DNA of 64,000 bases from positions 80,300 to 144,299 of the forward strand of contig NZ_JACNME010000007.1 of NCBI RefSeq assembly GCF_014270065.1. The letters run 5' to 3'. Position 1 is the first letter of the stretch. Each line of letters begins with the position of its first letter. Origin of the DNA: Quadrisphaera sp. RL12-1S (GTDB lineage Bacteria > Actinomycetota > Actinomycetes > Actinomycetales > Quadrisphaeraceae). Below, one piece after another: positions 1 to 64,000 of the stretch. Under the pieces are notes generated by a model. It was not told the DNA's origin. It worked only from the letters and a program-made list of their open reading frames with translations, and ran no database searches. A program made the translations under genes and the position numbers.

Positions 1-1329
1 GACCTCCTCGTCCAGGTGCTTGGGCAGCAGGTGGACGGCGGTGGAGTACTCCTCGGGCTTGGTGAACAGCTCGATCTGGGCGATCGTCTGGTCCGAGAAG
101 GAGTTCGACATGACGAACGAGGGGTGCCCGGTCGCGTTGCCGAGGTTCAGCAGGCGCCCCTCCGACAGCACGATGACCGAGTGGCCGTCGGGGAAGACCC
201 ACTCGTGGACCTGCGGCTTGATCTCCTGGCGCGTGACGCCCGGGATCCGCGCGAGGCCCGCCATGTCGATCTCGTTGTCGAAGTGGCCGACGTTGCCGAC
301 CACGGCCTTGTCGCGCAGCTTGGACAGGTGCTCGGCCGTCACCACGTCCTTGCAGCCGGTGGCCGTGATGACGAAGTGCGCCTCGTCGAGCACATCCTCC
401 AGGCGCACCACCTGGTAGCCGTCCATCGCGGCCTGCAGCGCGCAGATCGGGTCGGCCTCGGTGACGAGCACGCGGGCGCCCTGGCCGCGCAGCGACTCCG
501 CGGAGCCCTTGCCGACGTCGCCGTAGCCGCAGACCACGGCCGTCTTGCCGCCGATGAGGACGTCGGTGGCGCGGTTGATGCCGTCCACCAGCGAGTGGCG
601 CACCCCGTAGGTGTTGTCGAACTTGCTCTTGGTGACGGCGTCGTTGACGTTCATCGCCGGGAAGAGCAGGGTGCCCGCGCGCTGCATCTCGTAGAGGCGG
701 TGCACGCCGGTGGTGGTCTCCTCGGTGACGCCGCGGATGCCGGGCGCCATGCGCGTGAAGCGCGAGCCGTCGGAGGCGACGGAGCGGCGCAGCACCTCGA
801 GGATGACGCGGTACTCCTCGTTGTCGTCGTCCGTGGGCTGCGGCACGGCGCCGGCCGCCTCGAACTCGACGCCCTTGTGGACGAGGAGGGTGGCGTCTCC
901 GCCGTCGTCGAGGATCATGTTGGGGCCGTCGTGCCCCTCCCAGCGGAAGATCTCGTCGGTGCACTCCCAGTACTCCGCGAGGGTCTCGCCCTTCCAGGCG
1001 AACACCGGCACGCCCTTCGGGTCGGCGGGGGTGCCGCCGTGCTCGGGGAGGCCGACGACGACGGCCGCCGCGGCGGCGTCGTCCGTGGAGAAGATGTTGC
1101 AGCTGGCCCAGCGGACCTCGGCGCCGATCGCCACCAGGGTCTCGATGAGCACGGCCGTCTGCACGGTCATGTGGATGGATCCGGCGATGCGCGCCCCGGC
1201 CAGCGGCTTCGAGGCGGAGTAGCGCTCGCGCAGGGCCATGAGGCCCGGCATCTCGTGCTCGGCGAGGCGGATCTGGTGGCGGCCGGCCTCGGCCAGGGAG
1301 AGGTCGCGGACGCGGTGCTGCACAGTCAC
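1..1329 (-). CDS. ahcY: Adenosylhomocysteinase, C-terminus beyond window
   Basis: S-adenosylhomocysteine hydrolase splits SAH into adenosine and homocysteine in the cytosol, relieving product inhibition of methyltransferases. Reading the minus strand from the GTG at 1329 gives 443 uninterrupted codons to the window edge. The family is usually about 480 residues, so roughly the last 40 are outside. Visible hallmarks are [17 protein letters not shown] near the N-terminus, the NAD-binding loop [16 protein letters not shown], and [17 protein letters not shown] near the edge. The GTG is preceded by GGAG six bases upstream; a second in-frame GTG at 1323 is possible. The gene heads away from the divergent chemoreceptor. 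Identification is secure; only the true end is unseen. Confidence 0.96.
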
Positions 1330-1576
1330 AGGGGTCTCCAGAGGGTCGGGTGAGCGACGGTGGCCGCAGCACCTGGGGGCGGCGGCCGTGTCGATGACCT
1401 GCCGGCGCGGCCCCTCTGGGCCTCGGTCAGCACCGACGCCGGACCACTCCATGCTACGCCCGAGATCGCGGACGCGCCGAGGGTCCGACGCTCAAGGGGG
1501 CCGCAGCGGGTGCCGATCTCCGCGGTGAGGTCCACTGCCGGGCCTCTCGCAGCGACGCACGCCACCAGGGGGTCCC
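1330..1576. other. Divergent intergenic region, ahcY / chemoreceptor
   Basis: A 247-bp gap between divergent starts. It should carry promoters for both genes. A TAGCAT hexamer on the minus strand near 1452-1457 could be an ahcY -10 box, but no matching -35 is clear. I compared it with the SAH riboswitch pattern and found no convincing match. Confidence 0.4.
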
Positions 1577-3172
1577 GTGACGACCGCTCCTCCCGCCCGC
1601 CGCCTCTCCGACGCGCCGCTGGCCGTCAAGCTCGGCGCGTCCCTCGCCGTGCTCGGCCTGGTCAGCACCGGCCTGACGATCCTCGCCGTGGACCGGCTGC
1701 ACGCGCTCGAGCGGGGCCAGCAGCACCTGTACTCCGAGACCGTCGTGCCGATGAGCCGCCTCAACGACCTGCAGCGCGCCTACCAGGGCGACCGGGCCAG
1801 GTACGCCTCCTACGGCCTGCTCGACGCGGGCCGCCGCAAGGACCTCACCGCGGAGCTGGCCGAGCGCAGGACGAAGCTCGACTCCACGCTGAGCGCCTAC
1901 CAGGAGGTCGCGGACGACCCGGCGAGCGCGAAGAAGCTCGGCGACGACCTCGCCGCCTACTACGCCGTCGCCACCGGACAGCTGGTCCCCGCGGCCGACG
2001 CCGGCAGGCTCGCGGACGTCGGCACCGTGGTCACGGGCCCGCTGCAGGACGCCGTGGACGTGGTGATGGACGACATCCAGGCGGAGGCCGACGGCACCCG
2101 GGACCGCGCCGCCGCCGTGAACGCCCAGGGCGCCGCGACGGCCGCGCGCGCCGAGCTGGTCATGTGGCTCGCGCTCGTGCTCGGCGTGCTCACCGCCGGG
2201 GCGGTCGCCCTCGTCGTGGTCCGGCGGGTGCTCCGCACCGTGAGGGCCGTGCGCGCCTCGGTGGAGGCGCTGGCCTCCGGTGACCTCACCGCCGCGCCGG
2301 CCGTGACCAGCCGCGACGAGCTGGGGGCGACCGCCGAGGCGCTGGGACGGGCCATGACCTCGCTGCGCACCGTCATGGGGTCCGTGGTCAGCTCGGCGGA
2401 CGCCGTGGCCGCGGCGTCCGCCGAGCTCTCGACGACGACGACGCGGGTCGGCGCCTCGGCCGACGAGACGAGCGTCCAGTCCGGCGTGGTCAGCGGCGCC
2501 GCCACCGAGGTGGCCGGCAGCGTGCAGACCGTGGCGGCCGGTGCGGAGGAGATGGGCGCGGCCATCCGGGAGATCGCCAGGTCCACGTCCGAGGCGACGC
2601 AGGTGGCCTCGACGGCCGTGCGCGCCGCGAGCGCCGCGAACGACACGGTGCTGCGCCTGGGCGCCTCGAGCCGGGAGATCGGCGACGTCGTCAAGGTCAT
2701 CACCTCCATCGCCGAGCAGACCAACCTGCTGGCCCTCAACGCGACCATCGAGGCCGCCCGCGCCGGAGAGGCCGGCAAGGGCTTCGCGGTGGTGGCCACG
2801 GAGGTCAAGGAGCTCGCGCAGGGCACGGCCCGGGCCACGGAGGACATCGTGCGGCGGGTGGAGGCCATCCAGCAGGACTCCTCCGGCGCCGCCGAGGCGA
2901 TCGCCGGGATCGCCGGCGTCATCGAGCGGATCTCCGGCTACCAGACCGCCATCGCCTCGGCGGTCGAGGAGCAGACCGCCACCACCCAGGAGATGTCCCG
3001 GGCCGTGGCGGAGGCCGCCGGCGGCACCGACCAGATCGCCGCCAACATCGCCGGGGTCACCCGCGCGGCGTCCGCGACCAGCTCGGCGCTGGCGCACACG
3101 GGCACGGCCGTGGAGGAGCTCGCCCGGAGGGCGTCCGACCTGCGCACCGACGTGGCCGTCTTCCGCTTCTGA
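1577..3172 (+). CDS. Methyl-accepting chemotaxis protein
   Basis: Membrane chemoreceptor that would signal to a CheA/CheW complex. The 531-residue protein has a short N-terminal tail, TM1 at about 16-38, a helical periplasmic or extracellular sensor of about 150 residues, TM2 at about 193-215, a HAMP linker, and a cytoplasmic coiled-coil signalling domain. The conserved hairpin tip [20 protein letters not shown] begins near residue 378, followed by [21 protein letters not shown] stretch precedes the GTG start. The sensor is a four-helix-type domain without recognisable ligand residues, so the stimulus is unknown. No che genes are nearby, so this looks like an orphan receptor. Confidence 0.93.
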
Positions 3173-3209
3173 CAGCCCTCCCCCGTGCGGCCGCGGCCTG
3201 CGCGGCGCC

Positions 3210-4337
3210 CTACCGCAGGGCGTCGCGCAGGTCGGCCACGTGCGGGCTGGAGCCGGGGTCGGTGCCCGACCCCAGCGCCAGGTAGGTGGCGGCGAAGTCC
3301 GTGCGGGCGATGAGCAGCCCGAGCCGCTGGAGCGGCGTCTCCCCCTGCACCGACACCTGGGAGACGCGCACCCCGGCGCGCTCGGCGATGGCGACGACGG
3401 CGGAGCTGGCGGGCGCCTCCATCTCGCGCAGCAGCATGAGCCGCAGCTTGGGGCCGCCCGGGCCGTCGAGGAACGGGTCCGCGAAGACGTCGTCAGCGGT
3501 GGTGGCGAACGGGCCGCCGAAGGTGGCGACCACGTCGCCGGCGTCGTCGGGGAGGGTCCCGGCCAGCGCCGGGACGCGCGCGGAGCGGGCGAGCACGGTG
3601 GCGGCGCGGCGCGCGGCCACGGCGGACACGGGCCCGTCGCCGAGCACCACCGGCACCGAGCCGTCCAGCTCGACCGCGAGGGTCTTGGCGGGGTTGACGA
3701 AGGTGTCCGAGGACGGGCGGTCCTCGCGGGCCTCCTCGTCGAGGACGTCGGCGAGGGCCGCGAGCTCGGACGGGCCGGCGGCCAGGAGCCCCAGCCGGTC
3801 GAAGGCCAGCAGCACCGGCGTCAGCAGCGACCACAGCGCCGTGCGCGTGGTGGGCACCGCGACGGCGTCGCGCCCCGGTGAGGGGGTCTCCACGTGCAGG
3901 CCGCGCACCTGCTGGCTGACGCGGGCGAGCGCCGAGCCCTCGCGGGAGACGGTGAGCACGCGCGCCCCTCGTCGTCCTGCCTCGGCGACCACGGGGATCG
4001 CCGGGCTCTGGGACCCGGACAGCGAGACGGACACCACCATGTCCAGCGGGCCCACCCATCCGGGCAGCACGTCACCGGTGCGGGAGATCACCGGCACCGG
4101 TGACGCGGCTCCGGCGAGGGCGGTGACGGCGTCCGCCACCACCTCCGAGCCGCCGCGGGCCGCCACGAGGACGGCGCGCGGTCGGTCGGAGGGGTCGAGC
4201 CGCGCGATGCCCGACTCGAGGGCGTGGTCGGTGGCGCGGCGCACCTGCGCGCCGGCGCCGGCCAGGGCACGGAGCACGCCGAGCGGATCTCCGGCCTCGA
4301 GGCCGGCGGGGTCGTCGAGGAGGGCTTCGTCGATCAT
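3210..4337 (-). CDS. SIS-domain protein, phosphosugar isomerase-like
   Basis: A 375-residue protein with two sugar-isomerase folds in tandem, resembling the bifunctional phosphoglucose/phosphomannose isomerase family and the actinobacterial TobH-type protein. The first SIS domain includes AVLVAARGGSEVVADAV and MVVSVSLSGSQSPAIPVVAEA, the Ser-rich phosphosugar-binding loop. The second half (about 195-375) has the paired fold with ALGSGTDPGSSPHVADL at the end. It lies directly downstream of manB and the Trm112-like gene on the same strand, an arrangement conserved in actinobacteria that suggests a role in mannose-6-phosphate / GDP-mannose supply. Activity cannot be confirmed by reading; some family members may be non-catalytic. 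Confidence 0.82.
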   Translation of the reverse strand: MIDEALLDDPAGLEAGDPLGVLRALAGAGAQVRRATDHALESGIARLDPSDRPRAVLVAARGGSEVVADAVTALAGAASPVPVISRTGDVLPGWVGPLDMVVSVSLSGSQSPAIPVVAEAGRRGARVLTVSREGSALARVSQQVRGLHVETPSPGRDAVAVPTTRTALWSLLTPVLLAFDRLGLLAAGPSELAALADVLDEEAREDRPSSDTFVNPAKTLAVELDGSVPVVLGDGPVSAVAARRAATVLARSARVPALAGTLPDDAGDVVATFGGPFATTADDVFADPFLDGPGGPKLRLMLLREMEAPASSAVVAIAERAGVRVSQVSVQGETPLQRLGLLIARTDFAATYLALGSGTDPGSSPHVADLRDALR

Positions 4338-4388
4338 CGCGGGCTCCCGGGGGAAGGTGCGGGTCTGGTCAGGGCGCGCTGGGCGCGG

Positions 4389-4598
4389 TCAGCTCAGGGG
4401 CACGGCGTCGTCGGCCAAGAGCACCGGCACGCCGTCGATGACCGGGTAGGCCACGCGGTGCCCCGCGTCGGTGCACGCCAGCCCCTCGACCTCGTCGGCG
4501 AGCGCGACGTCGCGCAGCTCGGCCCCGTCGACCGGGCAGCGCAGGAGCGAGCGGACCCACGCCTCGCGCCACGGCTCGCCACCGGCGGTCGCGGCCAT
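4389..4598 (-). CDS. Trm112-family small zinc-ribbon-like protein
   Basis: A 69-residue protein of the Trm112 / UPF0434 family. Visible features are LLRCPVDGAEL, a single CTDAGHRVAYPVIDGVPVLL stretch, and no complete four-Cys set, as is common in actinobacterial members. The ATG at 4598 overlaps the manB stop (TGATG), so translation is probably coupled to manB. Family members are activating partners of methyltransferases in eukaryotes and archaea; the bacterial role is unsettled. Its fixed position between manB and the SIS gene is typical of actinobacteria. Confidence 0.85.
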   Translation of the reverse strand: MAATAGGEPWREAWVRSLLRCPVDGAELRDVALADEVEGLACTDAGHRVAYPVIDGVPVLLADDAVPLS

Positions 4599-6031
4599 CA
4601 GGCGACCCCGCCGCGGACCTGGGCCAGCACCTCGTCGCGCACGCGCTCCATGGTGGCGGTGTCCGCGCCCTCGGCGTTGAGGCGCAGCAGCGGCTCGGTG
4701 TTGGAGGGGCGCAGGTTGAACCACCACATCGGGCTCTCCCCCTCGGGCGAGGAGATGGTCAGGCCGTCCATGGTGTCGACGACGCCGCCGCGGGCCTCCC
4801 AGGTCGCGCGCACGGCCGCCGTGGTCCCGGCCACGTCGGTGACGGTGGAGTTGACCTCGCCGCTGGCGGTGTACGGGTCGTAGTCGGCGACCAGCGCCGA
4901 CAGCGCGCCGGGCTGCTCGCCGAGGGCGGCGAGCACGTGCATCGCGGCGAGCATGCCGGTGTCGGCGCCCCAGAAGTCCGTGAAGTAGAAGTGCGCGGAG
5001 TGCTCCCCGCCGAAGACGGCTCCGGTGCGGGCCATCTCGGCCTTGATGAAGGAGTGGCCGACGCGGGTGCGCACCGGGACGCCACCGGCGGCGGTGATCT
5101 GCTCCGGCACGGCGCGCGAGCAGATGAGGTTGTGGAGCACGGTGGCGCCCGGGTGCTTGGCCAGCTCGCGCAGGGCGACCATCGCGGTGACGGCGGACGG
5201 GCTCACCGGCTCGCCGCGCTCGTCGACCACGAAGACGCGGTCGGCGTCGCCGTCGAAGGCGAGGCCGATGTCGGCGCCGTGCTCCACGACGGCCCGCTGC
5301 AGGTCGACGAGGTTGGCGGGCTCGAGCGGGTTCGCCTCGTGGTTCGGGAAGGTGCCGTCCAGCTCGAAGTACATCGGGACGACGTCGAGCGGGAGCGCGG
5401 GCAGCCCGGCCTCCGTGCCGAGCACGGCGGGGGCGGTCAGGCCCGCCATGCCGTTGCCGGCGTCGACGACCACCTTCAGCGGGCGGGAGCCCGACAGGTC
5501 CACCAGGGAGCGCAGGTGCGCGGCGTACTCGGCGAGCAGCGCGCGGTCGCTGCGGGAGCCGGGGGCTGCCGCGGGCGGCAGCTCCCCGGAGTCGAGGTAC
5601 TGCTGGGCCAGCGTCCGCACGTCGTCCAGGCCGGTGCCGGTGCCGACGGGCTTGGCGCCGGCGAAGCACATCTTGATGCCGTTGTAGGCGGCCGGGTTGT
5701 GGCTGGCGGTGAACATCGCCCCGGGGGCGTCGAGGTGGCCCGAGGCGAAGTACAGGCCGTCGGTGGAGCACAGGCCGATGACGAGCACGTCGCCGCCGCG
5801 GTCGGTGACGCCGCGCGCGAAGGCGTCGACGAGGAGCGGGCTGGTCGGGCGCATGTCGTGCCCGATGACGAGGGTCCCACCGGGGCGGCCGGCGCGACCG
5901 GCGACTCCGAGGACGTCGGCGGCGGCAGCTCCGAGGGCGTGGGCCACCGTCTCGTCGAGCTGCTCGGGGGCGAGGCCCCGGACGTCGTACGCCTTGACGA
6001 TGGTGGCCAGGTCGATCCGCTGGGTCGGCAC
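4598..6031 (-). CDS. manB: Phosphomannomutase/phosphoglucomutase
   Basis: Interconverts mannose-6-phosphate and mannose-1-phosphate, the step before GDP-mannose, and often glucose phosphates too. The 477-residue protein has the four-domain alpha-D-phosphohexomutase layout: the active-site phosphoserine loop TASHNP at 108-113 (Ser110), the metal-binding loop DGDADR near residue 260, the sugar-binding GGEHSAHFYF, and a C-terminal phosphate-binding region containing NLRPSNTEPLLR. Length is normal. It leads the minus-strand unit manB - Trm112-like - SIS. The product feeds mannosylation and, in this window, the two GDP-mannose dehydratases at 20.9-22.9 kb. Confidence 0.95.
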   Translation of the reverse strand: MPTQRIDLATIVKAYDVRGLAPEQLDETVAHALGAAAADVLGVAGRAGRPGGTLVIGHDMRPTSPLLVDAFARGVTDRGGDVLVIGLCSTDGLYFASGHLDAPGAMFTASHNPAAYNGIKMCFAGAKPVGTGTGLDDVRTLAQQYLDSGELPPAAAPGSRSDRALLAEYAAHLRSLVDLSGSRPLKVVVDAGNGMAGLTAPAVLGTEAGLPALPLDVVPMYFELDGTFPNHEANPLEPANLVDLQRAVVEHGADIGLAFDGDADRVFVVDERGEPVSPSAVTAMVALRELAKHPGATVLHNLICSRAVPEQITAAGGVPVRTRVGHSFIKAEMARTGAVFGGEHSAHFYFTDFWGADTGMLAAMHVLAALGEQPGALSALVADYDPYTASGEVNSTVTDVAGTTAAVRATWEARGGVVDTMDGLTISSPEGESPMWWFNLRPSNTEPLLRLNAEGADTATMERVRDEVLAQVRGGVA

Positions 6032-6201
6032 GACCAGGAAGCGTAGCCACGACCCCGCCCCACTCGTCAGGTCGACCGCACCCGGGTGGGCCCACCGAAC
6101 CCCTCAGGGAGCAGTCCGCTGAGCCGATGGGATGACTGCCGCAGCGCGAGCACCCGCGCTGACCAGCGGCGCACCCTGGCACTTCCCCGCCGAGGAGGAC
6201 C

Positions 6202-6522
6202 GTGGTCCACACCACCACCACCCTGCCGTCCACCCCGACCATCGCCGCCGCGGGCGGCAGCCCGGCGGGACCGGCCGGTGCTCCGCGCCGCCGTCGCCGC
6301 GCAGGCGCCACCGCCGCGCCGCTGGGGTCGCTGCTGCAGGCCACGTCCGCACGCCCCGCGTGCCCGGCGTGCGGCGCCGACCAGCTCACGGTGCTCTCGA
6401 TGACGCTGACCGACGGCACCGCCGTCCGCTTCAGCTCCTGCCGCGGCTGCGAGCACCGCCAGTGGGACGCGCAGGACACCACGCTGACCATCACCGAGGT
6501 GCTGGAGCGCAGCCGGGGCTGA
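6202..6522 (+). CDS. Small CxxC zinc-ribbon protein, unknown function
   Basis: A 106-residue protein. The first 50 residues are Ala/Pro/Thr-rich with an RRRRR patch; the rest carries two CxxC pairs (C54/C57 in CPACG and C80/C83 in CRGC) spaced 22 residues apart, a layout consistent with one zinc ribbon. The GTG start is set by a strong GAGGAGG six bases upstream. It is divergent from manB and convergent with the DUF3499 gene, separated from it by a perfect hairpin. No pathway can be assigned; nucleic-acid or protein binding is plausible. Confidence 0.7.
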   Translation: MVHTTTTLPSTPTIAAAGGSPAGPAGAPRRRRRAGATAAPLGSLLQATSARPACPACGADQLTVLSMTLTDGTAVRFSSCRGCEHRQWDAQDTTLTITEVLERSRG

Positions 6523-6569
6523 CGCGTTCGTCAGTCCCGCAGCCCCGCAGCGCCCCACGGCCCCGCAGC

Positions 6570-6607
6570 GCTGAGCCCCGTCGAGCACGCGCTCGACGGG
6601 GCTCAGC
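6570..6607. terminator. Bidirectional hairpin terminator
   Basis: A perfect 17-bp inverted repeat (6570-6586 with 6591-6607) around a 4-base loop, sitting between two convergent genes. The stem begins GCTGAGCCCCG. There is no T-run of note, as is common in high-GC actinobacteria. Confidence 0.85.
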
Positions 6608-6628
6608 CGCGTCAGGGGGTCCCGAGGA

Positions 6629-6997
6629 TCAGTCCCGCAGCACCCGCAGGTGCCCGCGGCGGCCCGGGCCGCTCCCGGCGGGGGTGCCGACCGCGACAGG
6701 CTCGCGCGCCGGCACCGGCTCGGGGGCCGGGCGGGCGGCCTCGCGGACCGCGTCCGCGAGCGCCAGCAGGTCGTCGTGGCTCTGCCGGTGCTCGTACGCC
6801 TCCGGCTGGAGCCGGACGACCTCCCACCCGCGGGGAGCGGTGAGCCGCTCGGCGTGGGCCGAGCACAGGTCGTAGCAGTGGGGCTCCGCGGACAGCGCGA
6901 GCGGCCCCAGCACGGCCGTGGAGTCGGCGTACACGTACGTGAGGGTGGCGATCGCGGGAGCTCCGCACCCTGTCCTGCTGCACCGTCGCGACGCCAT
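6629..6997 (-). CDS. DUF3499 family protein
   Basis: A 122-residue protein of an actinobacterial family of unknown function. It begins MASRRCSRTGCGAPAIATLTY and has four cysteines (C6, C11, C41, C45) arranged like a small zinc site, then a variable Pro/Arg-rich tail. The ATG at 6997 follows a TACCGT box by six bases, so the transcript is probably leaderless. The longer upstream reading lacks family similarity. In other actinobacteria this gene also lies near manB and whiB, and that synteny supports the call. Confidence 0.85.
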   Translation of the reverse strand: MASRRCSRTGCGAPAIATLTYVYADSTAVLGPLALSAEPHCYDLCSAHAERLTAPRGWEVVRLQPEAYEHRQSHDDLLALADAVREAARPAPEPVPAREPVAVGTPAGSGPGRRGHLRVLRD

Positions 6998-7003
6998 GTC
7001 CAG

Positions 7004-7009
7004 ACGGTA
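7004..7009 (-). promoter_or_regulatory. -10 box TACCGT for leaderless DUF3499 gene
   Basis: On the minus strand TACCGT is followed by six bases and then the ATG at 6997, which places the expected transcription start at or next to the start codon. Confidence 0.6.
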
Positions 7010-7104
7010 CTCCTGCCCGCTCCCCCGGACGGGCATTCGCCGCGACTCGCCGTGTTCGGGTCGTCACGATCCCGGGCGCGTCGCCGCACCCCGGGGTCTC
7101 TGTC

Positions 7105-7110
7105 TAGGGT
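7105..7110 (+). promoter_or_regulatory. -10 box TAGGGT for leaderless zincin-like gene
   Basis: TAGGGT followed by CGGGTG and then GTG at 7117. The six-base spacing matches other leaderless starts in this window and favours 7117 over the GTG at 7114. Confidence 0.6.
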
Positions 7111-7116
7111 CGGGTG

Positions 7117-7554
7117 GTGCCCAGCGCCCGCGGAGTCCGACGCCGCCGCCGCGACCGCCACGGCCGCGGGCTGCGCGGTCCCCTCATGCCGCCGGAGCTG
7201 CCCGGCACCCGCACCCGCGCCGAGCGCTTCGACGACGTCGTCCTGGACGCGGTCGAGCGCCTGGAGCGCCGGTGGGCCGAGCCGATGGCCGCCATCGAGT
7301 TCGCGGTGGAGGACGTGCCACCCGGTGACTCCGCCGCCTGGGAGCGCCCCGAGGTGGCGCTGGGCCGGTTCTTCCCGGCCACCCGCACGCAGCGGGCGCG
7401 GATCGTGCTGTACCGCCGTCCGCTGGAGACGCGCGGCACGGACGAGGCCGACCTCGCCGCCCTCGTCCACGAGGTGGTGGTGGAGCAGGTGGCCGCCGCC
7501 ACGGGCATGACCCCGGAGCAGGTCGACCCCCGCTACCGCCCCGACGACGACTGA
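7117..7554 (+). CDS. Metallopeptidase (zincin) family protein, degenerate site
   Basis: A 145-residue member of the small zincin-like family (Zincin_1 / DUF1025) common in actinobacteria. After an Arg-rich start come RFDDVVLDAVERLERRW, VEDVP and the region that should hold HExxH. Here it reads LVHEVVVEQVAAATGM, so the second histidine is replaced and a normal zinc site cannot form. Its stop overlaps the ATG of the next gene (TGATG), suggesting coupling. It may have kept the fold for a non-catalytic role. Several actinobacterial relatives show the same change as I recall them, so this is probably not a sequencing error. Confidence 0.78.
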   Translation: MPSARGVRRRRRDRHGRGLRGPLMPPELPGTRTRAERFDDVVLDAVERLERRWAEPMAAIEFAVEDVPPGDSAAWERPEVALGRFFPATRTQRARIVLYRRPLETRGTDEADLAALVHEVVVEQVAAATGMTPEQVDPRYRPDDD

Positions 7555-8474
7555 TGCTCGCGCCGCTGACGCCCGCCACCGCCGCGGCGACGTGGACGCT
7601 CGACCCGGCGGCCGTGGCCCTGGCGCTGCTGCTGGCGGCCGGGCAGCTGTGGCTGGTGCGCCGCGCGCGGCGCCGGGGCCACCGCTGGCCGTGGTGGCGC
7701 ACCGCGGTGGGCGCCGTGGCGGGCCCGGGGGCGCTGGTGCTGGCCAGCTGCTCGTTCCTCGCCGTCTACCGCGCGGTGGCGTTCTGGCCGGGGGCGCTGG
7801 CCAGCGCGGTGCTGCTCGTCGTCGTCCCCGCGGGGCTGGCGCTGGGCGACCCGCTGAGGCTGCTGCGCCTGGCGGGCGTGCCCCGGACCGCCCCGGACGA
7901 CGACGCGGGCCGCGTGCCGCGGGGGCGGCTGCGGCGCCTGCTGGGCGGGGCGCTGGCCGTGCCCGTGGTGGGCGCGCTGGCGGGTGTGGCGCTGCAGCTG
8001 GCCCTGTTCCTGAGCCCCTGGTGGGCGGCGACGCTGCGCTCCGGGGCCGTCCGCTCCGTCACGGGACTGGCCCTGGTGGCGGTGGGGACGCTGTTCGCCG
8101 TGCCGGTGTTCGGGGCTGACGAGGGCGCCGCCGGTGAGACCGCCGGCGCCGCGGGGCTGCGGGTGCTGCTCGCCTTCGTCGACGCGCTGGTCGACGCGGT
8201 GCCGGGCCTCGTGGTGGGCGTGAGCGGCGCGGCGGTCGCCGGGGGGTGGTACGCCGCCCACCGGTCGCCCGGAGCGATGCCGGCCGACCAGGACCAGCTG
8301 CTCGGCGGCACGCTCCTGGTGGTGGTGGCCGAGGTGGTGGCGGCGCCGCTGCTGCTGCACGCCTGCCGACGCTGGGCCCGTGCCGACGCGGCGCAGGCGG
8401 CCCGGGAGGACGCCCTGCTCGACGTCCTCGAGCGCGGCGACGCCGCCCAGCGGCCGCCGCTCAGGGACCGCTGA
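7554..8474 (+). CDS. CtaG-like cytochrome oxidase assembly membrane protein
   Basis: A 306-residue polytopic membrane protein with about seven hydrophobic segments. It resembles the caa3-type CtaG family: ADQDQLLGG followed by a hydrophobic helix, then RRWARADAAQAAREDALLD, matches the family's DQ..(A)G and RW.R.D..AAR.D end. The usual His-rich helices are weakly kept, so it is a divergent member. In this family the protein helps copper loading or assembly of the terminal oxidase. No oxidase genes are nearby, so the role is uncertain. Its last 14 bases overlap the 3' end of the convergent DUF5719 gene. Confidence 0.62.
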   Translation: MLAPLTPATAAATWTLDPAAVALALLLAAGQLWLVRRARRRGHRWPWWRTAVGAVAGPGALVLASCSFLAVYRAVAFWPGALASAVLLVVVPAGLALGDPLRLLRLAGVPRTAPDDDAGRVPRGRLRRLLGGALAVPVVGALAGVALQLALFLSPWWAATLRSGAVRSVTGLALVAVGTLFAVPVFGADEGAAGETAGAAGLRVLLAFVDALVDAVPGLVVGVSGAAVAGGWYAAHRSPGAMPADQDQLLGGTLLVVVAEVVAAPLLLHACRRWARADAAQAAREDALLDVLERGDAAQRPPLRDR

Positions 8475-10227
8475 GCGTCACCGCCACCGACGACGGCGCG
8501 GCCGCGCCGCCGCCCACGGGCGCCGCCGAGACGAGGTCTCCCCCACCGCCGGCCGGCGCGGGGACGCGCGCGGTGAGCGCGGCGACCACCTGACCGGCGC
8601 CGTCGGCGTCCCGCCCTGACGTCTGACCTGACGTCTGCCCGGACGGCTGGGCGGGTGCGACCGGCGTGAGGAGCAGCGCCACGGGGCTGCCCTGGGCGCC
8701 GGCGGTGCGGGCGAGGTCGTCGACGTCGGCGGCCGTGGTGGTGGACGCCGGCAGCTCCACCCGCCGCGCCGCGCTGGCGCGCCCGTCGGCACCGACCACC
8801 GCGACGTCCACCTGCGAGGCGCCGCGCGAGCTCAGCACGAGGCGGACGTCGGGGGTGGTCAGGCTGCCCTGGCGGCCCTGCCGCGCCGCGGGGGGCAGCG
8901 CCACGAGGGTGGGCCCGGACAGCGGCGGGGTGGCCGCGGTCCAGGCGAGGTCACCGGGCTGGGTCCCGTCCCCGGTGGGCGCGGTGTCGGTGCGGACACC
9001 GGCGAGCACGGGCCCGTCCGCCTGCACCGAGAGCGCCACGCCCCCCGAGGGCAGCCCCGGCAGCGGCACGTCGACCACCGACTGCGGTGGCACGGCCGTG
9101 GCGGGAGCGGTCCCCGCGGGGACGCTCGCGCCCGAGGCGCCGACCACGGCGAAGCGCGCGACCACCGGGTCGGTGCCCGGGTTGGCCAGGCGCAGCACGG
9201 CCGGCTGCGAGCCGGTGGCCGCGATGCCGGGGACCACCAGGGAGGTGGCGGGCGCGGCGGCCGGCCCGACCACCTCGGTGCCCCCGGGCACCAGGCCGTG
9301 GAGCACGGACTCGACGAGCCAGGAGGCCACCGGGCCGGCGGAGGAGCGGACCTGCACGGCCAGCGGGGCGCCCGAGGTGCTCGCGGCGCCGCCCGCGGAC
9401 GCGCTGTCGACCACGCTCTCGAGCACCCCCTCGAGCAGCACGGACCGCTGCTCACCGGGTCCCAGCGACAGCCCCTGCAGGGCGCTCGGCTGCTGCGCAC
9501 CGGTCGCCGTCAGCACGGTGACGTCGACGGTGGTGGGGGTCTGCGCCGCGTCGGCGAGCACCAGCCGGGTGGACCGCCCGACCCCGGTGCCGCCGCCCAC
9601 GAGCCAGGTCTGCTCCTGCGGCGCCGCGCAGGCGGGCGTGGACAGGCCGCGCAGGTCCCCGGAGGTGGTGACGGACGTCGCGGCGCCGGCGAGCAGCGGT
9701 GCGCGACCGTCCACGGGGCCCGCCGCCAGCGACGTCGCGGCGCCGGCCGACGCGGCGGAGGGGTCCGCCTCGACGCGCTGCAGGTCGCCCAGGGCCTTCG
9801 CCGTGGACGCGCCCGGGGCCGACGACGAGGCCGACGCAGAGGAGGAGGACGACGCGGAGGACGACGCCGCGCTGGTGGGGGTGGAGGCGTCCGCCGCTGC
9901 GCTGGGGCGCTGCAGCAGCGTCGTGCCGGTCAGCGCGGGAGCGCCGCTGGCCAGCACCAGGCCCGTGGCGCTGCTCGCGGCGCTCGTGGTGCTCGGGGTG
10001 CTGCCGCGGCGGACACCGCCCTCGGCGCCGGTGACGGGCACGGGGGCACCGGGGCACACCAGCTGCGCCCCGGAGGCGGGCACGGGCACCTCCACGGCCG
10101 CGTTCCGCTGACCGCCGCCCGGGGCGGCGCTGGGCGCCGCCACGGCGCCCAGCGCCAGCCCCCCGGCCACCAGCGCCGCGGCACCCAGTCCGCTGAGCGC
10201 GGCGGCGACGCGTCCGGCGCGGCTCAC
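8461..10227 (-). CDS. DUF5719 secreted/membrane-anchored protein
   Basis: A 588-residue protein of a family found beside large GT2 genes in actinobacteria. Residues 8-30 form an N-terminal signal or anchor helix (VAAALSGLGAAALVAGGLAL). A Ser/Ala-rich linker (about 95-150) with runs of SSSS leads into a beta-rich exported domain without catalytic motifs I recognise. The GTG start overlaps the stop of the upstream glycosyltransferase (GTGA), so the two are co-translated. It may assist the glycosyltransferase outside the membrane; this is inference from linkage. Confidence 0.75.
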   Translation of the reverse strand: MSRAGRVAAALSGLGAAALVAGGLALGAVAAPSAAPGGGQRNAAVEVPVPASGAQLVCPGAPVPVTGAEGGVRRGSTPSTTSAASSATGLVLASGAPALTGTTLLQRPSAAADASTPTSAASSSASSSSSASASSSAPGASTAKALGDLQRVEADPSAASAGAATSLAAGPVDGRAPLLAGAATSVTTSGDLRGLSTPACAAPQEQTWLVGGGTGVGRSTRLVLADAAQTPTTVDVTVLTATGAQQPSALQGLSLGPGEQRSVLLEGVLESVVDSASAGGAASTSGAPLAVQVRSSAGPVASWLVESVLHGLVPGGTEVVGPAAAPATSLVVPGIAATGSQPAVLRLANPGTDPVVARFAVVGASGASVPAGTAPATAVPPQSVVDVPLPGLPSGGVALSVQADGPVLAGVRTDTAPTGDGTQPGDLAWTAATPPLSGPTLVALPPAARQGRQGSLTTPDVRLVLSSRGASQVDVAVVGADGRASAARRVELPASTTTAADVDDLARTAGAQGSPVALLLTPVAPAQPSGQTSGQTSGRDADGAGQVVAALTARVPAPAGGGGDLVSAAPVGGGAAAPSSVAVTLSGP

Positions 10228-13200
10228 CGCCGGCTCCGTCCGCGGACGGGCACCGGCACGGCCACCATGGCGGTGAGCAGCAGCACCACGCCCTGCAGCC
10301 AGTCCCAGACGAGGGTGGCCGGTGCTGCGCGGGTGATGACGAGGTGGCCACCGGTGGGGGGCACCTCCACGCCGAGCGCCCAGCCGTCCACCGTCACGAC
10401 GGGGAGGCGGCGCCCGTCCAGGTGGGCGGTCCAGCCGCTGTCGGAGCGCTCGGCGACGACGGCGGTGCGGTCGTCCGCACCGTCCCCGTCCGAGGAGCCG
10501 GAGGGGGGCACCTGCGCGTCGACGTCCAGCCCGTCGGAGGCCAGGGCCGCCAGCACCGTGCCGTCGGAGGCCAGGAGTCGCGCGCGGGCCGGGCGGTCCG
10601 CGGCGGTGTCGCCGCCCCCGCTGGCCGGCAGCACGCGGTAGAGGACCCCCGCGCCGGTGCTGCCGGCGCGCGAGAGCCCGGCCACCGCGTCGAGCCGGGC
10701 GGTGGCCCGCTCGGGCACCGCCGGCGCGGCGTCGCCCTGCGCCGGCGCAACGGCGCCCTGCGCCTGCCCCTGCGCCTGCGTCCCGGAGGCGGAGGGTTCG
10801 AGGAGCACGTAGCCGACGCCGAGGTCGGCCAGAGCGGGGCGGGGGTCGGCCGAGCCGGCCACCAGCAGGGCCGTCGCGGAGCGCAGCGCCCCGTCAGCGG
10901 CGGCACCGGTCGCGGTGGCGCTCGCCCCGGCCACGGGACTGCCCGCGGCGGCGAGCCCGGAGACCACCGAGGTGCTCGCCAGCGTCAGCGGACCGCGGCG
11001 CAGGAGGGCGCGGACGCCGCCGTCGTCGTCGACCCGCAGGTGCAGGGTGCTCACGGCGTCCGGTGAGCGCGCGGCGTCGAGGGCCACGGCGGGCACCTGG
11101 TCGGTGGGGCGGCCGGCGACTAGCCCGGGGTGGCCCGACTGCTGCAGCGCCCAGGCGCCGAGCAGACCCGTCGGACCGACCAGCGCGACCGCGGCGACGA
11201 GCGCGGCCCACCGGGCACCGCGCCCCGGCCGCGGGGCGGTGCTGTCGACCTCGTCGCCGAGACCGGCGTCCTCGGTGCCCAGGGCGCCTTCGGTGGGGTC
11301 CTCGACGGCGTCGTCGTCCAGGTCCTGTCCCGCAGGCGGCGTCCGCAGCACGCGGGGGGCGCGAGCGAGGGCGGCGGTCCCCAGGCCCAGCAGCACCAGG
11401 CTCGTGGCGGGCCCGGCCCAGCCCCCGGCGGACGCGGCCGTCACCGCGGCGACGAGCCCGGCGCCAGCGGCCCACCACCCGGTGCGCGCCGCCCGGGCCC
11501 GGGGTCCGCGGGCAGCAGCGCCGAGCAGGGCCAGCACCACCAGCACCGCCCCGGGCAGCGCGGCCAGCGCGGTGACCAGCGCGGTGGCCAGGGGCGCACC
11601 GCCTGTGAGGGCGGCCAGGGCGGACCCGGCCGCCGGGTCGCCCAGGACGGCGCCCGGGTCGGCGAGCAGCAGCTGCACCGGGGGCACCGCCGGAGCGGCC
11701 AGCGGCAGCCCCGGCCCGAGGAGCAGCGCGCGCGGGTCGGCGAGGGCGGGGGCGAGCAGCGGCCCCGTGACGGCCAGCGGGGCGAGCACCGCCCAGAGCA
11801 CCGCTCCCGGCCAGCGCCGCGCCGTGACGGCCACCACCGCCACCACCAGCAGCAGCGGCAGCAGGAGCAGCGGCGCCCCGGCCACGGCCAGCGCCCCCGC
11901 CAGTCCCGCGAGGGCACCGGCGGCCATGGCCGGGCGGCGGGCGGGCGCGGTGGCGGCGCGCGCCAGGCCCAGGGCCGCCCAGGGCAGCGCGAGGTGGGCG
12001 AGCAGCGCCCCCGCGCGCCCGGTGCCCGAGGCGGCCAGCAGCGGTGCGGCACCGGCCCAGGTCAGGGCGGCGGTGGCCCGCAGCAGGCGGGAGCGGGTGG
12101 CAGCGCCGGCGGCGCACCAGCCGCCGAGGCCGGCCAGCGGCAGGGCGAGGAGCAGCAGGGCCACCACGGCCAGGTGGGGGGAGCCGCCTGCGAGCAGGCC
12201 CAGCAGCGCCAGCGCGGACAGCCAGGGGTCGGCGGGGGCGGCCACCCCCAGGCCCGTCGGCTGCCAGTCGGAGCGGGCGGCGGACCACAGGTCGCCCAGC
12301 CCCGGGGCGGCGGCGAGGGCGCCGCCGGTCACCTGCGCGCCGGGTGCCAGAGCGCCCAGCAGCGGGTGCAGCGCCACCGCGCCCACCACGAGGAGCGCCG
12401 CGAGCAGCGGAAGCAGCACACCGAGACCGCGGCGCGGGGCGAGGGCGTCGGCGTCGGTCGCGGCGCCGGCTCCGGCGGGCTCCGCTCCCAGCGGATCGGT
12501 CCGGGACCCCTGCGCGTCAGCGGCCTCGCGCGGCGCGGGCACCTCCGGGAGGCGGACCACCGGCACACCGGACGGCGGGGTGGTGGCAGCGGCGAGGGCA
12601 CGGGCCGCCACCACCGGCAGCACCCCGGTGGCAGGGGCGATGCCGGTGCGCGCCCACCGGTCGCGGTGCCAGCGCACCACCTCCCGGCGCGGGACGAGCA
12701 GCGGTTTCAGGGAGCTGCGCGGGCGCACCGCGGTGCGGGCGGCGGCGCGGCGGGCGGTGAGCACCCGGTCGGGGCGGGCCAGGGCGGCGAGGACGGCGGT
12801 GAGCTCCCCGCCGGCGCTGTCGGGCTGCTTGGCCGCCACGCGCACGAGGAGGCGGGCGAGACCGCCGAGCAGCACGGCCAGGGCCACCAGCGGCAGAGCG
12901 GCGGGTGCTGCCGCCACGAGGCGGGCGTGCGCCTCGTGGCGGCGCTCGGTCCAGCGGACGGCGCGGGCGGCGCGGGTGTCGCGCATCCCCGACCGCGTCG
13001 CGTCGACGTGGCGCACCACGGCGCTGGGGACGACGACGACGCGCGAGCCGGCGAGCCGGGCGCGGCGGCACAGGTCGAGGTCCTCGCCGAGCACGGGCAG
13101 GGCGGGGTCGCCGCCGAGGCGCTCCAGCAGGTCCCGGCGCACGAGCATGCCGGCGGTGGAGACCGCGAGGACGTCGTCGCGGTGGTCGCGCTGGCCCTGG

Positions 13201-13862
13201 TCGCGGTCGCCGTGCTCCACGCCGGTCAGGCGCCGCCCCAGGGCGGAGGTGCTGAAGCCGACCTGGTGGAGCAGGCCCTCGTCGTGCCAGTCGACCACCT
13301 TGCAGCCGGCGACCCCCACCGAGGGCGCCACCTCCACCGCGGCGAGCAGCTGCTCGAGCGCGTCGGGGGCGGGGGCGCAGTCGTCGTGGAGGAGCCACAC
13401 CCAGCGCAGCGGCGCGGGCACCGAGGTGTGCTGGCGCGCAAGGGGCGGGGAGGCCGGGCCGGCGGTGAGCGCGGTGGCGTCGGTGGCGGCCAGCGCCGCG
13501 CGCGCGGCGTCCAGCAGGCCGGCGCGGCGCCGCAGGGGCAGCACGCCGACAGCAGGGGCACCGCCGAGGACCCGCGAGCGGCGGGCGTGCGCCGCCAGCA
13601 GGGCGGCGCTGCCGTCCGCGGAGGCGGCGTCGAGCAGCACCACGCGGTCCGGGGTGCGCGTCTGGGCGTCCAGGGCGTCCAGCGCGGTGGGCAGCCAGCG
13701 CTCGCCGTCGCAGGCGAGCACCACCGCGTCGACGTGCGCGACCAGGGCGTCCGCACCGCGCTCGCGGCCCGGGAGCCGCAGGCTCCCGGTGCGTCCGGGG
13801 TGCCCGGGGCGCTCGGGGTGCTCCCCGGCGCCCGGCTCACCGCTGGCGGTGGCGCCGCGCAC
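10224..13862 (-). CDS. Giant GT2 glycosyltransferase with membrane domain
   Basis: About 1212 residues. The first 330 form a GT-A (family 2) glycosyltransferase: VDAVVLACDGERWLPTALDAL, the metal-binding WVWLLHDDCAP, and GEDLDLCRRARLAG in the acceptor region. The remainder has a long series of hydrophobic helices and a final exported segment near the C-terminus followed by a last helix. The frame stays open upstream through whiB, so the start is uncertain; I chose the GTG at 13862, just after the whiB stop and before the GT domain. The gene is co-directional with whiB and overlaps the DUF5719 gene by 4 bp. Likely role: adding sugars to an envelope polymer. Donor and acceptor are unknown. Confidence 0.8.
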   Translation of the reverse strand: MRGATASGEPGAGEHPERPGHPGRTGSLRLPGRERGADALVAHVDAVVLACDGERWLPTALDALDAQTRTPDRVVLLDAASADGSAALLAAHARRSRVLGGAPAVGVLPLRRRAGLLDAARAALAATDATALTAGPASPPLARQHTSVPAPLRWVWLLHDDCAPAPDALEQLLAAVEVAPSVGVAGCKVVDWHDEGLLHQVGFSTSALGRRLTGVEHGDRDQGQRDHRDDVLAVSTAGMLVRRDLLERLGGDPALPVLGEDLDLCRRARLAGSRVVVVPSAVVRHVDATRSGMRDTRAARAVRWTERRHEAHARLVAAAPAALPLVALAVLLGGLARLLVRVAAKQPDSAGGELTAVLAALARPDRVLTARRAAARTAVRPRSSLKPLLVPRREVVRWHRDRWARTGIAPATGVLPVVAARALAAATTPPSGVPVVRLPEVPAPREAADAQGSRTDPLGAEPAGAGAATDADALAPRRGLGVLLPLLAALLVVGAVALHPLLGALAPGAQVTGGALAAAPGLGDLWSAARSDWQPTGLGVAAPADPWLSALALLGLLAGGSPHLAVVALLLLALPLAGLGGWCAAGAATRSRLLRATAALTWAGAAPLLAASGTGRAGALLAHLALPWAALGLARAATAPARRPAMAAGALAGLAGALAVAGAPLLLLPLLLVVAVVAVTARRWPGAVLWAVLAPLAVTGPLLAPALADPRALLLGPGLPLAAPAVPPVQLLLADPGAVLGDPAAGSALAALTGGAPLATALVTALAALPGAVLVVLALLGAAARGPRARAARTGWWAAGAGLVAAVTAASAGGWAGPATSLVLLGLGTAALARAPRVLRTPPAGQDLDDDAVEDPTEGALGTEDAGLGDEVDSTAPRPGRGARWAALVAAVALVGPTGLLGAWALQQSGHPGLVAGRPTDQVPAVALDAARSPDAVSTLHLRVDDDGGVRALLRRGPLTLASTSVVSGLAAAGSPVAGASATATGAAADGALRSATALLVAGSADPRPALADLGVGYVLLEPSASGTQAQGQAQGAVAPAQGDAAPAVPERATARLDAVAGLSRAGSTGAGVLYRVLPASGGGDTAADRPARARLLASDGTVLAALASDGLDVDAQVPPSGSSDGDGADDRTAVVAERSDSGWTAHLDGRRLPVVTVDGWALGVEVPPTGGHLVITRAAPATLVWDWLQGVVLLLTAMVAVPVPVRGRSRR

Positions 13863-13924
13863 CGCCGCACCCCGGCGGGCGTGCCGGGGCTGCGGCGACA
13901 GTGGCGCCGAGGAGGGGCTGGGGC

Positions 13925-14440
13925 TCAGACCGCGCGGCGCTTGACGCGGCGCCGCTCGCGCTCGGAGAGCCCGCCCCAGATGCCGAAGCGCTCGTCGTTG
14001 GCCAGCGCGTACTCCAGGCACGGCACGCGCACCTCGCAGCTCATGCAGACGCGCTTGGCCTCGCGGGTCGAGCCGCCCTTCTCGGGGAAGAAGCTCTCGG
14101 GGTCGGTCTGCGCGCACAGGGCGCGCTCCTGCCAGTCGACGGCGTCGTCGGCGTCGCCCTCGCCGAGGAGCAGCTCCAGCGCCGGGTCGCCGTCGAGGGG
14201 CTCGGCGTCCTCGTCGTCGTCGTCCTCGACGTCGGCCAGGTCGTCGGCCAGGTCGTCCAGCTCGGCCTCGAGCTCCGGGGAGAGCTCCTCCAGCGAGGGG
14301 CCGGTGAGCGCCTCGAACGAGCTGCGCGGGGCGATGACGCCGGCGCTCGGGGCGGCGATGACGGGCATCTGTCCCGTCTCGGTGGGGAGGGCCGTCCGCG
14401 GTCGCGGCAGGCCGAGGGAGACGGTGGTGCTCTCGCTCAT
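13925..14440 (-). CDS. whiB: WhiB-family iron-sulfur regulator (WhiB/WhmD type)
   Basis: A 171-residue transcription factor. The C-terminal WhiB domain holds the four [4Fe-4S] cysteines C109, C132, C135, C141 (CMSCEVRVPC), the GIWGG turn (153-157) and a basic end, RERRRVKRRAV, that contacts DNA. The sequence and neighbours (manB, cofD/cofE) match Streptomyces WhiB and mycobacterial WhmD, which control septation and differentiation, probably by partnering a sigma factor. The first 100 residues are an unusual acidic extension with a run of Asp/Glu near 71-80. AAGGAG precedes the ATG. It has a long upstream region with palindromes, described separately. Confidence 0.93.
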   Translation of the reverse strand: MSESTTVSLGLPRPRTALPTETGQMPVIAAPSAGVIAPRSSFEALTGPSLEELSPELEAELDDLADDLADVEDDDDEDAEPLDGDPALELLLGEGDADDAVDWQERALCAQTDPESFFPEKGGSTREAKRVCMSCEVRVPCLEYALANDERFGIWGGLSERERRRVKRRAV

Positions 14441-14509
14441 CTCGACTCCTTGGATCAGTCTCAGCGAGCCCCGCGGAGGAGCTCCCGCCCTGCGAGGCGG
14501 TGACTGAAT

Positions 14510-14515
14510 TACATA
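14510..14515 (-). promoter_or_regulatory. Candidate whiB -10 box TATGTA
   Basis: Minus-strand TATGTA in one of the few AT-rich patches here. It would give a 5' leader of roughly 60 nt before the AAGGAG and ATG of whiB. No clear -35 is seen, as expected for an activated or alternative-sigma promoter. Confidence 0.4.
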
Positions 14516-14866
14516 CGTGCGACTACGCGGCGTGCAGGCGAAACGCAGGAAGCGGCGGCACGTGTTTGGTCCGCTGGGCGTGTCGCGCCCTGCGCGCCGC
14601 GGGGCAGAACGGACACCGCCGGACACTCCGGGCCCACCTGGGCGCGGGGACGGAACGGGCGGATCGGACGGGCGACGACGACGGGGGACGGGGACGCGCC
14701 ACTGACCTGGGACTATGCCCCACGAGTCACATCTGTACCACCGATCACATGCGCCACGGTGACGGCTCGGCCGCAGCCTCGCAGGCACCACCGACAGCCC
14801 GTCACGCAGCGCGACCACCGACAGGGGGCCGGCGGGCCGGCGCGCCGGTGGCGGAGCCTCGGCACC

Positions 14867-14971
14867 TGACCTCGGTCACTCCTGGGACTGACCGAGGTCA
14901 CCTGCGGCGAGCGCTCCAGGGCGAACGCCACCGCACCTGACCACGGTCACCCCCGGGACTGACCACGGTCA
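14867..14971. repeat. Four TGACCnnGGTCA palindromes in two duplicated pairs
   Basis: Copies at 14867-14878 (centre TC), 14889-14900 (GA), 14938-14949 (AC) and 14960-14971 (AC). Within each pair the starts are 22 bp apart, about two helical turns. The pairs are part of a ~48-bp direct repeat 71 bp apart, sharing GGGACTGACC and CACCTGCGGCG. The even spacing looks like an operator array, though a structural repeat is possible. Confidence 0.75.
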
Positions 14972-15052
14972 CCTGCGGCGGCGGGCCAGCCGGTGCAGCG
15001 GTGGGCCAGCCGGGCCAGCCGGGCCTGGGGGCGCGCGGGGACGCCTCGGCGG

Positions 15053-16168
15053 TCAGGCGCGCTCGCGCGCCCGCAGCTCGACGGCCACGGAAGCGTCCAC
15101 GACCTCCTCGCCGTCCACCGTCCGCACGGCGCCAGGCACCACGTCGGCCTCGAGCCGCTCGGCCCACAGCGCGGCGCGCAGCCGCTCCACGGCCGCGCCC
15201 ACGTCGTACGCCGGCCCGCTGACGGCGAGCACGTCCCCGTCGGCCGAGACGGCCGCGCCGCCGAGGCCGCGTCCCGCGGCCGCCACGTCCACGGCGCGCG
15301 CCACCCGCTCGCGGACCGGGCCGCCCGGGGCGATGGGCGGCGGCGCCACCTCCCGCTCGCCCAGCCCGAGCGCCGCGCGGACCGCCTCGACGTGGCCGAA
15401 GGCGAACCAGTCGCCGGGTCCGGTGCGCACCAGGCGGGCGGCGCCGGTGCCGTCGTCGTCGCCCACGTGCGCGTCCAGGCCGCGCACCAGGGCCACGGGC
15501 GTGCCGGCGGCCTTGCCCTTGACGAGGTCCGCGAGCGCGGCGACCTCGTCGGCCACGCCGCGCACGGTGACCTCCATGACGCGGCCGGACCTGTCGAGGC
15601 GTCCGCGGGCGTCGTCGAGGACCTCCAGGCCCGCGGCGCCGAGTGCGAAGTCGGTGACGCCGTCGCGCCAGGGCCGCCCGCTGGTGTCGCTGACCACCAC
15701 GGCCGGGGCTCCGCCGCCCAGGGCGGGCTCGAGCAGCGCCCGCAGGCGGGTCCGCAGGGCTCGCGCGGAGGCGTCGGGGTCGGCGGGGAGCAGCAGCACG
15801 GTGCCCTCGGCGACGTCGGAGGCGTCGATGCCCGCGGCGGCCATCACCGGCCCGGACCGGGAGTGCACCACCCGCGTGGTGCGCCCGTCCGGCAGGCCCC
15901 GCTCCGCCACGAGCCGCACCGACTGCTCGTCGAGGGCCTGCTCGCGCACCGCCGCCGGGACGGCCCGGCCCTCCGCCTTGGCCACCACCTTGCTGGCGAC
16001 GACGACGACGTCCCCGGCCCCCAGCGCGATCCCCGCCGCGGCGCAGGCGCGGGCGAGCAGGCCGGCGAGGTCGTCACCCGGGCCGATCTCGGGCAGGCCC
16101 GGCACCGAGAGGGCCACCACCTCGGCGGGCGGCAGCGGGGCGGTGGTGGCCGCAGGGGTGGTGCTCAT
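15053..16168 (-). CDS. cofE: Coenzyme F420-0:L-glutamate ligase
   Basis: Adds glutamate to F420-0 using GTP, a late step in F420 synthesis. The 371-residue protein starts at ATG 16168, overlapping the upstream stop by 4 bp. CofE features include LPEIGPGDDLAGLL, GDVVVVASKVVAKAEGR, VVVSDTSGRPWRDGVTDFALG and a C-terminal VRGLDAHVGDDDGTGAARLVR. The remaining ~110 residues are too short for the nitroreductase domain of full mycobacterial FbiB (about 450 aa) and show no FMN motif, so this is CofE plus a different tail. It closes the minus-strand unit with cofD. Confidence 0.9.
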   Translation of the reverse strand: MSTTPAATTAPLPPAEVVALSVPGLPEIGPGDDLAGLLARACAAAGIALGAGDVVVVASKVVAKAEGRAVPAAVREQALDEQSVRLVAERGLPDGRTTRVVHSRSGPVMAAAGIDASDVAEGTVLLLPADPDASARALRTRLRALLEPALGGGAPAVVVSDTSGRPWRDGVTDFALGAAGLEVLDDARGRLDRSGRVMEVTVRGVADEVAALADLVKGKAAGTPVALVRGLDAHVGDDDGTGAARLVRTGPGDWFAFGHVEAVRAALGLGEREVAPPPIAPGGPVRERVARAVDVAAAGRGLGGAAVSADGDVLAVSGPAYDVGAAVERLRAALWAERLEADVVPGAVRTVDGEEVVDASVAVELRARERA

Positions 16169-16542
16169 GCGTAACCTCCGTCGCGCAGGCCGGCGGCGGC
16201 CTCGAAGCGGTTGCGGGTGGGGTCGCCTCCGGCGCGCAGCTCGGACAGGCCGTACAGCAGCGGCAGGAGCAGCCCCCAGCGCCGCCACTGCAGCACGTGG
16301 ACGGCCTCGTGGCGGAGCCGGTCGTCGGCGCACGTGCGCGGGTCGGAGCCGGTGACGTAGGTGGTGCCGTACGTGGTGCCGCCGCGGGCGTAGGTGCGCC
16401 CCCGGGCACCGGAGCACACCCGCACCCGCACCCGCTCACCGTCGCGGGCGCCGGGCACGCCCGGCACCTCGACCACGCGGCAGGTGGCGCCGTCGACCCG
16501 GGCGAGCGCTGCGGCGAGCAGCCCCACGCCCTCGGCCACCAC
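16165..16542 (-). CDS. Small HExxH (zincin-like) protein between cofD and cofE
   Basis: About 125 residues, not assigned to a named family. The second half has RHEAVHVLQWRRWG, an HExxH zinc motif, followed about 30 residues later by NRFEAAAGLRDGGY, whose Glu fits the third ligand of a gluzincin. The first half is basic and Thr/Gly-rich with two cysteines. I chose the GTG at 16542 because GAGGGGG lies seven bases upstream; GTG 16560 is an alternative. It overlaps cofE by 4 bp and follows cofD, so it is expressed with the F420 genes. It may be a small membrane-associated minigluzincin; two hydrophobic residues runs (LLLPLLYGL) support peripheral membrane contact. Function unknown. Confidence 0.68.
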   Translation of the reverse strand: MVAEGVGLLAAALARVDGATCRVVEVPGVPGARDGERVRVRVCSGARGRTYARGGTTYGTTYVTGSDPRTCADDRLRHEAVHVLQWRRWGLLLPLLYGLSELRAGGDPTRNRFEAAAGLRDGGYA

Positions 16543-16561
16543 GCGGCCACCCCCTCTCACC

Positions 16562-16617
16562 ACCGTGATCATGGACGTCCGGAGCACCCTCCCGTTCCTG
16601 TCGCCCATGATCACGGT
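16562..16617. repeat. Inverted pair of CCGTGATCATGG elements
   Basis: Arms 16562-16577 and 16602-16617 match 15 of 16 as an inverted repeat and could form a hairpin. The cofD stop codon (16611-16613) lies inside the right arm. The same core recurs at 28934 and 58423-58468. Confidence 0.8.
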
Positions 16618-17639
16618 CGAGGGCTTCGGCGGCCGGTGGCCAGGGCGGCGTCGAGGGCGGCTCCGGCGAGGTCGGCGGCGGCCTGCGGCGAGCTCATGAG
16701 CAGGGGCCGCGCGAGCACGCGCCCCCGGCCGGGCGCGGCCCCGGGCACGGCGGCGCCGTCGAGGGCGCCGTCCGCGTCGTCGTCGACCAGCCAGGCGTCC
16801 AGCAGGTCCGCGTAGAGGCCGGCCACCCCCAGGGCGGAGGTCTCGACGCCGATCGCGGTCAGGCAGGCGTCGGCCATGCCCCGCACCACGCGGCCCCCCA
16901 GCACCGGGGAGACGCCGACCACGGGCGCGCCCCCCTCGCGCAGGGCCTCGCGGACCCCCGGCACCCCGAGCACCGTGCCGATGCTCACCACGGGGTTGGA
17001 CGGCGGCAGGAGCACCGCGTCGGCGTCGCGCAGCGCCTCGACCACGCCGGGTGCGGGCTTCGCGGCGTCCACCCCCACCTGCGTGAAGCCCGTGGCGGGC
17101 ACCGAGGCGCGCAGCCGCACCCACCACTCCTGGAAGTGGACGGTGCGGCCGTCGGCGAGGTGGACGTGCGTCTCGACGTCGTCGTCGCTCATGGGCAGCA
17201 GCCGCACGCGCGGGCGCCCCTCCCCCGGGTCCGGCAGCCACCGCTGGCACAGCCGCTCCACCACGGCCGAGAGCGGCAGGCCCTCGCGCAGCAGCTGGGT
17301 GCGGAAGACGTGCGTGCCGAGGTCGCGGTCCCCCAGGGTGAACCAGTCGGGGCCCGTCCCGTACGCGGCGAGCTCGGAGGAGACCACGCGGGTCTCGTCG
17401 CGCCGGCCCCAGCCCTGCTCCTCGTGGACGGCGCCGCCGAGGGTGTACATCACCGTGTCGAGGTCGGGCGTGATGCGCAGGCCGTGCATGGTGGTGTCGT
17501 CGCCGGTGTTGACGACGGCGGTCACGCGGGCGCTCCGGCGGTCGGGGTCGGGCGAGGCCGCGAGGTGGGCGAGCAGCCCGCGCAGGAAGCGCGCACCGCC
17601 CACACCACCGGCGATGGCCGAGATGTGCACGTCGTCCAT
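16611..17639 (-). CDS. cofD: 2-phospho-L-lactate (LPPG/EPPG) transferase
   Basis: Joins the activated phospholactate/phosphoenolpyruvate guanylyl donor to Fo, making (dehydro-)F420-0. The 342-residue protein begins HISAIAGGVGGARFLRGL, the nucleotide-binding glycine motif of CofD/FbiA, then VNTGDDTTMHGLRITPDLDT and LGDRDLGTHVFRTQLL, LLPPSNPVVSIGTVL and VSPVLGGRVVRGMAD. All are family signatures. The ATG at 17639 may be replaced by the in-frame GTG at 17645. It is first in the unit cofD - HExxH protein - cofE. The stop codon is supplied by a dispersed repeat element. Confidence 0.94.
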   Translation of the reverse strand: MDDVHISAIAGGVGGARFLRGLLAHLAASPDPDRRSARVTAVVNTGDDTTMHGLRITPDLDTVMYTLGGAVHEEQGWGRRDETRVVSSELAAYGTGPDWFTLGDRDLGTHVFRTQLLREGLPLSAVVERLCQRWLPDPGEGRPRVRLLPMSDDDVETHVHLADGRTVHFQEWWVRLRASVPATGFTQVGVDAAKPAPGVVEALRDADAVLLPPSNPVVSIGTVLGVPGVREALREGGAPVVGVSPVLGGRVVRGMADACLTAIGVETSALGVAGLYADLLDAWLVDDDADGALDGAAVPGAAPGRGRVLARPLLMSSPQAAADLAGAALDAALATGRRSPRP

Positions 17640-17722
17640 CTTCACACCGGCACCGGGGCCCGCTGTGGCCCGCCGTGGTCCGCCGTGGCCCGCTCTGGCC
17701 CCTGGGCCGCCCCCAGGCCAGC

Positions 17723-18631
17723 ATGGCTCGGGTGCGCCTCCCCAAGCTGCCGCTCGGCGACCTCGCAGACCGCGTCTCGGACCAGCTGGCGAGCCGGCTG
17801 ACGGGTCGCGACGACGACCCCGCGGCCGGCCCGGCCGCCCCGGCCGCGCTGCCGGTCCGCCCGCCCCACGAGCCGCAGCGCGTGCTGCTGCTCGGTGGCA
17901 CCTCCGACATCGGCCTGGCCCTCGTGAGGCGCCTCGGGCGCGAGCGGCCGCTGGACGTGGTGCTCGCCGGTCGCCCCGGACCCCGGCTGTCCGAGGCCGT
18001 GGCGGCGCTGGCCGCCGAGGGGCACTCCGCGCGCGCCGTGCCGCTGGACGCCCGCGCGCCCGCCACGTGGTCACCGGCGCTGGCGGAGGCCTTCGGGTCC
18101 CGCGGCGTGGCCGCCGGGGTGCCCGTCGGCCCTGTCGACGTCGTCGTCCTCGCGGTGGGGGTGCTGCCCGACGGGAAGCGCTCCTGGCAGGACCCGACGG
18201 CCGCCGCCGACCTCGTGCAGGTCAACACCGCGGCACCCGTGGCGCTGGCCGCCGAGGTGGCGCAGCGGCTGCGGGCCCAGCGCGGCGGCACCCTCGTGGT
18301 GCTCTCCAGCGCCGCGGCCGTGCGCGCCCGCTCCACCGACTTCGCCTACGGCGCCAGCAAGGCCGGGCTCGACGCGTTCGCCTCGGGGCTGCGCGAGGCG
18401 GTCCGCGGCGACGGCGTGCGCGTGGTGGTGGTGCGCCCGGGCTTCGTGCGGACGCGGATGACGGCGGGGCGGTCGGCCTGGCTGGCCACCACCAAGGAGG
18501 CCGTCGCCGACCTCACCGCGCAGGGCCTGGAGGCCGGGAGCGACGTGGTGTGGGCACCGCCGGGCGCCCAGGTGGTCACCGAGGCGCTGCGCTGGGCGCC
18601 GCCGCGCCTGCTGCGCCGCCTGCGACTCTGA
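17723..18631 (+). CDS. SDR oxidoreductase, DprE2-like
   Basis: Likely decaprenylphospho-2-keto-arabinose reductase (DprE2-type), the NADH-dependent second half of the epimerisation that makes decaprenyl-phospho-arabinose for the cell wall. The 302-residue protein has an N-terminal extension of about 45 residues, the nucleotide loop LLLGGTSDIGLALVRRL, and the catalytic Tyr/Lys in YGASKAGLDAFASGL; PGFVRTRMTAG follows. The GGTSDIG form of the glycine motif is typical of DprE2. I chose ATG 17723 over upstream readings. DprE1 is not visible in the window. The Emb, DPPR synthase and PAP2 genes at 27-35 kb support the pathway. Confidence 0.72.
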   Translation: MARVRLPKLPLGDLADRVSDQLASRLTGRDDDPAAGPAAPAALPVRPPHEPQRVLLLGGTSDIGLALVRRLGRERPLDVVLAGRPGPRLSEAVAALAAEGHSARAVPLDARAPATWSPALAEAFGSRGVAAGVPVGPVDVVVLAVGVLPDGKRSWQDPTAAADLVQVNTAAPVALAAEVAQRLRAQRGGTLVVLSSAAAVRARSTDFAYGASKAGLDAFASGLREAVRGDGVRVVVVRPGFVRTRMTAGRSAWLATTKEAVADLTAQGLEAGSDVVWAPPGAQVVTEALRWAPPRLLRRLRL

Positions 18632-18665
18632 CGCCGACCGCCCAGGGCCCGTCCACGGGAGTCCC

Positions 18666-19691
18666 TCAGCTGCGCATACCGGTGGCCACGGGCACGTGCG
18701 TCGGCAGCGTCATCCGCGCCGCGCGGCGCGGGCGCGCGACGCCGTCCAGCTCGAGCAGCCGCTGCACCCGGTACCGGTGCCCGCGGTAGCACTCGATGAC
18801 CTCGGCGCAGCCCGCGTCGTCGAGGACCTCGCCCGTCAGCGCGTAGGAGACGTTCTTGGCCACGTGGTAGTCCGCGAAGGAGAAGGCGTCGGGGTCGCCG
18901 TGGGCGCGGTGGCGCACCTCGGCGGCCGTCCACACGCCCACGCCCGGCAGGGTGCGCAGCGCCGGCTCCACGCGCTCCGGCGGCAGGTGCACGGTGCGCT
19001 CCAGCGCCGGGGCGCACCGCGCGGCGTGCAGCACCACGCGGCGGCGGCGCTCCTCCACCCCGGCGCGCAGCCACTCCCAGCTGGGGATCGCGGCCCACGC
19101 GCGGGCGCTCGGCGGCACCCGCATGCCCTCGGCGGGCCCACCGGGCGCTGACGGGCCGCCCGGTCCGGCGTCGTGCAGGCCGCCCGGGGCGGGCTCGCCG
19201 AAGCGGCGCAGCAGGTCGCGCCAGGCGCGGTGCGCCTCCACGCCCGTCACCACCTGCTCGATCGCGGCGCCGGCGAGGGCCTCGAAGACCGCGCGGGTGC
19301 GCGGCACCCGCACGCCCCGGTGGCGGCGCCACGCGGAGACCAGCACGGCGTGCTCGGCCCGCGGCACGAACCCGCTGTCGTCCTGGTCCTCCCCCAGCAG
19401 CTCCGCCGCACCGTCGACGGCGCACGCGGCGCCCTCGCCCCAGGCGGAGGCCTCGACCACGCCGTGAGGACCGCCGCCCAGCACCGCGGGCGGCAGGTGG
19501 CGCAGCCGCAGCAGCGCCGGGCCGTGGGGCGTGCGGGTGGCCCACCACCACATCGACCAGGGGCCGATCCCCTCGCGGCGCACCGCGGGGTCCCCTCCTC
19601 CGCGGCGCAGGGCGCCCAGCGTGGCGGACAGGTCCAGCGGCTGGCGCAGCACGAGCACGCCCTGCGCCACCGGAGCACCACCCGCCGTCAC
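18666..19691 (-). CDS. DNA-3-methyladenine glycosylase 2 family protein
   Basis: Base-excision repair glycosylase of the AlkA / HhH-GPD type. The 341-residue protein has a helix-hairpin-helix, LRTLPGVGVWTAAEVRHRA, followed by SFADYHVAKN with the catalytic Asp near residue 274. The N-terminal half is a beta-rich domain as in AlkA. A Gly/Pro-rich insertion (about 170-190) separates the halves and looks variable. No iron-sulfur cysteines follow the HhH, which fits AlkA rather than Nth. It would remove alkylated purines. It is convergent with the SDR gene and divergent from the TIGR03089 gene. Confidence 0.88.
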   Translation of the reverse strand: MTAGGAPVAQGVLVLRQPLDLSATLGALRRGGGDPAVRREGIGPWSMWWWATRTPHGPALLRLRHLPPAVLGGGPHGVVEASAWGEGAACAVDGAAELLGEDQDDSGFVPRAEHAVLVSAWRRHRGVRVPRTRAVFEALAGAAIEQVVTGVEAHRAWRDLLRRFGEPAPGGLHDAGPGGPSAPGGPAEGMRVPPSARAWAAIPSWEWLRAGVEERRRRVVLHAARCAPALERTVHLPPERVEPALRTLPGVGVWTAAEVRHRAHGDPDAFSFADYHVAKNVSYALTGEVLDDAGCAEVIECYRGHRYRVQRLLELDGVARPRRAARMTLPTHVPVATGMRS

Positions 19692-19746
19692 CCCCTCATC
19701 CTGCGGGCTGCGCCGGGCGGCGCGGAACCCGCTCCGGCGTGCCGCC

Positions 19747-19752
19747 TACCGT
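19747..19752 (+). promoter_or_regulatory. -10 box TACCGT for leaderless TIGR03089 gene
   Basis: TACCGT followed by seven bases and GTG at 19760. No Shine-Dalgarno precedes this start, which supports leaderless expression. Confidence 0.55.
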
Positions 19753-19759
19753 CGTCGTC

Positions 19760-20410
19760 GTGAGCTCGCCCACGGACCGCGTCGACGTCGCCCGCCTCCT
19801 GGCCCGCCTGCGCGCGCAGGACTCCGGCCGCCCCCGAGTGACCTGGTACGGCGCCGACGGGGAGCGCGTGGAGCTGTCGGCGCGGGTGCTGGAGAACTGG
19901 GTGGCCAAGACCGCCAACCTCCTCGTGGAGGAGCTGGACGTCGAGACCGGGGACGGCGTGGTGCTCGCCCTGCCCGCGCACTGGCGGACGGTGGCCTGGC
20001 GGCTCGCGCTCGGCGCGGTCGGCGCCGAGCCGGTGGAGGACGACGACGACGCCCGCGTCGCGGTGGTCGCCGACGGAGCGCCCGCGCCCGCCGGTGCCGA
20101 GCACGTGGTGGTCCAGGCGCTGGGCGCGCTGGCGCTGCGCGCGACCTCCGTGCCGGCGGGGGCGCTGGACGCCGCCGCGGTGGTCGCGGGCTTCGGCGAC
20201 GCCTTCCCCTTCGTGCCCGACGCGCCGGGGCTCGTGGTCGCCACCGCGGCGGCACCGGGCGCACGGGTGCTCGTCGACGTGCGCGAGGTCGGCGACGCGG
20301 CCGCGCTCGACGCCGTGCTCGCTGCGCTGGCCGGGGGCGGCAGCGCGGTGCTGCTGGGGCCGGGCGCCCCCGACGCCGAGCGCGTCGCCGCCCAGGAGGG
20401 CACCGCCTGA
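19760..20410 (+). CDS. TIGR03089 family protein
   Basis: A 216-residue protein of an actinobacterial family related to the N-terminal part of acyl-CoA/AMP-dependent synthetases. It begins PTDRVDVARLLARLRAQDSG, then PRVTWYG and ELSARVLENWVAKTANLLVEEL, GDGVVLALPAHWRTVAW. It lacks the ATP-binding and C-terminal adenylation motifs, so enzyme activity is unlikely. Function is unknown. The GTG at 19760 is preferred over an upstream ATG-like reading because of the promoter spacing. Confidence 0.85.
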   Translation: MSSPTDRVDVARLLARLRAQDSGRPRVTWYGADGERVELSARVLENWVAKTANLLVEELDVETGDGVVLALPAHWRTVAWRLALGAVGAEPVEDDDDARVAVVADGAPAPAGAEHVVVQALGALALRATSVPAGALDAAAVVAGFGDAFPFVPDAPGLVVATAAAPGARVLVDVREVGDAAALDAVLAALAGGGSAVLLGPGAPDAERVAAQEGTA

Positions 20411-20424
20411 CCGCCCGCGCCGCC

Positions 20425-20441
20425 GCCCCGTGACGCGGGGC
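20425..20441. terminator. Short hairpin between convergent genes
   Basis: GCCCCG (20425-20430) pairs with CGGGGC (20436-20441) across a 5-base loop, in the 32-bp gap between the convergent TIGR03089 and sugE genes. The stem is short, so this is tentative. Confidence 0.4.
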
Positions 20442-20442
20442 G

Positions 20443-20757
20443 TCAGTGAGCGAGCTTGAGACCCACCACACCACCGACGATCATGGTCAGGAACACCACC
20501 TTGAGCACCGACACCGGCTCGGTGCCGGTGACCATCGCGTACGCGACCGTGAGCACGGCGCCGATGCCCACCCACACCGCGTACGAGGTGCCCACGGGCA
20601 GCTCGCGCATCGCGTAGGCGAGGCCGGCCATGCTCGCGAGGATCGCGACGGCGAACACGGCGGTGGGGCCGGGGCGGCTGAAGCCCTCCGAGCGCCCCAG
20701 GGCGGTGGCCCAGACGGCCTCCAGCACACCGGACAGGACGAGCACGAGCCAGGACAC
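20443..20757 (-). CDS. sugE: SMR-family guanidinium exporter SugE/Gdx
   Basis: A 104-residue small multidrug resistance protein with four transmembrane helices. It starts SWLVLVLSGVLEAVWATALG, with the essential Glu14-type residue in TM1 (GVLEAVWA), and ends MIVGGVVGLKLAH, typical of the SugE/Gdx branch. Gdx proteins export guanidinium in exchange for protons and usually work as antiparallel dimers. GGAGG lies six bases before the GTG at 20757. The leader carries a guanidine-III riboswitch, which is direct support for guanidinium as substrate. Confidence 0.93.
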   Translation of the reverse strand: MSWLVLVLSGVLEAVWATALGRSEGFSRPGPTAVFAVAILASMAGLAYAMRELPVGTSYAVWVGIGAVLTVAYAMVTGTEPVSVLKVVFLTMIVGGVVGLKLAH

Positions 20758-20791
20758 GACGGACCTCCACGGGTCGGGGGGGCAGGAGCAC

Positions 20792-20832
20792 GGCCGTCTT
20801 GTCGCTGTCCGGGTACGGCACCCTCGTCCGGG
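20792..20832 (-). promoter_or_regulatory. Guanidine-III (mini-ykkC-type) riboswitch aptamer
   Basis: The minus strand contains CCGGACGAGG, then GCCGTACCCGG and ACAAGACGGCC, in the same order and spacing as the guanidine-III aptamer known from Thermobifida fusca. It lies about 25 nt upstream of the sugE ribosome-binding site. Bases GCTCCTGC just after the aptamer could pair with the GGAG of that site, suggesting control of translation; that part is inference. Confidence 0.87.
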
Positions 20833-20902
20833 AGCCCGGTCAGGGGCCCGCCACCAGGGTGGCACACGGGAGCGCTCCGAGGACGGCGGTGAGCCCGTCC
20901 CC

Positions 20903-20908
20903 TAGGGT
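20903..20908 (+). promoter_or_regulatory. -10 box TAGGGT for leaderless gmd
   Basis: TAGGGT, six bases (CGGCGC), then the ATG at 20915. No Shine-Dalgarno is present. Confidence 0.6.
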
Positions 20909-20914
20909 CGGCGC

Positions 20915-21904
20915 ATGGCCAAGCGCGCGCTGATCACCGGAGTCACCGGCCAGGACGGTCTCTACCTGTCCGAGCTGCTGCTGTCCAAGGGCTACGAGGT
21001 CTACGGCCTGGTGCGCGGGCAGAACAACCCCAAGCTGCCGCTGCTGGCCCGCGAGGTGCCCGGGGTCAAGGTCCTCACCGGCGACCTCATGGACCTGTCC
21101 TCCCTGATCAGGGCCCTGAACATCGCCCAGCCCGACGAGTTCTACAACCTCGGCGCCATCTCCTTCGTGGCCTACTCCTGGGAGAACGCCGACCTCACCG
21201 CCGAGGTCACCGGCAAGGGCGTCCTCAACGCCCTGGAGGCCGTCCGCCTCTACGCCGGCGACGACGTGGACAAGGTCCGCTTCTACCAGGCCTCCTCCTC
21301 GGAGATGTTCGGCAAGGTCCAGCAGGTGCCCCAGAAGGAGGACACCCTGCTGTGGCCGCGCTCGCCCTACGGCGTGGCCAAGGTCTTCGGCCACTACATG
21401 ACCATCAACTACCGCGAGTCCTACGGCATGCACGCCTCCTCGGGGATCCTGTTCAACCACGAGAGCCCCCGCCGCGGCCCGGAGTTCGTCACCCGCAAGG
21501 TCTCCCAGGCCGTCGCCCGGATCTCCCTGGGCCTGCAGGACGAGCTGGTGCTGGGCAACCTCGACGCCCGCCGCGACTGGGGCTTCGCCGGGGACTACGT
21601 CGAGGCGATGTGGCGGATGCTGCAGCAAGACGTCGCCGACGACTACGTGGTGGCCACCGGTGAGACCCACGCCATCAGCGAGCTGCTGGACGTGGCCTTC
21701 GCCCACGTCGGCATCGACGACTGGTCCAAGGTCGTGCGCCAGGACCCGGCCTTCATGCGCCCCGCCGAGGTCGACCTGCTCATCGGTGACCCCACCAAGG
21801 CCAAGACCCAGCTCGGGTGGGAGCTCAAGGTCGGGTTCACCGAGCTGGTCCGGATGATGGTCGACGCCGACCTCGCCGAGCAGAAGGCGCTCGCCGGCAA
21901 GTGA
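20915..21904 (+). CDS. gmd: GDP-mannose 4,6-dehydratase
   Basis: Converts GDP-mannose to GDP-4-keto-6-deoxymannose, the entry to GDP-6-deoxyhexoses. The 329-residue extended SDR has TGVTGQDGLYLSELLLSKGY for NADP(H), QASSSEMFG with the catalytic Ser/Glu, YGVAK with the Tyr/Lys pair, NHESPRRGPEFVTRK and LGNLDARRDWGFAGDYVEAM, all GMD signatures. It probably makes a leaderless transcript. It overlaps by 4 bp with a second, divergent GMD copy. No reductase for the 4-keto product is adjacent, so the final sugar is unknown. Confidence 0.94.
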   Translation: MAKRALITGVTGQDGLYLSELLLSKGYEVYGLVRGQNNPKLPLLAREVPGVKVLTGDLMDLSSLIRALNIAQPDEFYNLGAISFVAYSWENADLTAEVTGKGVLNALEAVRLYAGDDVDKVRFYQASSSEMFGKVQQVPQKEDTLLWPRSPYGVAKVFGHYMTINYRESYGMHASSGILFNHESPRRGPEFVTRKVSQAVARISLGLQDELVLGNLDARRDWGFAGDYVEAMWRMLQQDVADDYVVATGETHAISELLDVAFAHVGIDDWSKVVRQDPAFMRPAEVDLLIGDPTKAKTQLGWELKVGFTELVRMMVDADLAEQKALAGK

Positions 21905-22905
21905 CGCAGCAGCAGAGCGCGCCCCCGGGCGCCACCCGCCGGGTGGCGCTGGTCACCGGCGTGACCGGGCAGGACGGCGGCTACCTCGCCGAACTGCTCG
22001 CCGCCGAGGGCACCCTCGTGCACGGCGTGCGCCGCGGCGCGGGGCCGCTGCCGGCGCACCTGGAGGCCCTGGGCGACCGGCTCGTCGTCCACACCGCGGA
22101 CCTGCTCGACCCCGGCGCGGCCGCGGCGCTGGTGCGGGAGGTCCGGCCCGACGAGGTCTACAACCTCGCCGCCGAGAGCTCCGTGGCCCGCTCGTGGGAG
22201 GAGCCGGTGGAGACCGCGCTGCTCGACGCGGTGCTGCCCGCCGCGATCCTGCACGCCGCGGCGAGCACCACCGCCACCGGCGGCGGCCCGGTGCGGGTGC
22301 TGCAGGCCTCCAGCGCCGAGGTCTTCGCCGGCGCCGGCGTGACCCCGCAGGACGAGTCGACGCCCGTCGTCCCCGTGACCCCGTACGGGGCCGCGAAGGC
22401 CTACGCCCACCACCTCGTGCAGCTGCACCGCGCCGGCGGCGCGTTCGCGGTGAACGCGGTGCTCTACCCGCACGAGTCGCCCCGCCGCCCGGCGCGCTTC
22501 GTCACCCGCAAGATCACCTCGACGGTCGCGGCGATCGCCCGCGGCCGCGCCGACGAGCTGGTGCTCGGCAACACCGCCGCCCGCCGCGACTGGGGCTGGG
22601 CGCCGGACACGGTCCGCGCCATGGTCGCGGCGCTGCGCCACGACGAGCCGCTGGACGTGGTGGTGGCCACCGGCACGTCCCACTCGGTGGAGGACTTCGT
22701 CGCCGCGGCGTTCACCCGCGCCGGGGTGGCGCAGTGGCGCCACCTCGTGCGCACCGACCCGGCCTTCGTGCGCCCCAACGACGCCGCCGACCTCGTGGGG
22801 GACCCGCGGCTCGCCCGCGAGGTGCTCGGCTGGGCGCCCACGCGCTCGTTCGCTGACGTGGTCGGCGCCATGGTCGACGCCGACCTCGCCGCGCTCGACG
22901 CCTGA
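21901..22905 (+). CDS. Second GDP-mannose 4,6-dehydratase-like protein
   Basis: A 334-residue paralogue of the gene just upstream, starting at a GTG that overlaps its stop (GTGA). It keeps TGVTGQDGGYLAELLAAEG, QASSAEVFAG, TPYGAAKAYAHH, PHESPRRPARFVTRKIT and LGNTAARRDWGWAPDTVRAM, so the catalytic Ser/Glu-Tyr-Lys set looks intact. The middle is more Ala-rich and diverged. It may be a second dehydratase, a partner subunit, or an enzyme acting on another NDP-sugar. A GDP-rhamnose reductase (RMD) is less likely because the GMD-only motifs are present. Confidence 0.85.
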   Translation: MTQQQSAPPGATRRVALVTGVTGQDGGYLAELLAAEGTLVHGVRRGAGPLPAHLEALGDRLVVHTADLLDPGAAAALVREVRPDEVYNLAAESSVARSWEEPVETALLDAVLPAAILHAAASTTATGGGPVRVLQASSAEVFAGAGVTPQDESTPVVPVTPYGAAKAYAHHLVQLHRAGGAFAVNAVLYPHESPRRPARFVTRKITSTVAAIARGRADELVLGNTAARRDWGWAPDTVRAMVAALRHDEPLDVVVATGTSHSVEDFVAAAFTRAGVAQWRHLVRTDPAFVRPNDAADLVGDPRLAREVLGWAPTRSFADVVGAMVDADLAALDA

Positions 22906-22939
22906 CCCCCTCCGCAGCCGGTCGCGGTCCGACAGCAGG

Positions 22940-22993
22940 ACGACGACGAGACGGCCCGCCCCCGCACGGTGCGGGGACGGGCCGGTCGTCGTC
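22940..22993. terminator. Strong bidirectional hairpin
   Basis: The core stem pairs GGCCCGCCCCCGC with GCGGGGACGGGCC around CACGGT-like loop bases, extended by flanking ACGACGACGA / TCGTCGT. It lies between the convergent GMD-like and amidase genes. Confidence 0.8.
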
Positions 22994-23007
22994 AGGGCCT
23001 CGTCGGG

Positions 23008-25101
23008 CTACGGCCAGGTGCGCCAGACGCCCACGCCGTCACCGCGGTCCGGCGTGCTGGTGGCGGACCCGGTCGAGACCCCGCTCACGTCCCAGCGGCC
23101 CACGACGGGCCTGTCCGTGGCGGCGCCGTAGCCGAAGAGGGAGTCGGGCTGCCCGGGCGTGATGGAGTTGCGCAGCCACCACGTGCCGGCGGAGTAGACG
23201 CCGACGGTGTCCCTGCCGTCGCCGTCCCAGTCGCCGACCACGGGGGTGGCCTGCGGCCAGCCGTACTGGAAGACGGCGCCGGCCGGGCCGGGGGTGGCGG
23301 TGCCGCGCAGCCACCAGCTGTAGCCGTCGTAGACGCCGATGCCCGAGCGGCCCTTGCCGTCCCAGTCGCCGACCACGGGGCGGACGCCCTTGAACCCGTA
23401 GACGAACTTGTGGTCCGGCGGTCCGGGGGTGGCGGTGTCGCGCAGCCACCACGTGTAGGTGGCCGGGTCGTAGACGCCGATCCCGTCGGTGCCGCTGCCG
23501 GTCCAGTCTCCGCAGACGGGGACCATGGTGGAGGAGCCGTAGCTGAACGTGAGGTCCGGTCCGCTGCTGGAGGGTGACTGCTGGACGGCCCACTGGCCGG
23601 CGCTGTAGACGGCCAGCCCGTCGGTGCCGTCGCCGTCCCAGTCGCACGACAGGGCGGTGCCCCTGGGGTCGCCGAAGTAGGCGGTGCCGTCGGGTGCGCC
23701 CGGGGACGACGTGGTGCGCAGGTCCCACTCCTTCTCCGACACCAGCTGCGCGACCCTGGTGCGCAGCGACGGGAGCTGGGAGTAGAGGTTGGCCCCCGGG
23801 CAGGCGGTGGCGTTGAGGTCGCGGTGGCCGGAGATGGTGCTCACCGTCACCTGGGCCCCGGCCTGGTAGCGGATGTTGGAGCCCGACAGGCCGGCGCTCG
23901 TGAGCGTCGCCGTGCCGGTGGGGTCGGTGTGGGAGATCGCGAACTTCCAGGCGATGACGCGGGCGAGGGCGTCCATCCCCGCGCTCGTGGGGGTGGCGGT
24001 CTCGAAGTTGCCCAGCATGGACACGCCGAAGGTGTCGGTGTTGAACCCGCCGGTGTGCGCCCCGAGCACGGCCTTGTCCATGCCCCCGTAGCGGCCCTCG
24101 AAGACCTGGCCGTACTTGTCGACCAGGAAGTTGTAGCCGATGTCGCACCAGCCCTGGACCTGCGTGTGCTCGTAGTAGATGCCGCGCACGATCGCGGCGG
24201 AGTCCGCGGCGGAGTAGGAGTTGGAGCCCGCGGTGTGGTGGACGAGGGCGACCTTCGGGGTGCCGGTGTAGGTGGGCGCGCTGCAGTTCTTGAGGCGCAT
24301 CGACTCGTCGGCCCCCCACTGCGCGCGGGTGATGACGCCGGGCATCGCGCGGGTGTCGGCGCGGGCCGTGGCGGCGGGCGACGAGCCCGCCGACCTGGCC
24401 AGCCCGTCGGCGGTGGTCACCGAGGTCTTGGGGTCCACGAGGCTGGTCCGCACGTTGGTGACGGCGGCGGCGCTGCCGGCGGACGACGGCAGGGCGACCC
24501 GGACGTCGACGGCGTCGGCTCCGCCGGAGACCCACAGCGGGGTGGTGCCGCCCTTGCGGGTGGCGCGCGACAGCTCGGGGCTCCCCGGGTCGGGCGAGGA
24601 GTCCTCCACCTCGAGCGGCTGCCAGTCGGTCCACCCGGTGCCGGTGCGGACGCGGACCTCCACGCCGATGCTCGGGACCGGCGCCCCGTCCCACAGCACC
24701 GAGACCATGTTGAAGGACCGGGTGGTCTTGGGGCCCGTGGCGAGGAGCTTCACCGGCTGGTCGGGGGGCAGGGTCTGCACGCCCGCGGCCGCCAGGGCGT
24801 CGCCCTTGAGGAAGGGCGTCCTGACCGCGCCCGGGGCCAGCGGGGAGACGACCACCGGCGGCGCGTCCTCGGACGCGACCGGGCCGTCGACGGCGGGCAC
24901 GGACAGCACCTGCGCCGTGGGTGTGACGGGCGGCGGGGCAGCGGCGCCCGCCCCCGCCACCGGCACCACGCCGGCGCCGGAGGCGAGGACGGCGAGGGCT
25001 CCGCAGCGCAGCGCCCAGCGGCCGCCCCACCACCTCGCGGCCCGGCTGGTGCGCGGAGCCTCCCGCGGGGAGGGCTCGACGCTGGACGTGGGGGTCTTCA
25101 C
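23008..25101 (-). CDS. Secreted PGRP-type N-acetylmuramoyl-L-alanine amidase with repeats
   Basis: A 697-residue exported peptidoglycan amidase. An N-terminal basic region and hydrophobic signal (about 28-55) is followed by a Pro-rich part, a beta-rich domain, and the PGRP/amidase-2 domain (about 255-445): TRAQWGADES, ALVHHTAGSNSY with a zinc His, YNFLVDKYGQVFEGRYGG, and SGHRDLNATACPG with the second His and Cys. From about 470 to the end are five or six repeats, each like GDWDGDGrDgiGVY...WWLRdtatPG, resembling VCBS/FG-GAP-like beta repeats. They probably bind the envelope. The neighbouring SpoIID protein carries the same repeats. ATG follows a GAGGAGAAGC-type site. Confidence 0.92.
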   Translation of the reverse strand: MKTPTSSVEPSPREAPRTSRAARWWGGRWALRCGALAVLASGAGVVPVAGAGAAAPPPVTPTAQVLSVPAVDGPVASEDAPPVVVSPLAPGAVRTPFLKGDALAAAGVQTLPPDQPVKLLATGPKTTRSFNMVSVLWDGAPVPSIGVEVRVRTGTGWTDWQPLEVEDSSPDPGSPELSRATRKGGTTPLWVSGGADAVDVRVALPSSAGSAAAVTNVRTSLVDPKTSVTTADGLARSAGSSPAATARADTRAMPGVITRAQWGADESMRLKNCSAPTYTGTPKVALVHHTAGSNSYSAADSAAIVRGIYYEHTQVQGWCDIGYNFLVDKYGQVFEGRYGGMDKAVLGAHTGGFNTDTFGVSMLGNFETATPTSAGMDALARVIAWKFAISHTDPTGTATLTSAGLSGSNIRYQAGAQVTVSTISGHRDLNATACPGANLYSQLPSLRTRVAQLVSEKEWDLRTTSSPGAPDGTAYFGDPRGTALSCDWDGDGTDGLAVYSAGQWAVQQSPSSSGPDLTFSYGSSTMVPVCGDWTGSGTDGIGVYDPATYTWWLRDTATPGPPDHKFVYGFKGVRPVVGDWDGKGRSGIGVYDGYSWWLRGTATPGPAGAVFQYGWPQATPVVGDWDGDGRDTVGVYSAGTWWLRNSITPGQPDSLFGYGAATDRPVVGRWDVSGVSTGSATSTPDRGDGVGVWRTWP

Positions 25102-25249
25102 AGGTGCTTCTCCTCGCGCTCGGCCGCCCCGTCAGCGGACGGGCGACCGGTCGTCTCGGTCGGCGGGTGGGATCTGTCGGATGGGTGCGCGGGCGGGTCC
25201 GCCAGGCAGGGCGGGCCCGTCCGGCGGGAGGACGCGCGGGTCTGGCGCG

Positions 25250-27283
25250 TCAGACGCTCGGGCGGGTGATGCCGGCGCCGTCGGAGCCGGTCGTCCAGCG
25301 GCCGGGCACCGGGGCGTCTCCGGGCACCCCGTAGTCGAACAGCCGCTGCGGGTCACCCGGTGACACCGTGTCACGGAGCATCCACCGTCCGTCGGAGAAC
25401 ACGCCGATACCAGACGTGCCGCTCCCCGCCCAGTCACCGGTCACCGGCGTGGCGCCCTTCCACCCGTACTGGACGGTGGTGTCGGGCCGGCCCGGGGTCG
25501 CGGTGTTCCGGAGCATCCACGTGCCGGCGTAGTAGACGCCGATGGAGTCCTTGCCGTCGCCGTCCCAGTCGCCCACCACGGGCAGGGCGGCGGACCAGCC
25601 GTACTGGAACTTGACCTCGGGGTTGCCGCCGGTGAAGGAGTTGCGCAGGTACCAGGTGCCGGTGCGGGTGTCGTAGACGCCGATGCCGTCCTTGCCGTCG
25701 CCGTCCCAGTCACCGCACACCGGCAGCATCCAGGCGGCGCCGTAGGAGACCGTCGCGTCGGCGGCTGCCACGGCGCTCGGGTCGGGGGCGGAGGCGTCGT
25801 CGCGCTTGGTCCACACGCCGTTGCGGTACGTGGTCAGCCCGTCGCGGCCGGAGCCGTCGAAGTCGCACGCCAGGGTGGTGTCCTTCGGACCGCCGAAGCG
25901 GGAGGTGAGCGCCGGGTCGCCACCGTCGGTGCTGCCGCGCAGCATCCAGACCTGCGTGGAGGGCGCCACCACGGAGAACCAGTCCGAGCGCAGCCCCAGG
26001 CGGCTGCGCACGTCGTTGCCGGTGGTCTTCACGGTGCCGGAGCTGCCCGTGACCACCACCGTGGTGGCGCGTCCGCCGTCGGCCCCGAGGCCGTTGCGGC
26101 CGGTCACCTGCATGCTCGAGAAGGTGCCGATCTGCGGCCAGGCGCGGCTGACGGTCGGGCCGTCGATCGTGACCTTCCAGTCGTGGTACGGCGAGCGGGA
26201 GTCCCCGGCGTCCTCCACGGCCGGGAAGGCCCCGCCCGCGGTCCAGCCGCCCGTGGAAGAGCTGAACTCGGTGCGCACCACCGCGCCCTTGGAGTCCAGG
26301 CGCACCACGCCGGCGGTGCTGCGGATGGCCGTGTCCGTGCGGCGGTCCTCGCGGCCCGCGCCGCCGTAGACCTGGCAGGAGGTGGTGTCGCAGGTCTGGG
26401 CGTAGCTGTAGCGGCCCTCCGAGCGGGAGTAGGACCGGGCCGCGACGGCCTGGGCCTCCAGCGCGGCCATGCCGGCGCCACCGGCGGCGTCGCCCCAGGA
26501 GGCCGGGGACTCCGAGGGCACCACGCCGCGCAGGTACTGCTCGATGGGCACGAAGTTGACGAGGTGGGAGGCGCCGGTGCTGTCGACCACCGGGCGGAAG
26601 TTGCCGCGGTAGGTGGCGCCGGTGCCGCAGACGGTGAACATCCTGGAGCGGTCGTCACCCGGGTCGCCGGCGAGCCAGACCGCCGGACTGGCGCCCACGT
26701 CCACCGGGGCTGCCGAGGCCCCGGAGGGCGACGCCGAGGGGGACGGACCGGCCGTCGCGGCGCAGCCGCCGGCGACCGTGGTGAGCGCCCAGGTGCCGCC
26801 GGTGCGGGTGAAGCGGGCCGCGGTGCCCCCGGGCACCGCCGTGCCGGCCACGTAGTAGTCGGCCCCGGAGACCAGCGTGATGGTGGAGGCGCCGTCCAGC
26901 GCCATGAGCCGGACGGAGACCTCGTCGTTGCGGATGGTGCCGGCGGTGGTGCCGCCGTAGTAGTGGTCGAGGATCCTCGCGGAGCTCCAGCCCTGGTCCA
27001 CGGAGTACCCGTAGGAACCCCACTGGCTCAGGCCGCGGCCGTGCCCGTAGCCGTGCCCGGTGAGGACCAGCTGGCTGGTGTCGGCCTGCGCGGCCCCTCC
27101 TCGCACCAGCTGCGCGCCGCCGGCGCCGGCGGCCACCACGGCCAGCAGCGCGGCCGGCTTGTGCCACCAGCGCCCGCGCCGGTGGCGCGCACCCCCGTCC
27201 GCTGCCTGCGCGCCTGCGGCGCGCTCGGGAGCGCGGCGGGCGTGGCGGGGGGCGGGCTGGGCGTCTCGGGCGTGGTGGTGCAC
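25250..27283 (-). CDS. Secreted SpoIID/LytB-domain protein with repeats
   Basis: About 677 residues. A basic start and hydrophobic export helix (near 43-65) lead to a SpoIID/LytB domain (about 70-430) with LTGHGYGHGRGLSQWGSYGY, VNFVPIEQYLRGVVPSESPASWG, AALEAQAVAARSYS and a TAIRSTAGVV...EFSSSTGGWT segment. SpoIID proteins are lytic transglycosylases acting on glycan strands without stem peptides, which fits with the amidase next door. From about 445 on are the same DWDGDGKDgIGVY...MLRNtatPG repeats. GAGG lies eight bases before the GTG at 27283; GTG 27292 is an alternative. An Ala/Pro/Ser linker (about 180-200) interrupts the domain. Confidence 0.9.
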   Translation of the reverse strand: MHHHARDAQPAPRHARRAPERAAGAQAADGGARHRRGRWWHKPAALLAVVAAGAGGAQLVRGGAAQADTSQLVLTGHGYGHGRGLSQWGSYGYSVDQGWSSARILDHYYGGTTAGTIRNDEVSVRLMALDGASTITLVSGADYYVAGTAVPGGTAARFTRTGGTWALTTVAGGCAATAGPSPSASPSGASAAPVDVGASPAVWLAGDPGDDRSRMFTVCGTGATYRGNFRPVVDSTGASHLVNFVPIEQYLRGVVPSESPASWGDAAGGAGMAALEAQAVAARSYSRSEGRYSYAQTCDTTSCQVYGGAGREDRRTDTAIRSTAGVVRLDSKGAVVRTEFSSSTGGWTAGGAFPAVEDAGDSRSPYHDWKVTIDGPTVSRAWPQIGTFSSMQVTGRNGLGADGGRATTVVVTGSSGTVKTTGNDVRSRLGLRSDWFSVVAPSTQVWMLRGSTDGGDPALTSRFGGPKDTTLACDFDGSGRDGLTTYRNGVWTKRDDASAPDPSAVAAADATVSYGAAWMLPVCGDWDGDGKDGIGVYDTRTGTWYLRNSFTGGNPEVKFQYGWSAALPVVGDWDGDGKDSIGVYYAGTWMLRNTATPGRPDTTVQYGWKGATPVTGDWAGSGTSGIGVFSDGRWMLRDTVSPGDPQRLFDYGVPGDAPVPGRWTTGSDGAGITRPSV

Positions 27284-27409
27284 AGGTATCACCTCGGCAG
27301 GTCCGGGGGCAGCCTTGACCGCCGTCGACGTCGGGGCGCGTCGTCCGTCCGGGCGACCGGCCGACGCAGGCCCACCGGCCGGTCGGGGGACCGGGCTCGC
27401 CTCACCGGG

Positions 27410-27415
27410 TACTGT
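27410..27415 (+). promoter_or_regulatory. -10 box TACTGT for PAP2 - DPPR synthase unit
   Basis: TACTGT lies eight bases before the GTG at 27424, and no ribosome-binding site is seen between them. Confidence 0.5.
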
Positions 27416-27423
27416 CCCAGGAC

Positions 27424-27978
27424 GTGACGTCCAGCGGTGCGCTTTCGCTCAGAGGCGCCGAGACCTCCCTGCTCGTGACCCTCCAGCGGAGGACGCAGCA
27501 GCCGGTCGTGGTGGCGGCCGCCACGCAGCTGGGGCGCTTCGGCGACCACGCGGCCGGGTGGCTGGTCATCGGCGCCGCCGGCTGGCTGCTCGACGCGCCC
27601 CGCCGCCCGCAGTGGGCGCGGGCGCTGGTGTCCGTGCTCGGCGCGCACGCGGCCACCGTCGTCCTCAAGCGGGTGGTGCGGCGCCTGCGCCCCGGCACCG
27701 ACGGCTCCCCCGGCGACGCCGCCGTGCAGGTGCGCTCCACCTCGCCCTCACGGCTGAGCTTCCCCTCCTCCCACGCCGCCTCGACGACGGCGGCGGCGCT
27801 GGCCTACGGGCGGCTGCTGCGCCTGCCGCTGGCCCCCGTCGTCGTCCCCGCGCAGGGGGTGTCGCGCGTGCTGCTGGGGCTGCACTTCCCCACCGACGTG
27901 CTGGTCGGGGCCCTGACGGGCGTGGTCACCGACCGGCTGGTCGCCTCCCGGGGCGCGGCGACGGGCGGCCGGCGGTGA
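27424..27978 (+). CDS. PAP2 phosphatase, probable DPPR phosphatase
   Basis: A 184-residue membrane phosphatase. PAP2 motifs are present: KRVVRRLRPG, FPSSHAASTTAAALAYG and SRVLLGLHFPTDVLVG. It overlaps by 4 bp (GTGA) with a UbiA-type DPPR synthase, the same pairing as Rv3807c-Rv3806c in mycobacteria. By that analogy it would remove the 5-phosphate from decaprenylphosphoryl-5-phosphoribose, giving decaprenyl-phospho-ribose, the precursor of decaprenyl-phospho-arabinose. Substrate is inferred from linkage. Confidence 0.85.
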   Translation: MTSSGALSLRGAETSLLVTLQRRTQQPVVVAAATQLGRFGDHAAGWLVIGAAGWLLDAPRRPQWARALVSVLGAHAATVVLKRVVRRLRPGTDGSPGDAAVQVRSTSPSRLSFPSSHAASTTAAALAYGRLLRLPLAPVVVPAQGVSRVLLGLHFPTDVLVGALTGVVTDRLVASRGAATGGRR

Positions 27979-28910
27979 GCTCGGGGGTGGACACCCCGGT
28001 CCGCCGCACGCCGCAGGGCGCGGCGCTCGGCGTGCTGCGCACCATGCGGCCCCGCCAGTGGGTCAAGAACGTGCTGGTGGGCGCGGCGCCGCTGTCGGCG
28101 GGGCTGGTCACCGACGCCGGCGTGGTCCTCACCACGGTCTACGCGTTCGTGAGCTTCTGCCTGGCGGCCTCCGCCGTGTACCTGCTCAACGACACCCTCG
28201 ACGTCGAGGCCGACCGCGCGCACCCCACCAAGCGGAACCGCCCCATCGCCGCCGGCGTGGTGCCGGTGCCGGCGGCCGGGGCCACCGCGGTGGTGCTGGC
28301 ACTGGCCTCCCTGGGGGTCGCGGCGCTGGCGTCGTGGCAGCTGGTGGTGCTCATGGCCGTCTACCTCGCGGTGCAGGTGGCGTACTGCGTGCGCCTCAAG
28401 CACGAGCCGGTCCTCGACATCGCCATCGTCGCCTCGGGGTTCCTGCTGCGCGCCATCGCCGGCGGCGTGGCCAGCGGCATCGAGCTGTCGCAGTGGTTCC
28501 TGCTGGTCACGGCGTTCGGGTCGCTGTTCATGGTGTCCGGCAAGCGGTACAGCGAGATGAAGCTCGCCGAGGCCGCCGGCGGCACCACCCGGGCGTCGCT
28601 GCTGCGGTACTCCCAGAGCTACCTGCGGTTCGTGTGGAGCCTGGCGGCCAGCGTCATGGTCACCGCGTACGCGCTGTGGGCCTTCGAGATCCGCGAGGGG
28701 GACCCCACCACGGTCTCGGCGGGCGGCTCGACCTGGTCGGCCATCTCCATCGTGCCGTTCGTGCTGGCGGTGCTGCGGTACGCGGTGGACGTGGACGGCG
28801 GCCGCGCGGGCGCCCCGGAGGACATCGCCCTGCGCGACCGGGTGCTGCAGGTCGTGGCCCTGGCGTGGGTCGCGAGCTTCGCCCTCGGGGTCTACCTCCC
28901 CCTGCGCTGA
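27975..28910 (+). CDS. Decaprenyl-phosphate phosphoribosyltransferase (DPPR synthase)
   Basis: UbiA-superfamily membrane enzyme, 311 residues, about nine helices. It transfers phosphoribose from PRPP to polyprenyl phosphate, the first committed step towards the arabinose donor. Motifs: MRPRQWVKNVLV, YLLNDTLDVEADRAHPTKRNRPIAAG (the Asp-rich NDxxDxxxD site), and LDIAIVASGFLLRAIAGG with MVSGKRYSEMKLAEA. The set is distinctive for Rv3806c homologues. The GTG start overlaps the PAP2 stop. A dispersed repeat element follows its stop codon. Confidence 0.92.
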   Translation: MSSGVDTPVRRTPQGAALGVLRTMRPRQWVKNVLVGAAPLSAGLVTDAGVVLTTVYAFVSFCLAASAVYLLNDTLDVEADRAHPTKRNRPIAAGVVPVPAAGATAVVLALASLGVAALASWQLVVLMAVYLAVQVAYCVRLKHEPVLDIAIVASGFLLRAIAGGVASGIELSQWFLLVTAFGSLFMVSGKRYSEMKLAEAAGGTTRASLLRYSQSYLRFVWSLAASVMVTAYALWAFEIREGDPTTVSAGGSTWSAISIVPFVLAVLRYAVDVDGGRAGAPEDIALRDRVLQVVALAWVASFALGVYLPLR

Positions 28911-28933
28911 CCTCCCTCCGGGGTGCTCCGGAG

Positions 28934-28948
28934 GTCCATGATCACGGG
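28934..28948. repeat. Dispersed CCATGATCACGG element
   Basis: A single copy in the 45-bp gap between the convergent DPPR synthase and GT4 genes. Its core is the reverse complement of the elements at 16562 and 58423. The copy here may serve as part of a short terminator, but no second arm is present. Confidence 0.7.
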
Positions 28949-28955
28949 CGGCCCG

Positions 28956-30152
28956 TCAGCGGCGGGCGGCGGCCCGGGCGGCGTCGAAGACGCGCTCGTA
29001 GGAGTCGACCGTGAGCTCCACGCCGTAGTGCTGGCGCGCTCGCTCCGCCAGGGCGGGCCTGTCGATGGTCCCCGCCACGTGCTGGTCGCGCAGCTGGGCG
29101 AGCCCGCGGGTGATGGCGGCGGCGTCCTTGGGGGCCACGATGACGCCCTCCCCCACCCGCTGCACCGGCACGCGCACGCCCGGCAGGTCGCTGGCCAGCG
29201 CGGGGACGCCCAGCATCATGGCCTCCACCTGCACGATGCCGAACGCCTCGAAGGCGTTGACCGACGGCAGCGCGAACGCGTCGATCGAGGCGTACAGGTC
29301 GGGCAGCGCGTCGTCGGGGACGAAGCCGAGCACGCGGATCCTGTCGTCGCCGCCGATGGCGTCGCGGACGGCGTCGATGACGCTGCCGCCGGCGATCTTG
29401 GCGAAGTCTCCGGCGATGATGAGGCGGGCGTCGTCGTCGTCGAGGGCCCGGAAGCCCTCCACCAGCCACGGCACGCCCTTCTCCTCCACGATCCGGCCGA
29501 GGAAGCCCACGTGGAAGCCGCTCCCGTCGCGGAAGCGGGGGGCGCCGCCGGACCTGTCGTGGCAGGCGGCGGGGATGCCCTCCACCTTGCCGCGCATGGA
29601 CGCGAACAGGCGGCTGTGCTCGGCGTAGTCGATCGAGGTGGTGCAGACCGTGGTGGCCAGGCGCATCGCCACCCGCGAGGAGGCGTCCACGACGACCTTC
29701 TGCACCTCCCCGGCGAGGCCGGGCGGCAGGTCGACGTCGCACTGGTAGGTCAGGACGACGGGCGCGCCCGCCCCGCGGGCGGCAGCGGCCAGCACGCCGG
29801 CCTCGAGCAGCGGCAGGTGGAGGTTGACCACGCCGGCGCCCTTCGACGCCGCCGCCAGCCACACCGGCAGCGCCGGGGCGATGGTGCCCTTGCCGACCCG
29901 GGCCACGACCGGCGCGCGCAGCACCCGGACGCCGTTGACCCACTCCTCGACGGGCAGCGCGTCGTCGTGGCGGGTGGTCATCACCGTCACGGAGCGGCCG
30001 CGGCGCACGAGGCCCTCGGCGACGTCGCGGGCGGCGTTGGTCAGGCCGGAGACGTACGGCGTGTAGTACGTGAGCCCCATGACGACGTCCGGCGGGCGCG
30101 TCCCCGCGGGAGCGGGCGGCGGCGTCACGGAGGGTCGGGTCGAACGAGGCAC
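28956..30152 (-). CDS. Family 4 glycosyltransferase
   Basis: A 398-residue retaining GT-B enzyme. N-terminal GLTYYTPYVSGLTNAARDVAEGL is the acceptor-side opening; C-terminal VGFLGRIVEEKGVPWLVEGF and SVNAFEAFGIVQVEAMMLGVPALASDLPGV contain the E-x7-E donor-binding motif typical of GT4. It is cytosolic or peripheral. It is one gene downstream of a flippase and next to arabinan precursor genes, so it probably builds a lipid-linked envelope glycan. Donor and acceptor cannot be told. The start follows the flippase stop by nine bases. Confidence 0.85.
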   Translation of the reverse strand: MPRSTRPSVTPPPAPAGTRPPDVVMGLTYYTPYVSGLTNAARDVAEGLVRRGRSVTVMTTRHDDALPVEEWVNGVRVLRAPVVARVGKGTIAPALPVWLAAASKGAGVVNLHLPLLEAGVLAAAARGAGAPVVLTYQCDVDLPPGLAGEVQKVVVDASSRVAMRLATTVCTTSIDYAEHSRLFASMRGKVEGIPAACHDRSGGAPRFRDGSGFHVGFLGRIVEEKGVPWLVEGFRALDDDDARLIIAGDFAKIAGGSVIDAVRDAIGGDDRIRVLGFVPDDALPDLYASIDAFALPSVNAFEAFGIVQVEAMMLGVPALASDLPGVRVPVQRVGEGVIVAPKDAAAITRGLAQLRDQHVAGTIDRPALAERARQHYGVELTVDSYERVFDAARAAARR

Positions 30153-30161
30153 TGGTGAACG

Positions 30162-31484
30162 CTAGCGGCTGTCGCCGGTGGCGCCCTGCGGGCGCTGCAC
30201 GAGCACGAGCACCGAGAGCAGCCAGGCCGCCGCCGACCCCGCGGTGAACCCGCCGGCCACCCCCCAGGAGGCGCCGACGCCCAGCCCGAGCTGGACCACC
30301 GCGATCCACGCCGCGGCCACGACCAGGCCCGCCCCCCAGCAGGTGAGCACCGCGCGCTCCCGGCCGGTGGCGACCAGCGCCTGCGTCCCGACCACCAGGC
30401 CGGCGTGGACGAGGCAGCCGCCCACCATGAGCGCCATGAGCCCGGCGGGCACCCCCAGGCCCCCGCCGGTGAAGACGTCCATGGCGGGCCCCGACAGGAG
30501 CGCCCCGGCCCCCGCGCCCAGGAGCGCGAGTCCCACCACGGCCGCGGAGAACTGCACCATCCGCACCCGCAGCTCGTGCAGGCGTCCCTCGGCCACCATC
30601 CTCGTGAGCGGGGGCACCAGCACCGCCTGGGCGGGGACGACGACGAACAGCGGCGCCCGGGCGAGGGTGAACGCCGCTGCGTAGGCGGCCAGGACGGCGT
30701 CGTCCGTGCGCTCCAGCCCGACGACGATCGGCCCGGCGTTGAGCAGCAGCTGCCCGGCGACACTGGCGCCGAGCAGCGTCAGCACCGCCCGCGTCATGCT
30801 CCGCGGTGCACCGACGGCGGCCGACCCCGTGCGCGGGTGCTCGCGGGCCAGACCCAGGTCTCCGACGTCGTGGAGGTCCGTCGGTGCGGCCGCCGCCCCC
30901 GAGCGCCGACGCCGTACGGCCAGCAGCAGACCGACGTGGGCGAGGAGAGCGCTGCCCACCACGAACGCCGCGAACAGCCACGCCGGCGGCTGGAAGACCA
31001 GCACGGTGACGAGCGTCGCGGCGAGCCCCCGCAGCGCGGCGTCAGCGGCCAGCGCCCCGGCGTACGGGCCCAGCCGTCCCCGGCCCAGGGCGAGCCCACG
31101 GGCCGCGTACTGGAGGGCGCTGACAGCGGAGAGGACGACGAGGGCCGTCGCCACCCAGGTCCGGGTGCCTGCGTCGTCGCCCAGCAGCGGGGAGGCCAGC
31201 AGCACGCCGGCCACGGCGACCGCCAGCAGGACCAACGCGGGGCGCACGGCAGCAGCACCGCGCAGCCGCCCCTCGGCCGCAGCCCGCGACACCACCTGCT
31301 CCAGCGGCAGGAAGACGCCGAAGCTGACGATCAGCGCGCCGTACCAGAAGACGTTGAAGTCGGCCTGCTGCGCCTGGGTGGTGGATCCGTGGAACACGGC
31401 GGCGTTCAGCAGGAGGGTGAAGACGGCGGCGGCGGCGGTGGCCACCGCCACGCCGAGGAAGCCGCCGCGCACGAGCGGCCACAC
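30162..31484 (-). CDS. Polysaccharide flippase-like membrane protein
   Basis: About 440 residues with roughly 12 transmembrane helices, resembling Wzx / MVF-type lipid-linked oligosaccharide flippases. Recognisable regions are the N-terminal helix pair with NVFWYGALIVSFGVFLPLEQVVSRAAAEGR and a second half beginning ASVAGQLLLNAGPIVVG, the typical internal pseudo-repeat. I chose the GTG at 31484; the frame runs open far upstream antisense to emb, so the exact start is uncertain. It is divergent from emb and co-directional with the GT4 gene. Confidence 0.72.
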   Translation of the reverse strand: MWPLVRGGFLGVAVATAAAAVFTLLLNAAVFHGSTTQAQQADFNVFWYGALIVSFGVFLPLEQVVSRAAAEGRLRGAAAVRPALVLLAVAVAGVLLASPLLGDDAGTRTWVATALVVLSAVSALQYAARGLALGRGRLGPYAGALAADAALRGLAATLVTVLVFQPPAWLFAAFVVGSALLAHVGLLLAVRRRRSGAAAAPTDLHDVGDLGLAREHPRTGSAAVGAPRSMTRAVLTLLGASVAGQLLLNAGPIVVGLERTDDAVLAAYAAAFTLARAPLFVVVPAQAVLVPPLTRMVAEGRLHELRVRMVQFSAAVVGLALLGAGAGALLSGPAMDVFTGGGLGVPAGLMALMVGGCLVHAGLVVGTQALVATGRERAVLTCWGAGLVVAAAWIAVVQLGLGVGASWGVAGGFTAGSAAAWLLSVLVLVQRPQGATGDSR

Positions 31485-31567
31485 TACGGGCCGGGCGCCC
31501 GCGGCAGCGGTGCGCGCACGCCGCGCGGGTCCAGCCGCGCCTGGACCGGGCTCTCGGCAACTCCCGT

Positions 31568-31573
31568 TACGGT
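31568..31573 (+). promoter_or_regulatory. Candidate -10 box TACGGT for emb
   Basis: TACGGT in the divergent flippase/emb gap. The nearest plausible emb start (31630) would leave a leader of about 50 nt, so this promoter is not leaderless. Confidence 0.4.
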
Positions 31574-31629
31574 GGCGGCTGCGAAGCACAGCACCGAGCG
31601 CCCCGACGGCGCCGGAGACCGGCGGGAGC

Positions 31630-34600
31630 GTGGCACAGGCAGTGGGGGTTCCCGAGCGTCCGGAGGCGGGTGGCTCCGCCGGCGAGTCCGCGAAGGTCCC
31701 GGCGGCGGCCGCGGCAGCACCCCGGGAGGACGCCCCGAGCGGCGCCTCCCGTCGCCGCGACCTGCTGCTCCCCGTCCTGGCGCTGCTCGGGCTCCTCGCC
31801 CTCGTGTGCGCCGCCGCCCTGCCCCTGGCACCCGTCCAGCACGAGCGCCCGGTGGTCTCCTGGCCGAGGGACCCCTCGGCACCGGTGAGCAGCAGCCTCC
31901 TGCTGGCGGCGCAGACCCCGTCCGCGATGCGGGTGGAGGCCAACTGCGCCGCGGCCCGCGCCGCCGGCCAGACCGCTGACGGCGTGCTCTTCTCCACCGA
32001 GCGCCCCGACGTGGCCCGGGCCACGCAGAAGGCGCTGCTGTGGGAGGTCCGCGACGGGCGCGCGGTGCTCTCGTTCCGCGGCGCCGCGGTGGCGGACACC
32101 GCGCTGCCCACCAGCGGGGACTGCGAGCTGGTCGCTGACCTGCGCGACCAGCGCCTCGTGGTGACCCTCGACGGGCAGCAGGTCGGCGAGCGCTCGCGCA
32201 CGTACCCCCGCGTCGACTCCCTGGTCACGGACGTGACCTCCGCGACGCAGGGCACCGGGCAGCGGCTGCAGGTGCAGGTGGCGGTGGACGACGAGTTCGC
32301 CAGCTCCCCCACGCCGCTCAAGCTGGTGCTGGTCGGCCTGCTCGTGGCCAGCGGCCTGCTGCTGCTGGGCGGCGTGTGGCTGCTCGACCGGCGCGGGCGC
32401 CCGGTGCGCGCCGGTCCGGCCGGTGCGGGTGGCGGTGCGGGTGGTGAGGCCGAGCTCGCGCTGCCGCGCCGCCGGGCGTCGCTGCGCCCGGTGTCCGTGC
32501 ACGTCCTCGTCATCGCCGGGCTCGCGCTGTGGACGGCGCTCGCGCCGATGACCGACGACGACGGCTACTACGCCGCCATGTCCCGCAACGTGCCCTCCAG
32601 CGGGTTCGTCGGGCAGTACTACCAGCTGTACGACCAGTCGTTCGTGCCGCTGACGTGGCCCTGGTACGCCCTGTCGTGGTGGGAGCAGCTGGGCAGCGGC
32701 CCGCTGTTCCTGCGCGTCCCGGCGCTGCTCTTCTGCATCGTCACCTGGTTCGGCCTGCGCCGGGCCCTCGACCTCGTGCTGCCCCTGGTGCCGGCGTGGC
32801 GGCGCGGCGGGCCGACCTCCGACGGCCGGGACGGCGCCCGCCACAGCGCGGTCTGGCTGCTCGCGGTGGCGTACTCGGCGGCCGCCGCGCCGTTCGTCAT
32901 GGGCGTGCGGCCCGAGGGGATCCCCGCGGCGCTGTCCATCTGGGTGCTGGTGGGCGTGCTGACGGCGCTGCGCTCGCGCCGCCTGCTGCCGCTGGCCGTG
33001 GCCGTGGTGCTCGCGGCCTTCGCGTGCGCCTCCCACCCGACGGGCCTGGTGGCGGTGGCCCCCCTGGTGGCGTTCCTGCCGCGCGTGTGGGCGCTGGTCA
33101 GCCCGGGGGCCGCGGCGGGGGTGGGCCGGGTGGCCGGCTGGGTGCGGGCGCTGGCCGTCATCGCCCCCGGCGCCACGGCCAGCGCCGCCGGCTTCGCCGA
33201 CGGCACGCTCTTCGACTACCAGGAGGGCCGCAGGGTCTTCACGGCCATCGAGGAGCCGCTGCGCTGGACCGACGAGTACGTCCGGTACGGCTTCCTGCTC
33301 AACCCGAACATCCCCATGGGCGCCTACGCCAAGCGCACCGCGGTGCTCGTGGGGCTGCTGGCGGTGCTGTGCGCGCTCCTGCTCACGGCCGCCGCACGGC
33401 GGCGCAGCCCCAGCTCCAGCCCCACCGAGCGCACCGGCACCTCCGCCGCCTCCCGCCGGGCGTCCCCGCCGGTGCCCGCCGAGCTCGCGGCGCTCGGCGT
33501 CACGGGCCTGCTGGCCTACCTCGCGCTGTGGGTCACGCCGAGCAAGTGGACGCACCACTTCGGCAGCCTGTCGGGGCTGCTCCCGCTCCTCGTGGTGGTG
33601 CTCGTCCTGGTCGGCCCCGGCCTGGCGGCACGGGTGTGGCCGCGCACGGCGCTCGCACCGCGGCTGGGGCTCCTCGTGGCCGTGGTGGCGGTGGCGGCGC
33701 TGTCGTTCCGCGGTCCCAACCTGTGGCCGTACAACTGGGTGCTCGGGCTGCCGTTCCAGGGCGACAACGCCGTCGCCCGGGGGCCGCTGAGCTCACCCGT
33801 GCTGTGGGCGCTGGGCGCCGCCGTCGTCGTCGTCCTCGTGTGGCTGCTGCAGCGCCGGCGCCGCGGGCGGACGCCCGCGGAGAGCTCTGCGGAGGGCTCC
33901 GCGGGGGACACCCCGCTCGCCGAGGGGGCGCAGGAGCGGCCCGACGTCCTCGTGGTGGGGGCGGCCGTCACCGCCGTGGTGGCCCTGGGCCTGACCACGG
34001 CCCTGCTGGGCAGCACGTTCGCGGCGTCCGCGGTGCGCACCTGGGACACGTACTCCCCCGGTGCGGAGTACCTGCGGGACCCGCTGAACCGGCGCTGCGA
34101 CGCCGCCTCCGCGGTCCAGGTGGCGGACCCGGCGCGGTCCACCGCCCTGGCCGCCGTGCCCGGCGCCGCCGGGCGCGCCGAGGACGAGGGCTTCGTGTCC
34201 CAGGGCGGCTGGTGGAACGGCGACCCGCTGCCCGGCACCGCCGGCCAGGGCCCCTTCACCCAGGTGTGGGGCAGCCTCAACGCGGACGGTGACGCGGGCA
34301 CCGGCCAGCTGACCACCGGCTGGTACGACCTGGCCTCGCGCCCGCAGGACCAGTACGTGACCATCACGGTGGCCGGCAGCCTGGAGCAGGGCAACGAGCT
34401 GCAGGTGGAGTACGGCAGGACCGCCGCCGACGGGTCCGTGCAGGTGGTGAGCACCCACGCGGTCGACGACGGCATCCCGACCTCCCCCGAGTGGCGCTCC
34501 GTGCGGCTGCTGCGCCCCGGCCAGGACGCCGCCGGCGGCGCCGACGCGGTGCGGCTGGTGGCCCGGGACGCCTCCGGCGGCACGGGCGGGTGGCTGGCGG

Positions 34601-35019
34601 TCTCGGCTCCCGTGGCGCAGCCCGCGGTGGTGCTGGCCGACTGGATCCCGCGGGACGCGGTGACCCTGGTCTCCTGGCAGTTCACGTACCTGTTCAGCTG
34701 CGCCCGCCAGCCCACCATCCGCGACGGCGTCGTGGAGCGGCCCGCCTACGCCGTCCTGTGGGGCCGGCAGGCCCTGGAGGGCACCAACGACTCGATCTGG
34801 CAGTACTCCCGCGGCGGCATCGCCGCGCCGCTGCCGGACGCCGCCACCCTGTACGAGCCGGTCAGCGAGTTCCGCTACCCGAGCGCCCGCGACGTGGTCG
34901 GCCAGTGGGGGCAGGTGGTCCAGCTGCGCTACCCGTACGCGGCGGCCGCGTACGACCTCACCCTGGAGCCGGAGACGGCGCCGGGCTGGCAGGGCCCGAC
35001 GGTGCCCGACCTCGGCTGA
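31630..35019 (+). CDS. Emb-type arabinosyltransferase (GT53)
   Basis: About 1129 residues, close to mycobacterial EmbA/B/C. It would transfer arabinofuranose from decaprenyl-phospho-arabinose to the galactan or arabinan outside the membrane. After an N-terminal helix (about 40-60) comes an exported beta domain, then a multi-helix GT-C core with MTDDDGYYAAMSRN near residue 307 (catalytic Asp pair), GFVGQYYQLYDQSF, LFCIVTWFGLRRALDLVLPL and a large exported C-terminal carbohydrate-binding region ending in WQFTYLFSCARQPTI and LWGRQALEGTNDSIWQYSRGG. Start is approximate; GTG 31642 is an alternative. Only one emb copy is seen. It converges on the export operon, separated by a hairpin. Confidence 0.88.
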   Translation: MAQAVGVPERPEAGGSAGESAKVPAAAAAAPREDAPSGASRRRDLLLPVLALLGLLALVCAAALPLAPVQHERPVVSWPRDPSAPVSSSLLLAAQTPSAMRVEANCAAARAAGQTADGVLFSTERPDVARATQKALLWEVRDGRAVLSFRGAAVADTALPTSGDCELVADLRDQRLVVTLDGQQVGERSRTYPRVDSLVTDVTSATQGTGQRLQVQVAVDDEFASSPTPLKLVLVGLLVASGLLLLGGVWLLDRRGRPVRAGPAGAGGGAGGEAELALPRRRASLRPVSVHVLVIAGLALWTALAPMTDDDGYYAAMSRNVPSSGFVGQYYQLYDQSFVPLTWPWYALSWWEQLGSGPLFLRVPALLFCIVTWFGLRRALDLVLPLVPAWRRGGPTSDGRDGARHSAVWLLAVAYSAAAAPFVMGVRPEGIPAALSIWVLVGVLTALRSRRLLPLAVAVVLAAFACASHPTGLVAVAPLVAFLPRVWALVSPGAAAGVGRVAGWVRALAVIAPGATASAAGFADGTLFDYQEGRRVFTAIEEPLRWTDEYVRYGFLLNPNIPMGAYAKRTAVLVGLLAVLCALLLTAAARRRSPSSSPTERTGTSAASRRASPPVPAELAALGVTGLLAYLALWVTPSKWTHHFGSLSGLLPLLVVVLVLVGPGLAARVWPRTALAPRLGLLVAVVAVAALSFRGPNLWPYNWVLGLPFQGDNAVARGPLSSPVLWALGAAVVVVLVWLLQRRRRGRTPAESSAEGSAGDTPLAEGAQERPDVLVVGAAVTAVVALGLTTALLGSTFAASAVRTWDTYSPGAEYLRDPLNRRCDAASAVQVADPARSTALAAVPGAAGRAEDEGFVSQGGWWNGDPLPGTAGQGPFTQVWGSLNADGDAGTGQLTTGWYDLASRPQDQYVTITVAGSLEQGNELQVEYGRTAADGSVQVVSTHAVDDGIPTSPEWRSVRLLRPGQDAAGGADAVRLVARDASGGTGGWLAVSAPVAQPAVVLADWIPRDAVTLVSWQFTYLFSCARQPTIRDGVVERPAYAVLWGRQALEGTNDSIWQYSRGGIAAPLPDAATLYEPVSEFRYPSARDVVGQWGQVVQLRYPYAAAAYDLTLEPETAPGWQGPTVPDLG

Positions 35020-35021
35020 CA

Positions 35022-35061
35022 CCCCTCCCCCGCGCCCTCCGCGGCGGGTGCGGGGAGAGGG
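35022..35061. terminator. Hairpin terminator between emb and wzt
   Basis: CCCCTCCCCCGCGCC (35022-35036) pairs with GGCGGGTGCGGGGAGAGGG (35043-35061), with one or two bulges, between convergent genes. Confidence 0.72.
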
Positions 35062-35081
35062 CCGGTGGGCAGGGGCCGGGC

Positions 35082-35849
35082 TCAGAGGGAGCGCAGGTGC
35101 GCGACCGCGTCGGCGGCGGAGCCGTCGAAGACCTGGTTGCCGTGCTGCAGGACGATCCCGCGCGAGCACAGGTCGGAGACCATGCCCAGGTCGTGGGAGA
35201 CGACGACGAGCGTGCGGCCCTCGTCCTTGAGCTCGCGGATGCGGTCGAGGCACTTGCGCTGGAACGGCTCGTCACCCACCGAGAGGATCTCGTCGATGAG
35301 GAAGATCTCCGGGTCGGTGTGCACCGCCACGGAGAACGCCAGCCGCAGGAACATGCCCGAGGAGTAGTGCTTGACCTCGGTGTCGATGAACCTCTCGATC
35401 TCGCTGAACGCGACGATCTCGTCGAACCGGGCGCGGATGGACGCCTCGTCCATGCCGAGGATCGCGCCGTTGAGGTAGACGTTCTCCCGGCCGGTGAGGT
35501 CGGGGTGGAACCCGGCGCCCACCTCGATGAGGCCGGCGATCCGGCCGCGCAGGCGCACCGAGCCCGACGTCGGGTGCATGACGCCGGAGATGAGCTTGAG
35601 CAGCGTCGACTTGCCGGACCCGTTGTGGCCGAGCAGCGCGACGGTCTCGCCGGAGTCGACCTGGAGCGAGACGCCGTCCAGGGCCATGAACGTGTTGCCG
35701 AGGTCCTTGCCGCGGACCATCGCCATCGCCAGCTCCTTGAGGGAGCGGTTGTGGCGCAGCACGAACTGCATGCGGACGTCGTCGACGACGATGCGGGCGT
35801 TCGGCCCGGCCGTGCGCGGGGCGCTGGACGTGGTGCTCATCGAGGTCAT
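35082..35849 (-). CDS. wzt: Polysaccharide export ABC ATPase (Wzt-like)
   Basis: A 255-residue ATP-binding subunit. Walker A GHNGSGKST, a signature VKHYSSGMFLRLAFS, Walker B EIFLIDEIL and the switch SHDLGMV are intact. GLIEVGAGFHPDLTGRENVYLNG is characteristic of polysaccharide and teichoic acid exporters (Wzt/TagH/RfbE, Rv3781). There is no C-terminal glycan-binding domain. It pairs with the permease just upstream (25-bp gap) and is the last gene of the glf operon, so the cargo is probably lipid-linked galactan. ATG 35849 has GAGGG upstream; ATG 35840 is an alternative. Confidence 0.92.
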   Translation of the reverse strand: MTSMSTTSSAPRTAGPNARIVVDDVRMQFVLRHNRSLKELAMAMVRGKDLGNTFMALDGVSLQVDSGETVALLGHNGSGKSTLLKLISGVMHPTSGSVRLRGRIAGLIEVGAGFHPDLTGRENVYLNGAILGMDEASIRARFDEIVAFSEIERFIDTEVKHYSSGMFLRLAFSVAVHTDPEIFLIDEILSVGDEPFQRKCLDRIRELKDEGRTLVVVSHDLGMVSDLCSRGIVLQHGNQVFDGSAADAVAHLRSL

Positions 35850-35874
35850 CGTGCCCTCACGCGGGTCTCGTGTC

Positions 35875-36746
35875 TCACAGGTCGATGGCGAAGCGGCCCT
35901 CGACGCGCCGGAAGACCAGCTGGCCGGCCACCAGCACCGCGGCGGCGATGACCACGGCCACGAGCGAGTTCACCAGGAGGTCGGGGGGCAGCGCCGAGGC
36001 GGGGGTGTCCGTGGTGGCGGGCCACCAGAACGCGTAGTGGTACAGCTCGACGGCCACGGTGACGGGGTTCAGCTGGTACAGCGTCGCCAGCCACGACGGC
36101 ACGGCCGAGGCCACCTGGTCCCAGCGGTAGAGCACCGGGGAGAGCCAGACCACCACCATGTTGGCGAGGTCGACGAAGTTCTCCATGTCGCGGAAGACGA
36201 CGTTGAGGGAGCCGAACAGGAGCCCGAGGCCGGTGGCCAGCGCCGCGATGATGAGCGTGGCGAGCACCGCTCCCAGCAGCGGCAGCACCTCCGGGCGCCA
36301 CCCGGAGACGACGGCGCCGACGAGCAGCACCACCAGCTGCGGCACGAAGTGCACGCCGGCCACCCAGACGCTGGCCACCGGGAACAGCTCGCGCGGCAGG
36401 AAGATCTTCTTGACGAGCGGGGCGTTCCAGACCACCGCCCGGGTCGCGTTGCCGAACGCCTCGGTGAAGACGTTGACCACCACGAGCCCGGAGAACAGGT
36501 AGACCGGGAAGTCCTCGATGGCGCGGGACTGCTTGAGGAAGACCCCGAGCGCGAGGAAGTACACCAGGTACTGGACGCCGGGCTTGACGTAGCTCCACGC
36601 CAGCCCGAGCACCGACCCGCGGTAGCGGACCCGCAGCTCCTTGCGGACCAGCAGCTTGAGCAGGTAGCGGCGGCGGACCACGTCCAGCAGCCCGGCGCCC
36701 CGCCCCGGTTCGGTCCAGGGCTGGTCGACGAGCGAGGTGGGCGCGC

Positions 36747-36750
<4 letters not shown>
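35875..36750 (-). CDS. wzm: Polysaccharide export ABC permease (Wzm-like)
   Basis: A 291-residue ABC-2 permease with about six helices. LLKLLVRKELRVRYRGSVLG precedes TM1; FRDMENFVDLANMVVVWLSPVLY and YQLNPVTVAVELYHYAFW are family hallmarks of Wzm/TagG/RfbD (Rv3783). Its GTG overlaps the glfT2 stop by 4 bp, tying export to galactan synthesis. It would form the channel that moves polyprenyl-linked galactan across the membrane. Confidence 0.9.
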
Positions 36751-40045
<3,295 letters not shown>

Positions 40046-40135
40046 ACGGCGCAGCCCGACGACCTCGCCCGTTTGGTCAGGCTCGTCCACCCGGCCCGGC
40101 TGCCCGTCGTGCTCGCGGCGGTGGCGGCAGGCACC

Positions 40136-40225
40136 CGACCACAGCGCTGGGTGGTCGGGCGCCCGCTGGGTGGTCTGGTGCCCGGGTGCCGCCTCCTCCG
40201 CCGGGCACGGGGCCACCCAGCGGGC
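40136..40225. repeat. Nested hairpin module in the glf upstream gap
   Basis: Perfect 13-bp outer arms (40161-40173 with 40213-40225) enclose 8-bp inner arms (40178-40185 with 40201-40208). A second small hairpin, CGACCAC...GTGGTCG, sits at 40136-40157. GCTGGGTGGTC occurs twice in direct order. The module lies between the divergent glf promoter and the end of the GT39 gene, and may terminate or be a mobile-type palindrome. Confidence 0.7.
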
Positions 40226-40262
40226 ACCAGCCGACCCGCTCCGCCCGCCCGCCGTCAGGCCG

Positions 40263-42380
40263 TCAGCCGGCCGACGCCGTCAGGTCGTAGACGGTGGTCC
40301 CCCCGACCGTGCTGGCCGTGAAGTGCGCCTCCACCCAGGCGCTGATCTGGCTGGCCGCGGAGGTGGTGCCGTCCTCGCCGCCGCGTCCACCCATGCCACC
40401 CATGCCGCCCGTGCCGCCCATGCCGCCGCCGGCGATGAAGTAGTGCACCTCACCGGCCGCCACCGCCGCCTGGAACTGCGCGAGGGTGGGGGCCTCGTCG
40501 CTGCCGGTGAAGCCGCCGATGCCGATCACCGAGGTGCCGCTGGCCAGCTCCAGCGACGCCGCGGACTGCGCCCCGGTGGTCGCCGCGGCCCAGCGGTAGC
40601 CCGAGGACGCCTCCAGCAGCGCCACCAGCTCGCTGTTCGTGGCCCCCTGCTCGCCCCCGGCTCCGGGCCCGCCCTGGCCGCCGGCCCGCGCACCGTCGGC
40701 GGCGGCGGAGGACGACGACGACGCAGCGGCGGACGCGTCCCCGCCCGTCGTCGTCGTGCTGTCCGGCGCCTGCGCCGACGTGCCGCCCGAGGTGGTGCGC
40801 TGGCCGGACGGGAAGCCGCCCATGCCGCCGGCGGCCTGGGCCGCCGCGGCCGGACCGACGCTGGGGATGCTGCCGGCGTGCGTGGTGGCGGCGGTCGCCA
40901 CGGAGAACGCCCCGGCCCCGGCCACCCCCGACAGGACTCCCGCGAGCACCGCCACCGACACCGCGCGCCGCAGCTGCGGACCGCCGACGGCGCTGGCCAC
41001 CAGGGCGAGCACCGCGGCGAGCGCCACCGCCAGCACGGCCCAGCGCAGCGCCGGGTACCAGGAGGAGGTGCGGCCCAGCAGCACGAACGACCACACGGCC
41101 GCGGACACCACCAGGGCGAGCAGGGCCACGTGGCCGCTGACCGCCGTCCTCGCCCGCCACGCGGCGGCCGCGCCGGTGCCCACCAGCGCGGCGATCGCCG
41201 GGGCCAGCGCCACGGTGTAGTACGGGTGCACGGTGCCGCTCATGGCGCTGAGGACGGCGCCGGTGACCAGCAGCCAGCCGCCCCACAGCACCAGCGAGGC
41301 CCTCACGGCGTCGGTGCGGACCGCCCGACGGGTCAGCCACAGGCCGGCCACCAGCGCCACGAGCGCCGCGGGGAGCAGCCAGGAGATCTCGTTGCCGAAC
41401 TCGTTGCTGAACAGGCGCCAGGGGCTGGCGGCGCCGCCGAAGCTGGTGCCGGTGGCGCCCGAGGACGCGCCGGCCGCACCGCCGCCACCGCCGCCGTTGC
41501 CGTCACCGCCGAAGAGGCGGCCGAGGCCGTTGTACTCCAGGGCCAGCTGCAGCAGGCTGTTGTCGCTGGAGCCGCCGATGTACGGGCGGGACGAGGCCGG
41601 CCACAGCTCCACCAGCGCCAGGTACCAGCCGGCGGAGACCACCAGGGCGACCCCGGCGAGCAGCAGCTGCCGCACCCGGCGCCCCAGGCCCGTGGGGGCG
41701 AAGAGCAGGTAGGCCAGCGAGAACGCCGGCAGCACGAGGAACGCCTGGCCCATCTTGGTCAGGAACGCGAACCCGAGGGCCGCCCCGGCCAGCACGAGCC
41801 AGCGGGTGCGCGCCCCCTCGAGGGCCCGGACCACCGCGTACGCGCCGAGCGTCATGAGCAGGACGAGCAGGGCGTCGGGGTTGTTGAACCGGAAGATCAG
41901 CGCGGCGGCGGGGGTGAGCGCCAGCACGAGGCCCGCGAGGAGCCCCGCGACGCGGCCCGAGGTGCGGCGCACGGCGGCGTGCACCAGGGCCACGGACGCG
42001 ACGCCCATGAGCGCCTGCGGCGCGAGCATGCTCCAGCTGCTGAAGCCGAAGACGCGGCCCGACAGGGCCATCACCCACAGCGCTGCGGGCGGCTTGTCCA
42101 CCGTGATGGCGTTGCCGGCGTCCAGGGAGCCGAACAGCAGCGCCTTCCAGCTCTGCGTGCCGGCCTGGACGGCGGCGGCGTAGTAGCTGTTGGCGGTGCC
42201 GGAGGCGCCGAGGTCCCAGAGGTACAGCAGGGCCGTGCCGGCCAGGAGGACCCACAGGGCGGGCCGGGTCCAGGCGGGGTCGCCGTCCGCCGGGCGGACG
42301 CGCCGCCCGGACCGGGTGGCGGCGGCCGGCGGGCCCGAGGGCGGGCCGGCGCTGGGACGGGTGGGCGTGGCAGTGCTCAC
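40263..42380 (-). CDS. GT39/YkcB-type membrane glycosyltransferase
   Basis: About 705 residues. Twelve or so helices form a GT-C fold; DLGASGTANSYYAAAVQAGTQ after TM1, VDKPPAALWVMALSGRVFGFSSW and FRFNNPDALLVLLMTLGAY are hallmarks of the YkcB / ArnT-PMT-like group that uses polyprenyl-phosphate sugars. A Gly-rich loop near 310 and a Ser/Ala/Gly-rich exported region (about 500-600) lead to a C-terminal domain containing FIAGGGMGGTGGMGGMGGRG. Substrate unknown. AGGAG six bases before GTG 42380 fixes the start. Confidence 0.85.
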   Translation of the reverse strand: MSTATPTRPSAGPPSGPPAAATRSGRRVRPADGDPAWTRPALWVLLAGTALLYLWDLGASGTANSYYAAAVQAGTQSWKALLFGSLDAGNAITVDKPPAALWVMALSGRVFGFSSWSMLAPQALMGVASVALVHAAVRRTSGRVAGLLAGLVLALTPAAALIFRFNNPDALLVLLMTLGAYAVVRALEGARTRWLVLAGAALGFAFLTKMGQAFLVLPAFSLAYLLFAPTGLGRRVRQLLLAGVALVVSAGWYLALVELWPASSRPYIGGSSDNSLLQLALEYNGLGRLFGGDGNGGGGGGAAGASSGATGTSFGGAASPWRLFSNEFGNEISWLLPAALVALVAGLWLTRRAVRTDAVRASLVLWGGWLLVTGAVLSAMSGTVHPYYTVALAPAIAALVGTGAAAAWRARTAVSGHVALLALVVSAAVWSFVLLGRTSSWYPALRWAVLAVALAAVLALVASAVGGPQLRRAVSVAVLAGVLSGVAGAGAFSVATAATTHAGSIPSVGPAAAAQAAGGMGGFPSGQRTTSGGTSAQAPDSTTTTGGDASAAASSSSSAAADGARAGGQGGPGAGGEQGATNSELVALLEASSGYRWAAATTGAQSAASLELASGTSVIGIGGFTGSDEAPTLAQFQAAVAAGEVHYFIAGGGMGGTGGMGGMGGRGGEDGTTSAASQISAWVEAHFTASTVGGTTVYDLTASAG

Positions 42381-42553
42381 GGAGCGCTCCTGGGACGGGG
42401 GCCTGTCGGCTCGTGGAGCCGGTGTCACCCCCGAGGTTCGAGCGCCCGCGTGCCGTGACCCGGGGAGCCCGCTGTGGCTCCGCTATGACCGCCCGCCCCC
42501 CTCACCGCAGCGGAGCGCCTGGTTGCGGGTGGTCCCGGGGGGTGAGGGGGAGG

Positions 42554-43453
42554 TCAGGACGACGGGGGGCGGCGCGTGAAGACCGCGCGGTACGCCAGGC
42601 GGCGCAGCCCCTGCGGCACGGCCCGGTAGCCGCCGCGCACGAGCACGTTGCGGGCGCACTGCGCCGGCGTGGTGAACCCCTCCGCCACGAGGTGGCGCTG
42701 CAGGGCCAGCTCGCTGCGCAGCAGGCGCAGCCCCCCGCGCCGGGCGTACGCCCCCGCGCCGACGCGGTAGCGGACCAGGGGCTCGGCCACGTTGGCCGCC
42801 TTGGCTCCGGTGGCGATCATCCGCGTGAACAGCCAGTAGTCCTCGAGCAGCGGCAGGTCGCGGTAGCCGCCGGCGCGCGCCACCGCGGAACGCCGGTACA
42901 CCACCGTGGGGTGGTTGAACGGACTGTGGAACCGCGCCCGCACGGCGATGGCGTCGTGCCCGGCGGGAGGCGTGCGCACGGCGAGCGTGGTCTCCCCCGC
43001 GGACGCGCCAGCGCCCTCGTCGTCGTCGGCGGCGCCACCGGAGAACTCCTCCAGCGCCGAGCCGACCACGTCGCAGGTGTCGACCTCGCCGTCCAGCAGG
43101 GGCAGCTGCACCGCGAAGCGGTGGGGCAGGGACACGTCGTCGGCGTCCATGCGGGCCACCAGCTCGTGCGCGCAGCGGGCCAGGCCCGCCTCCAGGGCCA
43201 CCGCCAGGCCGAGGTTGTCGGGCAGGTCCACCCGCACCACGGGCGCGGTGGAGGTGGCGGTCAGCTCCTCGAGCACGGCCGCGAGCGCCGGCGGCACAGG
43301 GCCGTCGCGCACCAGCACCACCTCCGCCGGAGGGCGGGTCTGGTCCGCGGTGGCCGAGGCGAACGCGCGCCGCAGGAAGGCGGGGCTGTCGCGGCGGTAG
43401 ACCGGCAGGAGCAGCGAGAAGGGCTCGCCGCCGCCTCCGAGCGGACGGCTCAT
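42554..43453 (-). CDS. Family 2 glycosyltransferase
   Basis: A 299-residue GT-A enzyme. FSLLLPVYRRDSPAFLRRAFAS opens the fold, VARMDADDVSLPHR is the metal-binding DxDD, and GGYRDLPLLEDYWLFTRM is the acceptor/base region with an ED pair. Ala/Asp-rich insertion near 155. The ATG overlaps the GlfT1-like stop by 4 bp, so the two are co-expressed. It would add a single sugar to an envelope glycan; donor unknown. Confidence 0.87.
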   Translation of the reverse strand: MSRPLGGGGEPFSLLLPVYRRDSPAFLRRAFASATADQTRPPAEVVLVRDGPVPPALAAVLEELTATSTAPVVRVDLPDNLGLAVALEAGLARCAHELVARMDADDVSLPHRFAVQLPLLDGEVDTCDVVGSALEEFSGGAADDDEGAGASAGETTLAVRTPPAGHDAIAVRARFHSPFNHPTVVYRRSAVARAGGYRDLPLLEDYWLFTRMIATGAKAANVAEPLVRYRVGAGAYARRGGLRLLRSELALQRHLVAEGFTTPAQCARNVLVRGGYRAVPQGLRRLAYRAVFTRRPPSS

Positions 43454-44427
43454 CGCCAGGTCCCGGCCTCCAGGCCCGCGGCCTGCTCGCTGACGGGGCC
43501 GAGGCCGGAGAGCACCTGCGCGGTGGTGCGCGGCGGTCGCAGCGCCTCCCGGGCCCCCGCGCGCGCCGCGGCCCACAGCACCTCGGGGGCCTGCGAGCGC
43601 TGGAAGGTCCGCACCCAGCGGCGGACGCTGGAGCCGCCGTAGGCGGCCTTCTCCCACCAGGCGAGGCTGCCGGAGCGGGTGAACATCCAGAGCTTGTTGC
43701 GCACCTCCCAGCGGAAGCGCTCGCCGGGGTCGGCGTCGGTGGCGCCGAACGTCTTGGTGCGGTGCTCCACCACCGAGGTCGGCACGTAGAGGCCGACGCC
43801 GTGGCGCAGCAGGCGGGTGGAGTACTCGAAGTCGTCGTTCCAGAGGAAGTAGTCGGCCACGGGCAGGCCGTGGCGGCGCACCGCGGAGGCGTCGACCAGC
43901 ATGGAGACGAACGACGACGACCGCACTGGCACGGCGCCGGCGCGCGCCGCGAGGCGCTGGTCGGCCTGCCGCGCCAGGGGGCGGCGGCGGGGGGTGTTCA
44001 TGGGGTGGTCGCGCCCGTCGGTCCACAGCACGCGGCTGGCGGTGACGGCGGGGCGGGCGCCGCCGAGCCACTGGTAGCGCTCGTCCACGGCGAGCAGCTC
44101 GGCCAGGGCCGTGGGGCTGGGGATGGTGTCGTCGTCCATGAGCCACACGCGGTCGGCGGCGTGCCCGGCCACGGCCCGTGCGAGCCCGGCCGCGAAGCCG
44201 CCCGCCCCGCCGGTGTTGCGGACCAGGCGGATCGCGTCCAGGGGGAGCTCGAGCTCGTGGGCGAGCTCCACGGCGGCGTCGGCCGACCCGTCGTGGGAGG
44301 CGTTGTCGACGACGACGACGAGGTCGACGGGGCGCTTCTGGCGCGCCAGGGCCCTCAGGCACTCCAGGAGCAGCTCGCGCCTCTCGTGCGCGACCACGAC
44401 GGCGACGACGCGGAGCTGTGCGGACAC
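43450..44427 (-). CDS. GT2 glycosyltransferase, GlfT1-like
   Basis: A 325-residue GT-A enzyme. AVVVAHERRELLLECLRALARQ, VDNASHDGSAD, the motif RNTGGAGGFAAGLARAV, the metal site VWLMDDDTIPSP, and FLWNDDFEYSTRLLRHG with EHRTKTFG match the group holding GlfT1 (Rv3782) and rhamnan-type transferases. GlfT1 adds the first two Galf residues to the linker. With glf and glfT2 four kilobases away this is a sensible role, but similar enzymes use other donors, so the call is tentative. GTG 44427 follows TACGGT by six bases. Confidence 0.7.
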   Translation of the reverse strand: MSAQLRVVAVVVAHERRELLLECLRALARQKRPVDLVVVVDNASHDGSADAAVELAHELELPLDAIRLVRNTGGAGGFAAGLARAVAGHAADRVWLMDDDTIPSPTALAELLAVDERYQWLGGARPAVTASRVLWTDGRDHPMNTPRRRPLARQADQRLAARAGAVPVRSSSFVSMLVDASAVRRHGLPVADYFLWNDDFEYSTRLLRHGVGLYVPTSVVEHRTKTFGATDADPGERFRWEVRNKLWMFTRSGSLAWWEKAAYGGSSVRRWVRTFQRSQAPEVLWAAARAGAREALRPPRTTAQVLSGLGPVSEQAAGLEAGTWR

Positions 44428-44433
44428 GGGACC

Positions 44434-44439
44434 ACCGTA
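44434..44439 (-). promoter_or_regulatory. -10 box TACGGT for leaderless GT2 unit
   Basis: TACGGT, six bases (GGTCCC), then GTG at 44427 on the minus strand. Confidence 0.6.
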
Positions 44440-44531
44440 GACGGCGGCCCGCGAGGAGGCGCGGAGCCCGCGATCTCCTCGGCGCCGGGCGCTCGGCGCG
44501 GTCCGGTCGGGCCCGGCGGCTGGCGGGGCGG

Positions 44532-45578
44532 CTAGCGGGGCAGGACGGCGACGGCGGCGTCGAGCACCGCGTCGGGCAGGGCGCCGGAGCGCCCCACGCC
44601 CACGAGCGAGCGGGCCGCGGTGCCCGGCAGCAGGGCCCGGGTCGCGTCGGACAGGGCGTCGGGGCCGGTGAGGAACAGCGGCCTGCCGGACAGCCCGGCC
44701 AGCGGGCCGCAGGCCAGGGCGTCGGGGAAGCGGGTGCCGTTGGCGAGGTAGCCGGACGCGGCGGTGTCGAAGCCGGTCCCGAAGCCGCCGACGTCGCCGT
44801 CCTCCGCGGTGCTGTCCAGCGGCGGCGCGCAGGCCAGCGCCAGGAGCACCGCGGCGGTGTCGAAGCGGTCGGACCCGCGCACGGGCAGCACCGCCAGGCC
44901 GAGGGCGTCGAGGGCGTCGAGGACCGCCGTCCCGATGGCCGCCGGGCCGCCGAGGGTGACCACCTGGCGGACCTGCAGCGAGCTCAGCGCGGTGCGCGTG
45001 GCCTCGGGCAGGGCGTCGCGGGCGGTGAGGAGCAGCGGGACCCGTGCGGCGCACGCCAGCGGCCCCGCCGCCAGCGCGTCGGCGGGGCTGGTGCCGCTGG
45101 CGAGGATCGCGGTGCGCTGGGGGCTGGCGCCGGAGGGACCGCCGACCAGCGCGTGGGCGCGGGCGCTCGGGGCGCCGAGGGCCGCTGCGGCGGCCGCGGT
45201 GCCGTACCTGTCGTCGCCGGCGACGCGCACCACGCGGGCCCCGAGCGCCGTCACGGCGCGCTCCACGTCCGGCGCCACCACCGCGGGGCCGCCCATGACG
45301 TGGACGACGGGTCCGCCCGGGAGCGCCGGCAGCAGGTCGCGCAGCGCGGCGGCCGTCGGAGCCGGCAGCGACCCGCGGGCGGTGAGCAGCAGCGGCGCCG
45401 ACAGGTGCCCGGCGAGGAAGGACGCCGAGAGGGCGTCGATGCCACCGGAGGCGTCCTCCCCGCTGGCCAGCAGCACCCCGCCGGGCGGTGTCCCCGCCGC
45501 GCGCAGCACCGCCACCACCTGGGCGGCCACGAGCGCCGCGGTCGCGTAGCGGTCCTCCCCGCCGGTCCTGTCGGCCAC
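44532..45578 (-). CDS. CWB2 (cell wall-binding repeat 2) protein
   Basis: A 348-residue protein consisting almost only of three CWB2 repeats, beginning at GEDRYATAALVAA, GDDRYGTAAAAAA and GSDRFDTAAVLLA. Each holds a MGGP or LGGP turn and an ALAAG/ALACG-type turn. CWB2 trios bind anionic wall polymers in Clostridioides. Oddly there is no signal peptide: the GTG at 45578, with AGGAGG six bases upstream, leads straight into repeat one. The protein may be exported by another route, act in the cytosol, or have lost its leader. A related single CWB2 unit sits at the right edge of the window. Confidence 0.88.
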   Translation of the reverse strand: MADRTGGEDRYATAALVAAQVVAVLRAAGTPPGGVLLASGEDASGGIDALSASFLAGHLSAPLLLTARGSLPAPTAAALRDLLPALPGGPVVHVMGGPAVVAPDVERAVTALGARVVRVAGDDRYGTAAAAAALGAPSARAHALVGGPSGASPQRTAILASGTSPADALAAGPLACAARVPLLLTARDALPEATRTALSSLQVRQVVTLGGPAAIGTAVLDALDALGLAVLPVRGSDRFDTAAVLLALACAPPLDSTAEDGDVGGFGTGFDTAASGYLANGTRFPDALACGPLAGLSGRPLFLTGPDALSDATRALLPGTAARSLVGVGRSGALPDAVLDAAVAVLPR

Positions 45579-45641
45579 GGGCGTCCTCCTGGGTGCGGTG
45601 CCGGATCGTCCGAAACCGCTCGATCGTCACACGCCCTCCCC

Positions 45642-45647
45642 TAGCGT
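45642..45647 (+). promoter_or_regulatory. -10 box TAGCGT for DUF1800-DUF1501 unit
   Basis: TAGCGT in the divergent gap, about 44 bases before the chosen GTG at 45691, giving a leader of roughly 35-40 nt. Confidence 0.45.
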
Positions 45648-45690
45648 CGGGCCGGAACACGACCGGTGGAGCCGACCTCCTGGGGGGACC

Positions 45691-47169
45691 GTGGCGCTGA
45701 GCCCGCAGCTCGCGTCCCTGCACGCGCGGGTGCGCCGCTACCAGCCGGGAGGGCTTCCGCTGCCGCTCGACGCCTCCGGCGTGCGCCACCTCGTGCGCCG
45801 CCTGACGTGGGGCGAGACCCCCGGGCTGGTCGAGGAGGTCCGCCGCGACCCGCAGGGCTGGCTGGACGCCCAGCTCGACCCGGCGCGCCTCGACGACAGC
45901 GCCTGCGACGGGTACACCTCCCGCTTCACCAAGGTGCGGCGCTCGATCGCCGAGGTGAGGGCGCAGGACCAGAACGGCAGCTGGGACACCATGACCGAGC
46001 TGGGGTTCCTCACCACCGCGCGGTACGCGTGGAGCCGGCGCCAGCTCTTCGAGGTGGTGTGCGACTTCTGGTCCAACCACCTCAACGTGACGTCCCCCAG
46101 CTCCGACGTGTGGGACAGCCGGCACGACTACGACGCGGCCGTCATCCGCCGCCACGCCTTCGGGTCCTTCGAGGCCATGCTCGTCGCCTCGGCCCAGCAC
46201 CCCGCGATGCTGCGCTACCTCGACAACGCCTCCTCCACGAAGGCGCACCCCAACGAGAACTACGCCCGCGAGGTCATGGAGCTGCACACGGTCGGCGTCG
46301 CCGCCGGGTACGGGGAGGACGGCGTGCGCGCCGCCGCCCGCGTGCTGACCGGCCTGACCGTGGGCGAGGACGGTGGCTACGCCTACGACCCGAAGCGCCA
46401 CGACACCTCCGCCGCCGCGGTGCTCGGCTGGTCGACGCCGGCCCACAGCGCCGCCGACGGCGAGGCGGTGGCCACCTCCCTGCTGCGCCACCTGGCCCGG
46501 CACAGCGCGACGGCGACGGCGGTGGCGCGCAAGCTGGCCGTCCGCTTCGTCAGCGACGACCCACCGGCCTCCCTGGTCAGCCGCCTCGCCGGTGTGTACA
46601 CCGCCGGCGGCACGCAGGTGCTGCCGGTGCTGAGAGCCCTGTTCGCCTCCGAGGAGTTCTGGGCCTCCGCGGGCAGGAAGACCCGCCGTCCGCTCGAGGG
46701 CTACCTCGCCGCCGTCCGCGCGACCGGCTCCACGCCGGGCGCCACCGGGCGCGGCGGCATCGACGACCTGTACTGGCAGTGCCGCGAGGTGGGCCAGGCA
46801 CCGCTGGCCTGGGCCCCGCCGAACGGCTACCCGGACGTCGCCGCCGCGTGGCGCTCCGCCGGCGGCACCATGAGCCGCTGGAACGCCACCACCAACGTCG
46901 TCAACGGCTGGTGGCCGAAGGCGCTGGTCCGGCTGCCCGCCACGAGCGTGCTGCCCGACCCGCTGCCGTCGACGTTCGGCGCCCTCGTCGACGCCCTCGT
47001 GCTGCGCCTGCTCGGCCGCCCGGCCACCACCACCGAGCGCGCCGCGCTGCTGGCCTTCACCGAGCACGGCGCCGGTGACGCCCTGAAGCCGACCGACCAG
47101 TGGGTCGGCTGGCGTCTGGGCAGCGTGCTGGCCACCGTCCTCAACTCGCCCGGACACATGGAGCGCTGA
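45691..47169 (+). CDS. DUF1800 family protein
   Basis: A 492-residue protein of a family nearly always paired with DUF1501. Features: HLVRRLTWGETPGLVEEVRRD, FWSNHLNVT, NENYAREVMELHTVGV, LTGLTVG and KLAVRFVSDDPP, all conserved in the family. No clear signal peptide, so it may be exported with its Tat-type partner. The biochemical function is unknown. GTG 45691 has a G-run five bases upstream. Its TGA shares one base with the next ATG. Confidence 0.9.
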   Translation: MALSPQLASLHARVRRYQPGGLPLPLDASGVRHLVRRLTWGETPGLVEEVRRDPQGWLDAQLDPARLDDSACDGYTSRFTKVRRSIAEVRAQDQNGSWDTMTELGFLTTARYAWSRRQLFEVVCDFWSNHLNVTSPSSDVWDSRHDYDAAVIRRHAFGSFEAMLVASAQHPAMLRYLDNASSTKAHPNENYAREVMELHTVGVAAGYGEDGVRAAARVLTGLTVGEDGGYAYDPKRHDTSAAAVLGWSTPAHSAADGEAVATSLLRHLARHSATATAVARKLAVRFVSDDPPASLVSRLAGVYTAGGTQVLPVLRALFASEEFWASAGRKTRRPLEGYLAAVRATGSTPGATGRGGIDDLYWQCREVGQAPLAWAPPNGYPDVAAAWRSAGGTMSRWNATTNVVNGWWPKALVRLPATSVLPDPLPSTFGALVDALVLRLLGRPATTTERAALLAFTEHGAGDALKPTDQWVGWRLGSVLATVLNSPGHMER

Positions 47170-48524
47170 TGGACCCCGCACTCCCCCGCCCCCGCAGCGC
47201 CCCGTCGTCGTCCTCGGTGTCTTCGGCGACGTCGGCGACGTCGGCGACGTCGGCGACGTCGGTGGAGGACTGCGGCTGCCCCGACGGCCCCGGCGCGGGC
47301 AGCTTCTCGCGCCGCTCGCTGCTCAAGGCCCTCGGCGTGGGCGCGATGACCCTCGTGGCCACGGAGCACGTGCACACGCAGGTGGCGTTCGCCGCACCGG
47401 GCTACGCCGGCGACGTGCTCGTGGTGCTGAGCCTGCGCGGCGGCATGGACGGGCTGTCCGCCGTCGTCCCCGGCGGTGACCCCGACTACTACCGGCTGCG
47501 GCCGACGATCGGCGTGCCGCAGTCCTCGCTGCTGGGGCTGGACGGGACGTTCGGGCTGCACCCGGCCATGGCGCCGCTGCTGCCGCTGTGGAAGGCCGGC
47601 CGGCTCGGTGCCGTGCACGGCGTGGGGCTGCCCGGCGCCAGCCGCAGCCACTTCGCCGCCATGGAGGACATGGAGAAGGCCGCGCCCGGCACGTCGCTGC
47701 GCACGGGGTGGCTCGACCGCACCCTCGGCACCCGGGCCGCTGCGGGCACGTTCCAGGCGGTGTCGATGACCGGCTCGCAGACGCCGCAGGCGCTCGCCGG
47801 GCCCGCCCCGGAGCTGACCCTCAAGAAGCTGGAGGGCTTCGCGCTGAGCGGGCCGGGAGACAGCGCCGTGGAGAGGGCGCGCTGGACCAGGGCCTACACG
47901 GCGCTCCACGCCGAGGGCCCGCCGACCGTCGCCGAGACCGGGCGCGCGGCGCTGGCCGCGGCGGCCACCATCTCCAGCACCCTCGGCTCCACCCCGGCGG
48001 GCAGCGGCTACCCGGACACCGACCTCGGGCGGTCCCTGCGCGACGTCGCCCGGATGGTCAAGGCGGGTGTGGGCGTGCAGGTCGCCGCCGTCGACTCCGG
48101 CGACTGGGACATGCACTCCGGCCTGGGCGCCGCGGGCGGCGGCTGGATGAAGGACAAGCTCACCGAGCTGTCGACGGCGCTGGCGGCCTTCGACGCCGAC
48201 CTCGGCGCGCTCATGTCCGGCGTGACGGTGCTGACCATCAGCGAGTTCGGGCGCCGGGCCGACGAGAACGGCTCCGGTGGCCTCGACCACGGTCACGGCA
48301 ACCTCATGCTCGCGCTCGGCGGCGGTGTGGTGGGGGGCCGCGTGCACGGCAGGTACCCCGGGCTGGGGCCGCAGGCGCTCGACAACGGCGCCGTGGCCAG
48401 CGTGACCGACTACCGCGACGTCATCGGCGAGGTGCTGCAGAAGCGGTGCGGGGCCGGGGCGCTGTCGGAGGTCTTCCCGGGCTTCTCCCCGGCGGGGGCG
48501 CTCGGCCTGGTCCGCGCCCGCTGA
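47169..48524 (+). CDS. DUF1501 family protein with Tat signal
   Basis: A 451-residue protein related to the alkaline phosphatase/sulfatase fold. After about 45 residues comes a twin-arginine signal, FSRRSLLKALGVGAMTLVA, and then LVVLSLRGGMDGLSAVVP, HGVGLPGASRSHFAAMEDME, WDMHSGLG, TISEFGRRADENGSGGLDHGHGN, which matches the metal-site regions of the family. The N-terminal tail contains SATSATSATSATS, encoded by a 9-bp tandem repeat. It starts at the last base of the DUF1800 stop and is clearly co-translated. Confidence 0.92.
   Translation: MDPALPRPRSAPSSSSVSSATSATSATSATSVEDCGCPDGPGAGSFSRRSLLKALGVGAMTLVATEHVHTQVAFAAPGYAGDVLVVLSLRGGMDGLSAVVPGGDPDYYRLRPTIGVPQSSLLGLDGTFGLHPAMAPLLPLWKAGRLGAVHGVGLPGASRSHFAAMEDMEKAAPGTSLRTGWLDRTLGTRAAAGTFQAVSMTGSQTPQALAGPAPELTLKKLEGFALSGPGDSAVERARWTRAYTALHAEGPPTVAETGRAALAAAATISSTLGSTPAGSGYPDTDLGRSLRDVARMVKAGVGVQVAAVDSGDWDMHSGLGAAGGGWMKDKLTELSTALAAFDADLGALMSGVTVLTISEFGRRADENGSGGLDHGHGNLMLALGGGVVGGRVHGRYPGLGPQALDNGAVASVTDYRDVIGEVLQKRCGAGALSEVFPGFSPAGALGLVRAR
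47223..47258 (+). repeat. 9-bp tandem repeat TCGGCGACG, four copies
   Basis: Four exact copies plus a partial one inside the N-terminal region of the DUF1501 gene, encoding Ser-Ala-Thr triplets. In-frame slippage would only change linker length. Confidence 0.9.
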
Positions 48525-48534
48525 CGCGCCGGGG

Positions 48535-50709
48535 TCAGGACGACGACGGCAGCGGACCGGGCGTGATCGCCCCGCACGCGTCGATCCGGTACAGCACGGC
48601 CACCGGGCCCTGCGAGGGGTCGGGGCCGTCCTCGGAGTCGACGGCGGTGAAGCCGGGCGCCGTCGCCAGGTCGAGCAGGCCCGGGTACCGCTTGTCGCGG
48701 TCCGCGGGGTCGCCGCCCCACAGGTAGTACGTGCCGAAGTCGAGCACGTACCCCAGGTGCAGCTCCCGCACGGCTGGGCACACGGACGGGTCGGTGGCGG
48801 CGTCGCGCAGGTGCGCCGCCACCACCGCGCGGGCGGGGGTGAAGGTCGAGGTCATGTGCGGGAACGGCGTCTGCCGGTCGGCGAGGGCGTAGACGAAGCC
48901 CGAGCCGTTCCACGGGTTGCCGGCCACCATGACGCCGGCGGGGACCTCGGAGGCCACGCGGTCCAGCAGGGCCCGCTCGGGGGCGTCCAGGAGGTCGGAG
49001 TACTTCGTGTCGCTGGTGGCCACGGAGTTGGCGTAGAGCCAGCCGTACGTGACCGCGTAGCCCTGCCCCCGCGCTGCGACCAGCACCACCAGCACTGCCA
49101 GCGCCGCGCTCATCGTGGTCAGCGCCGCCCAGCGCTCGGCGGGGACCAGGCGCACCGCCGGGACCGCCCGCCGGCGGCCGTTCACCGCCAGCGGCCGGGT
49201 GCGCGCCGGCGGGCGCCAGGGGCCGACGAGCCCTCCCAGCCGCCGCACGAGCCGGCGCACCGCGCCCGGCCCGAGCGAGAGGGCGGCGCTGGCCAGCACG
49301 AGCCCGGTGAGGCTCGCGAGCGGCGCGATCCGGTAGGCGTCGTTGAACCAGTAGCCGGTGAGGTACCGGCTCTCCGGGGTCTGCACCGCCCACGACAGGA
49401 CGAACAGCACCGACGCCACCACGTGCGCTCCCGCGACCCAGCGCAGCGGGCGGCGGCGCACCGCGACGGCCAGCCCGAGCAGCACCAGGGCCGCCGCCAG
49501 CCACAGCGGCGGGCGCGTCACCTCCGAGGCCACGGGGTGGGTGATGCTGAGGTGGCTGAACAGCACGGCCTGCTCGGCGGCCTCCCTCAGCGTGGCCTTG
49601 GGCGGCCACAGGGTGTCGCGGGCGCTCGCCACGGACGCGCTCCAGGTCACCACCGCCCAGGCCGTGACGCTCACGCCCACCGCCAGCACGGGCAGCACCA
49701 CCGCGGCGACCCGCCGCCCGGCGCGCCACCAGGTGCCGGACGTGCGCCAGAGCACCACCACCCCCAGCGGCAGCGCCAGGGCCACCAGCGCGAAGCCGCC
49801 GTTGGGCTGGGCGAGCGCGAGCCCCGGCAGGGTGCCGGCCGCGGTGGCGAGCGCGCCGAGGCGCGCGCGGACGGTGCGGGACCGGTCCGCGGCCACCACG
49901 AGCAGGGCCAGCGGTGCGGGCAGCAGGCTGTTGGTGAGCAGCGTCGGGTAGAGGACTCCCCAGCCCAGCGTGGCCACGGGCTGCGCCGTGAACGCCGCGG
50001 TCAGCGCGCCCGCCGCGGCCAGGGCGACCGGGCGTCGGCCCAGCACTGCCCGGACCAGGCCCACCGCTCCTAGCGGCCAGACCACCAGCGCGACGGCGAG
50101 GGCGGTGGCGTTGGTGGCCACGTCCACGCCGGCGCCGGTGGTCATCGCCGCGAGGGAGACCACGTCGTGCCAGGCGGCCGGGTAGAAGGACGTCGCCGCC
50201 CCCGGGTGGGTCAGGCGGCCCAGGTGCAGCGAGGACCCGTCGCCGGTGTCTACGACCCACCGGACGGCGTTGAGGTGGAACACGGCGTCGTAGCTCTCCG
50301 AGACCGCGGTGGGGTCCCACAGCGCGGAGGTGAGGCGGCGCCCTGCGAGCAGACCGCCGCCGACCAGGCCCCCCGCGGCGCTCAGCCCCACGGCCAGGTG
50401 CCGGTTCCCCGGCGCGAGGCGGCCGCTGCCCCGCAGCCCGCTCCCGAGCCCGCCGCCCAGCAGCCCCACCGGCAGGGCGACGACGACGGCGAGGGCGGTG
50501 GCCAGCGCGAGCGGCAGCAGCCCCCACCGCAGCCCGGCGACGGCGGCGCCGACGGCGGCCAGCGCCACCACCCCGGTGGACAGCGCCGGCGCCACGCCGG
50601 TCCACACGAGTCCGCGCAGGCCGGCGGCGCGCCCGACGAGCAGCCCGGGCACCACGAGGACGGCGACGGCGATGGCTGCGGGCGCGACCGCACCCGACCA
50701 GCCGACCAC
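48535..50709 (-). CDS. Large membrane protein, DUF6541-like
   Basis: A 724-residue polytopic protein, about 14 helices. It resembles a group of actinobacterial GT-C-like membrane proteins. The first outside loop holds SYDAVFHLNAVRWVVDTGDGSS and FYPAAWHDVVSLAAM; the exported C-terminal part includes KYSDLLDAPERALLD and GNPWNGSGFVYALADR. The paralogue at 51953-54019 has the same landmarks (WDAAYHANLTELIVRTGDS, YPDALHALAALG, ANDPVDGSAWLYALHG). The Asp/His pair could be a GT-C active site, but this is inference. GTG 50709 follows TACGGT by six bases. Confidence 0.72.
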   Translation of the reverse strand: MVGWSGAVAPAAIAVAVLVVPGLLVGRAAGLRGLVWTGVAPALSTGVVALAAVGAAVAGLRWGLLPLALATALAVVVALPVGLLGGGLGSGLRGSGRLAPGNRHLAVGLSAAGGLVGGGLLAGRRLTSALWDPTAVSESYDAVFHLNAVRWVVDTGDGSSLHLGRLTHPGAATSFYPAAWHDVVSLAAMTTGAGVDVATNATALAVALVVWPLGAVGLVRAVLGRRPVALAAAGALTAAFTAQPVATLGWGVLYPTLLTNSLLPAPLALLVVAADRSRTVRARLGALATAAGTLPGLALAQPNGGFALVALALPLGVVVLWRTSGTWWRAGRRVAAVVLPVLAVGVSVTAWAVVTWSASVASARDTLWPPKATLREAAEQAVLFSHLSITHPVASEVTRPPLWLAAALVLLGLAVAVRRRPLRWVAGAHVVASVLFVLSWAVQTPESRYLTGYWFNDAYRIAPLASLTGLVLASAALSLGPGAVRRLVRRLGGLVGPWRPPARTRPLAVNGRRRAVPAVRLVPAERWAALTTMSAALAVLVVLVAARGQGYAVTYGWLYANSVATSDTKYSDLLDAPERALLDRVASEVPAGVMVAGNPWNGSGFVYALADRQTPFPHMTSTFTPARAVVAAHLRDAATDPSVCPAVRELHLGYVLDFGTYYLWGGDPADRDKRYPGLLDLATAPGFTAVDSEDGPDPSQGPVAVLYRIDACGAITPGPLPSSS

Positions 50710-50715
50710 CCACCG

Positions 50716-50721
50716 ACCGTA
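50716..50721 (-). promoter_or_regulatory. -10 box TACGGT for leaderless DUF6541-like gene
   Basis: Minus-strand TACGGT, six bases (CGGTGG), then GTG at 50709. Confidence 0.6.
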
Positions 50722-50784
50722 ACCAGGTGCGGCCCCGCGGCGCGGGCGAACGTCCAGGCCCGTCGTCCAGGCCCGTCAGCCGGG

Positions 50785-51888
50785 TCAGCCGCAGGCGAGC
50801 GCCACCCGGCGGGCCAGCCACTGCGGGGTGCCCGCCGCTGGTGTGGTCGCGTCGAAGGCCCCGCCGAGGGACTCGGTCGCGCCGTCACCGCTCACGGCCT
50901 GCAGGTCCAGGCGGCTCAGCGCGCCGTCACCGACCACCGAGCACTGGGGGTGCACCGAGATGTCGACCACCGCCGTCTCCCCCGGGCGCAGGTCCCGCGG
51001 CAGCGGCGGGTCGGACGTCGGGTCGAGGCCGGGGGTGCTGTCCAGCTGCAGCCGCACGGGGGCGGCGCCGGTCAGCGCCTTGACGGTGACGCGGAGGGCG
51101 CCGTCCTCCTTCCACAGCCAGCCCGTCTGCAGCTGCGCCGGGTCAGCGGAGCCGCACGCGTCGCCCAGGGACTGGTCGAGGGAGCTGGCGATCGCGTCGA
51201 CCACCGGCAGCCGCACGTCCACCGCCGGGCCGCCGACGGCCCGGCGCACGGAGGCGAGCACCACGGTCGGGGCGGTCGGCGCCGGGGTCGGGTAGGGGCC
51301 CATGTCGAAGGGCGAGTCCGGCTGCGCGGCCGCGGCCTGCGCGCGGGCGTCGTCCCGGACCGCCTGGCAGTCGACGCGCACCGCCACCGGCGCCACCACG
51401 AGGGCGCCGGGGTCCACCTGCACCTCGTCCGGCGGTGACGCGGTGCCCTGGTGCGCGGTGGACAGGCCCTGCAGGCGCACGTCGAGCGCCGCGTCGCCGT
51501 GGTTGAAGAGCGCCACGTGCACCTGGGCGGCGAGCGTGCTGCCGCGTCCGTCCCGCTGGGTCACGAAGGCGTACCCGACCGTGAGCGCCTCCTGCAGGGC
51601 GGAGCGCGCGTCAAGGGCGTCGCGGTGGGAGCTGCCGACGGCTGCGCCCCCGAGCCCCGCCGCGAGCACCAGGACGACGACGGCGGCGGGCCCGCGCGCC
51701 CACGCCGGCACGGCCTCCGGCCAGCGCGACAGGCCGGCTCCGCGGGACCCGCGCGCCGCCCGGCCGCCACCGCCCTCGCCACCGCGCCCGTCGCCCTTGA
51801 GGTCCGCGTCGAGGTCGGCGTCGAGGTCGAGCAGGTCGGTGTCGCCGGCTGCGTCGCCGGCTGCGTCGCCGGCCTGCCCGAGGGCCAT
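50785..51888 (-). CDS. Membrane-anchored exported protein, unknown
   Basis: About 367 residues. The cytoplasmic N-terminus is low-complexity (AGDAAGDAAGDTDLLDLDAD), then a single helix near 66-85 (AAVVVLVLAAGLGGAAVG), then an exported beta-rich region of about 270 residues with four or so cysteines, DQSLGDACG, VHPQCSVVG and a C-terminal ALACG. No known domain recognised. It lies between two related giant membrane proteins and reads in the same direction, so it may work with them. ATG 51888 follows TACAGT by seven bases. Confidence 0.7.
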   Translation of the reverse strand: MALGQAGDAAGDAAGDTDLLDLDADLDADLKGDGRGGEGGGGRAARGSRGAGLSRWPEAVPAWARGPAAVVVLVLAAGLGGAAVGSSHRDALDARSALQEALTVGYAFVTQRDGRGSTLAAQVHVALFNHGDAALDVRLQGLSTAHQGTASPPDEVQVDPGALVVAPVAVRVDCQAVRDDARAQAAAAQPDSPFDMGPYPTPAPTAPTVVLASVRRAVGGPAVDVRLPVVDAIASSLDQSLGDACGSADPAQLQTGWLWKEDGALRVTVKALTGAAPVRLQLDSTPGLDPTSDPPLPRDLRPGETAVVDISVHPQCSVVGDGALSRLDLQAVSGDGATESLGGAFDATTPAAGTPQWLARRVALACG

Positions 51889-51895
51889 GGCGGGG

Positions 51896-51901
51896 ACTGT
51901 A
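51896..51901 (-). promoter_or_regulatory. -10 box TACAGT for leaderless gene
   Basis: Minus-strand TACAGT, seven bases, then the ATG at 51888. Confidence 0.5.
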
Positions 51902-51952
51902 GGCCCCGCAGGTGAACGACCGGCTGGACCAGGAGGCGTCCCCACAGCCCTC

Positions 51953-54019
51953 TCAGGCCGGGGCGCAGGGCGTGCCGGGCACCAGCACCCGGTAGGCCGA
52001 GGCGGTGCCGGCGCGGGCGACGGGCTCGAGCGAGGCGGCCCGGTCCAGGTCGGTGAAGCCGGGCGCCAGGCGCATCGAGGCGTACACCGCCTCCCCGCCC
52101 GTGTAGACGTAGCAGACGCGCAGGTCGCGCAGGGCCTGCTGGACGCCCGCGTCGGTGTCGACGTCGTCGAGGCGGGCCAGGAGCAGCTGCGCGTCCGGCG
52201 TGAGCGGTCCGGGGGCGTAGTGGCGGAACAGCACCGGCACGCCGTGGAGGGCGTACAGCCAGGCGGAGCCGTCCACGGGGTCGTTGGCCACCGCCGCCCC
52301 CGCGGGCAGCGGCTGGTCCCGCACCACCTGCGCCAGGCGGTCCATGACCGCCTGCTGGTCGGGTCCGGTGACGCGGGGCGCGTACCCGGCGGCCAGGCGC
52401 GGCGCGGCGACCTCCAGCGTGCTCACCGCCGCCGTCCCCGCGAGCAGCACCGCGGCCCCGGCGACGACGGCGCGCAGCACCGTCCACCGGGCGAGCGGAC
52501 CGGCGAGGAGGTCCGCCAGCAGGTCGGCGGCGCGCGAGGCCCCCACGCCCGCGGCCACCGCACCGACCACCGCCACCACGGCCATGAGCCGGAAGGGGGC
52601 GTTGTAGAAGAACAGCGTCACCGAGCGCAGCAGGTCCGCCACGGCGGCGCCCACGGGCCCCACCACCTGCGCGAGCACGGGTCCCAGCGGCACCACCGTG
52701 GCCACCGCGGCGGCCACCGCCAGCACCCAGACCACCGCCAGCCAGGCGGTGGCCCGGGAGGTGGCCAGCAGCACCACCGCCGCCACCACCACGGCCGCGA
52801 GCGCCCACTGGCCGCCCTGGGGCGGCAGCCCGAAGCCGTAGCCGCCGCTGATGCGGCGCACACCGCCGAGCACCGACACCAGCGCGTCGCCGACGCCGCC
52901 CCAGGTGGCGGGGCGGGAGGTGTAGTCGTAGGCGGCCAGGCTGCGCAGGGCCGGTGACCAGCGCGCCAGCGCCAGCACCAGCGGCGGCAGGAGCAGCGTG
53001 CCGAGCACCGCCGCGCCCAGACCCGCCAGCCCCCACCGCGAGCTCCCCGCCGACCACCCGGACAGCACGTGCACGGCCAGCCGCGACAGCGCCCACCCGA
53101 GCACGAGCGCACCGGCCAGCACCACCCCGGCCGGCTGCAGCCCCGCCACGCCGGCGGTCCCCACGAGCACGGCCACCGCAGCCGAGACCGGGCGCCGGGG
53201 CACCAGCCGCCCCTCCAGCGCCCGCACCGCGACCGCCGCCAGGAGCACCGCGGTGGCCAGGGCGGCTCCGTAGCTCCACACCCCGCGCCACCACTGGTCC
53301 CACGGCGCCGCCACCGGCAGGACGGCGACGACGGCGCCCACCGCGGCGGCCGTCCCGCGCCGCACCGGCGCCACGGCCCCGGCGAGAGCGCCGACCGCGA
53401 CCGGCAGCACGGCACCGGCCACGAGGGCGGCGAGCACGTCGAGCACGGTCGCCGGGCCCGCGCCGGTGAGGCGCACGCCGAGCGCCGCGAGCGCGTGGAG
53501 GGCGTCGGGGTAGTAGGTGGAGACGTCGCGCCAGCCGGCGGAGGCCAGGGCGCTGGGGGCGGTGACCGGGTCGCTGTCGCCGGTGCGGACGATGAGCTCG
53601 GTGAGGTTGGCGTGGTAGGCGGCGTCCCAGGTCTGCGCGATGTCACCGAGGCGGTGGCCGGCGCTCCGCGCGACCGCCACCACCAGCAGCGCCGCCGCCG
53701 CGGCGCCGACCACCGGCCCCACGGCGGAGACCGGCTCGAGCGGTTCCCGCCGCCGGGCCTGGCCCGGCCGGGACAGCAGCCGCCGCCGGGGCAGCAGCCG
53801 CAGCGCCAGCGCGAGCAGCAGGGACGCGGCGAGCACGCCGGCGGCCGTCGTCGTCGTCCACCGCAGACCGGCGCGGGGCACGGCCACCGCGCCGAGCGCC
53901 ACCAGCCCCCACGTGAGGACCGGCGCGGCGACCAGGGCCCAGCGGCGCCGCACCCCCAGGGCCTGCGCGAGCAGCGCGCCGGGCGCCCAGAGCAGCGCGG
54001 CCACCACGGGCAGGACCAC
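51953..54019 (-). CDS. Large membrane protein, paralogue of 48535-50709
   Basis: A 688-residue polytopic protein with about 14 helices and the same plan as its neighbour: WDAAYHANLTELIVRTGDS after the first helices, YPDALHALAALGVRLTG, DQWWRGVWSYGAALATAVLL, and an exported tail with ANDPVDGSAWLYALHGVPV and CYVYTGGEAVY. Probably a GT-C-like or transport function for wall glycans; unproven. The start is uncertain: GTG 54019 lies 20 bases after the upstream stop without a good ribosome-binding site. Confidence 0.7.
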   Translation of the reverse strand: MVLPVVAALLWAPGALLAQALGVRRRWALVAAPVLTWGLVALGAVAVPRAGLRWTTTTAAGVLAASLLLALALRLLPRRRLLSRPGQARRREPLEPVSAVGPVVGAAAAALLVVAVARSAGHRLGDIAQTWDAAYHANLTELIVRTGDSDPVTAPSALASAGWRDVSTYYPDALHALAALGVRLTGAGPATVLDVLAALVAGAVLPVAVGALAGAVAPVRRGTAAAVGAVVAVLPVAAPWDQWWRGVWSYGAALATAVLLAAVAVRALEGRLVPRRPVSAAVAVLVGTAGVAGLQPAGVVLAGALVLGWALSRLAVHVLSGWSAGSSRWGLAGLGAAVLGTLLLPPLVLALARWSPALRSLAAYDYTSRPATWGGVGDALVSVLGGVRRISGGYGFGLPPQGGQWALAAVVVAAVVLLATSRATAWLAVVWVLAVAAAVATVVPLGPVLAQVVGPVGAAVADLLRSVTLFFYNAPFRLMAVVAVVGAVAAGVGASRAADLLADLLAGPLARWTVLRAVVAGAAVLLAGTAAVSTLEVAAPRLAAGYAPRVTGPDQQAVMDRLAQVVRDQPLPAGAAVANDPVDGSAWLYALHGVPVLFRHYAPGPLTPDAQLLLARLDDVDTDAGVQQALRDLRVCYVYTGGEAVYASMRLAPGFTDLDRAASLEPVARAGTASAYRVLVPGTPCAPA

Positions 54020-54039
54020 GAGGACCGCCGAGGGACCGG

Positions 54040-55278
54040 TCAGGGCAGCAGCCCCGCGCGGGACTTGGCCTCCAGCGCCACGAGGGCGGCGGCGTCCACC
54101 GCGGCGGCGAAGGCCGGGTCAGCGCTCGCCCTGGCCTGCAGCGCGTCGAGCATGGTGGGGGCGAGCGCGGAGTCCACGGTCAGCACCAGGGTGCCGCCGG
54201 CCTCCACGAACCGGGTGGCGCGCTCCGCCGGCGGCACGGAGGCGACGGCCTCGGCGCGGCCGAGGTCGTCGGAGATGACCACGCCGTCCACCCCCAGCTG
54301 ACCGCGCAGCAGGTCGGTGACCACGGCGGAGGAGAACGCGGCGGGGCTGGCGGGGTCGATCCGGTCGTACACGGCCGAGGAGGTCATGACGAACGGCCGC
54401 TGCGGCAGCGCCGCGAGCTGCCCGAACACGGCGACGCCGGGGTCGGTGGCGGAGGTCTCGGTGTCGTGGACGTCCCGGGAGTAGTCGGTGTTGGTGGTCA
54501 CCCGGCCCAGCCCCGGGAAGTGCTTCACGGTGGCCACCACGCCGGACTCGCCGAGCCCGGTGACCGCGGCGCCGGCGTCCTGCGAGACCTCCTCGGCGGT
54601 CGCGCCGTACTCGCGGCCGTACCTGCCGATGGGCGCGTTGGCGCGTCCCGTGGTGGCGGGCACGACGTCGGCGACGGGCGCGAGGTCGAGGGTGATGCCC
54701 GCGGCGCGCAGCTGCTCCCCCGCGCGGCGCGCGGTCTCCTGCACGGCGGACGCGGGCTGCCGGCCCTGCTGGCGGGCCGTGGGGAGGCGCTCGAAGCCGG
54801 GTCCGGAGAAGGTCTGCACGGCGCCGCCCTCCTGGTCCGCGGCCACCCACGGCACCGGCTGGCCGGCCTGGCGGGCGCGCTCGGCCCACGGCACGGTCAC
54901 CGCGGCGACGGCCGCGGCGGAGGCCTGGGAGCGCCCGCCGACGAAGAGGCCGCCGTAGGGGGCCTGGGCGAGGAGCGCGCTGCCGTCGTCGAGGTCCGCG
55001 GCCGGCACGCCCACCACCAGCAGCTGCGCCGCCCGCGCCCGCAGGTCCATCCGCTCGAGCGCGCGCTGCGCCGCCGCGACGTGCGGGTCCACCGGTGGTG
55101 GCGACGGCGACGGCGACGGGCTCGCCGAGCCCGCCCCGCTCCCCGCGGAGGTGCTGGCGCTGGCTGGGGCGCCGGCTGTGGCGGACTGCGGCGAGGAGCA
55201 CCCGCCCAGCGCGAGGAGTCCCACCAGCAGCACCCCGAGAGCGGCGCGGGGCGGGCGAGCGGACTGCGCTGGTGCCAT
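54040..55278 (-). CDS. Glycoside hydrolase family 3 lipoprotein, NagZ-like
   Basis: A 412-residue secreted enzyme, likely beta-N-acetylhexosaminidase acting on muropeptide or wall glycan. The signal ends in a lipobox (LALGGCSS), followed by a Ser/Pro linker (SPSPSPSPPP). Catalytic parts: VAADQEGGAVQTF, LAPVADVV, KHFPGLGRVTTNTDYSRD near residue 250 (His/Lys of NagZ), and VVISDDLGRAEAV with the nucleophile Asp. It lacks the second GH3 domain, as in bacterial NagZ. ATG 55278 lies seven bases after TAGCGT; GTG 55281 is possible. Confidence 0.9.
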   Translation of the reverse strand: MAPAQSARPPRAALGVLLVGLLALGGCSSPQSATAGAPASASTSAGSGAGSASPSPSPSPPPVDPHVAAAQRALERMDLRARAAQLLVVGVPAADLDDGSALLAQAPYGGLFVGGRSQASAAAVAAVTVPWAERARQAGQPVPWVAADQEGGAVQTFSGPGFERLPTARQQGRQPASAVQETARRAGEQLRAAGITLDLAPVADVVPATTGRANAPIGRYGREYGATAEEVSQDAGAAVTGLGESGVVATVKHFPGLGRVTTNTDYSRDVHDTETSATDPGVAVFGQLAALPQRPFVMTSSAVYDRIDPASPAAFSSAVVTDLLRGQLGVDGVVISDDLGRAEAVASVPPAERATRFVEAGGTLVLTVDSALAPTMLDALQARASADPAFAAAVDAAALVALEAKSRAGLLP

Positions 55279-55285
55279 CACCTCG

Positions 55286-55291
55286 ACGCTA
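55286..55291 (-). promoter_or_regulatory. -10 box TAGCGT for the NagZ-like gene
   Basis: Minus-strand TAGCGT, seven bases before ATG 55278. No separate ribosome-binding site is needed if leaderless. Confidence 0.5.
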
Positions 55292-55424
55292 CCCGGCGAC
55301 ACGCGAGCGCCACGCCGGGAAGGCCGCGGTGGCTCGGACGGGGGACGTGTGAGCCGTGGGGACCGGGGTAGCGGGGTGTCGGTGCGCAGAGGTGCGCGCC
55401 GACCGACGATCGCGAGGAGCGGCC

Positions 55425-56831
55425 ATGATCACCGACGCTGAGGTGGAGCGGATCCCCGGAGCTGCCGTCTACGGAGCCGACGGCGAGAAGATCGGCAAGG
55501 CCGGGGCCGTCTACCGCGACGACCAGTCCGGGCGCCCGGAGTGGGTCACCGTGCAGACGGGCCTGTTCGGCACGTCCGAGAGCTTCGTCCCGCTGGCGCA
55601 GGCGAGCTTCGACGGCGACGACCTGCGCGTCCCCTACGACAAGGCCAAGGTCAAGGACGCCCCGCGCGTGGACGACGAGGGCCACCTGGACATCACCGAG
55701 GAGGACCGCCTCTTCGAGTACTACGGCGTCGGGAACGCCGGGCCGGACGGCTCCGCCGCGCACGACGTCCGCGACGACCGGGAGTTCTACGGCGACCGCG
55801 ACGGGCGCGACGGGCGCAGCGCTGGGGCCGCGGCGGCGGGCGCCGGGGCCGCGGGAGCGGGCCTGGGTGCCGCCGCGGCCCGCCACGAGGACCACCGGGA
55901 CGACCACCGCGACGGCTACCGGGACGACCGCCGGGACGACCGCGGCGTCGTGGAGAAGATCAAGGACAAGTTCGACGGCGACGACGACCGCCGCGACGGC
56001 TACCGCGACGACCGCCGCGACGACCGCCGTGACGACCGCCGTGACGACCGCCCCGCCGGCTACGCGGGTGAGACCCGCGACGGCTACCGCGACGACCGCC
56101 CCGCCGGCTACGCGGGTGAGGCCCGTGGGGACGGCTACCGCGACGACCGCCCCGCCGGCTACGCGGGTGAGGCCCGTGGGGACGGCTACCGCGACGACCG
56201 CCGTGACGACGACCGCGGGCACGGCGCGGGCACCGCTGTCGCCGCCGGTGCCGCGGGCGCGGGTCTCGGCGGACTGGCCGCTGCCGCCGGTCACCGCGAC
56301 GACCGCCGCGACGACGTGCGCGACGGGTACCGCGACGACCGCCCGGCCGGCTACGCCGACGACCGCCGCGACGACGCCCGTCGGGACGACGACCGGGGCG
56401 TGGTCGACAAGATCAAGGACAAGCTCGACGGTGACGACCGCCGCGACGGCTACCGCGACGACCGCCGCGACGACGTGCGCGACGGCTACCGCACCGACGG
56501 GCGCACCGGCACGGACACCGCGACGGCCCGCGACGACCGCTTCGCCGACGGCGAGGACGTCGGCCGCCGCGACGACCGCTCCTCCTCCGGCCTGGGCGCC
56601 GCTCCGGTCGCGGCGGGCGCTGGCGCCGCCGCGGGGGCCGCGGGCGGGTACGCCGCTGGCCGCTCGTCGTCGTCGCCCACGACCGGCTCGGCGACCGGCT
56701 CGACGACCGGCAGTGAGCGCAAGCCGCGCCTGAGCCAGTGGGTGCTGGTGAAGCGGGAGGACGTCATCGAGGTGCCGGCCGACGAGGCCGAGCGCCTCGC
56801 TGCCCAGCAGGACGGCGGCACGCTCCGCTGA
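55425..56831 (+). CDS. PRC-barrel protein with long Arg/Asp repeat region
   Basis: A 468-residue protein. The first 100 residues are a PRC-barrel domain (IPGAAVYGADGEKIGKAGAVY, PEWVTVQTGLFG, YDKAKVKDAP, ITEEDRLFEYYGV), seen in stress and membrane-associated proteins. The next 280 residues are an extreme low-complexity region of RDD/RDGYRDDR units with PAGYAGE blocks. Two copies of GVV[ED]KIKDK[FL]DGDD lie inside it, and two Ala/Gly-rich hydrophobic stretches separate blocks. The C-terminus (KPRLSQWVLVKREDVIEVP) looks folded and may resemble a DUF2382-type end. GAGGAG is nine bases before ATG 55425. Likely disordered and highly charged; function unknown. Confidence 0.85.
   Translation: MITDAEVERIPGAAVYGADGEKIGKAGAVYRDDQSGRPEWVTVQTGLFGTSESFVPLAQASFDGDDLRVPYDKAKVKDAPRVDDEGHLDITEEDRLFEYYGVGNAGPDGSAAHDVRDDREFYGDRDGRDGRSAGAAAAGAGAAGAGLGAAAARHEDHRDDHRDGYRDDRRDDRGVVEKIKDKFDGDDDRRDGYRDDRRDDRRDDRRDDRPAGYAGETRDGYRDDRPAGYAGEARGDGYRDDRPAGYAGEARGDGYRDDRRDDDRGHGAGTAVAAGAAGAGLGGLAAAAGHRDDRRDDVRDGYRDDRPAGYADDRRDDARRDDDRGVVDKIKDKLDGDDRRDGYRDDRRDDVRDGYRTDGRTGTDTATARDDRFADGEDVGRRDDRSSSGLGAAPVAAGAGAAAGAAGGYAAGRSSSSPTTGSATGSTTGSERKPRLSQWVLVKREDVIEVPADEAERLAAQQDGGTLR
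56053..56203 (+). repeat. In-frame 48-51-bp tandem repeats
   Basis: Three successive units start near 56053, 56101 and 56152, each coding PAGYAGE[TA]R followed by DGYRDDR. The last two are nearly identical over 51 bp. Other RDDR codon repeats extend on both sides. Confidence 0.9.
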
Positions 56832-56903
56832 CCTGACGCGCCGGCGCGACGACGCGTCCCGGGCCGCCGCCCCCTCTGCGGCGGCCCGGAGCACGTGACC
56901 ACC

Positions 56904-57083
56904 GACAGGCAGAACCCCGTCCGGGTGGCTCCACAGCCGCCCCGGGCGGGGTTCTGCCTGTCCGACGTCACGCCGAGGGCGTCCCGTCAGACATGCAGAA
57001 GTGCGCCGGCAGGCGTCCAGACCCCGCTCAGGCGGACTTCTGCATGCTCGGCGGGACGCGTCCGACGTCACGCCGACGGCGTC
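56904..57083. repeat. Two adjacent hairpin modules with a shared direct repeat
   Basis: Module 1: perfect 16-bp arms (56904-56919, 56947-56962), core GGCAGAACCCCG. Module 2: 15 of 16 bp arms (56992-57007, 57031-57046), core ATGCAGAAGT. Each is followed by a 23-bp sequence starting TCCGACGTCACGCCGA (56961 and 57061, one mismatch), giving a ~100-bp tandem layout. The last copy runs into the stop codon of the minus-strand flippase gene. Confidence 0.85.
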
Positions 57084-58374
57084 AGGCGGTGCGGCGCAGC
57101 CGGCCCCAGACCACCGCCCACAGCGCCAGCGCCAGCACGCCGTCGCAGAGCAGGCTCGCCGCCACGGCACCGGCCAGCCCGAACGCGGGGATCAGCCACA
57201 GGTTGAGCAGGCCGTTGCCCACCGCCACGCCCAGCTGCCAGGCGCTGCGCACGCGCTGCTGGCCGGCGCCGGTGAGGGCGTCGGCGGCGAGGTAGTGCGC
57301 GACCTTGAGCAGCGGGAGCAGCGCCAGCCACCGCAGGGCCCCGACGGCGGGCTCGTACGCGGACCCGAGCAGCAGCGGCACGAGGTCGGCCCCGGCGACC
57401 AGCGCCACCGACGCCAGCGCGCACCACCCGACGGTGGTCGGGGCGATGCTGCGCGCCAGCCCGACGGCCGCCCGCAGCCCCGCCTGGCCCCCAGCGGCGC
57501 CGGCGGCGAAGAAGCGCGGGTACGCGGCGGCGAGCACCGCGCGCAGCGGCACCAGCGACAGGTCCACCAGCCGGTAGGCCACGGTGTACGCGCCGTTGGC
57601 GGCCTCGGAGCCGAGCCGGGTGAGCATGAGCTTGTCGAGGTCGTTGTAGAGCGCCTGCGCGCCGAGCCCCACGGAGAAGTGGAACCCGTCGCGCCACTGC
57701 GCGAGCAGCCCGCGGACCTCCGCGCCCAGCGGGGCGCCGCCGCGTCCCAGCTGCCGGCGGACGACGACGACGGCCGCCGCGCCCCCCACCAGCGACGTCA
57801 CCGCGTAGGCGACGGCCCAGCCGCCGACGGTCAGACCGGCCGGCGTGAGCACCAGGGCGACAGCGGCGGCGAACCGCAGCCCGTGGAAGACCAGCTGGGC
57901 CCGGGCCGCGCCCAGCGCCCGGTGGCGCGCCACCTGCACGCCGGCGGCCAGCTCGAGCAGCGCGGCGCCCACGAGGTCGGCCACGAGCAGCGCGAGCACG
58001 GCGGGCAGCGGCACCGACGGCACCACGAGCAGGCACACGAGCGCTGCGACCACCGTGGCCGCCAGCCCCCCGCCCGCGGTGATGGCGGCGGCCCCGGCGA
58101 AGGCGCCCGGCAGCCCCTCCGGGGCGCGCACCGCGGACCGCACGAGCAGGTGCACCGCCCCGAGGGAGGCGAACGGCAGCGCCAGCGCCGCGGCGGCCAT
58201 CACCGCGCCGACGGCGCCGAAGCCGTCCGGTCCCAGCTCGCGGGCCACCAGCAGGAAGGTCAGCCCGGCGAACGCGGCCCGCCCGCCGTGGCCGAGGAGC
58301 ATGCTGGCGCTGCTGCGCCCCAGCCCGGAGGTGCTGCCGTCCACCACGGGGGACTCGACGTCCGCTGCTGCCAC
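57082..58374 (-). CDS. Lipopolysaccharide/oligosaccharide flippase-like protein
   Basis: A 430-residue membrane protein with about 12 helices, of the MATE/MVF-type (Wzx-like) superfamily. SMLLGHGGRAAFAGLTFLLVARELGPDGFG is the typical first helix pair, and LYNDLDKLMLTRLGSEAANGAYTVAYRLVD is the conserved start of the second bundle. It lies ahead of two GT4 genes on the same strand, so it may export their product. GTG 58374 is eight bases after TAGCGT. Confidence 0.85.
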   Translation of the reverse strand: MAAADVESPVVDGSTSGLGRSSASMLLGHGGRAAFAGLTFLLVARELGPDGFGAVGAVMAAAALALPFASLGAVHLLVRSAVRAPEGLPGAFAGAAAITAGGGLAATVVAALVCLLVVPSVPLPAVLALLVADLVGAALLELAAGVQVARHRALGAARAQLVFHGLRFAAAVALVLTPAGLTVGGWAVAYAVTSLVGGAAAVVVVRRQLGRGGAPLGAEVRGLLAQWRDGFHFSVGLGAQALYNDLDKLMLTRLGSEAANGAYTVAYRLVDLSLVPLRAVLAAAYPRFFAAGAAGGQAGLRAAVGLARSIAPTTVGWCALASVALVAGADLVPLLLGSAYEPAVGALRWLALLPLLKVAHYLAADALTGAGQQRVRSAWQLGVAVGNGLLNLWLIPAFGLAGAVAASLLCDGVLALALWAVVWGRLRRTA

Positions 58375-58382
58375 GCCTCACG

Positions 58383-58388
58383 ACGCTA
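58383..58388 (-). promoter_or_regulatory. -10 box TAGCGT for flippase gene
   Basis: Minus-strand TAGCGT, eight bases before GTG 58374. Confidence 0.45.
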
Positions 58389-58422
58389 CGGCCGCGCGCC
58401 GCCTCCCGTGCCCCCTTCCCCT

Positions 58423-58468
58423 CCGTGATCATGGGCGTTCTGCGCACGACCCACCGTGATCATGGGCG
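58423..58468. repeat. Two direct copies of CCGTGATCATGGGCG
   Basis: Identical 15-mers at 58423-58437 and 58454-58468, 31 bp apart, in the gap between the flippase gene and the GT4 gene. The same core occurs at 16562-16617 and 28934. Each contains the palindrome TGATCA. Confidence 0.85.
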
Positions 58469-58499
58469 ATCTGCACACGCGCGCACCGCACGCCACTGG

Positions 58500-59567
58500 T
58501 CACGACGGGGTCTGGTGCAGCACCGCGCGCCAGCCGGCCACCAGCGCGCCCGGGCCGTAGGCCCGCTCCCGCGCGGCGTCGGCGGCCTCGAACTCGGCCG
58601 CCCCCGGCGGGGCGGCGAGCACGGCGCGCACGGCGGCGGCCAGGGCGGGCGCGTCCGCCGTCGTCGTCGTCCCCGGCACGAGGGCGGGCACGAGGTGGCG
58701 GGCCTGCTCGGTCGCCGCCGCCACCACCGGCCGGTGCGCGGCGGCGGCCTCGAGCAGCGCGTACCCGAACGTCTCCGACCGGGACGTGTGGACCACCGCG
58801 TCGCACGCGTCGAGCAGCTCCGGCACGCGGTCGGTGTGGCCGTGCCACGTCACGCGGTCGGCCACGCCCAGCTGCCCGGCCAGCCGGCGCATCGCCTCCA
58901 GCCGCGCTCCCCCGCCGGCCACGTCGAGGTGGGCGTCCGGCAGCAGCGCGAGGGCCTCCAGCGCCAGCTCGGGGTTCTTCAGCGGCTCCAGACCGCCCAC
59001 GTACAGCAGCCGACCGCCGCCGCGGGACGGCTGCGGCGCGCGGCGGCCGGTGCCCGCCACCGGTCTCTTCCCCACCGGGTTGGCGACGACGACGACGCGC
59101 TCGCCCACCCCCGGCTGGTCCGCGAGCGCCGTGGCCACGGCGGCGCTGACGGCGACCACCCGGCGGGCGCGGCGGGCGTACAGGGGCAGCACCAGGCGGG
59201 CCACGGCGTCGAAGGAGCGCAGGGCCGCGCGCCGCTCGCGCGTGAGGGAGTGCTCCCAGGCGATGACCTCCCGGTCGTGGGGCCTGCGGAACGGCAGCAC
59301 CCGCAGCCCCACCCAGATGCCCACCAGCACCAGCGGCGGTCCCGGCTGGCGCACGAGGCGGCGGGCGGCGGCGAAGGAGGTGGCGAGGTCGAGCAGCCGC
59401 CCGGCCCGTCCGGAGCGCGGGCGGGTGAGGAGGGCGTGCAGCGACACGTCGAGGCCGTGCGCCTGGAGCGCGGCGACGGTCTCGGTGGCGGCGCGCTCCA
59501 TGCCGCGCAGCGGGGTGGCCTGGGAGAGCACGAAGACCGCGGCCGGTGGCCCACCTCCCACGGTCAT
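58500..59567 (-). CDS. Family 4 glycosyltransferase
   Basis: A 355-residue GT-B enzyme. FVLSQATPLRGMERAATETVAAL opens, then IAWEHSLTRERR, LLYVGGLEPLKNPELALEAL and TSRSETFGYALLEAAAAHRPVVA with the E-x7-E motif. It starts on the stop codon of the upstream GT4 (ATGA). The acceptor and sugar donor cannot be read from sequence. With the next gene and the flippase it forms a small glycan-synthesis set. Confidence 0.87.
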   Translation of the reverse strand: MTVGGGPPAAVFVLSQATPLRGMERAATETVAALQAHGLDVSLHALLTRPRSGRAGRLLDLATSFAAARRLVRQPGPPLVLVGIWVGLRVLPFRRPHDREVIAWEHSLTRERRAALRSFDAVARLVLPLYARRARRVVAVSAAVATALADQPGVGERVVVVANPVGKRPVAGTGRRAPQPSRGGGRLLYVGGLEPLKNPELALEALALLPDAHLDVAGGGARLEAMRRLAGQLGVADRVTWHGHTDRVPELLDACDAVVHTSRSETFGYALLEAAAAHRPVVAAATEQARHLVPALVPGTTTTADAPALAAAVRAVLAAPPGAAEFEAADAARERAYGPGALVAGWRAVLHQTPS

Positions 59568-60775
59568 GCGCAGTGGTGGGAGGCGGCGGCCTCGACGGCG
59601 GCGACGGCGCGGCGGGCCACCGAGCGCAGCGAGTGGTGCTCGCGCGTCCAGGCCACCAGCCGCGCGCGCTCCTGCGCGGTGGGCTCCGGCCGCTCGAGCG
59701 CCTCGCGCAGGGCGGCGGCCACCGCGTCGACGTCGAACGGCACCGCCCAGCCCAGCCGGTGCTCCCCCACGAGGTCGGCGAAGGGGCCGGCACCGGCGTA
59801 GACCACGGGCGCCCCGCAGGCGGTGGCGGCCAGCGGCTTGACGAGGAAGGCGAAGGCGTAGGCGGTGTCGGGTCGCTGGCTGGCCAGGCCCGCCCGCGCG
59901 GTGGCGGTGGTGCGCGCGATCACCGAGGGGTCCACGAGCCCGGGGAAGTCGATGAGCCCCGGGGCCAGCCGGGCGGCGCGCTCTGCCAGCTCGGCGGCCT
60001 GCACGCCGCCCCCGTAGAACACGGCGCGCGCGCCGGGGTGCTCGGGCAGCACGCGGGCGAGGGCGTCCACCAGCACGCCCGCGCCCTGCACCTCCGACAT
60101 CGTGCCGGCGTAGACGAAGGCGGGCCGGTCCCAGCCGGCGGGGGCGGCGGCGGCGTGGGCGGCGTCGTCCGGCGGACGCAGCCGGTCGGTGTCGACGCCC
60201 GTGCCGACCACCACCACCCTCTGCGCGGGCACCCCGAGGGCGCGCACGCGCGCCGCGTACCCCTCGTCCACGGTCATGACGCGGGCCGCGCCCCGCAGCA
60301 CCCACGCCTCCAGCGCGGTCAGCGCCCGCAGCGCCGGGCGCGGGAGACCGGCCTCGGCGGCGGCCAGGGAGAGCAGGTCCGCGGCGTAGTAGGCGTAGGG
60401 AGTGCGCCGCAGGCCGCAGACCAGCCGCACCACGAGGCCCGTGGTGGGCGGGGGCTCGACGACGACGACGTCGGGGCGCCGCCCGCGCGGCCCGAGCACG
60501 CGGGCCGCCAGCCGCAGACCGGCGGGCAGGTCGAAGCTGGCGTACTGCACGTACCCGCGGACGTTGCCGCTGGCGTCGCGCAGCACGGGCCAGCGGCGCA
60601 CCCGCGGGCCGCTGCCGCCGACGTCCGCCTCGGGGGTGGTGCCGGCGGGCAGGCGGGAGGTCAGCACCTCCACCTCGTGCCCCGCGCCCGCGAGGGCGCG
60701 ACCGAGGGCGGCCTGCCGCCAGGCGGCCGCGGCCGGCTCCGGGGCGTAGGCGCGGGTGACCACGACCGTGCGCAC
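59564..60775 (-). CDS. Family 4 glycosyltransferase
   Basis: A 403-residue GT-B enzyme. VVVTRAYAPEPAAAAWRQAALGRAL is the acceptor-side loop, DVVVVEPPPTTGLVVR lies before the linker, FVYAGTMSEVQGAGVLVDAL opens the donor domain, and VKPLAATACGAPVVYAG lies near the donor motif. The full E-x7-E is weakened here. GTG 60775 is six bases after TACGGT. It shares a 4-bp overlap with the second GT4. Confidence 0.85.
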   Translation of the reverse strand: MRTVVVTRAYAPEPAAAAWRQAALGRALAGAGHEVEVLTSRLPAGTTPEADVGGSGPRVRRWPVLRDASGNVRGYVQYASFDLPAGLRLAARVLGPRGRRPDVVVVEPPPTTGLVVRLVCGLRRTPYAYYAADLLSLAAAEAGLPRPALRALTALEAWVLRGAARVMTVDEGYAARVRALGVPAQRVVVVGTGVDTDRLRPPDDAAHAAAAPAGWDRPAFVYAGTMSEVQGAGVLVDALARVLPEHPGARAVFYGGGVQAAELAERAARLAPGLIDFPGLVDPSVIARTTATARAGLASQRPDTAYAFAFLVKPLAATACGAPVVYAGAGPFADLVGEHRLGWAVPFDVDAVAAALREALERPEPTAQERARLVAWTREHHSLRSVARRAVAAVEAAASHHCA

Positions 60776-60781
60776 ACGAGC

Positions 60782-60787
60782 ACCGTA
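60782..60787 (-). promoter_or_regulatory. -10 box TACGGT for leaderless GT4 unit
   Basis: Minus-strand TACGGT, six bases (GCTCGT), then GTG 60775. Confidence 0.6.
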
Positions 60788-60875
60788 CGCACCCACCCGT
60801 CCGGGCCTGTCCCCGCACGGAGTGTCACCGCACGGGCACCCTGCGGCGGTTCTCCACCGCCACGCGGCCACCTAC

Positions 60876-60905
60876 TTGCCGAGAGCGGCGGACCTCGACT
60901 ATCAA
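60876..60905 (+). promoter_or_regulatory. Promoter with -35 TTGCCG and -10 TATCAA
   Basis: TTGCCG (60876-60881) and TATCAA (60900-60905) are separated by 18 bases, the clearest sigma-70-like pair in the window. It would drive the small secreted protein at 60935. Confidence 0.55.
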
Positions 60906-60934
60906 GTGCTCAACCGTCCGACGAGAGGCCCCTC

Positions 60935-61408
60935 ATGCGCCGCGCCCTCCGCGCTGTCATGACGCTCGCTGCCGCGGGAGTCATGGGTGTCGCCGGCGCT
61001 GGCGCCGCCCAGGCCTCCGCGTACGGAGCGTCTGCCATCACCCCGTTCAGCTACACGGCGCCCTCCGGGGCCGCCAAGTCCGTCCCCTACGGCTGTGCGC
61101 TCATCCACAGCATCTCCGGAGAGGGCGTCAGCATCTCGGCGCAGACCGCCACGGTCGACTGCGCGGGCTGGGCGGCCATGCAGGACTCCCTGTTCTGCGA
61201 CGTGAGGGTCTCCTTCGTCTTCACGAGCACCTCCGGTGCCGTGGTCGACCAGAGGGACGCGTCCCTGTCGGGCTGCCGGACCCTGGGCATCCGGCTCAGC
61301 AACCCCCGCGCCCCCCTCGAGGTCAGCCCCGGCCGCGCCTGCGTGAAGCTCTACGTCAACGGCGAGAGGACGGCGCGCGCCACCTCCTGCCACGTCGTCA
61401 GCAGCTGA
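60935..61408 (+). CDS. Small secreted protein, unknown
   Basis: A 157-residue protein with a clear signal peptide (MRRALRAVMTLAAAGVMGVAGAGAAQA, likely cut after AQA) and a mature part of about 130 residues with six cysteines, probably in disulfides, and a predicted beta-rich fold. The pattern resembles small actinobacterial extracellular proteins of unknown role. It has its own promoter. The start codon is an ATG with a weak site (GAGAGG). I know no family for it. Confidence 0.75.
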   Translation: MRRALRAVMTLAAAGVMGVAGAGAAQASAYGASAITPFSYTAPSGAAKSVPYGCALIHSISGEGVSISAQTATVDCAGWAAMQDSLFCDVRVSFVFTSTSGAVVDQRDASLSGCRTLGIRLSNPRAPLEVSPGRACVKLYVNGERTARATSCHVVSS

Positions 61409-61499
61409 CGCGGAAGCCACTGCCCCCAGGGGATCAAGCACGGGCGTCAGCCGACCGATGGACACCAGGTCGGACGGTCCGGCTCTTGAGGAGGTCCCG

Positions 61500-61700
61500 A
61501 TGAGCACGCCCCACCCCTTCTGCGCTCGCACCGCCGCGCTGTCAGCGCTGAGCGACCTGCTGCGGACCGACGCCGCGTCCCTGCAGGCCCGGCTGGAGGC
61601 CGGTGACGACCTCTCGACGATGCTGGCCGACGGTGGGATCGGGCTGGAGGCGCTCTCCTCCGCGCTCGAGCAGCGGCTCGCACCCGGCATGACCGCCTGA
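61500..61700 (+). CDS. Small helical protein, unknown
   Basis: A 66-residue protein starting MSTPHPFCARTAALSAL. It is mainly helical with LRTDAASLQARLEAGDDLSTML and a C-terminal ALEQRLAPGM. GAGGAGG five bases before the ATG is one of the strongest ribosome-binding sites here and decides this start over one at 61458. No family recognised; it may be a regulator or adaptor. Confidence 0.6.
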   Translation: MSTPHPFCARTAALSALSDLLRTDAASLQARLEAGDDLSTMLADGGIGLEALSSALEQRLAPGMTA

Positions 61701-61764
61701 CCCCACCAGAGCGCGCCAGACCGCGCCTGGTGGCGGCCCGTCCCCGCGCCCCCGAGCGGGGGAC

Positions 61765-61848
61765 CTGAGACCCGGTGGGCAGGCCCAGGCCCGGATCCGG
61801 CCCCGGAAGCGGGTCTCAGGCTGCCCGCCGGGGCTGAGCCTGCCCACC
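61765..61848. repeat. Interleaved inverted repeats (A-B-A'-B')
   Basis: CTGAGACCC (61765-61773) matches GGGTCTCAG (61811-61819); GGTGGGCAGGC (61774-61784) matches GCCTGCCCACC (61838-61848). A third, near-matching arm lies at 61821-61831. The crossed order allows alternative hairpins or a pseudoknot. Confidence 0.75.
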
Positions 61849-62017
61849 ACCGCGCACGGCCCGCGAGGCTGCGGCCCAGTGGCACCCAGACGCACGACCT
61901 CGGGGGGACGTGGCGCGGACCCGTGGGGGAACCGAAGCCGGTGGCCGACGGTCCTGGGAGATCCCTGAACCTCCCGCGGGTGGGCGTGTTCTCCCGCGAT
62001 CTCCGTGCGCGGCTACC

Positions 62018-62023
62018 TACGGT
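62018..62023 (+). promoter_or_regulatory. -10 box TACGGT for the metalloprotease-like gene
   Basis: TACGGT about 28 bases before the ATG at 62051, leaving a short leader with GGAGG. Confidence 0.5.
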
Positions 62024-62050
62024 GAAGGTCCACCCCTCCCGGAGGTCCTG

Positions 62051-64000
62051 ATGCGCCGCGCCCTGCCCGCCCTGGCCACGACGGCCGCAGCGGCCGCCGC
62101 GGGCCTCCTGGGCGCTGGCGCCTTCGTGCTCCCGGCCTGGGCGGACGACCCCGCCGGCAGCGCCGCCACCACGGCCACCACCGGCACCTCCGGCACCTCC
62201 GGCACCTCCGCCGACACCGTGGACGACAGCGCGCCGACCGCCCTGCTCACCGGCACCCTGCGCGTGCTCGCGGACGTCGACCACGTCAAGACCGGCACCC
62301 TCGACGCCGCCCGCCGCCAGGCGGCCGCGTCCCTGGGCGGTGCGATGGGCCCGGCCTCCGGGCCCGGTCGCCGGCTCGACCCCGTGGCCCCCTACCTGCA
62401 GGTCGGCGGCGTGTGGGTGCCCCTGAGGGCCGGCTCCGTCGCGGACGTGGCCCCCGGCAGCGCCGTCACGGTCCGGGTGGAGGTGCCCGCTCCCGTGGTG
62501 CAGGCGGTCCAGGACGGGCAGCGCCTCGACGCGGTCCCCGACGGCCGCGCCTCCTCCACCACGGCCATCAGCGCGCAGGCCCTGGACGCGGCCACCGACA
62601 CCCCCGCAGCCGCCTCCTCACCGCTGGCCGGGGCCAGCGCCGTCGCGGCGGCGGCGGCCGCCACCCCGGTGGCCGCGCAGGTGGTGGCGGCCACCACGCC
62701 GGCCACCACCAGCGTCACGTCGTCGCAGACGGTGACGGTGGTGGCGGTCTCCATGCTCGGCGGCTCGGACTCCTACTACAGCGACTCGACCGTCGACTCC
62801 CTGCTCTCGTCCGTGAACGACTACTGGGGCGAGCAGACCGGCGGGGCCGTCGGGTTCCGCCGCGAGGGTGCCGTCACGCGCTACTCCAGCTCGCTGGGCT
62901 GCTCGGACCCGAACGCGCTGTGGAGCGAGGCGGCGCAGCGCTCGGGGTTCAGCCAGGGCGCCGGCAAGCACCTGCTGCTGCTGCTGCCGCCGCAGGCCTA
63001 CTCCTCCGGGTGCTCGTACGGGCTCGGGTCCGTGGGCTCCTCGCCGGGGGCGGGCGGGGTCACCTACGTCACCGACGCCAGCTGGCCGGCCATCGCCCAC
63101 GAGCTCGGGCACAACATGTCGCTGCTGCACGCCAACCGCCTGCAGTGCGGCTCCGCCGTGGACGAGGCGGTCGGCACCACCGCGGCCTACAAGAGCTGCA
63201 GCGTGCAGGAGTACGGCGACCGCACCGACGTCATGTCCAGCGCCGCGGCGCGCTCGGACGGCACGCCCATCCAGGCCACCGGCAGCGCCTCGGCGTTCGA
63301 GCTGGCGCGCATGGGCCTGCTGAGCTCCGGCGGTCGCGCCACCGTGACCTCGGCCGGCACCACCAGCTGGACCATCCAGCCGCTGTCGTCGCTGTCCGGG
63401 CTGCGCTCGGTGCTGGTCACCGACCCGCGCAGCGGGGACGTCTACGACCTCGAGGTCCGCGCGAACGCCGGGCGCGACACCTTCGGGTGGGGCGGCTCCA
63501 CCCGCGTCACCTACGGGCTGCGCGTGCTCAAGGCCAACGACGACGGCGGCAGCCTCCTGCTCGACCCCACGCCCACCACCGGCACGGACTCCAACGCGGT
63601 GGTGGCCCCCGGGACCACCTTCACCAGCGCCGCCGGCGGTGTGGCCGTGCGCACCACCGCGAACGCCGACGGGTCCGTCACCGCGCAGGTGTCCGTCGCG
63701 CCCGCCGGGCAGGACCACTGGCAGCCCCCCACCGCCTCCGTCACCGCCCGGCTCCAGGGCGAGGACCGCTACGGCACCGCCGCCGCGGTCTCCGGGGCGC
63801 TCGTGAAGACGCCGGTCAGCGGTCAGCGGGTCTTCGTCGCCTCCGGCTCCGCCTTCCCCGACGCCCTCGCCGCCGGCGCGGCCGCCGGGCGCGCCGGCTC
63901 CCCCACCCCCGTCCTCCTGGTCCCCGCCACCGGGGCGCTGCCCGACGCCGTGGCCACCGAGCTGCGCCGCCTGGCGCCGGCGCGGATCACCGTGGTCGGC
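62051..64000 (+). CDS. Secreted metalloprotease-like protein with CWB2 anchor, C-terminus beyond window
   Basis: Open to the right edge: 650 codons seen. A signal peptide (about 1-32, ending LPAWA) is followed by a Thr/Ser/Gly linker and a domain similar to gametolysin-type metzincins. The zinc site is HELGHNMSLLH beginning at residue 350, with Ser where metzincins have Gly (HExxHxxGxxH). VMSSAAARSDG may be the Met-turn. Near residue 565 a CWB2 repeat begins, LQGEDRYGTAAAVSGAL, with FPDALAAGAAAG, and is cut by the edge; more repeats are likely beyond. It would be anchored to the wall. GGAGG lies five bases before the ATG. Confidence 0.88.
   Translation, partial: MRRALPALATTAAAAAAGLLGAGAFVLPAWADDPAGSAATTATTGTSGTSGTSADTVDDSAPTALLTGTLRVLADVDHVKTGTLDAARRQAAASLGGAMGPASGPGRRLDPVAPYLQVGGVWVPLRAGSVADVAPGSAVTVRVEVPAPVVQAVQDGQRLDAVPDGRASSTTAISAQALDAATDTPAAASSPLAGASAVAAAAAATPVAAQVVAATTPATTSVTSSQTVTVVAVSMLGGSDSYYSDSTVDSLLSSVNDYWGEQTGGAVGFRREGAVTRYSSSLGCSDPNALWSEAAQRSGFSQGAGKHLLLLLPPQAYSSGCSYGLGSVGSSPGAGGVTYVTDASWPAIAHELGHNMSLLHANRLQCGSAVDEAVGTTAAYKSCSVQEYGDRTDVMSSAAARSDGTPIQATGSASAFELARMGLLSSGGRATVTSAGTTSWTIQPLSSLSGLRSVLVTDPRSGDVYDLEVRANAGRDTFGWGGSTRVTYGLRVLKANDDGGSLLLDPTPTTGTDSNAVVAPGTTFTSAAGGVAVRTTANADGSVTAQVSVAPAGQDHWQPPTASVTARLQGEDRYGTAAAVSGALVKTPVSGQRVFVASGSAFPDALAAGAAAGRAGSPTPVLLVPATGALPDAVATELRRLAPARITVVG

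Follow-up and report, generated by a model that had tools for sequence, protein, structure and literature searches.

A guanidine-III riboswitch ahead of a Gdx-type exporter gene in Quadrisphaera, and a candidate competing strand in its leader

The 64-kb stretch of Quadrisphaera sp. RL12-1S DNA analysed in this study (the window) contains an RNA that is almost certainly a member of the guanidine-III class. Together with the sugE gene on the same strand, whose GTG start lies 29 nt downstream of the aptamer end, it is an ordinary example of a known riboswitch class ahead of its usual gene. Comparison of related leaders suggests that the switching sequence is the 3' strand of the P2 helix, GACGGCC, and not GCTCCTGC, which an earlier note on this DNA had put forward as an anti-Shine-Dalgarno. 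The class itself had been read by that note from the letters, and a covariance search bears it out: the Guanidine-III model (ykkC-III, RF01763) matches positions 20787-20852 of the minus strand over its full length (model positions 1-67 of 67) with 54.8 bits (the cut-off being 36) and an E-value of 1.3e-8, and the match is hence far beyond chance. This was the sole match over the gathering score when the whole window was compared with 4227 Rfam families, and a search of the window's own genome returned no second guanidine-III match.

The ordered core that had been recognized by eye is exact in all three of its strings, CCGGACGAGG (20831-20822), GCCGTACCCGG (20819-20809) and ACAAGACGGCC (20802-20792), all on the minus strand. 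The interval given for it, 20443-20832, does hold both the RNA and the gene, but it omits the 5' hairpin of the Rfam model, in which GGGCCC (20849-20844) pairs with GGGCTC (20837-20832) on the minus strand according to the model alignment and the letters; the extent of the RNA is therefore corrected to 20852. The remainder of the minus-strand aptamer is composed of two helices. In P1, the 5' strand CCGG (20828-20831), positioned as in the crystal structure (PMC5696562, cited, like all papers here, from selected passages), pairs with the 3' strand CCGG (20809-20812), while in P2 the 5' strand GCCGT (20815-20819) pairs with 20797-20793. The latter positions lie within GACGGCC (20792-20798), which is at once the P2 3' strand and the proposed competitor strand that emerged from an offset scan of duplex energies. 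By alignment to the structure described in PMC5696562, the ligand-contact nucleotides C6 and G7 correspond to 20826 and 20825, and G17, the second guanine that binds guanidinium, to 20816; all three are present in the window aptamer.

The gene that follows, sugE/gdx, occupies 20443-20757 on the minus strand (GTG start at 20757, stop codon included at 20443) and encodes a 104-aa protein of the SMR family (PF00893, 76.8 bits). Its closest PDB match is Gdx-Clo (6wk5; E 1.4e-21 over 101 residues), as compared to an E-value of 1.1e-6 for the best EmrE entry. Furthermore, the product shares with Gdx-Clo, under the same numbers, all five of the binding-site residues named for that protein in PMC9574504 (E13, W16, S42, Y59 and W62), and likewise the GXG of TM3. 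It differs from the Gdx (SugE) subtype in one respect: the NCBIfam SugE equivalog (NF008512), although the best of its library, scores 95.5 bits and thus less than its cut-off of 126, and the protein is therefore filed under the Gdx subtype, on the basis of residues and nearest structure, rather than as a SugE equivalog. The sugE product is, from these sequence comparisons, a probable guanidinium exporter of the Gdx type, in agreement with the earlier reading of the downstream gene. That RNA and transporter each point to guanidinium, as had also been argued, is supported by tests that are independent of each other, namely the covariance score, the Gdx residues and structure, and the co-occurrence of the two elements among relatives.

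Within the genus, the RNA and the orthologous exporter gene stand side by side in four of six genomes, and neither was matched in the other two. The aptamer is thus present in all four of the genus genomes that carry sugE (that of the window included), and the loss of its pairing from relatives keeping the gene, by which the assignment was to be judged, was not seen. At E-values up to 0.001 the RNA was found in 6 of 13 genomes of the family and in 72 of 149 of the order, 67 of the latter being over the cut-off; 72 of the 74 order matches were read as loci, the remaining two lying below the cut-off. Among 14 control genomes a match was returned for one, Deinobacterium chartae. The RNA precedes an SMR gene in 65 of the 67 above-cut-off cases of the order. 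Since 100 of the 149 order genomes gave an SMR match with an E-value of 0.001 or below, compared to 72 for the RNA, not every SMR gene has the RNA. Tandem SMR pairs directly after a guanidine-III RNA were observed in at least three genomes of other genera (G010:C17, G018:C17 and G068:C1). Genome G003 has a separate SMR pair (G003:C115:28119-28741; L037 and L038) away from its one guanidine-III match, and in one copy of this pair a TAG was counted within the matched stretch.

The H-type pseudoknot formed by P1 and P2 covaries among these relatives. Across 108 distinct aptamers (leader L070 was unparsed), the four pairs of P1 are kept in 106, 107, 107 and 108, with double changes that yield GCGG/CCGC, TCGG/CCGA and CCTG/CAGG, while the five pairs of P2 are kept in 104, 105, 108, 108 and 108, with several compensatory types. 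A non-functional relic or a chance match would have to account for this covariation, for a full-length match at 54.8 bits and for a position beside an orthologous gene in four genus genomes, and is scarcely credible. The identification of the class stands, therefore, because the covariance score passes, the aptamer is kept with sugE, the helices covary and C6, G7 and G17 are present.

When set against the known class, represented by the Thermobifida fusca structure 5NWQ, the window RNA has the same complete Rfam model, the same P1 and P2 and, by alignment, the same C6, G7 and G17. Its position upstream of an SMR gene is likewise that described for the class, in PMC2864571 with regard to the emrE family and in PMC12186494 with regard to efflux proteins. 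The difference lies in the spacing. In the window, the Shine-Dalgarno GGAGG (20764-20768, minus strand; 6 nt ahead of the GTG start) is located 23 nt after P2, in contrast to 1-7 nt in 58 of 61 leaders outside the genus (the exceptions being L068, L070 and L071). Similarly, 59 of 72 loci have their start codon 8-16 nt past the end of the aptamer, as compared to 19-30 nt in the four genus leaders as well as in L070 and L071. The leader set used for such comparisons comprises 66 of the 72 loci, as L065, L067, L075, L076 and L079 were without a start call and the distance in L077 exceeds 32 nt. Long spacers are known from the class, given that 16 nt separate the aptamer 3' end from the ribosome binding site in T. 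fusca (PMC5696562).

The mechanism of class III is described as less well established, with its nearness to the ribosome binding site suggesting translational ON control (PMC5696562, 2017), and the relevant passage of PMC12186494 likewise suggests exposure of the ribosome binding site for guanidine-III. Translational control, which the earlier note had proposed for sugE, is plausible here, as a scan of 20400-21000 returned no terminator-like site and the Shine-Dalgarno is located downstream of the aptamer; for the particular masking element that the note named, the support is only partial. Transcription termination, whether intrinsic or Rho-dependent, is the manner in which the guanidine-I and -IV riboswitches act (PMC12186494), and Rho would be compatible with the sequence; yet with the 20400-21000 interval free of terminator-like sites and a Shine-Dalgarno 23 nt after P2, we regard termination as very improbable for this leader. 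The sole site that a promoter scan returned lies on the plus strand, inside the gene, and was rejected as a sugE promoter.

The proposed anti-Shine-Dalgarno, GCTCCTGC (20782-20789, minus strand), would pair with GGAGG in the OFF state. The sequence is indeed present, and when the 3' segment is folded in isolation, its CTCC (20785-20788) pairs with GGAG in the minimum-energy structure, both for the window leader and for L003. CTCC is found at this place in three of the four genus leaders; however, it is missing from L004, and most of the order lacks the space for such an element, the start codon following the aptamer end so closely in 59 of 72 loci. Moreover, GCTCCTGC overlaps neither P1 nor P2. 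Being located outside the pseudoknot, it has no tie to the ligand, and its pairing with GGAGG alone would therefore not respond to guanidinium. That GCTCCTGC acts on its own as the anti-Shine-Dalgarno is, hence, quite unlikely. In the predicted fold of the isolated 3' segment, CTCC/GGAG makes up the inner part of a hairpin of which the outer part is formed with the P2 3' strand, and it is to this latter strand that we turn as the favoured candidate.

The proposed partner of GACGGCC is GGTCCGTC (20758-20765, minus strand), with which it would form a duplex of -12.2 kcal/mol with one bulged T. For the window leader, the fold predicted for the isolated segment unites the five outer pairs of this helix with CTCC/GGAG in a single hairpin. 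In the offset scan, 9-mers taken at 31 offsets in the aptamer were scored for pairing with the region that runs from the Shine-Dalgarno to the start codon, in cognate and in permuted leaders (134 leaders, 125 of them distinct; L070 and L146 were skipped, and the permuted mean at the last offset, +8, is meaningless). Of the 31 offsets, that of the P2 3' strand has both the lowest mean duplex energy and the largest cognate excess (z -4.6), while the P2 5' strand has the opposite sign (z +2.2 and +3.1). Paired with the Shine-Dalgarno-to-start stretch of the 125 distinct leaders, the P2 3' strand reaches a cognate mean of -8.08 kcal/mol versus a permuted mean of -7.33 kcal/mol (z -4.7). The excess is also seen in a subset of 73 leaders whose P2 types are less common (z -3.9) and upon thinning of the set at 85% likeness (102 leaders, z -4.6) and at 75% likeness (47 leaders, z -2.6, p 0.0066), relatedness being reduced rather than fully removed in these permutation tests. 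The 80 named loci of the comparison include 70 that matched a strict core pattern, nine that did not (several of which show an aptamer with other letters when inspected by eye) and one that was passed over as it had no start codon; the two leader sets overlap in a few organisms, and only identical segments were merged.

A further indication comes from the letters directly ahead of the start codon. There, GTC occurs in 67 of the 125 distinct leaders versus three of 86 starts of flanking genes, the latter being crude ORF calls for which a Shine-Dalgarno match of at least five bases was required. After thinning, GTC is found in 49 of 102 leaders (85%) and 19 of 47 (75%). This trinucleotide is the complement of GAC, the first three letters of the P2 3' strand.

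A number of observations argue against the competing helix. In-line probing by Sherlock and colleagues, as reported in the cited part of PMC5696562, has P1 and P2 paired without guanidine, with only the third strand moving, which, for the probed construct at least, is at odds with the P2 3' strand being set free. When the window leader was folded together with 40 nt of coding sequence, the probability of the competing helix was at most 0.008. Furthermore, shuffled versions of the isolated window segment are more stable than the segment itself (z +2.6); the z-scores of ten single segments range from -3.1 (L144) to this value and provide no general support. Among the isolated segments of the genus, those of L001 and L003 form the helix, and in those of L002 and L004 the strand is paired to the linker instead. 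The signal is also weak per leader: the cognate pairing beats the mean of the leader's own swaps in 75 of 125 cases, 39% of swaps are as good in the median leader, and in many single leaders the P2 3' strand pairs poorly with the start region. Finally, the 3' arm of the 5' hairpin shows a second excess (z -2.1 to -3.3 at three offsets), which is weaker than that of P2 and which gives p-values of 0.018 and 0.030 after thinning.

Calculations of occlusion in 65 leaders (the set of 66 minus L017) had a mixed outcome and are not counted as support. With the aptamer engaged, the cost of opening the Shine-Dalgarno is lower in 36 and higher in 24 of them, with the mean falling from 4.9 to 3.9 kcal/mol, while the mean unpaired probability changes from 0.52 to 0.43, contrary to an occlusion model. 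These mixed thermodynamics lend some weight to a reading in which mRNA stability is the main effect, the ligand-bound pseudoknot blocking RNase E scanning and the masking of the Shine-Dalgarno being secondary; indeed, a shielding of mRNA from RNase E scanning by guanidine-III is stated in PMC12186494, which cites Richards and Belasco (2021) for it. As such a reading leaves unexplained both the frequent GTC before the start and the surplus of pairing to the P2 strand, we consider it unlikely as the main effect.

The explanation that we prefer, translational control through the P2 3' strand, would operate as follows. Rising guanidinium would be bound at G7, G17 and C6 and would stabilise the H-type pseudoknot, in which P2 makes use of the strand ACGGC. 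Without ligand, GACGGCC would pair with GGTCCGTC between the Shine-Dalgarno and the start codon, assisted in this genus by the CTCC/GGAG pairing, and ribosomes would be kept off. Because the P2 strand cannot sit in P2 and in the competing hairpin together, ligand binding could free the start region. We infer the ligand and the direction of switching by analogy with the known class, and consider ON control by guanidinium very likely. That the switch acts mainly at translation is, in our estimation, probable, while the helix between GACGGCC and GGTCCGTC is put forward tentatively, as a candidate from the comparison of leaders that may or may not form. In the same tentative spirit, actinobacterial guanidine-III leaders may share a design in which the P2 3' strand doubles as an anti-start strand, with a partner that often has GTC, and in which this genus would have lengthened the spacer, in some members adding the CTCC/GGAG pairing; we see this generalization as somewhat doubtful. 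The passages of the literature on the class that are cited here do not name an anti-start role of the P2 3' strand.

The two above-cut-off hits of the order that are not ahead of an SMR gene, L065 and L067, both have A10 in the third strand and A38 in P2, where the triple of the crystal structure is C15-G38 G10 (PMC5696562). A search of 394 genomes of the taxonomic class with the L065/L067 core, allowing at most one mismatch, returned 28 matches, among which are 14 more A10/A38 leaders (L183, L184, L186, L187, L189, L199-L206 and L210), A10 being itself selected for by the pattern search. The genes following these 14 encode ten SMR proteins with M16 and not W16, two isochorismatase-like hydrolases, one CBU_0592 membrane protein and one Ohr-type protein. 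Family models were passed for the non-SMR products of L183, L186 and L187, while the L184 product and the small membrane proteins encoded after the L065 and L067 RNAs were named by likeness (CBU_0592-like for the membrane proteins), a Pfam search of the latter two having returned nothing. All ten of the subgroup loci that were given to Rfam, out of the 14, pass RF01763 (41.1-57.9 bits). The Gdx-selected set also holds an A10/A38 leader, L086, as well as A10 together with a T-A pair in L107 and L117, so that these letters do not sort perfectly by gene. In this reading of positions 10 and 38 and of residue 16, L052 and L129 were unparsed and L029, possibly with others, was misparsed, and residue 16 was read in 45 leaders only, the label other/short given to the remaining ones carrying no information on it. 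A10/A38 possibly represents a changed base triple beside the binding site, which may reflect a change of ligand or of structure only. A literature search combining guanidine riboswitch variants with isochorismatase found no paper.

On the chromosome, the aptamer is flanked by a divergent GDP-mannose 4,6-dehydratase-like (gmd-like) gene (20915-21904, plus strand; PF16363, 402 bits), which lies 62 nt from the aptamer 5' end and of which orthologs with 93-96% identity are present in the five other genus genomes searched. Two such genes stand in tandem in the window (20915-22905), the second match being 44-45% identical to the first, and this arrangement is seen in six of six genus genomes. In three leaders (L001-L003) TAGGGT is located 6-7 nt ahead of the gmd-like ATG. 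Given this distance and an aptamer only 62 nt away, the gmd-like mRNA may be leaderless, with its promoter and that of sugE nearly back to back around 20850-20925 of the window.

RNA and sugE fill the slot at 20411-20914, with the gmd-like gene on one side and a TIGR03089 gene on the other, and the locus L173 from genome G002 has the gene order of the window. In the sister genome G001, which is without both sugE and guanidine-III RNA, the gap between the same two flanking genes amounts to about 8.9 kb. Within this gap, L171 (G001:C15:86500-92500) contains a ureohydrolase of the GdmH guanidinase type according to PDB matches (560-1825, minus strand), a guanidine-I-like RNA (2059-2194, plus strand; 59.9 bits, below the cut-off of 63) and an APC permease (about 2249-3847, plus strand; TIGR03428 670 bits with a cut-off of 740, and PF13520). 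The gap also contains a DUF294 protein and a GntR-type regulator and, judged by reading alone, a second permease together with two ORFs that resemble carbon-nitrogen hydrolases. The ureohydrolase scores 524 bits to 9fek, which we take to be the N. inopinata guanidinase, and 488 to 7esr/7oi1, presumably Synechocystis GdmH, whereas the next-best ureohydrolase reaches 158. By a manual count on the alignment, for which a numbering offset of two was assumed, it keeps the threonine and tryptophan given as guanidinase specificity residues in PMC11410670. The slot of G001 thus holds a set like that of guanidine-I riboswitch, guanidinase and APC permease described for the Nitrospira inopinata type (PMC11410670); this set, with its other riboswitch class and other strategy, is absent from the window.

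A third occupant of the slot, L172 (G005:C119:3000-8000), consists of an aminotransferase-like gene and an MFS transporter, and at E-values up to 0.01 it matched no RNA family. The slot appears to be one that genes enter and leave. Guanidinase matches at E up to 1e-60 were obtained for two of the 149 order genomes, neither of which has a guanidine-III or an SMR match; with so few cases, the notion that a genome with a guanidinase does without the exporter was dropped.

With the window, a large known set of guanidine-III/Gdx pairs gains one more member that is well supported. Among closely related genomes, export and breakdown of guanidine share one chromosomal slot, which, with a single case of breakdown, is to be taken as an observation and not as a rule. 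For a riboswitch class whose mechanism was described in 2017 as less well established (PMC5696562), the comparison of leaders offers a candidate competing strand that can be tested.
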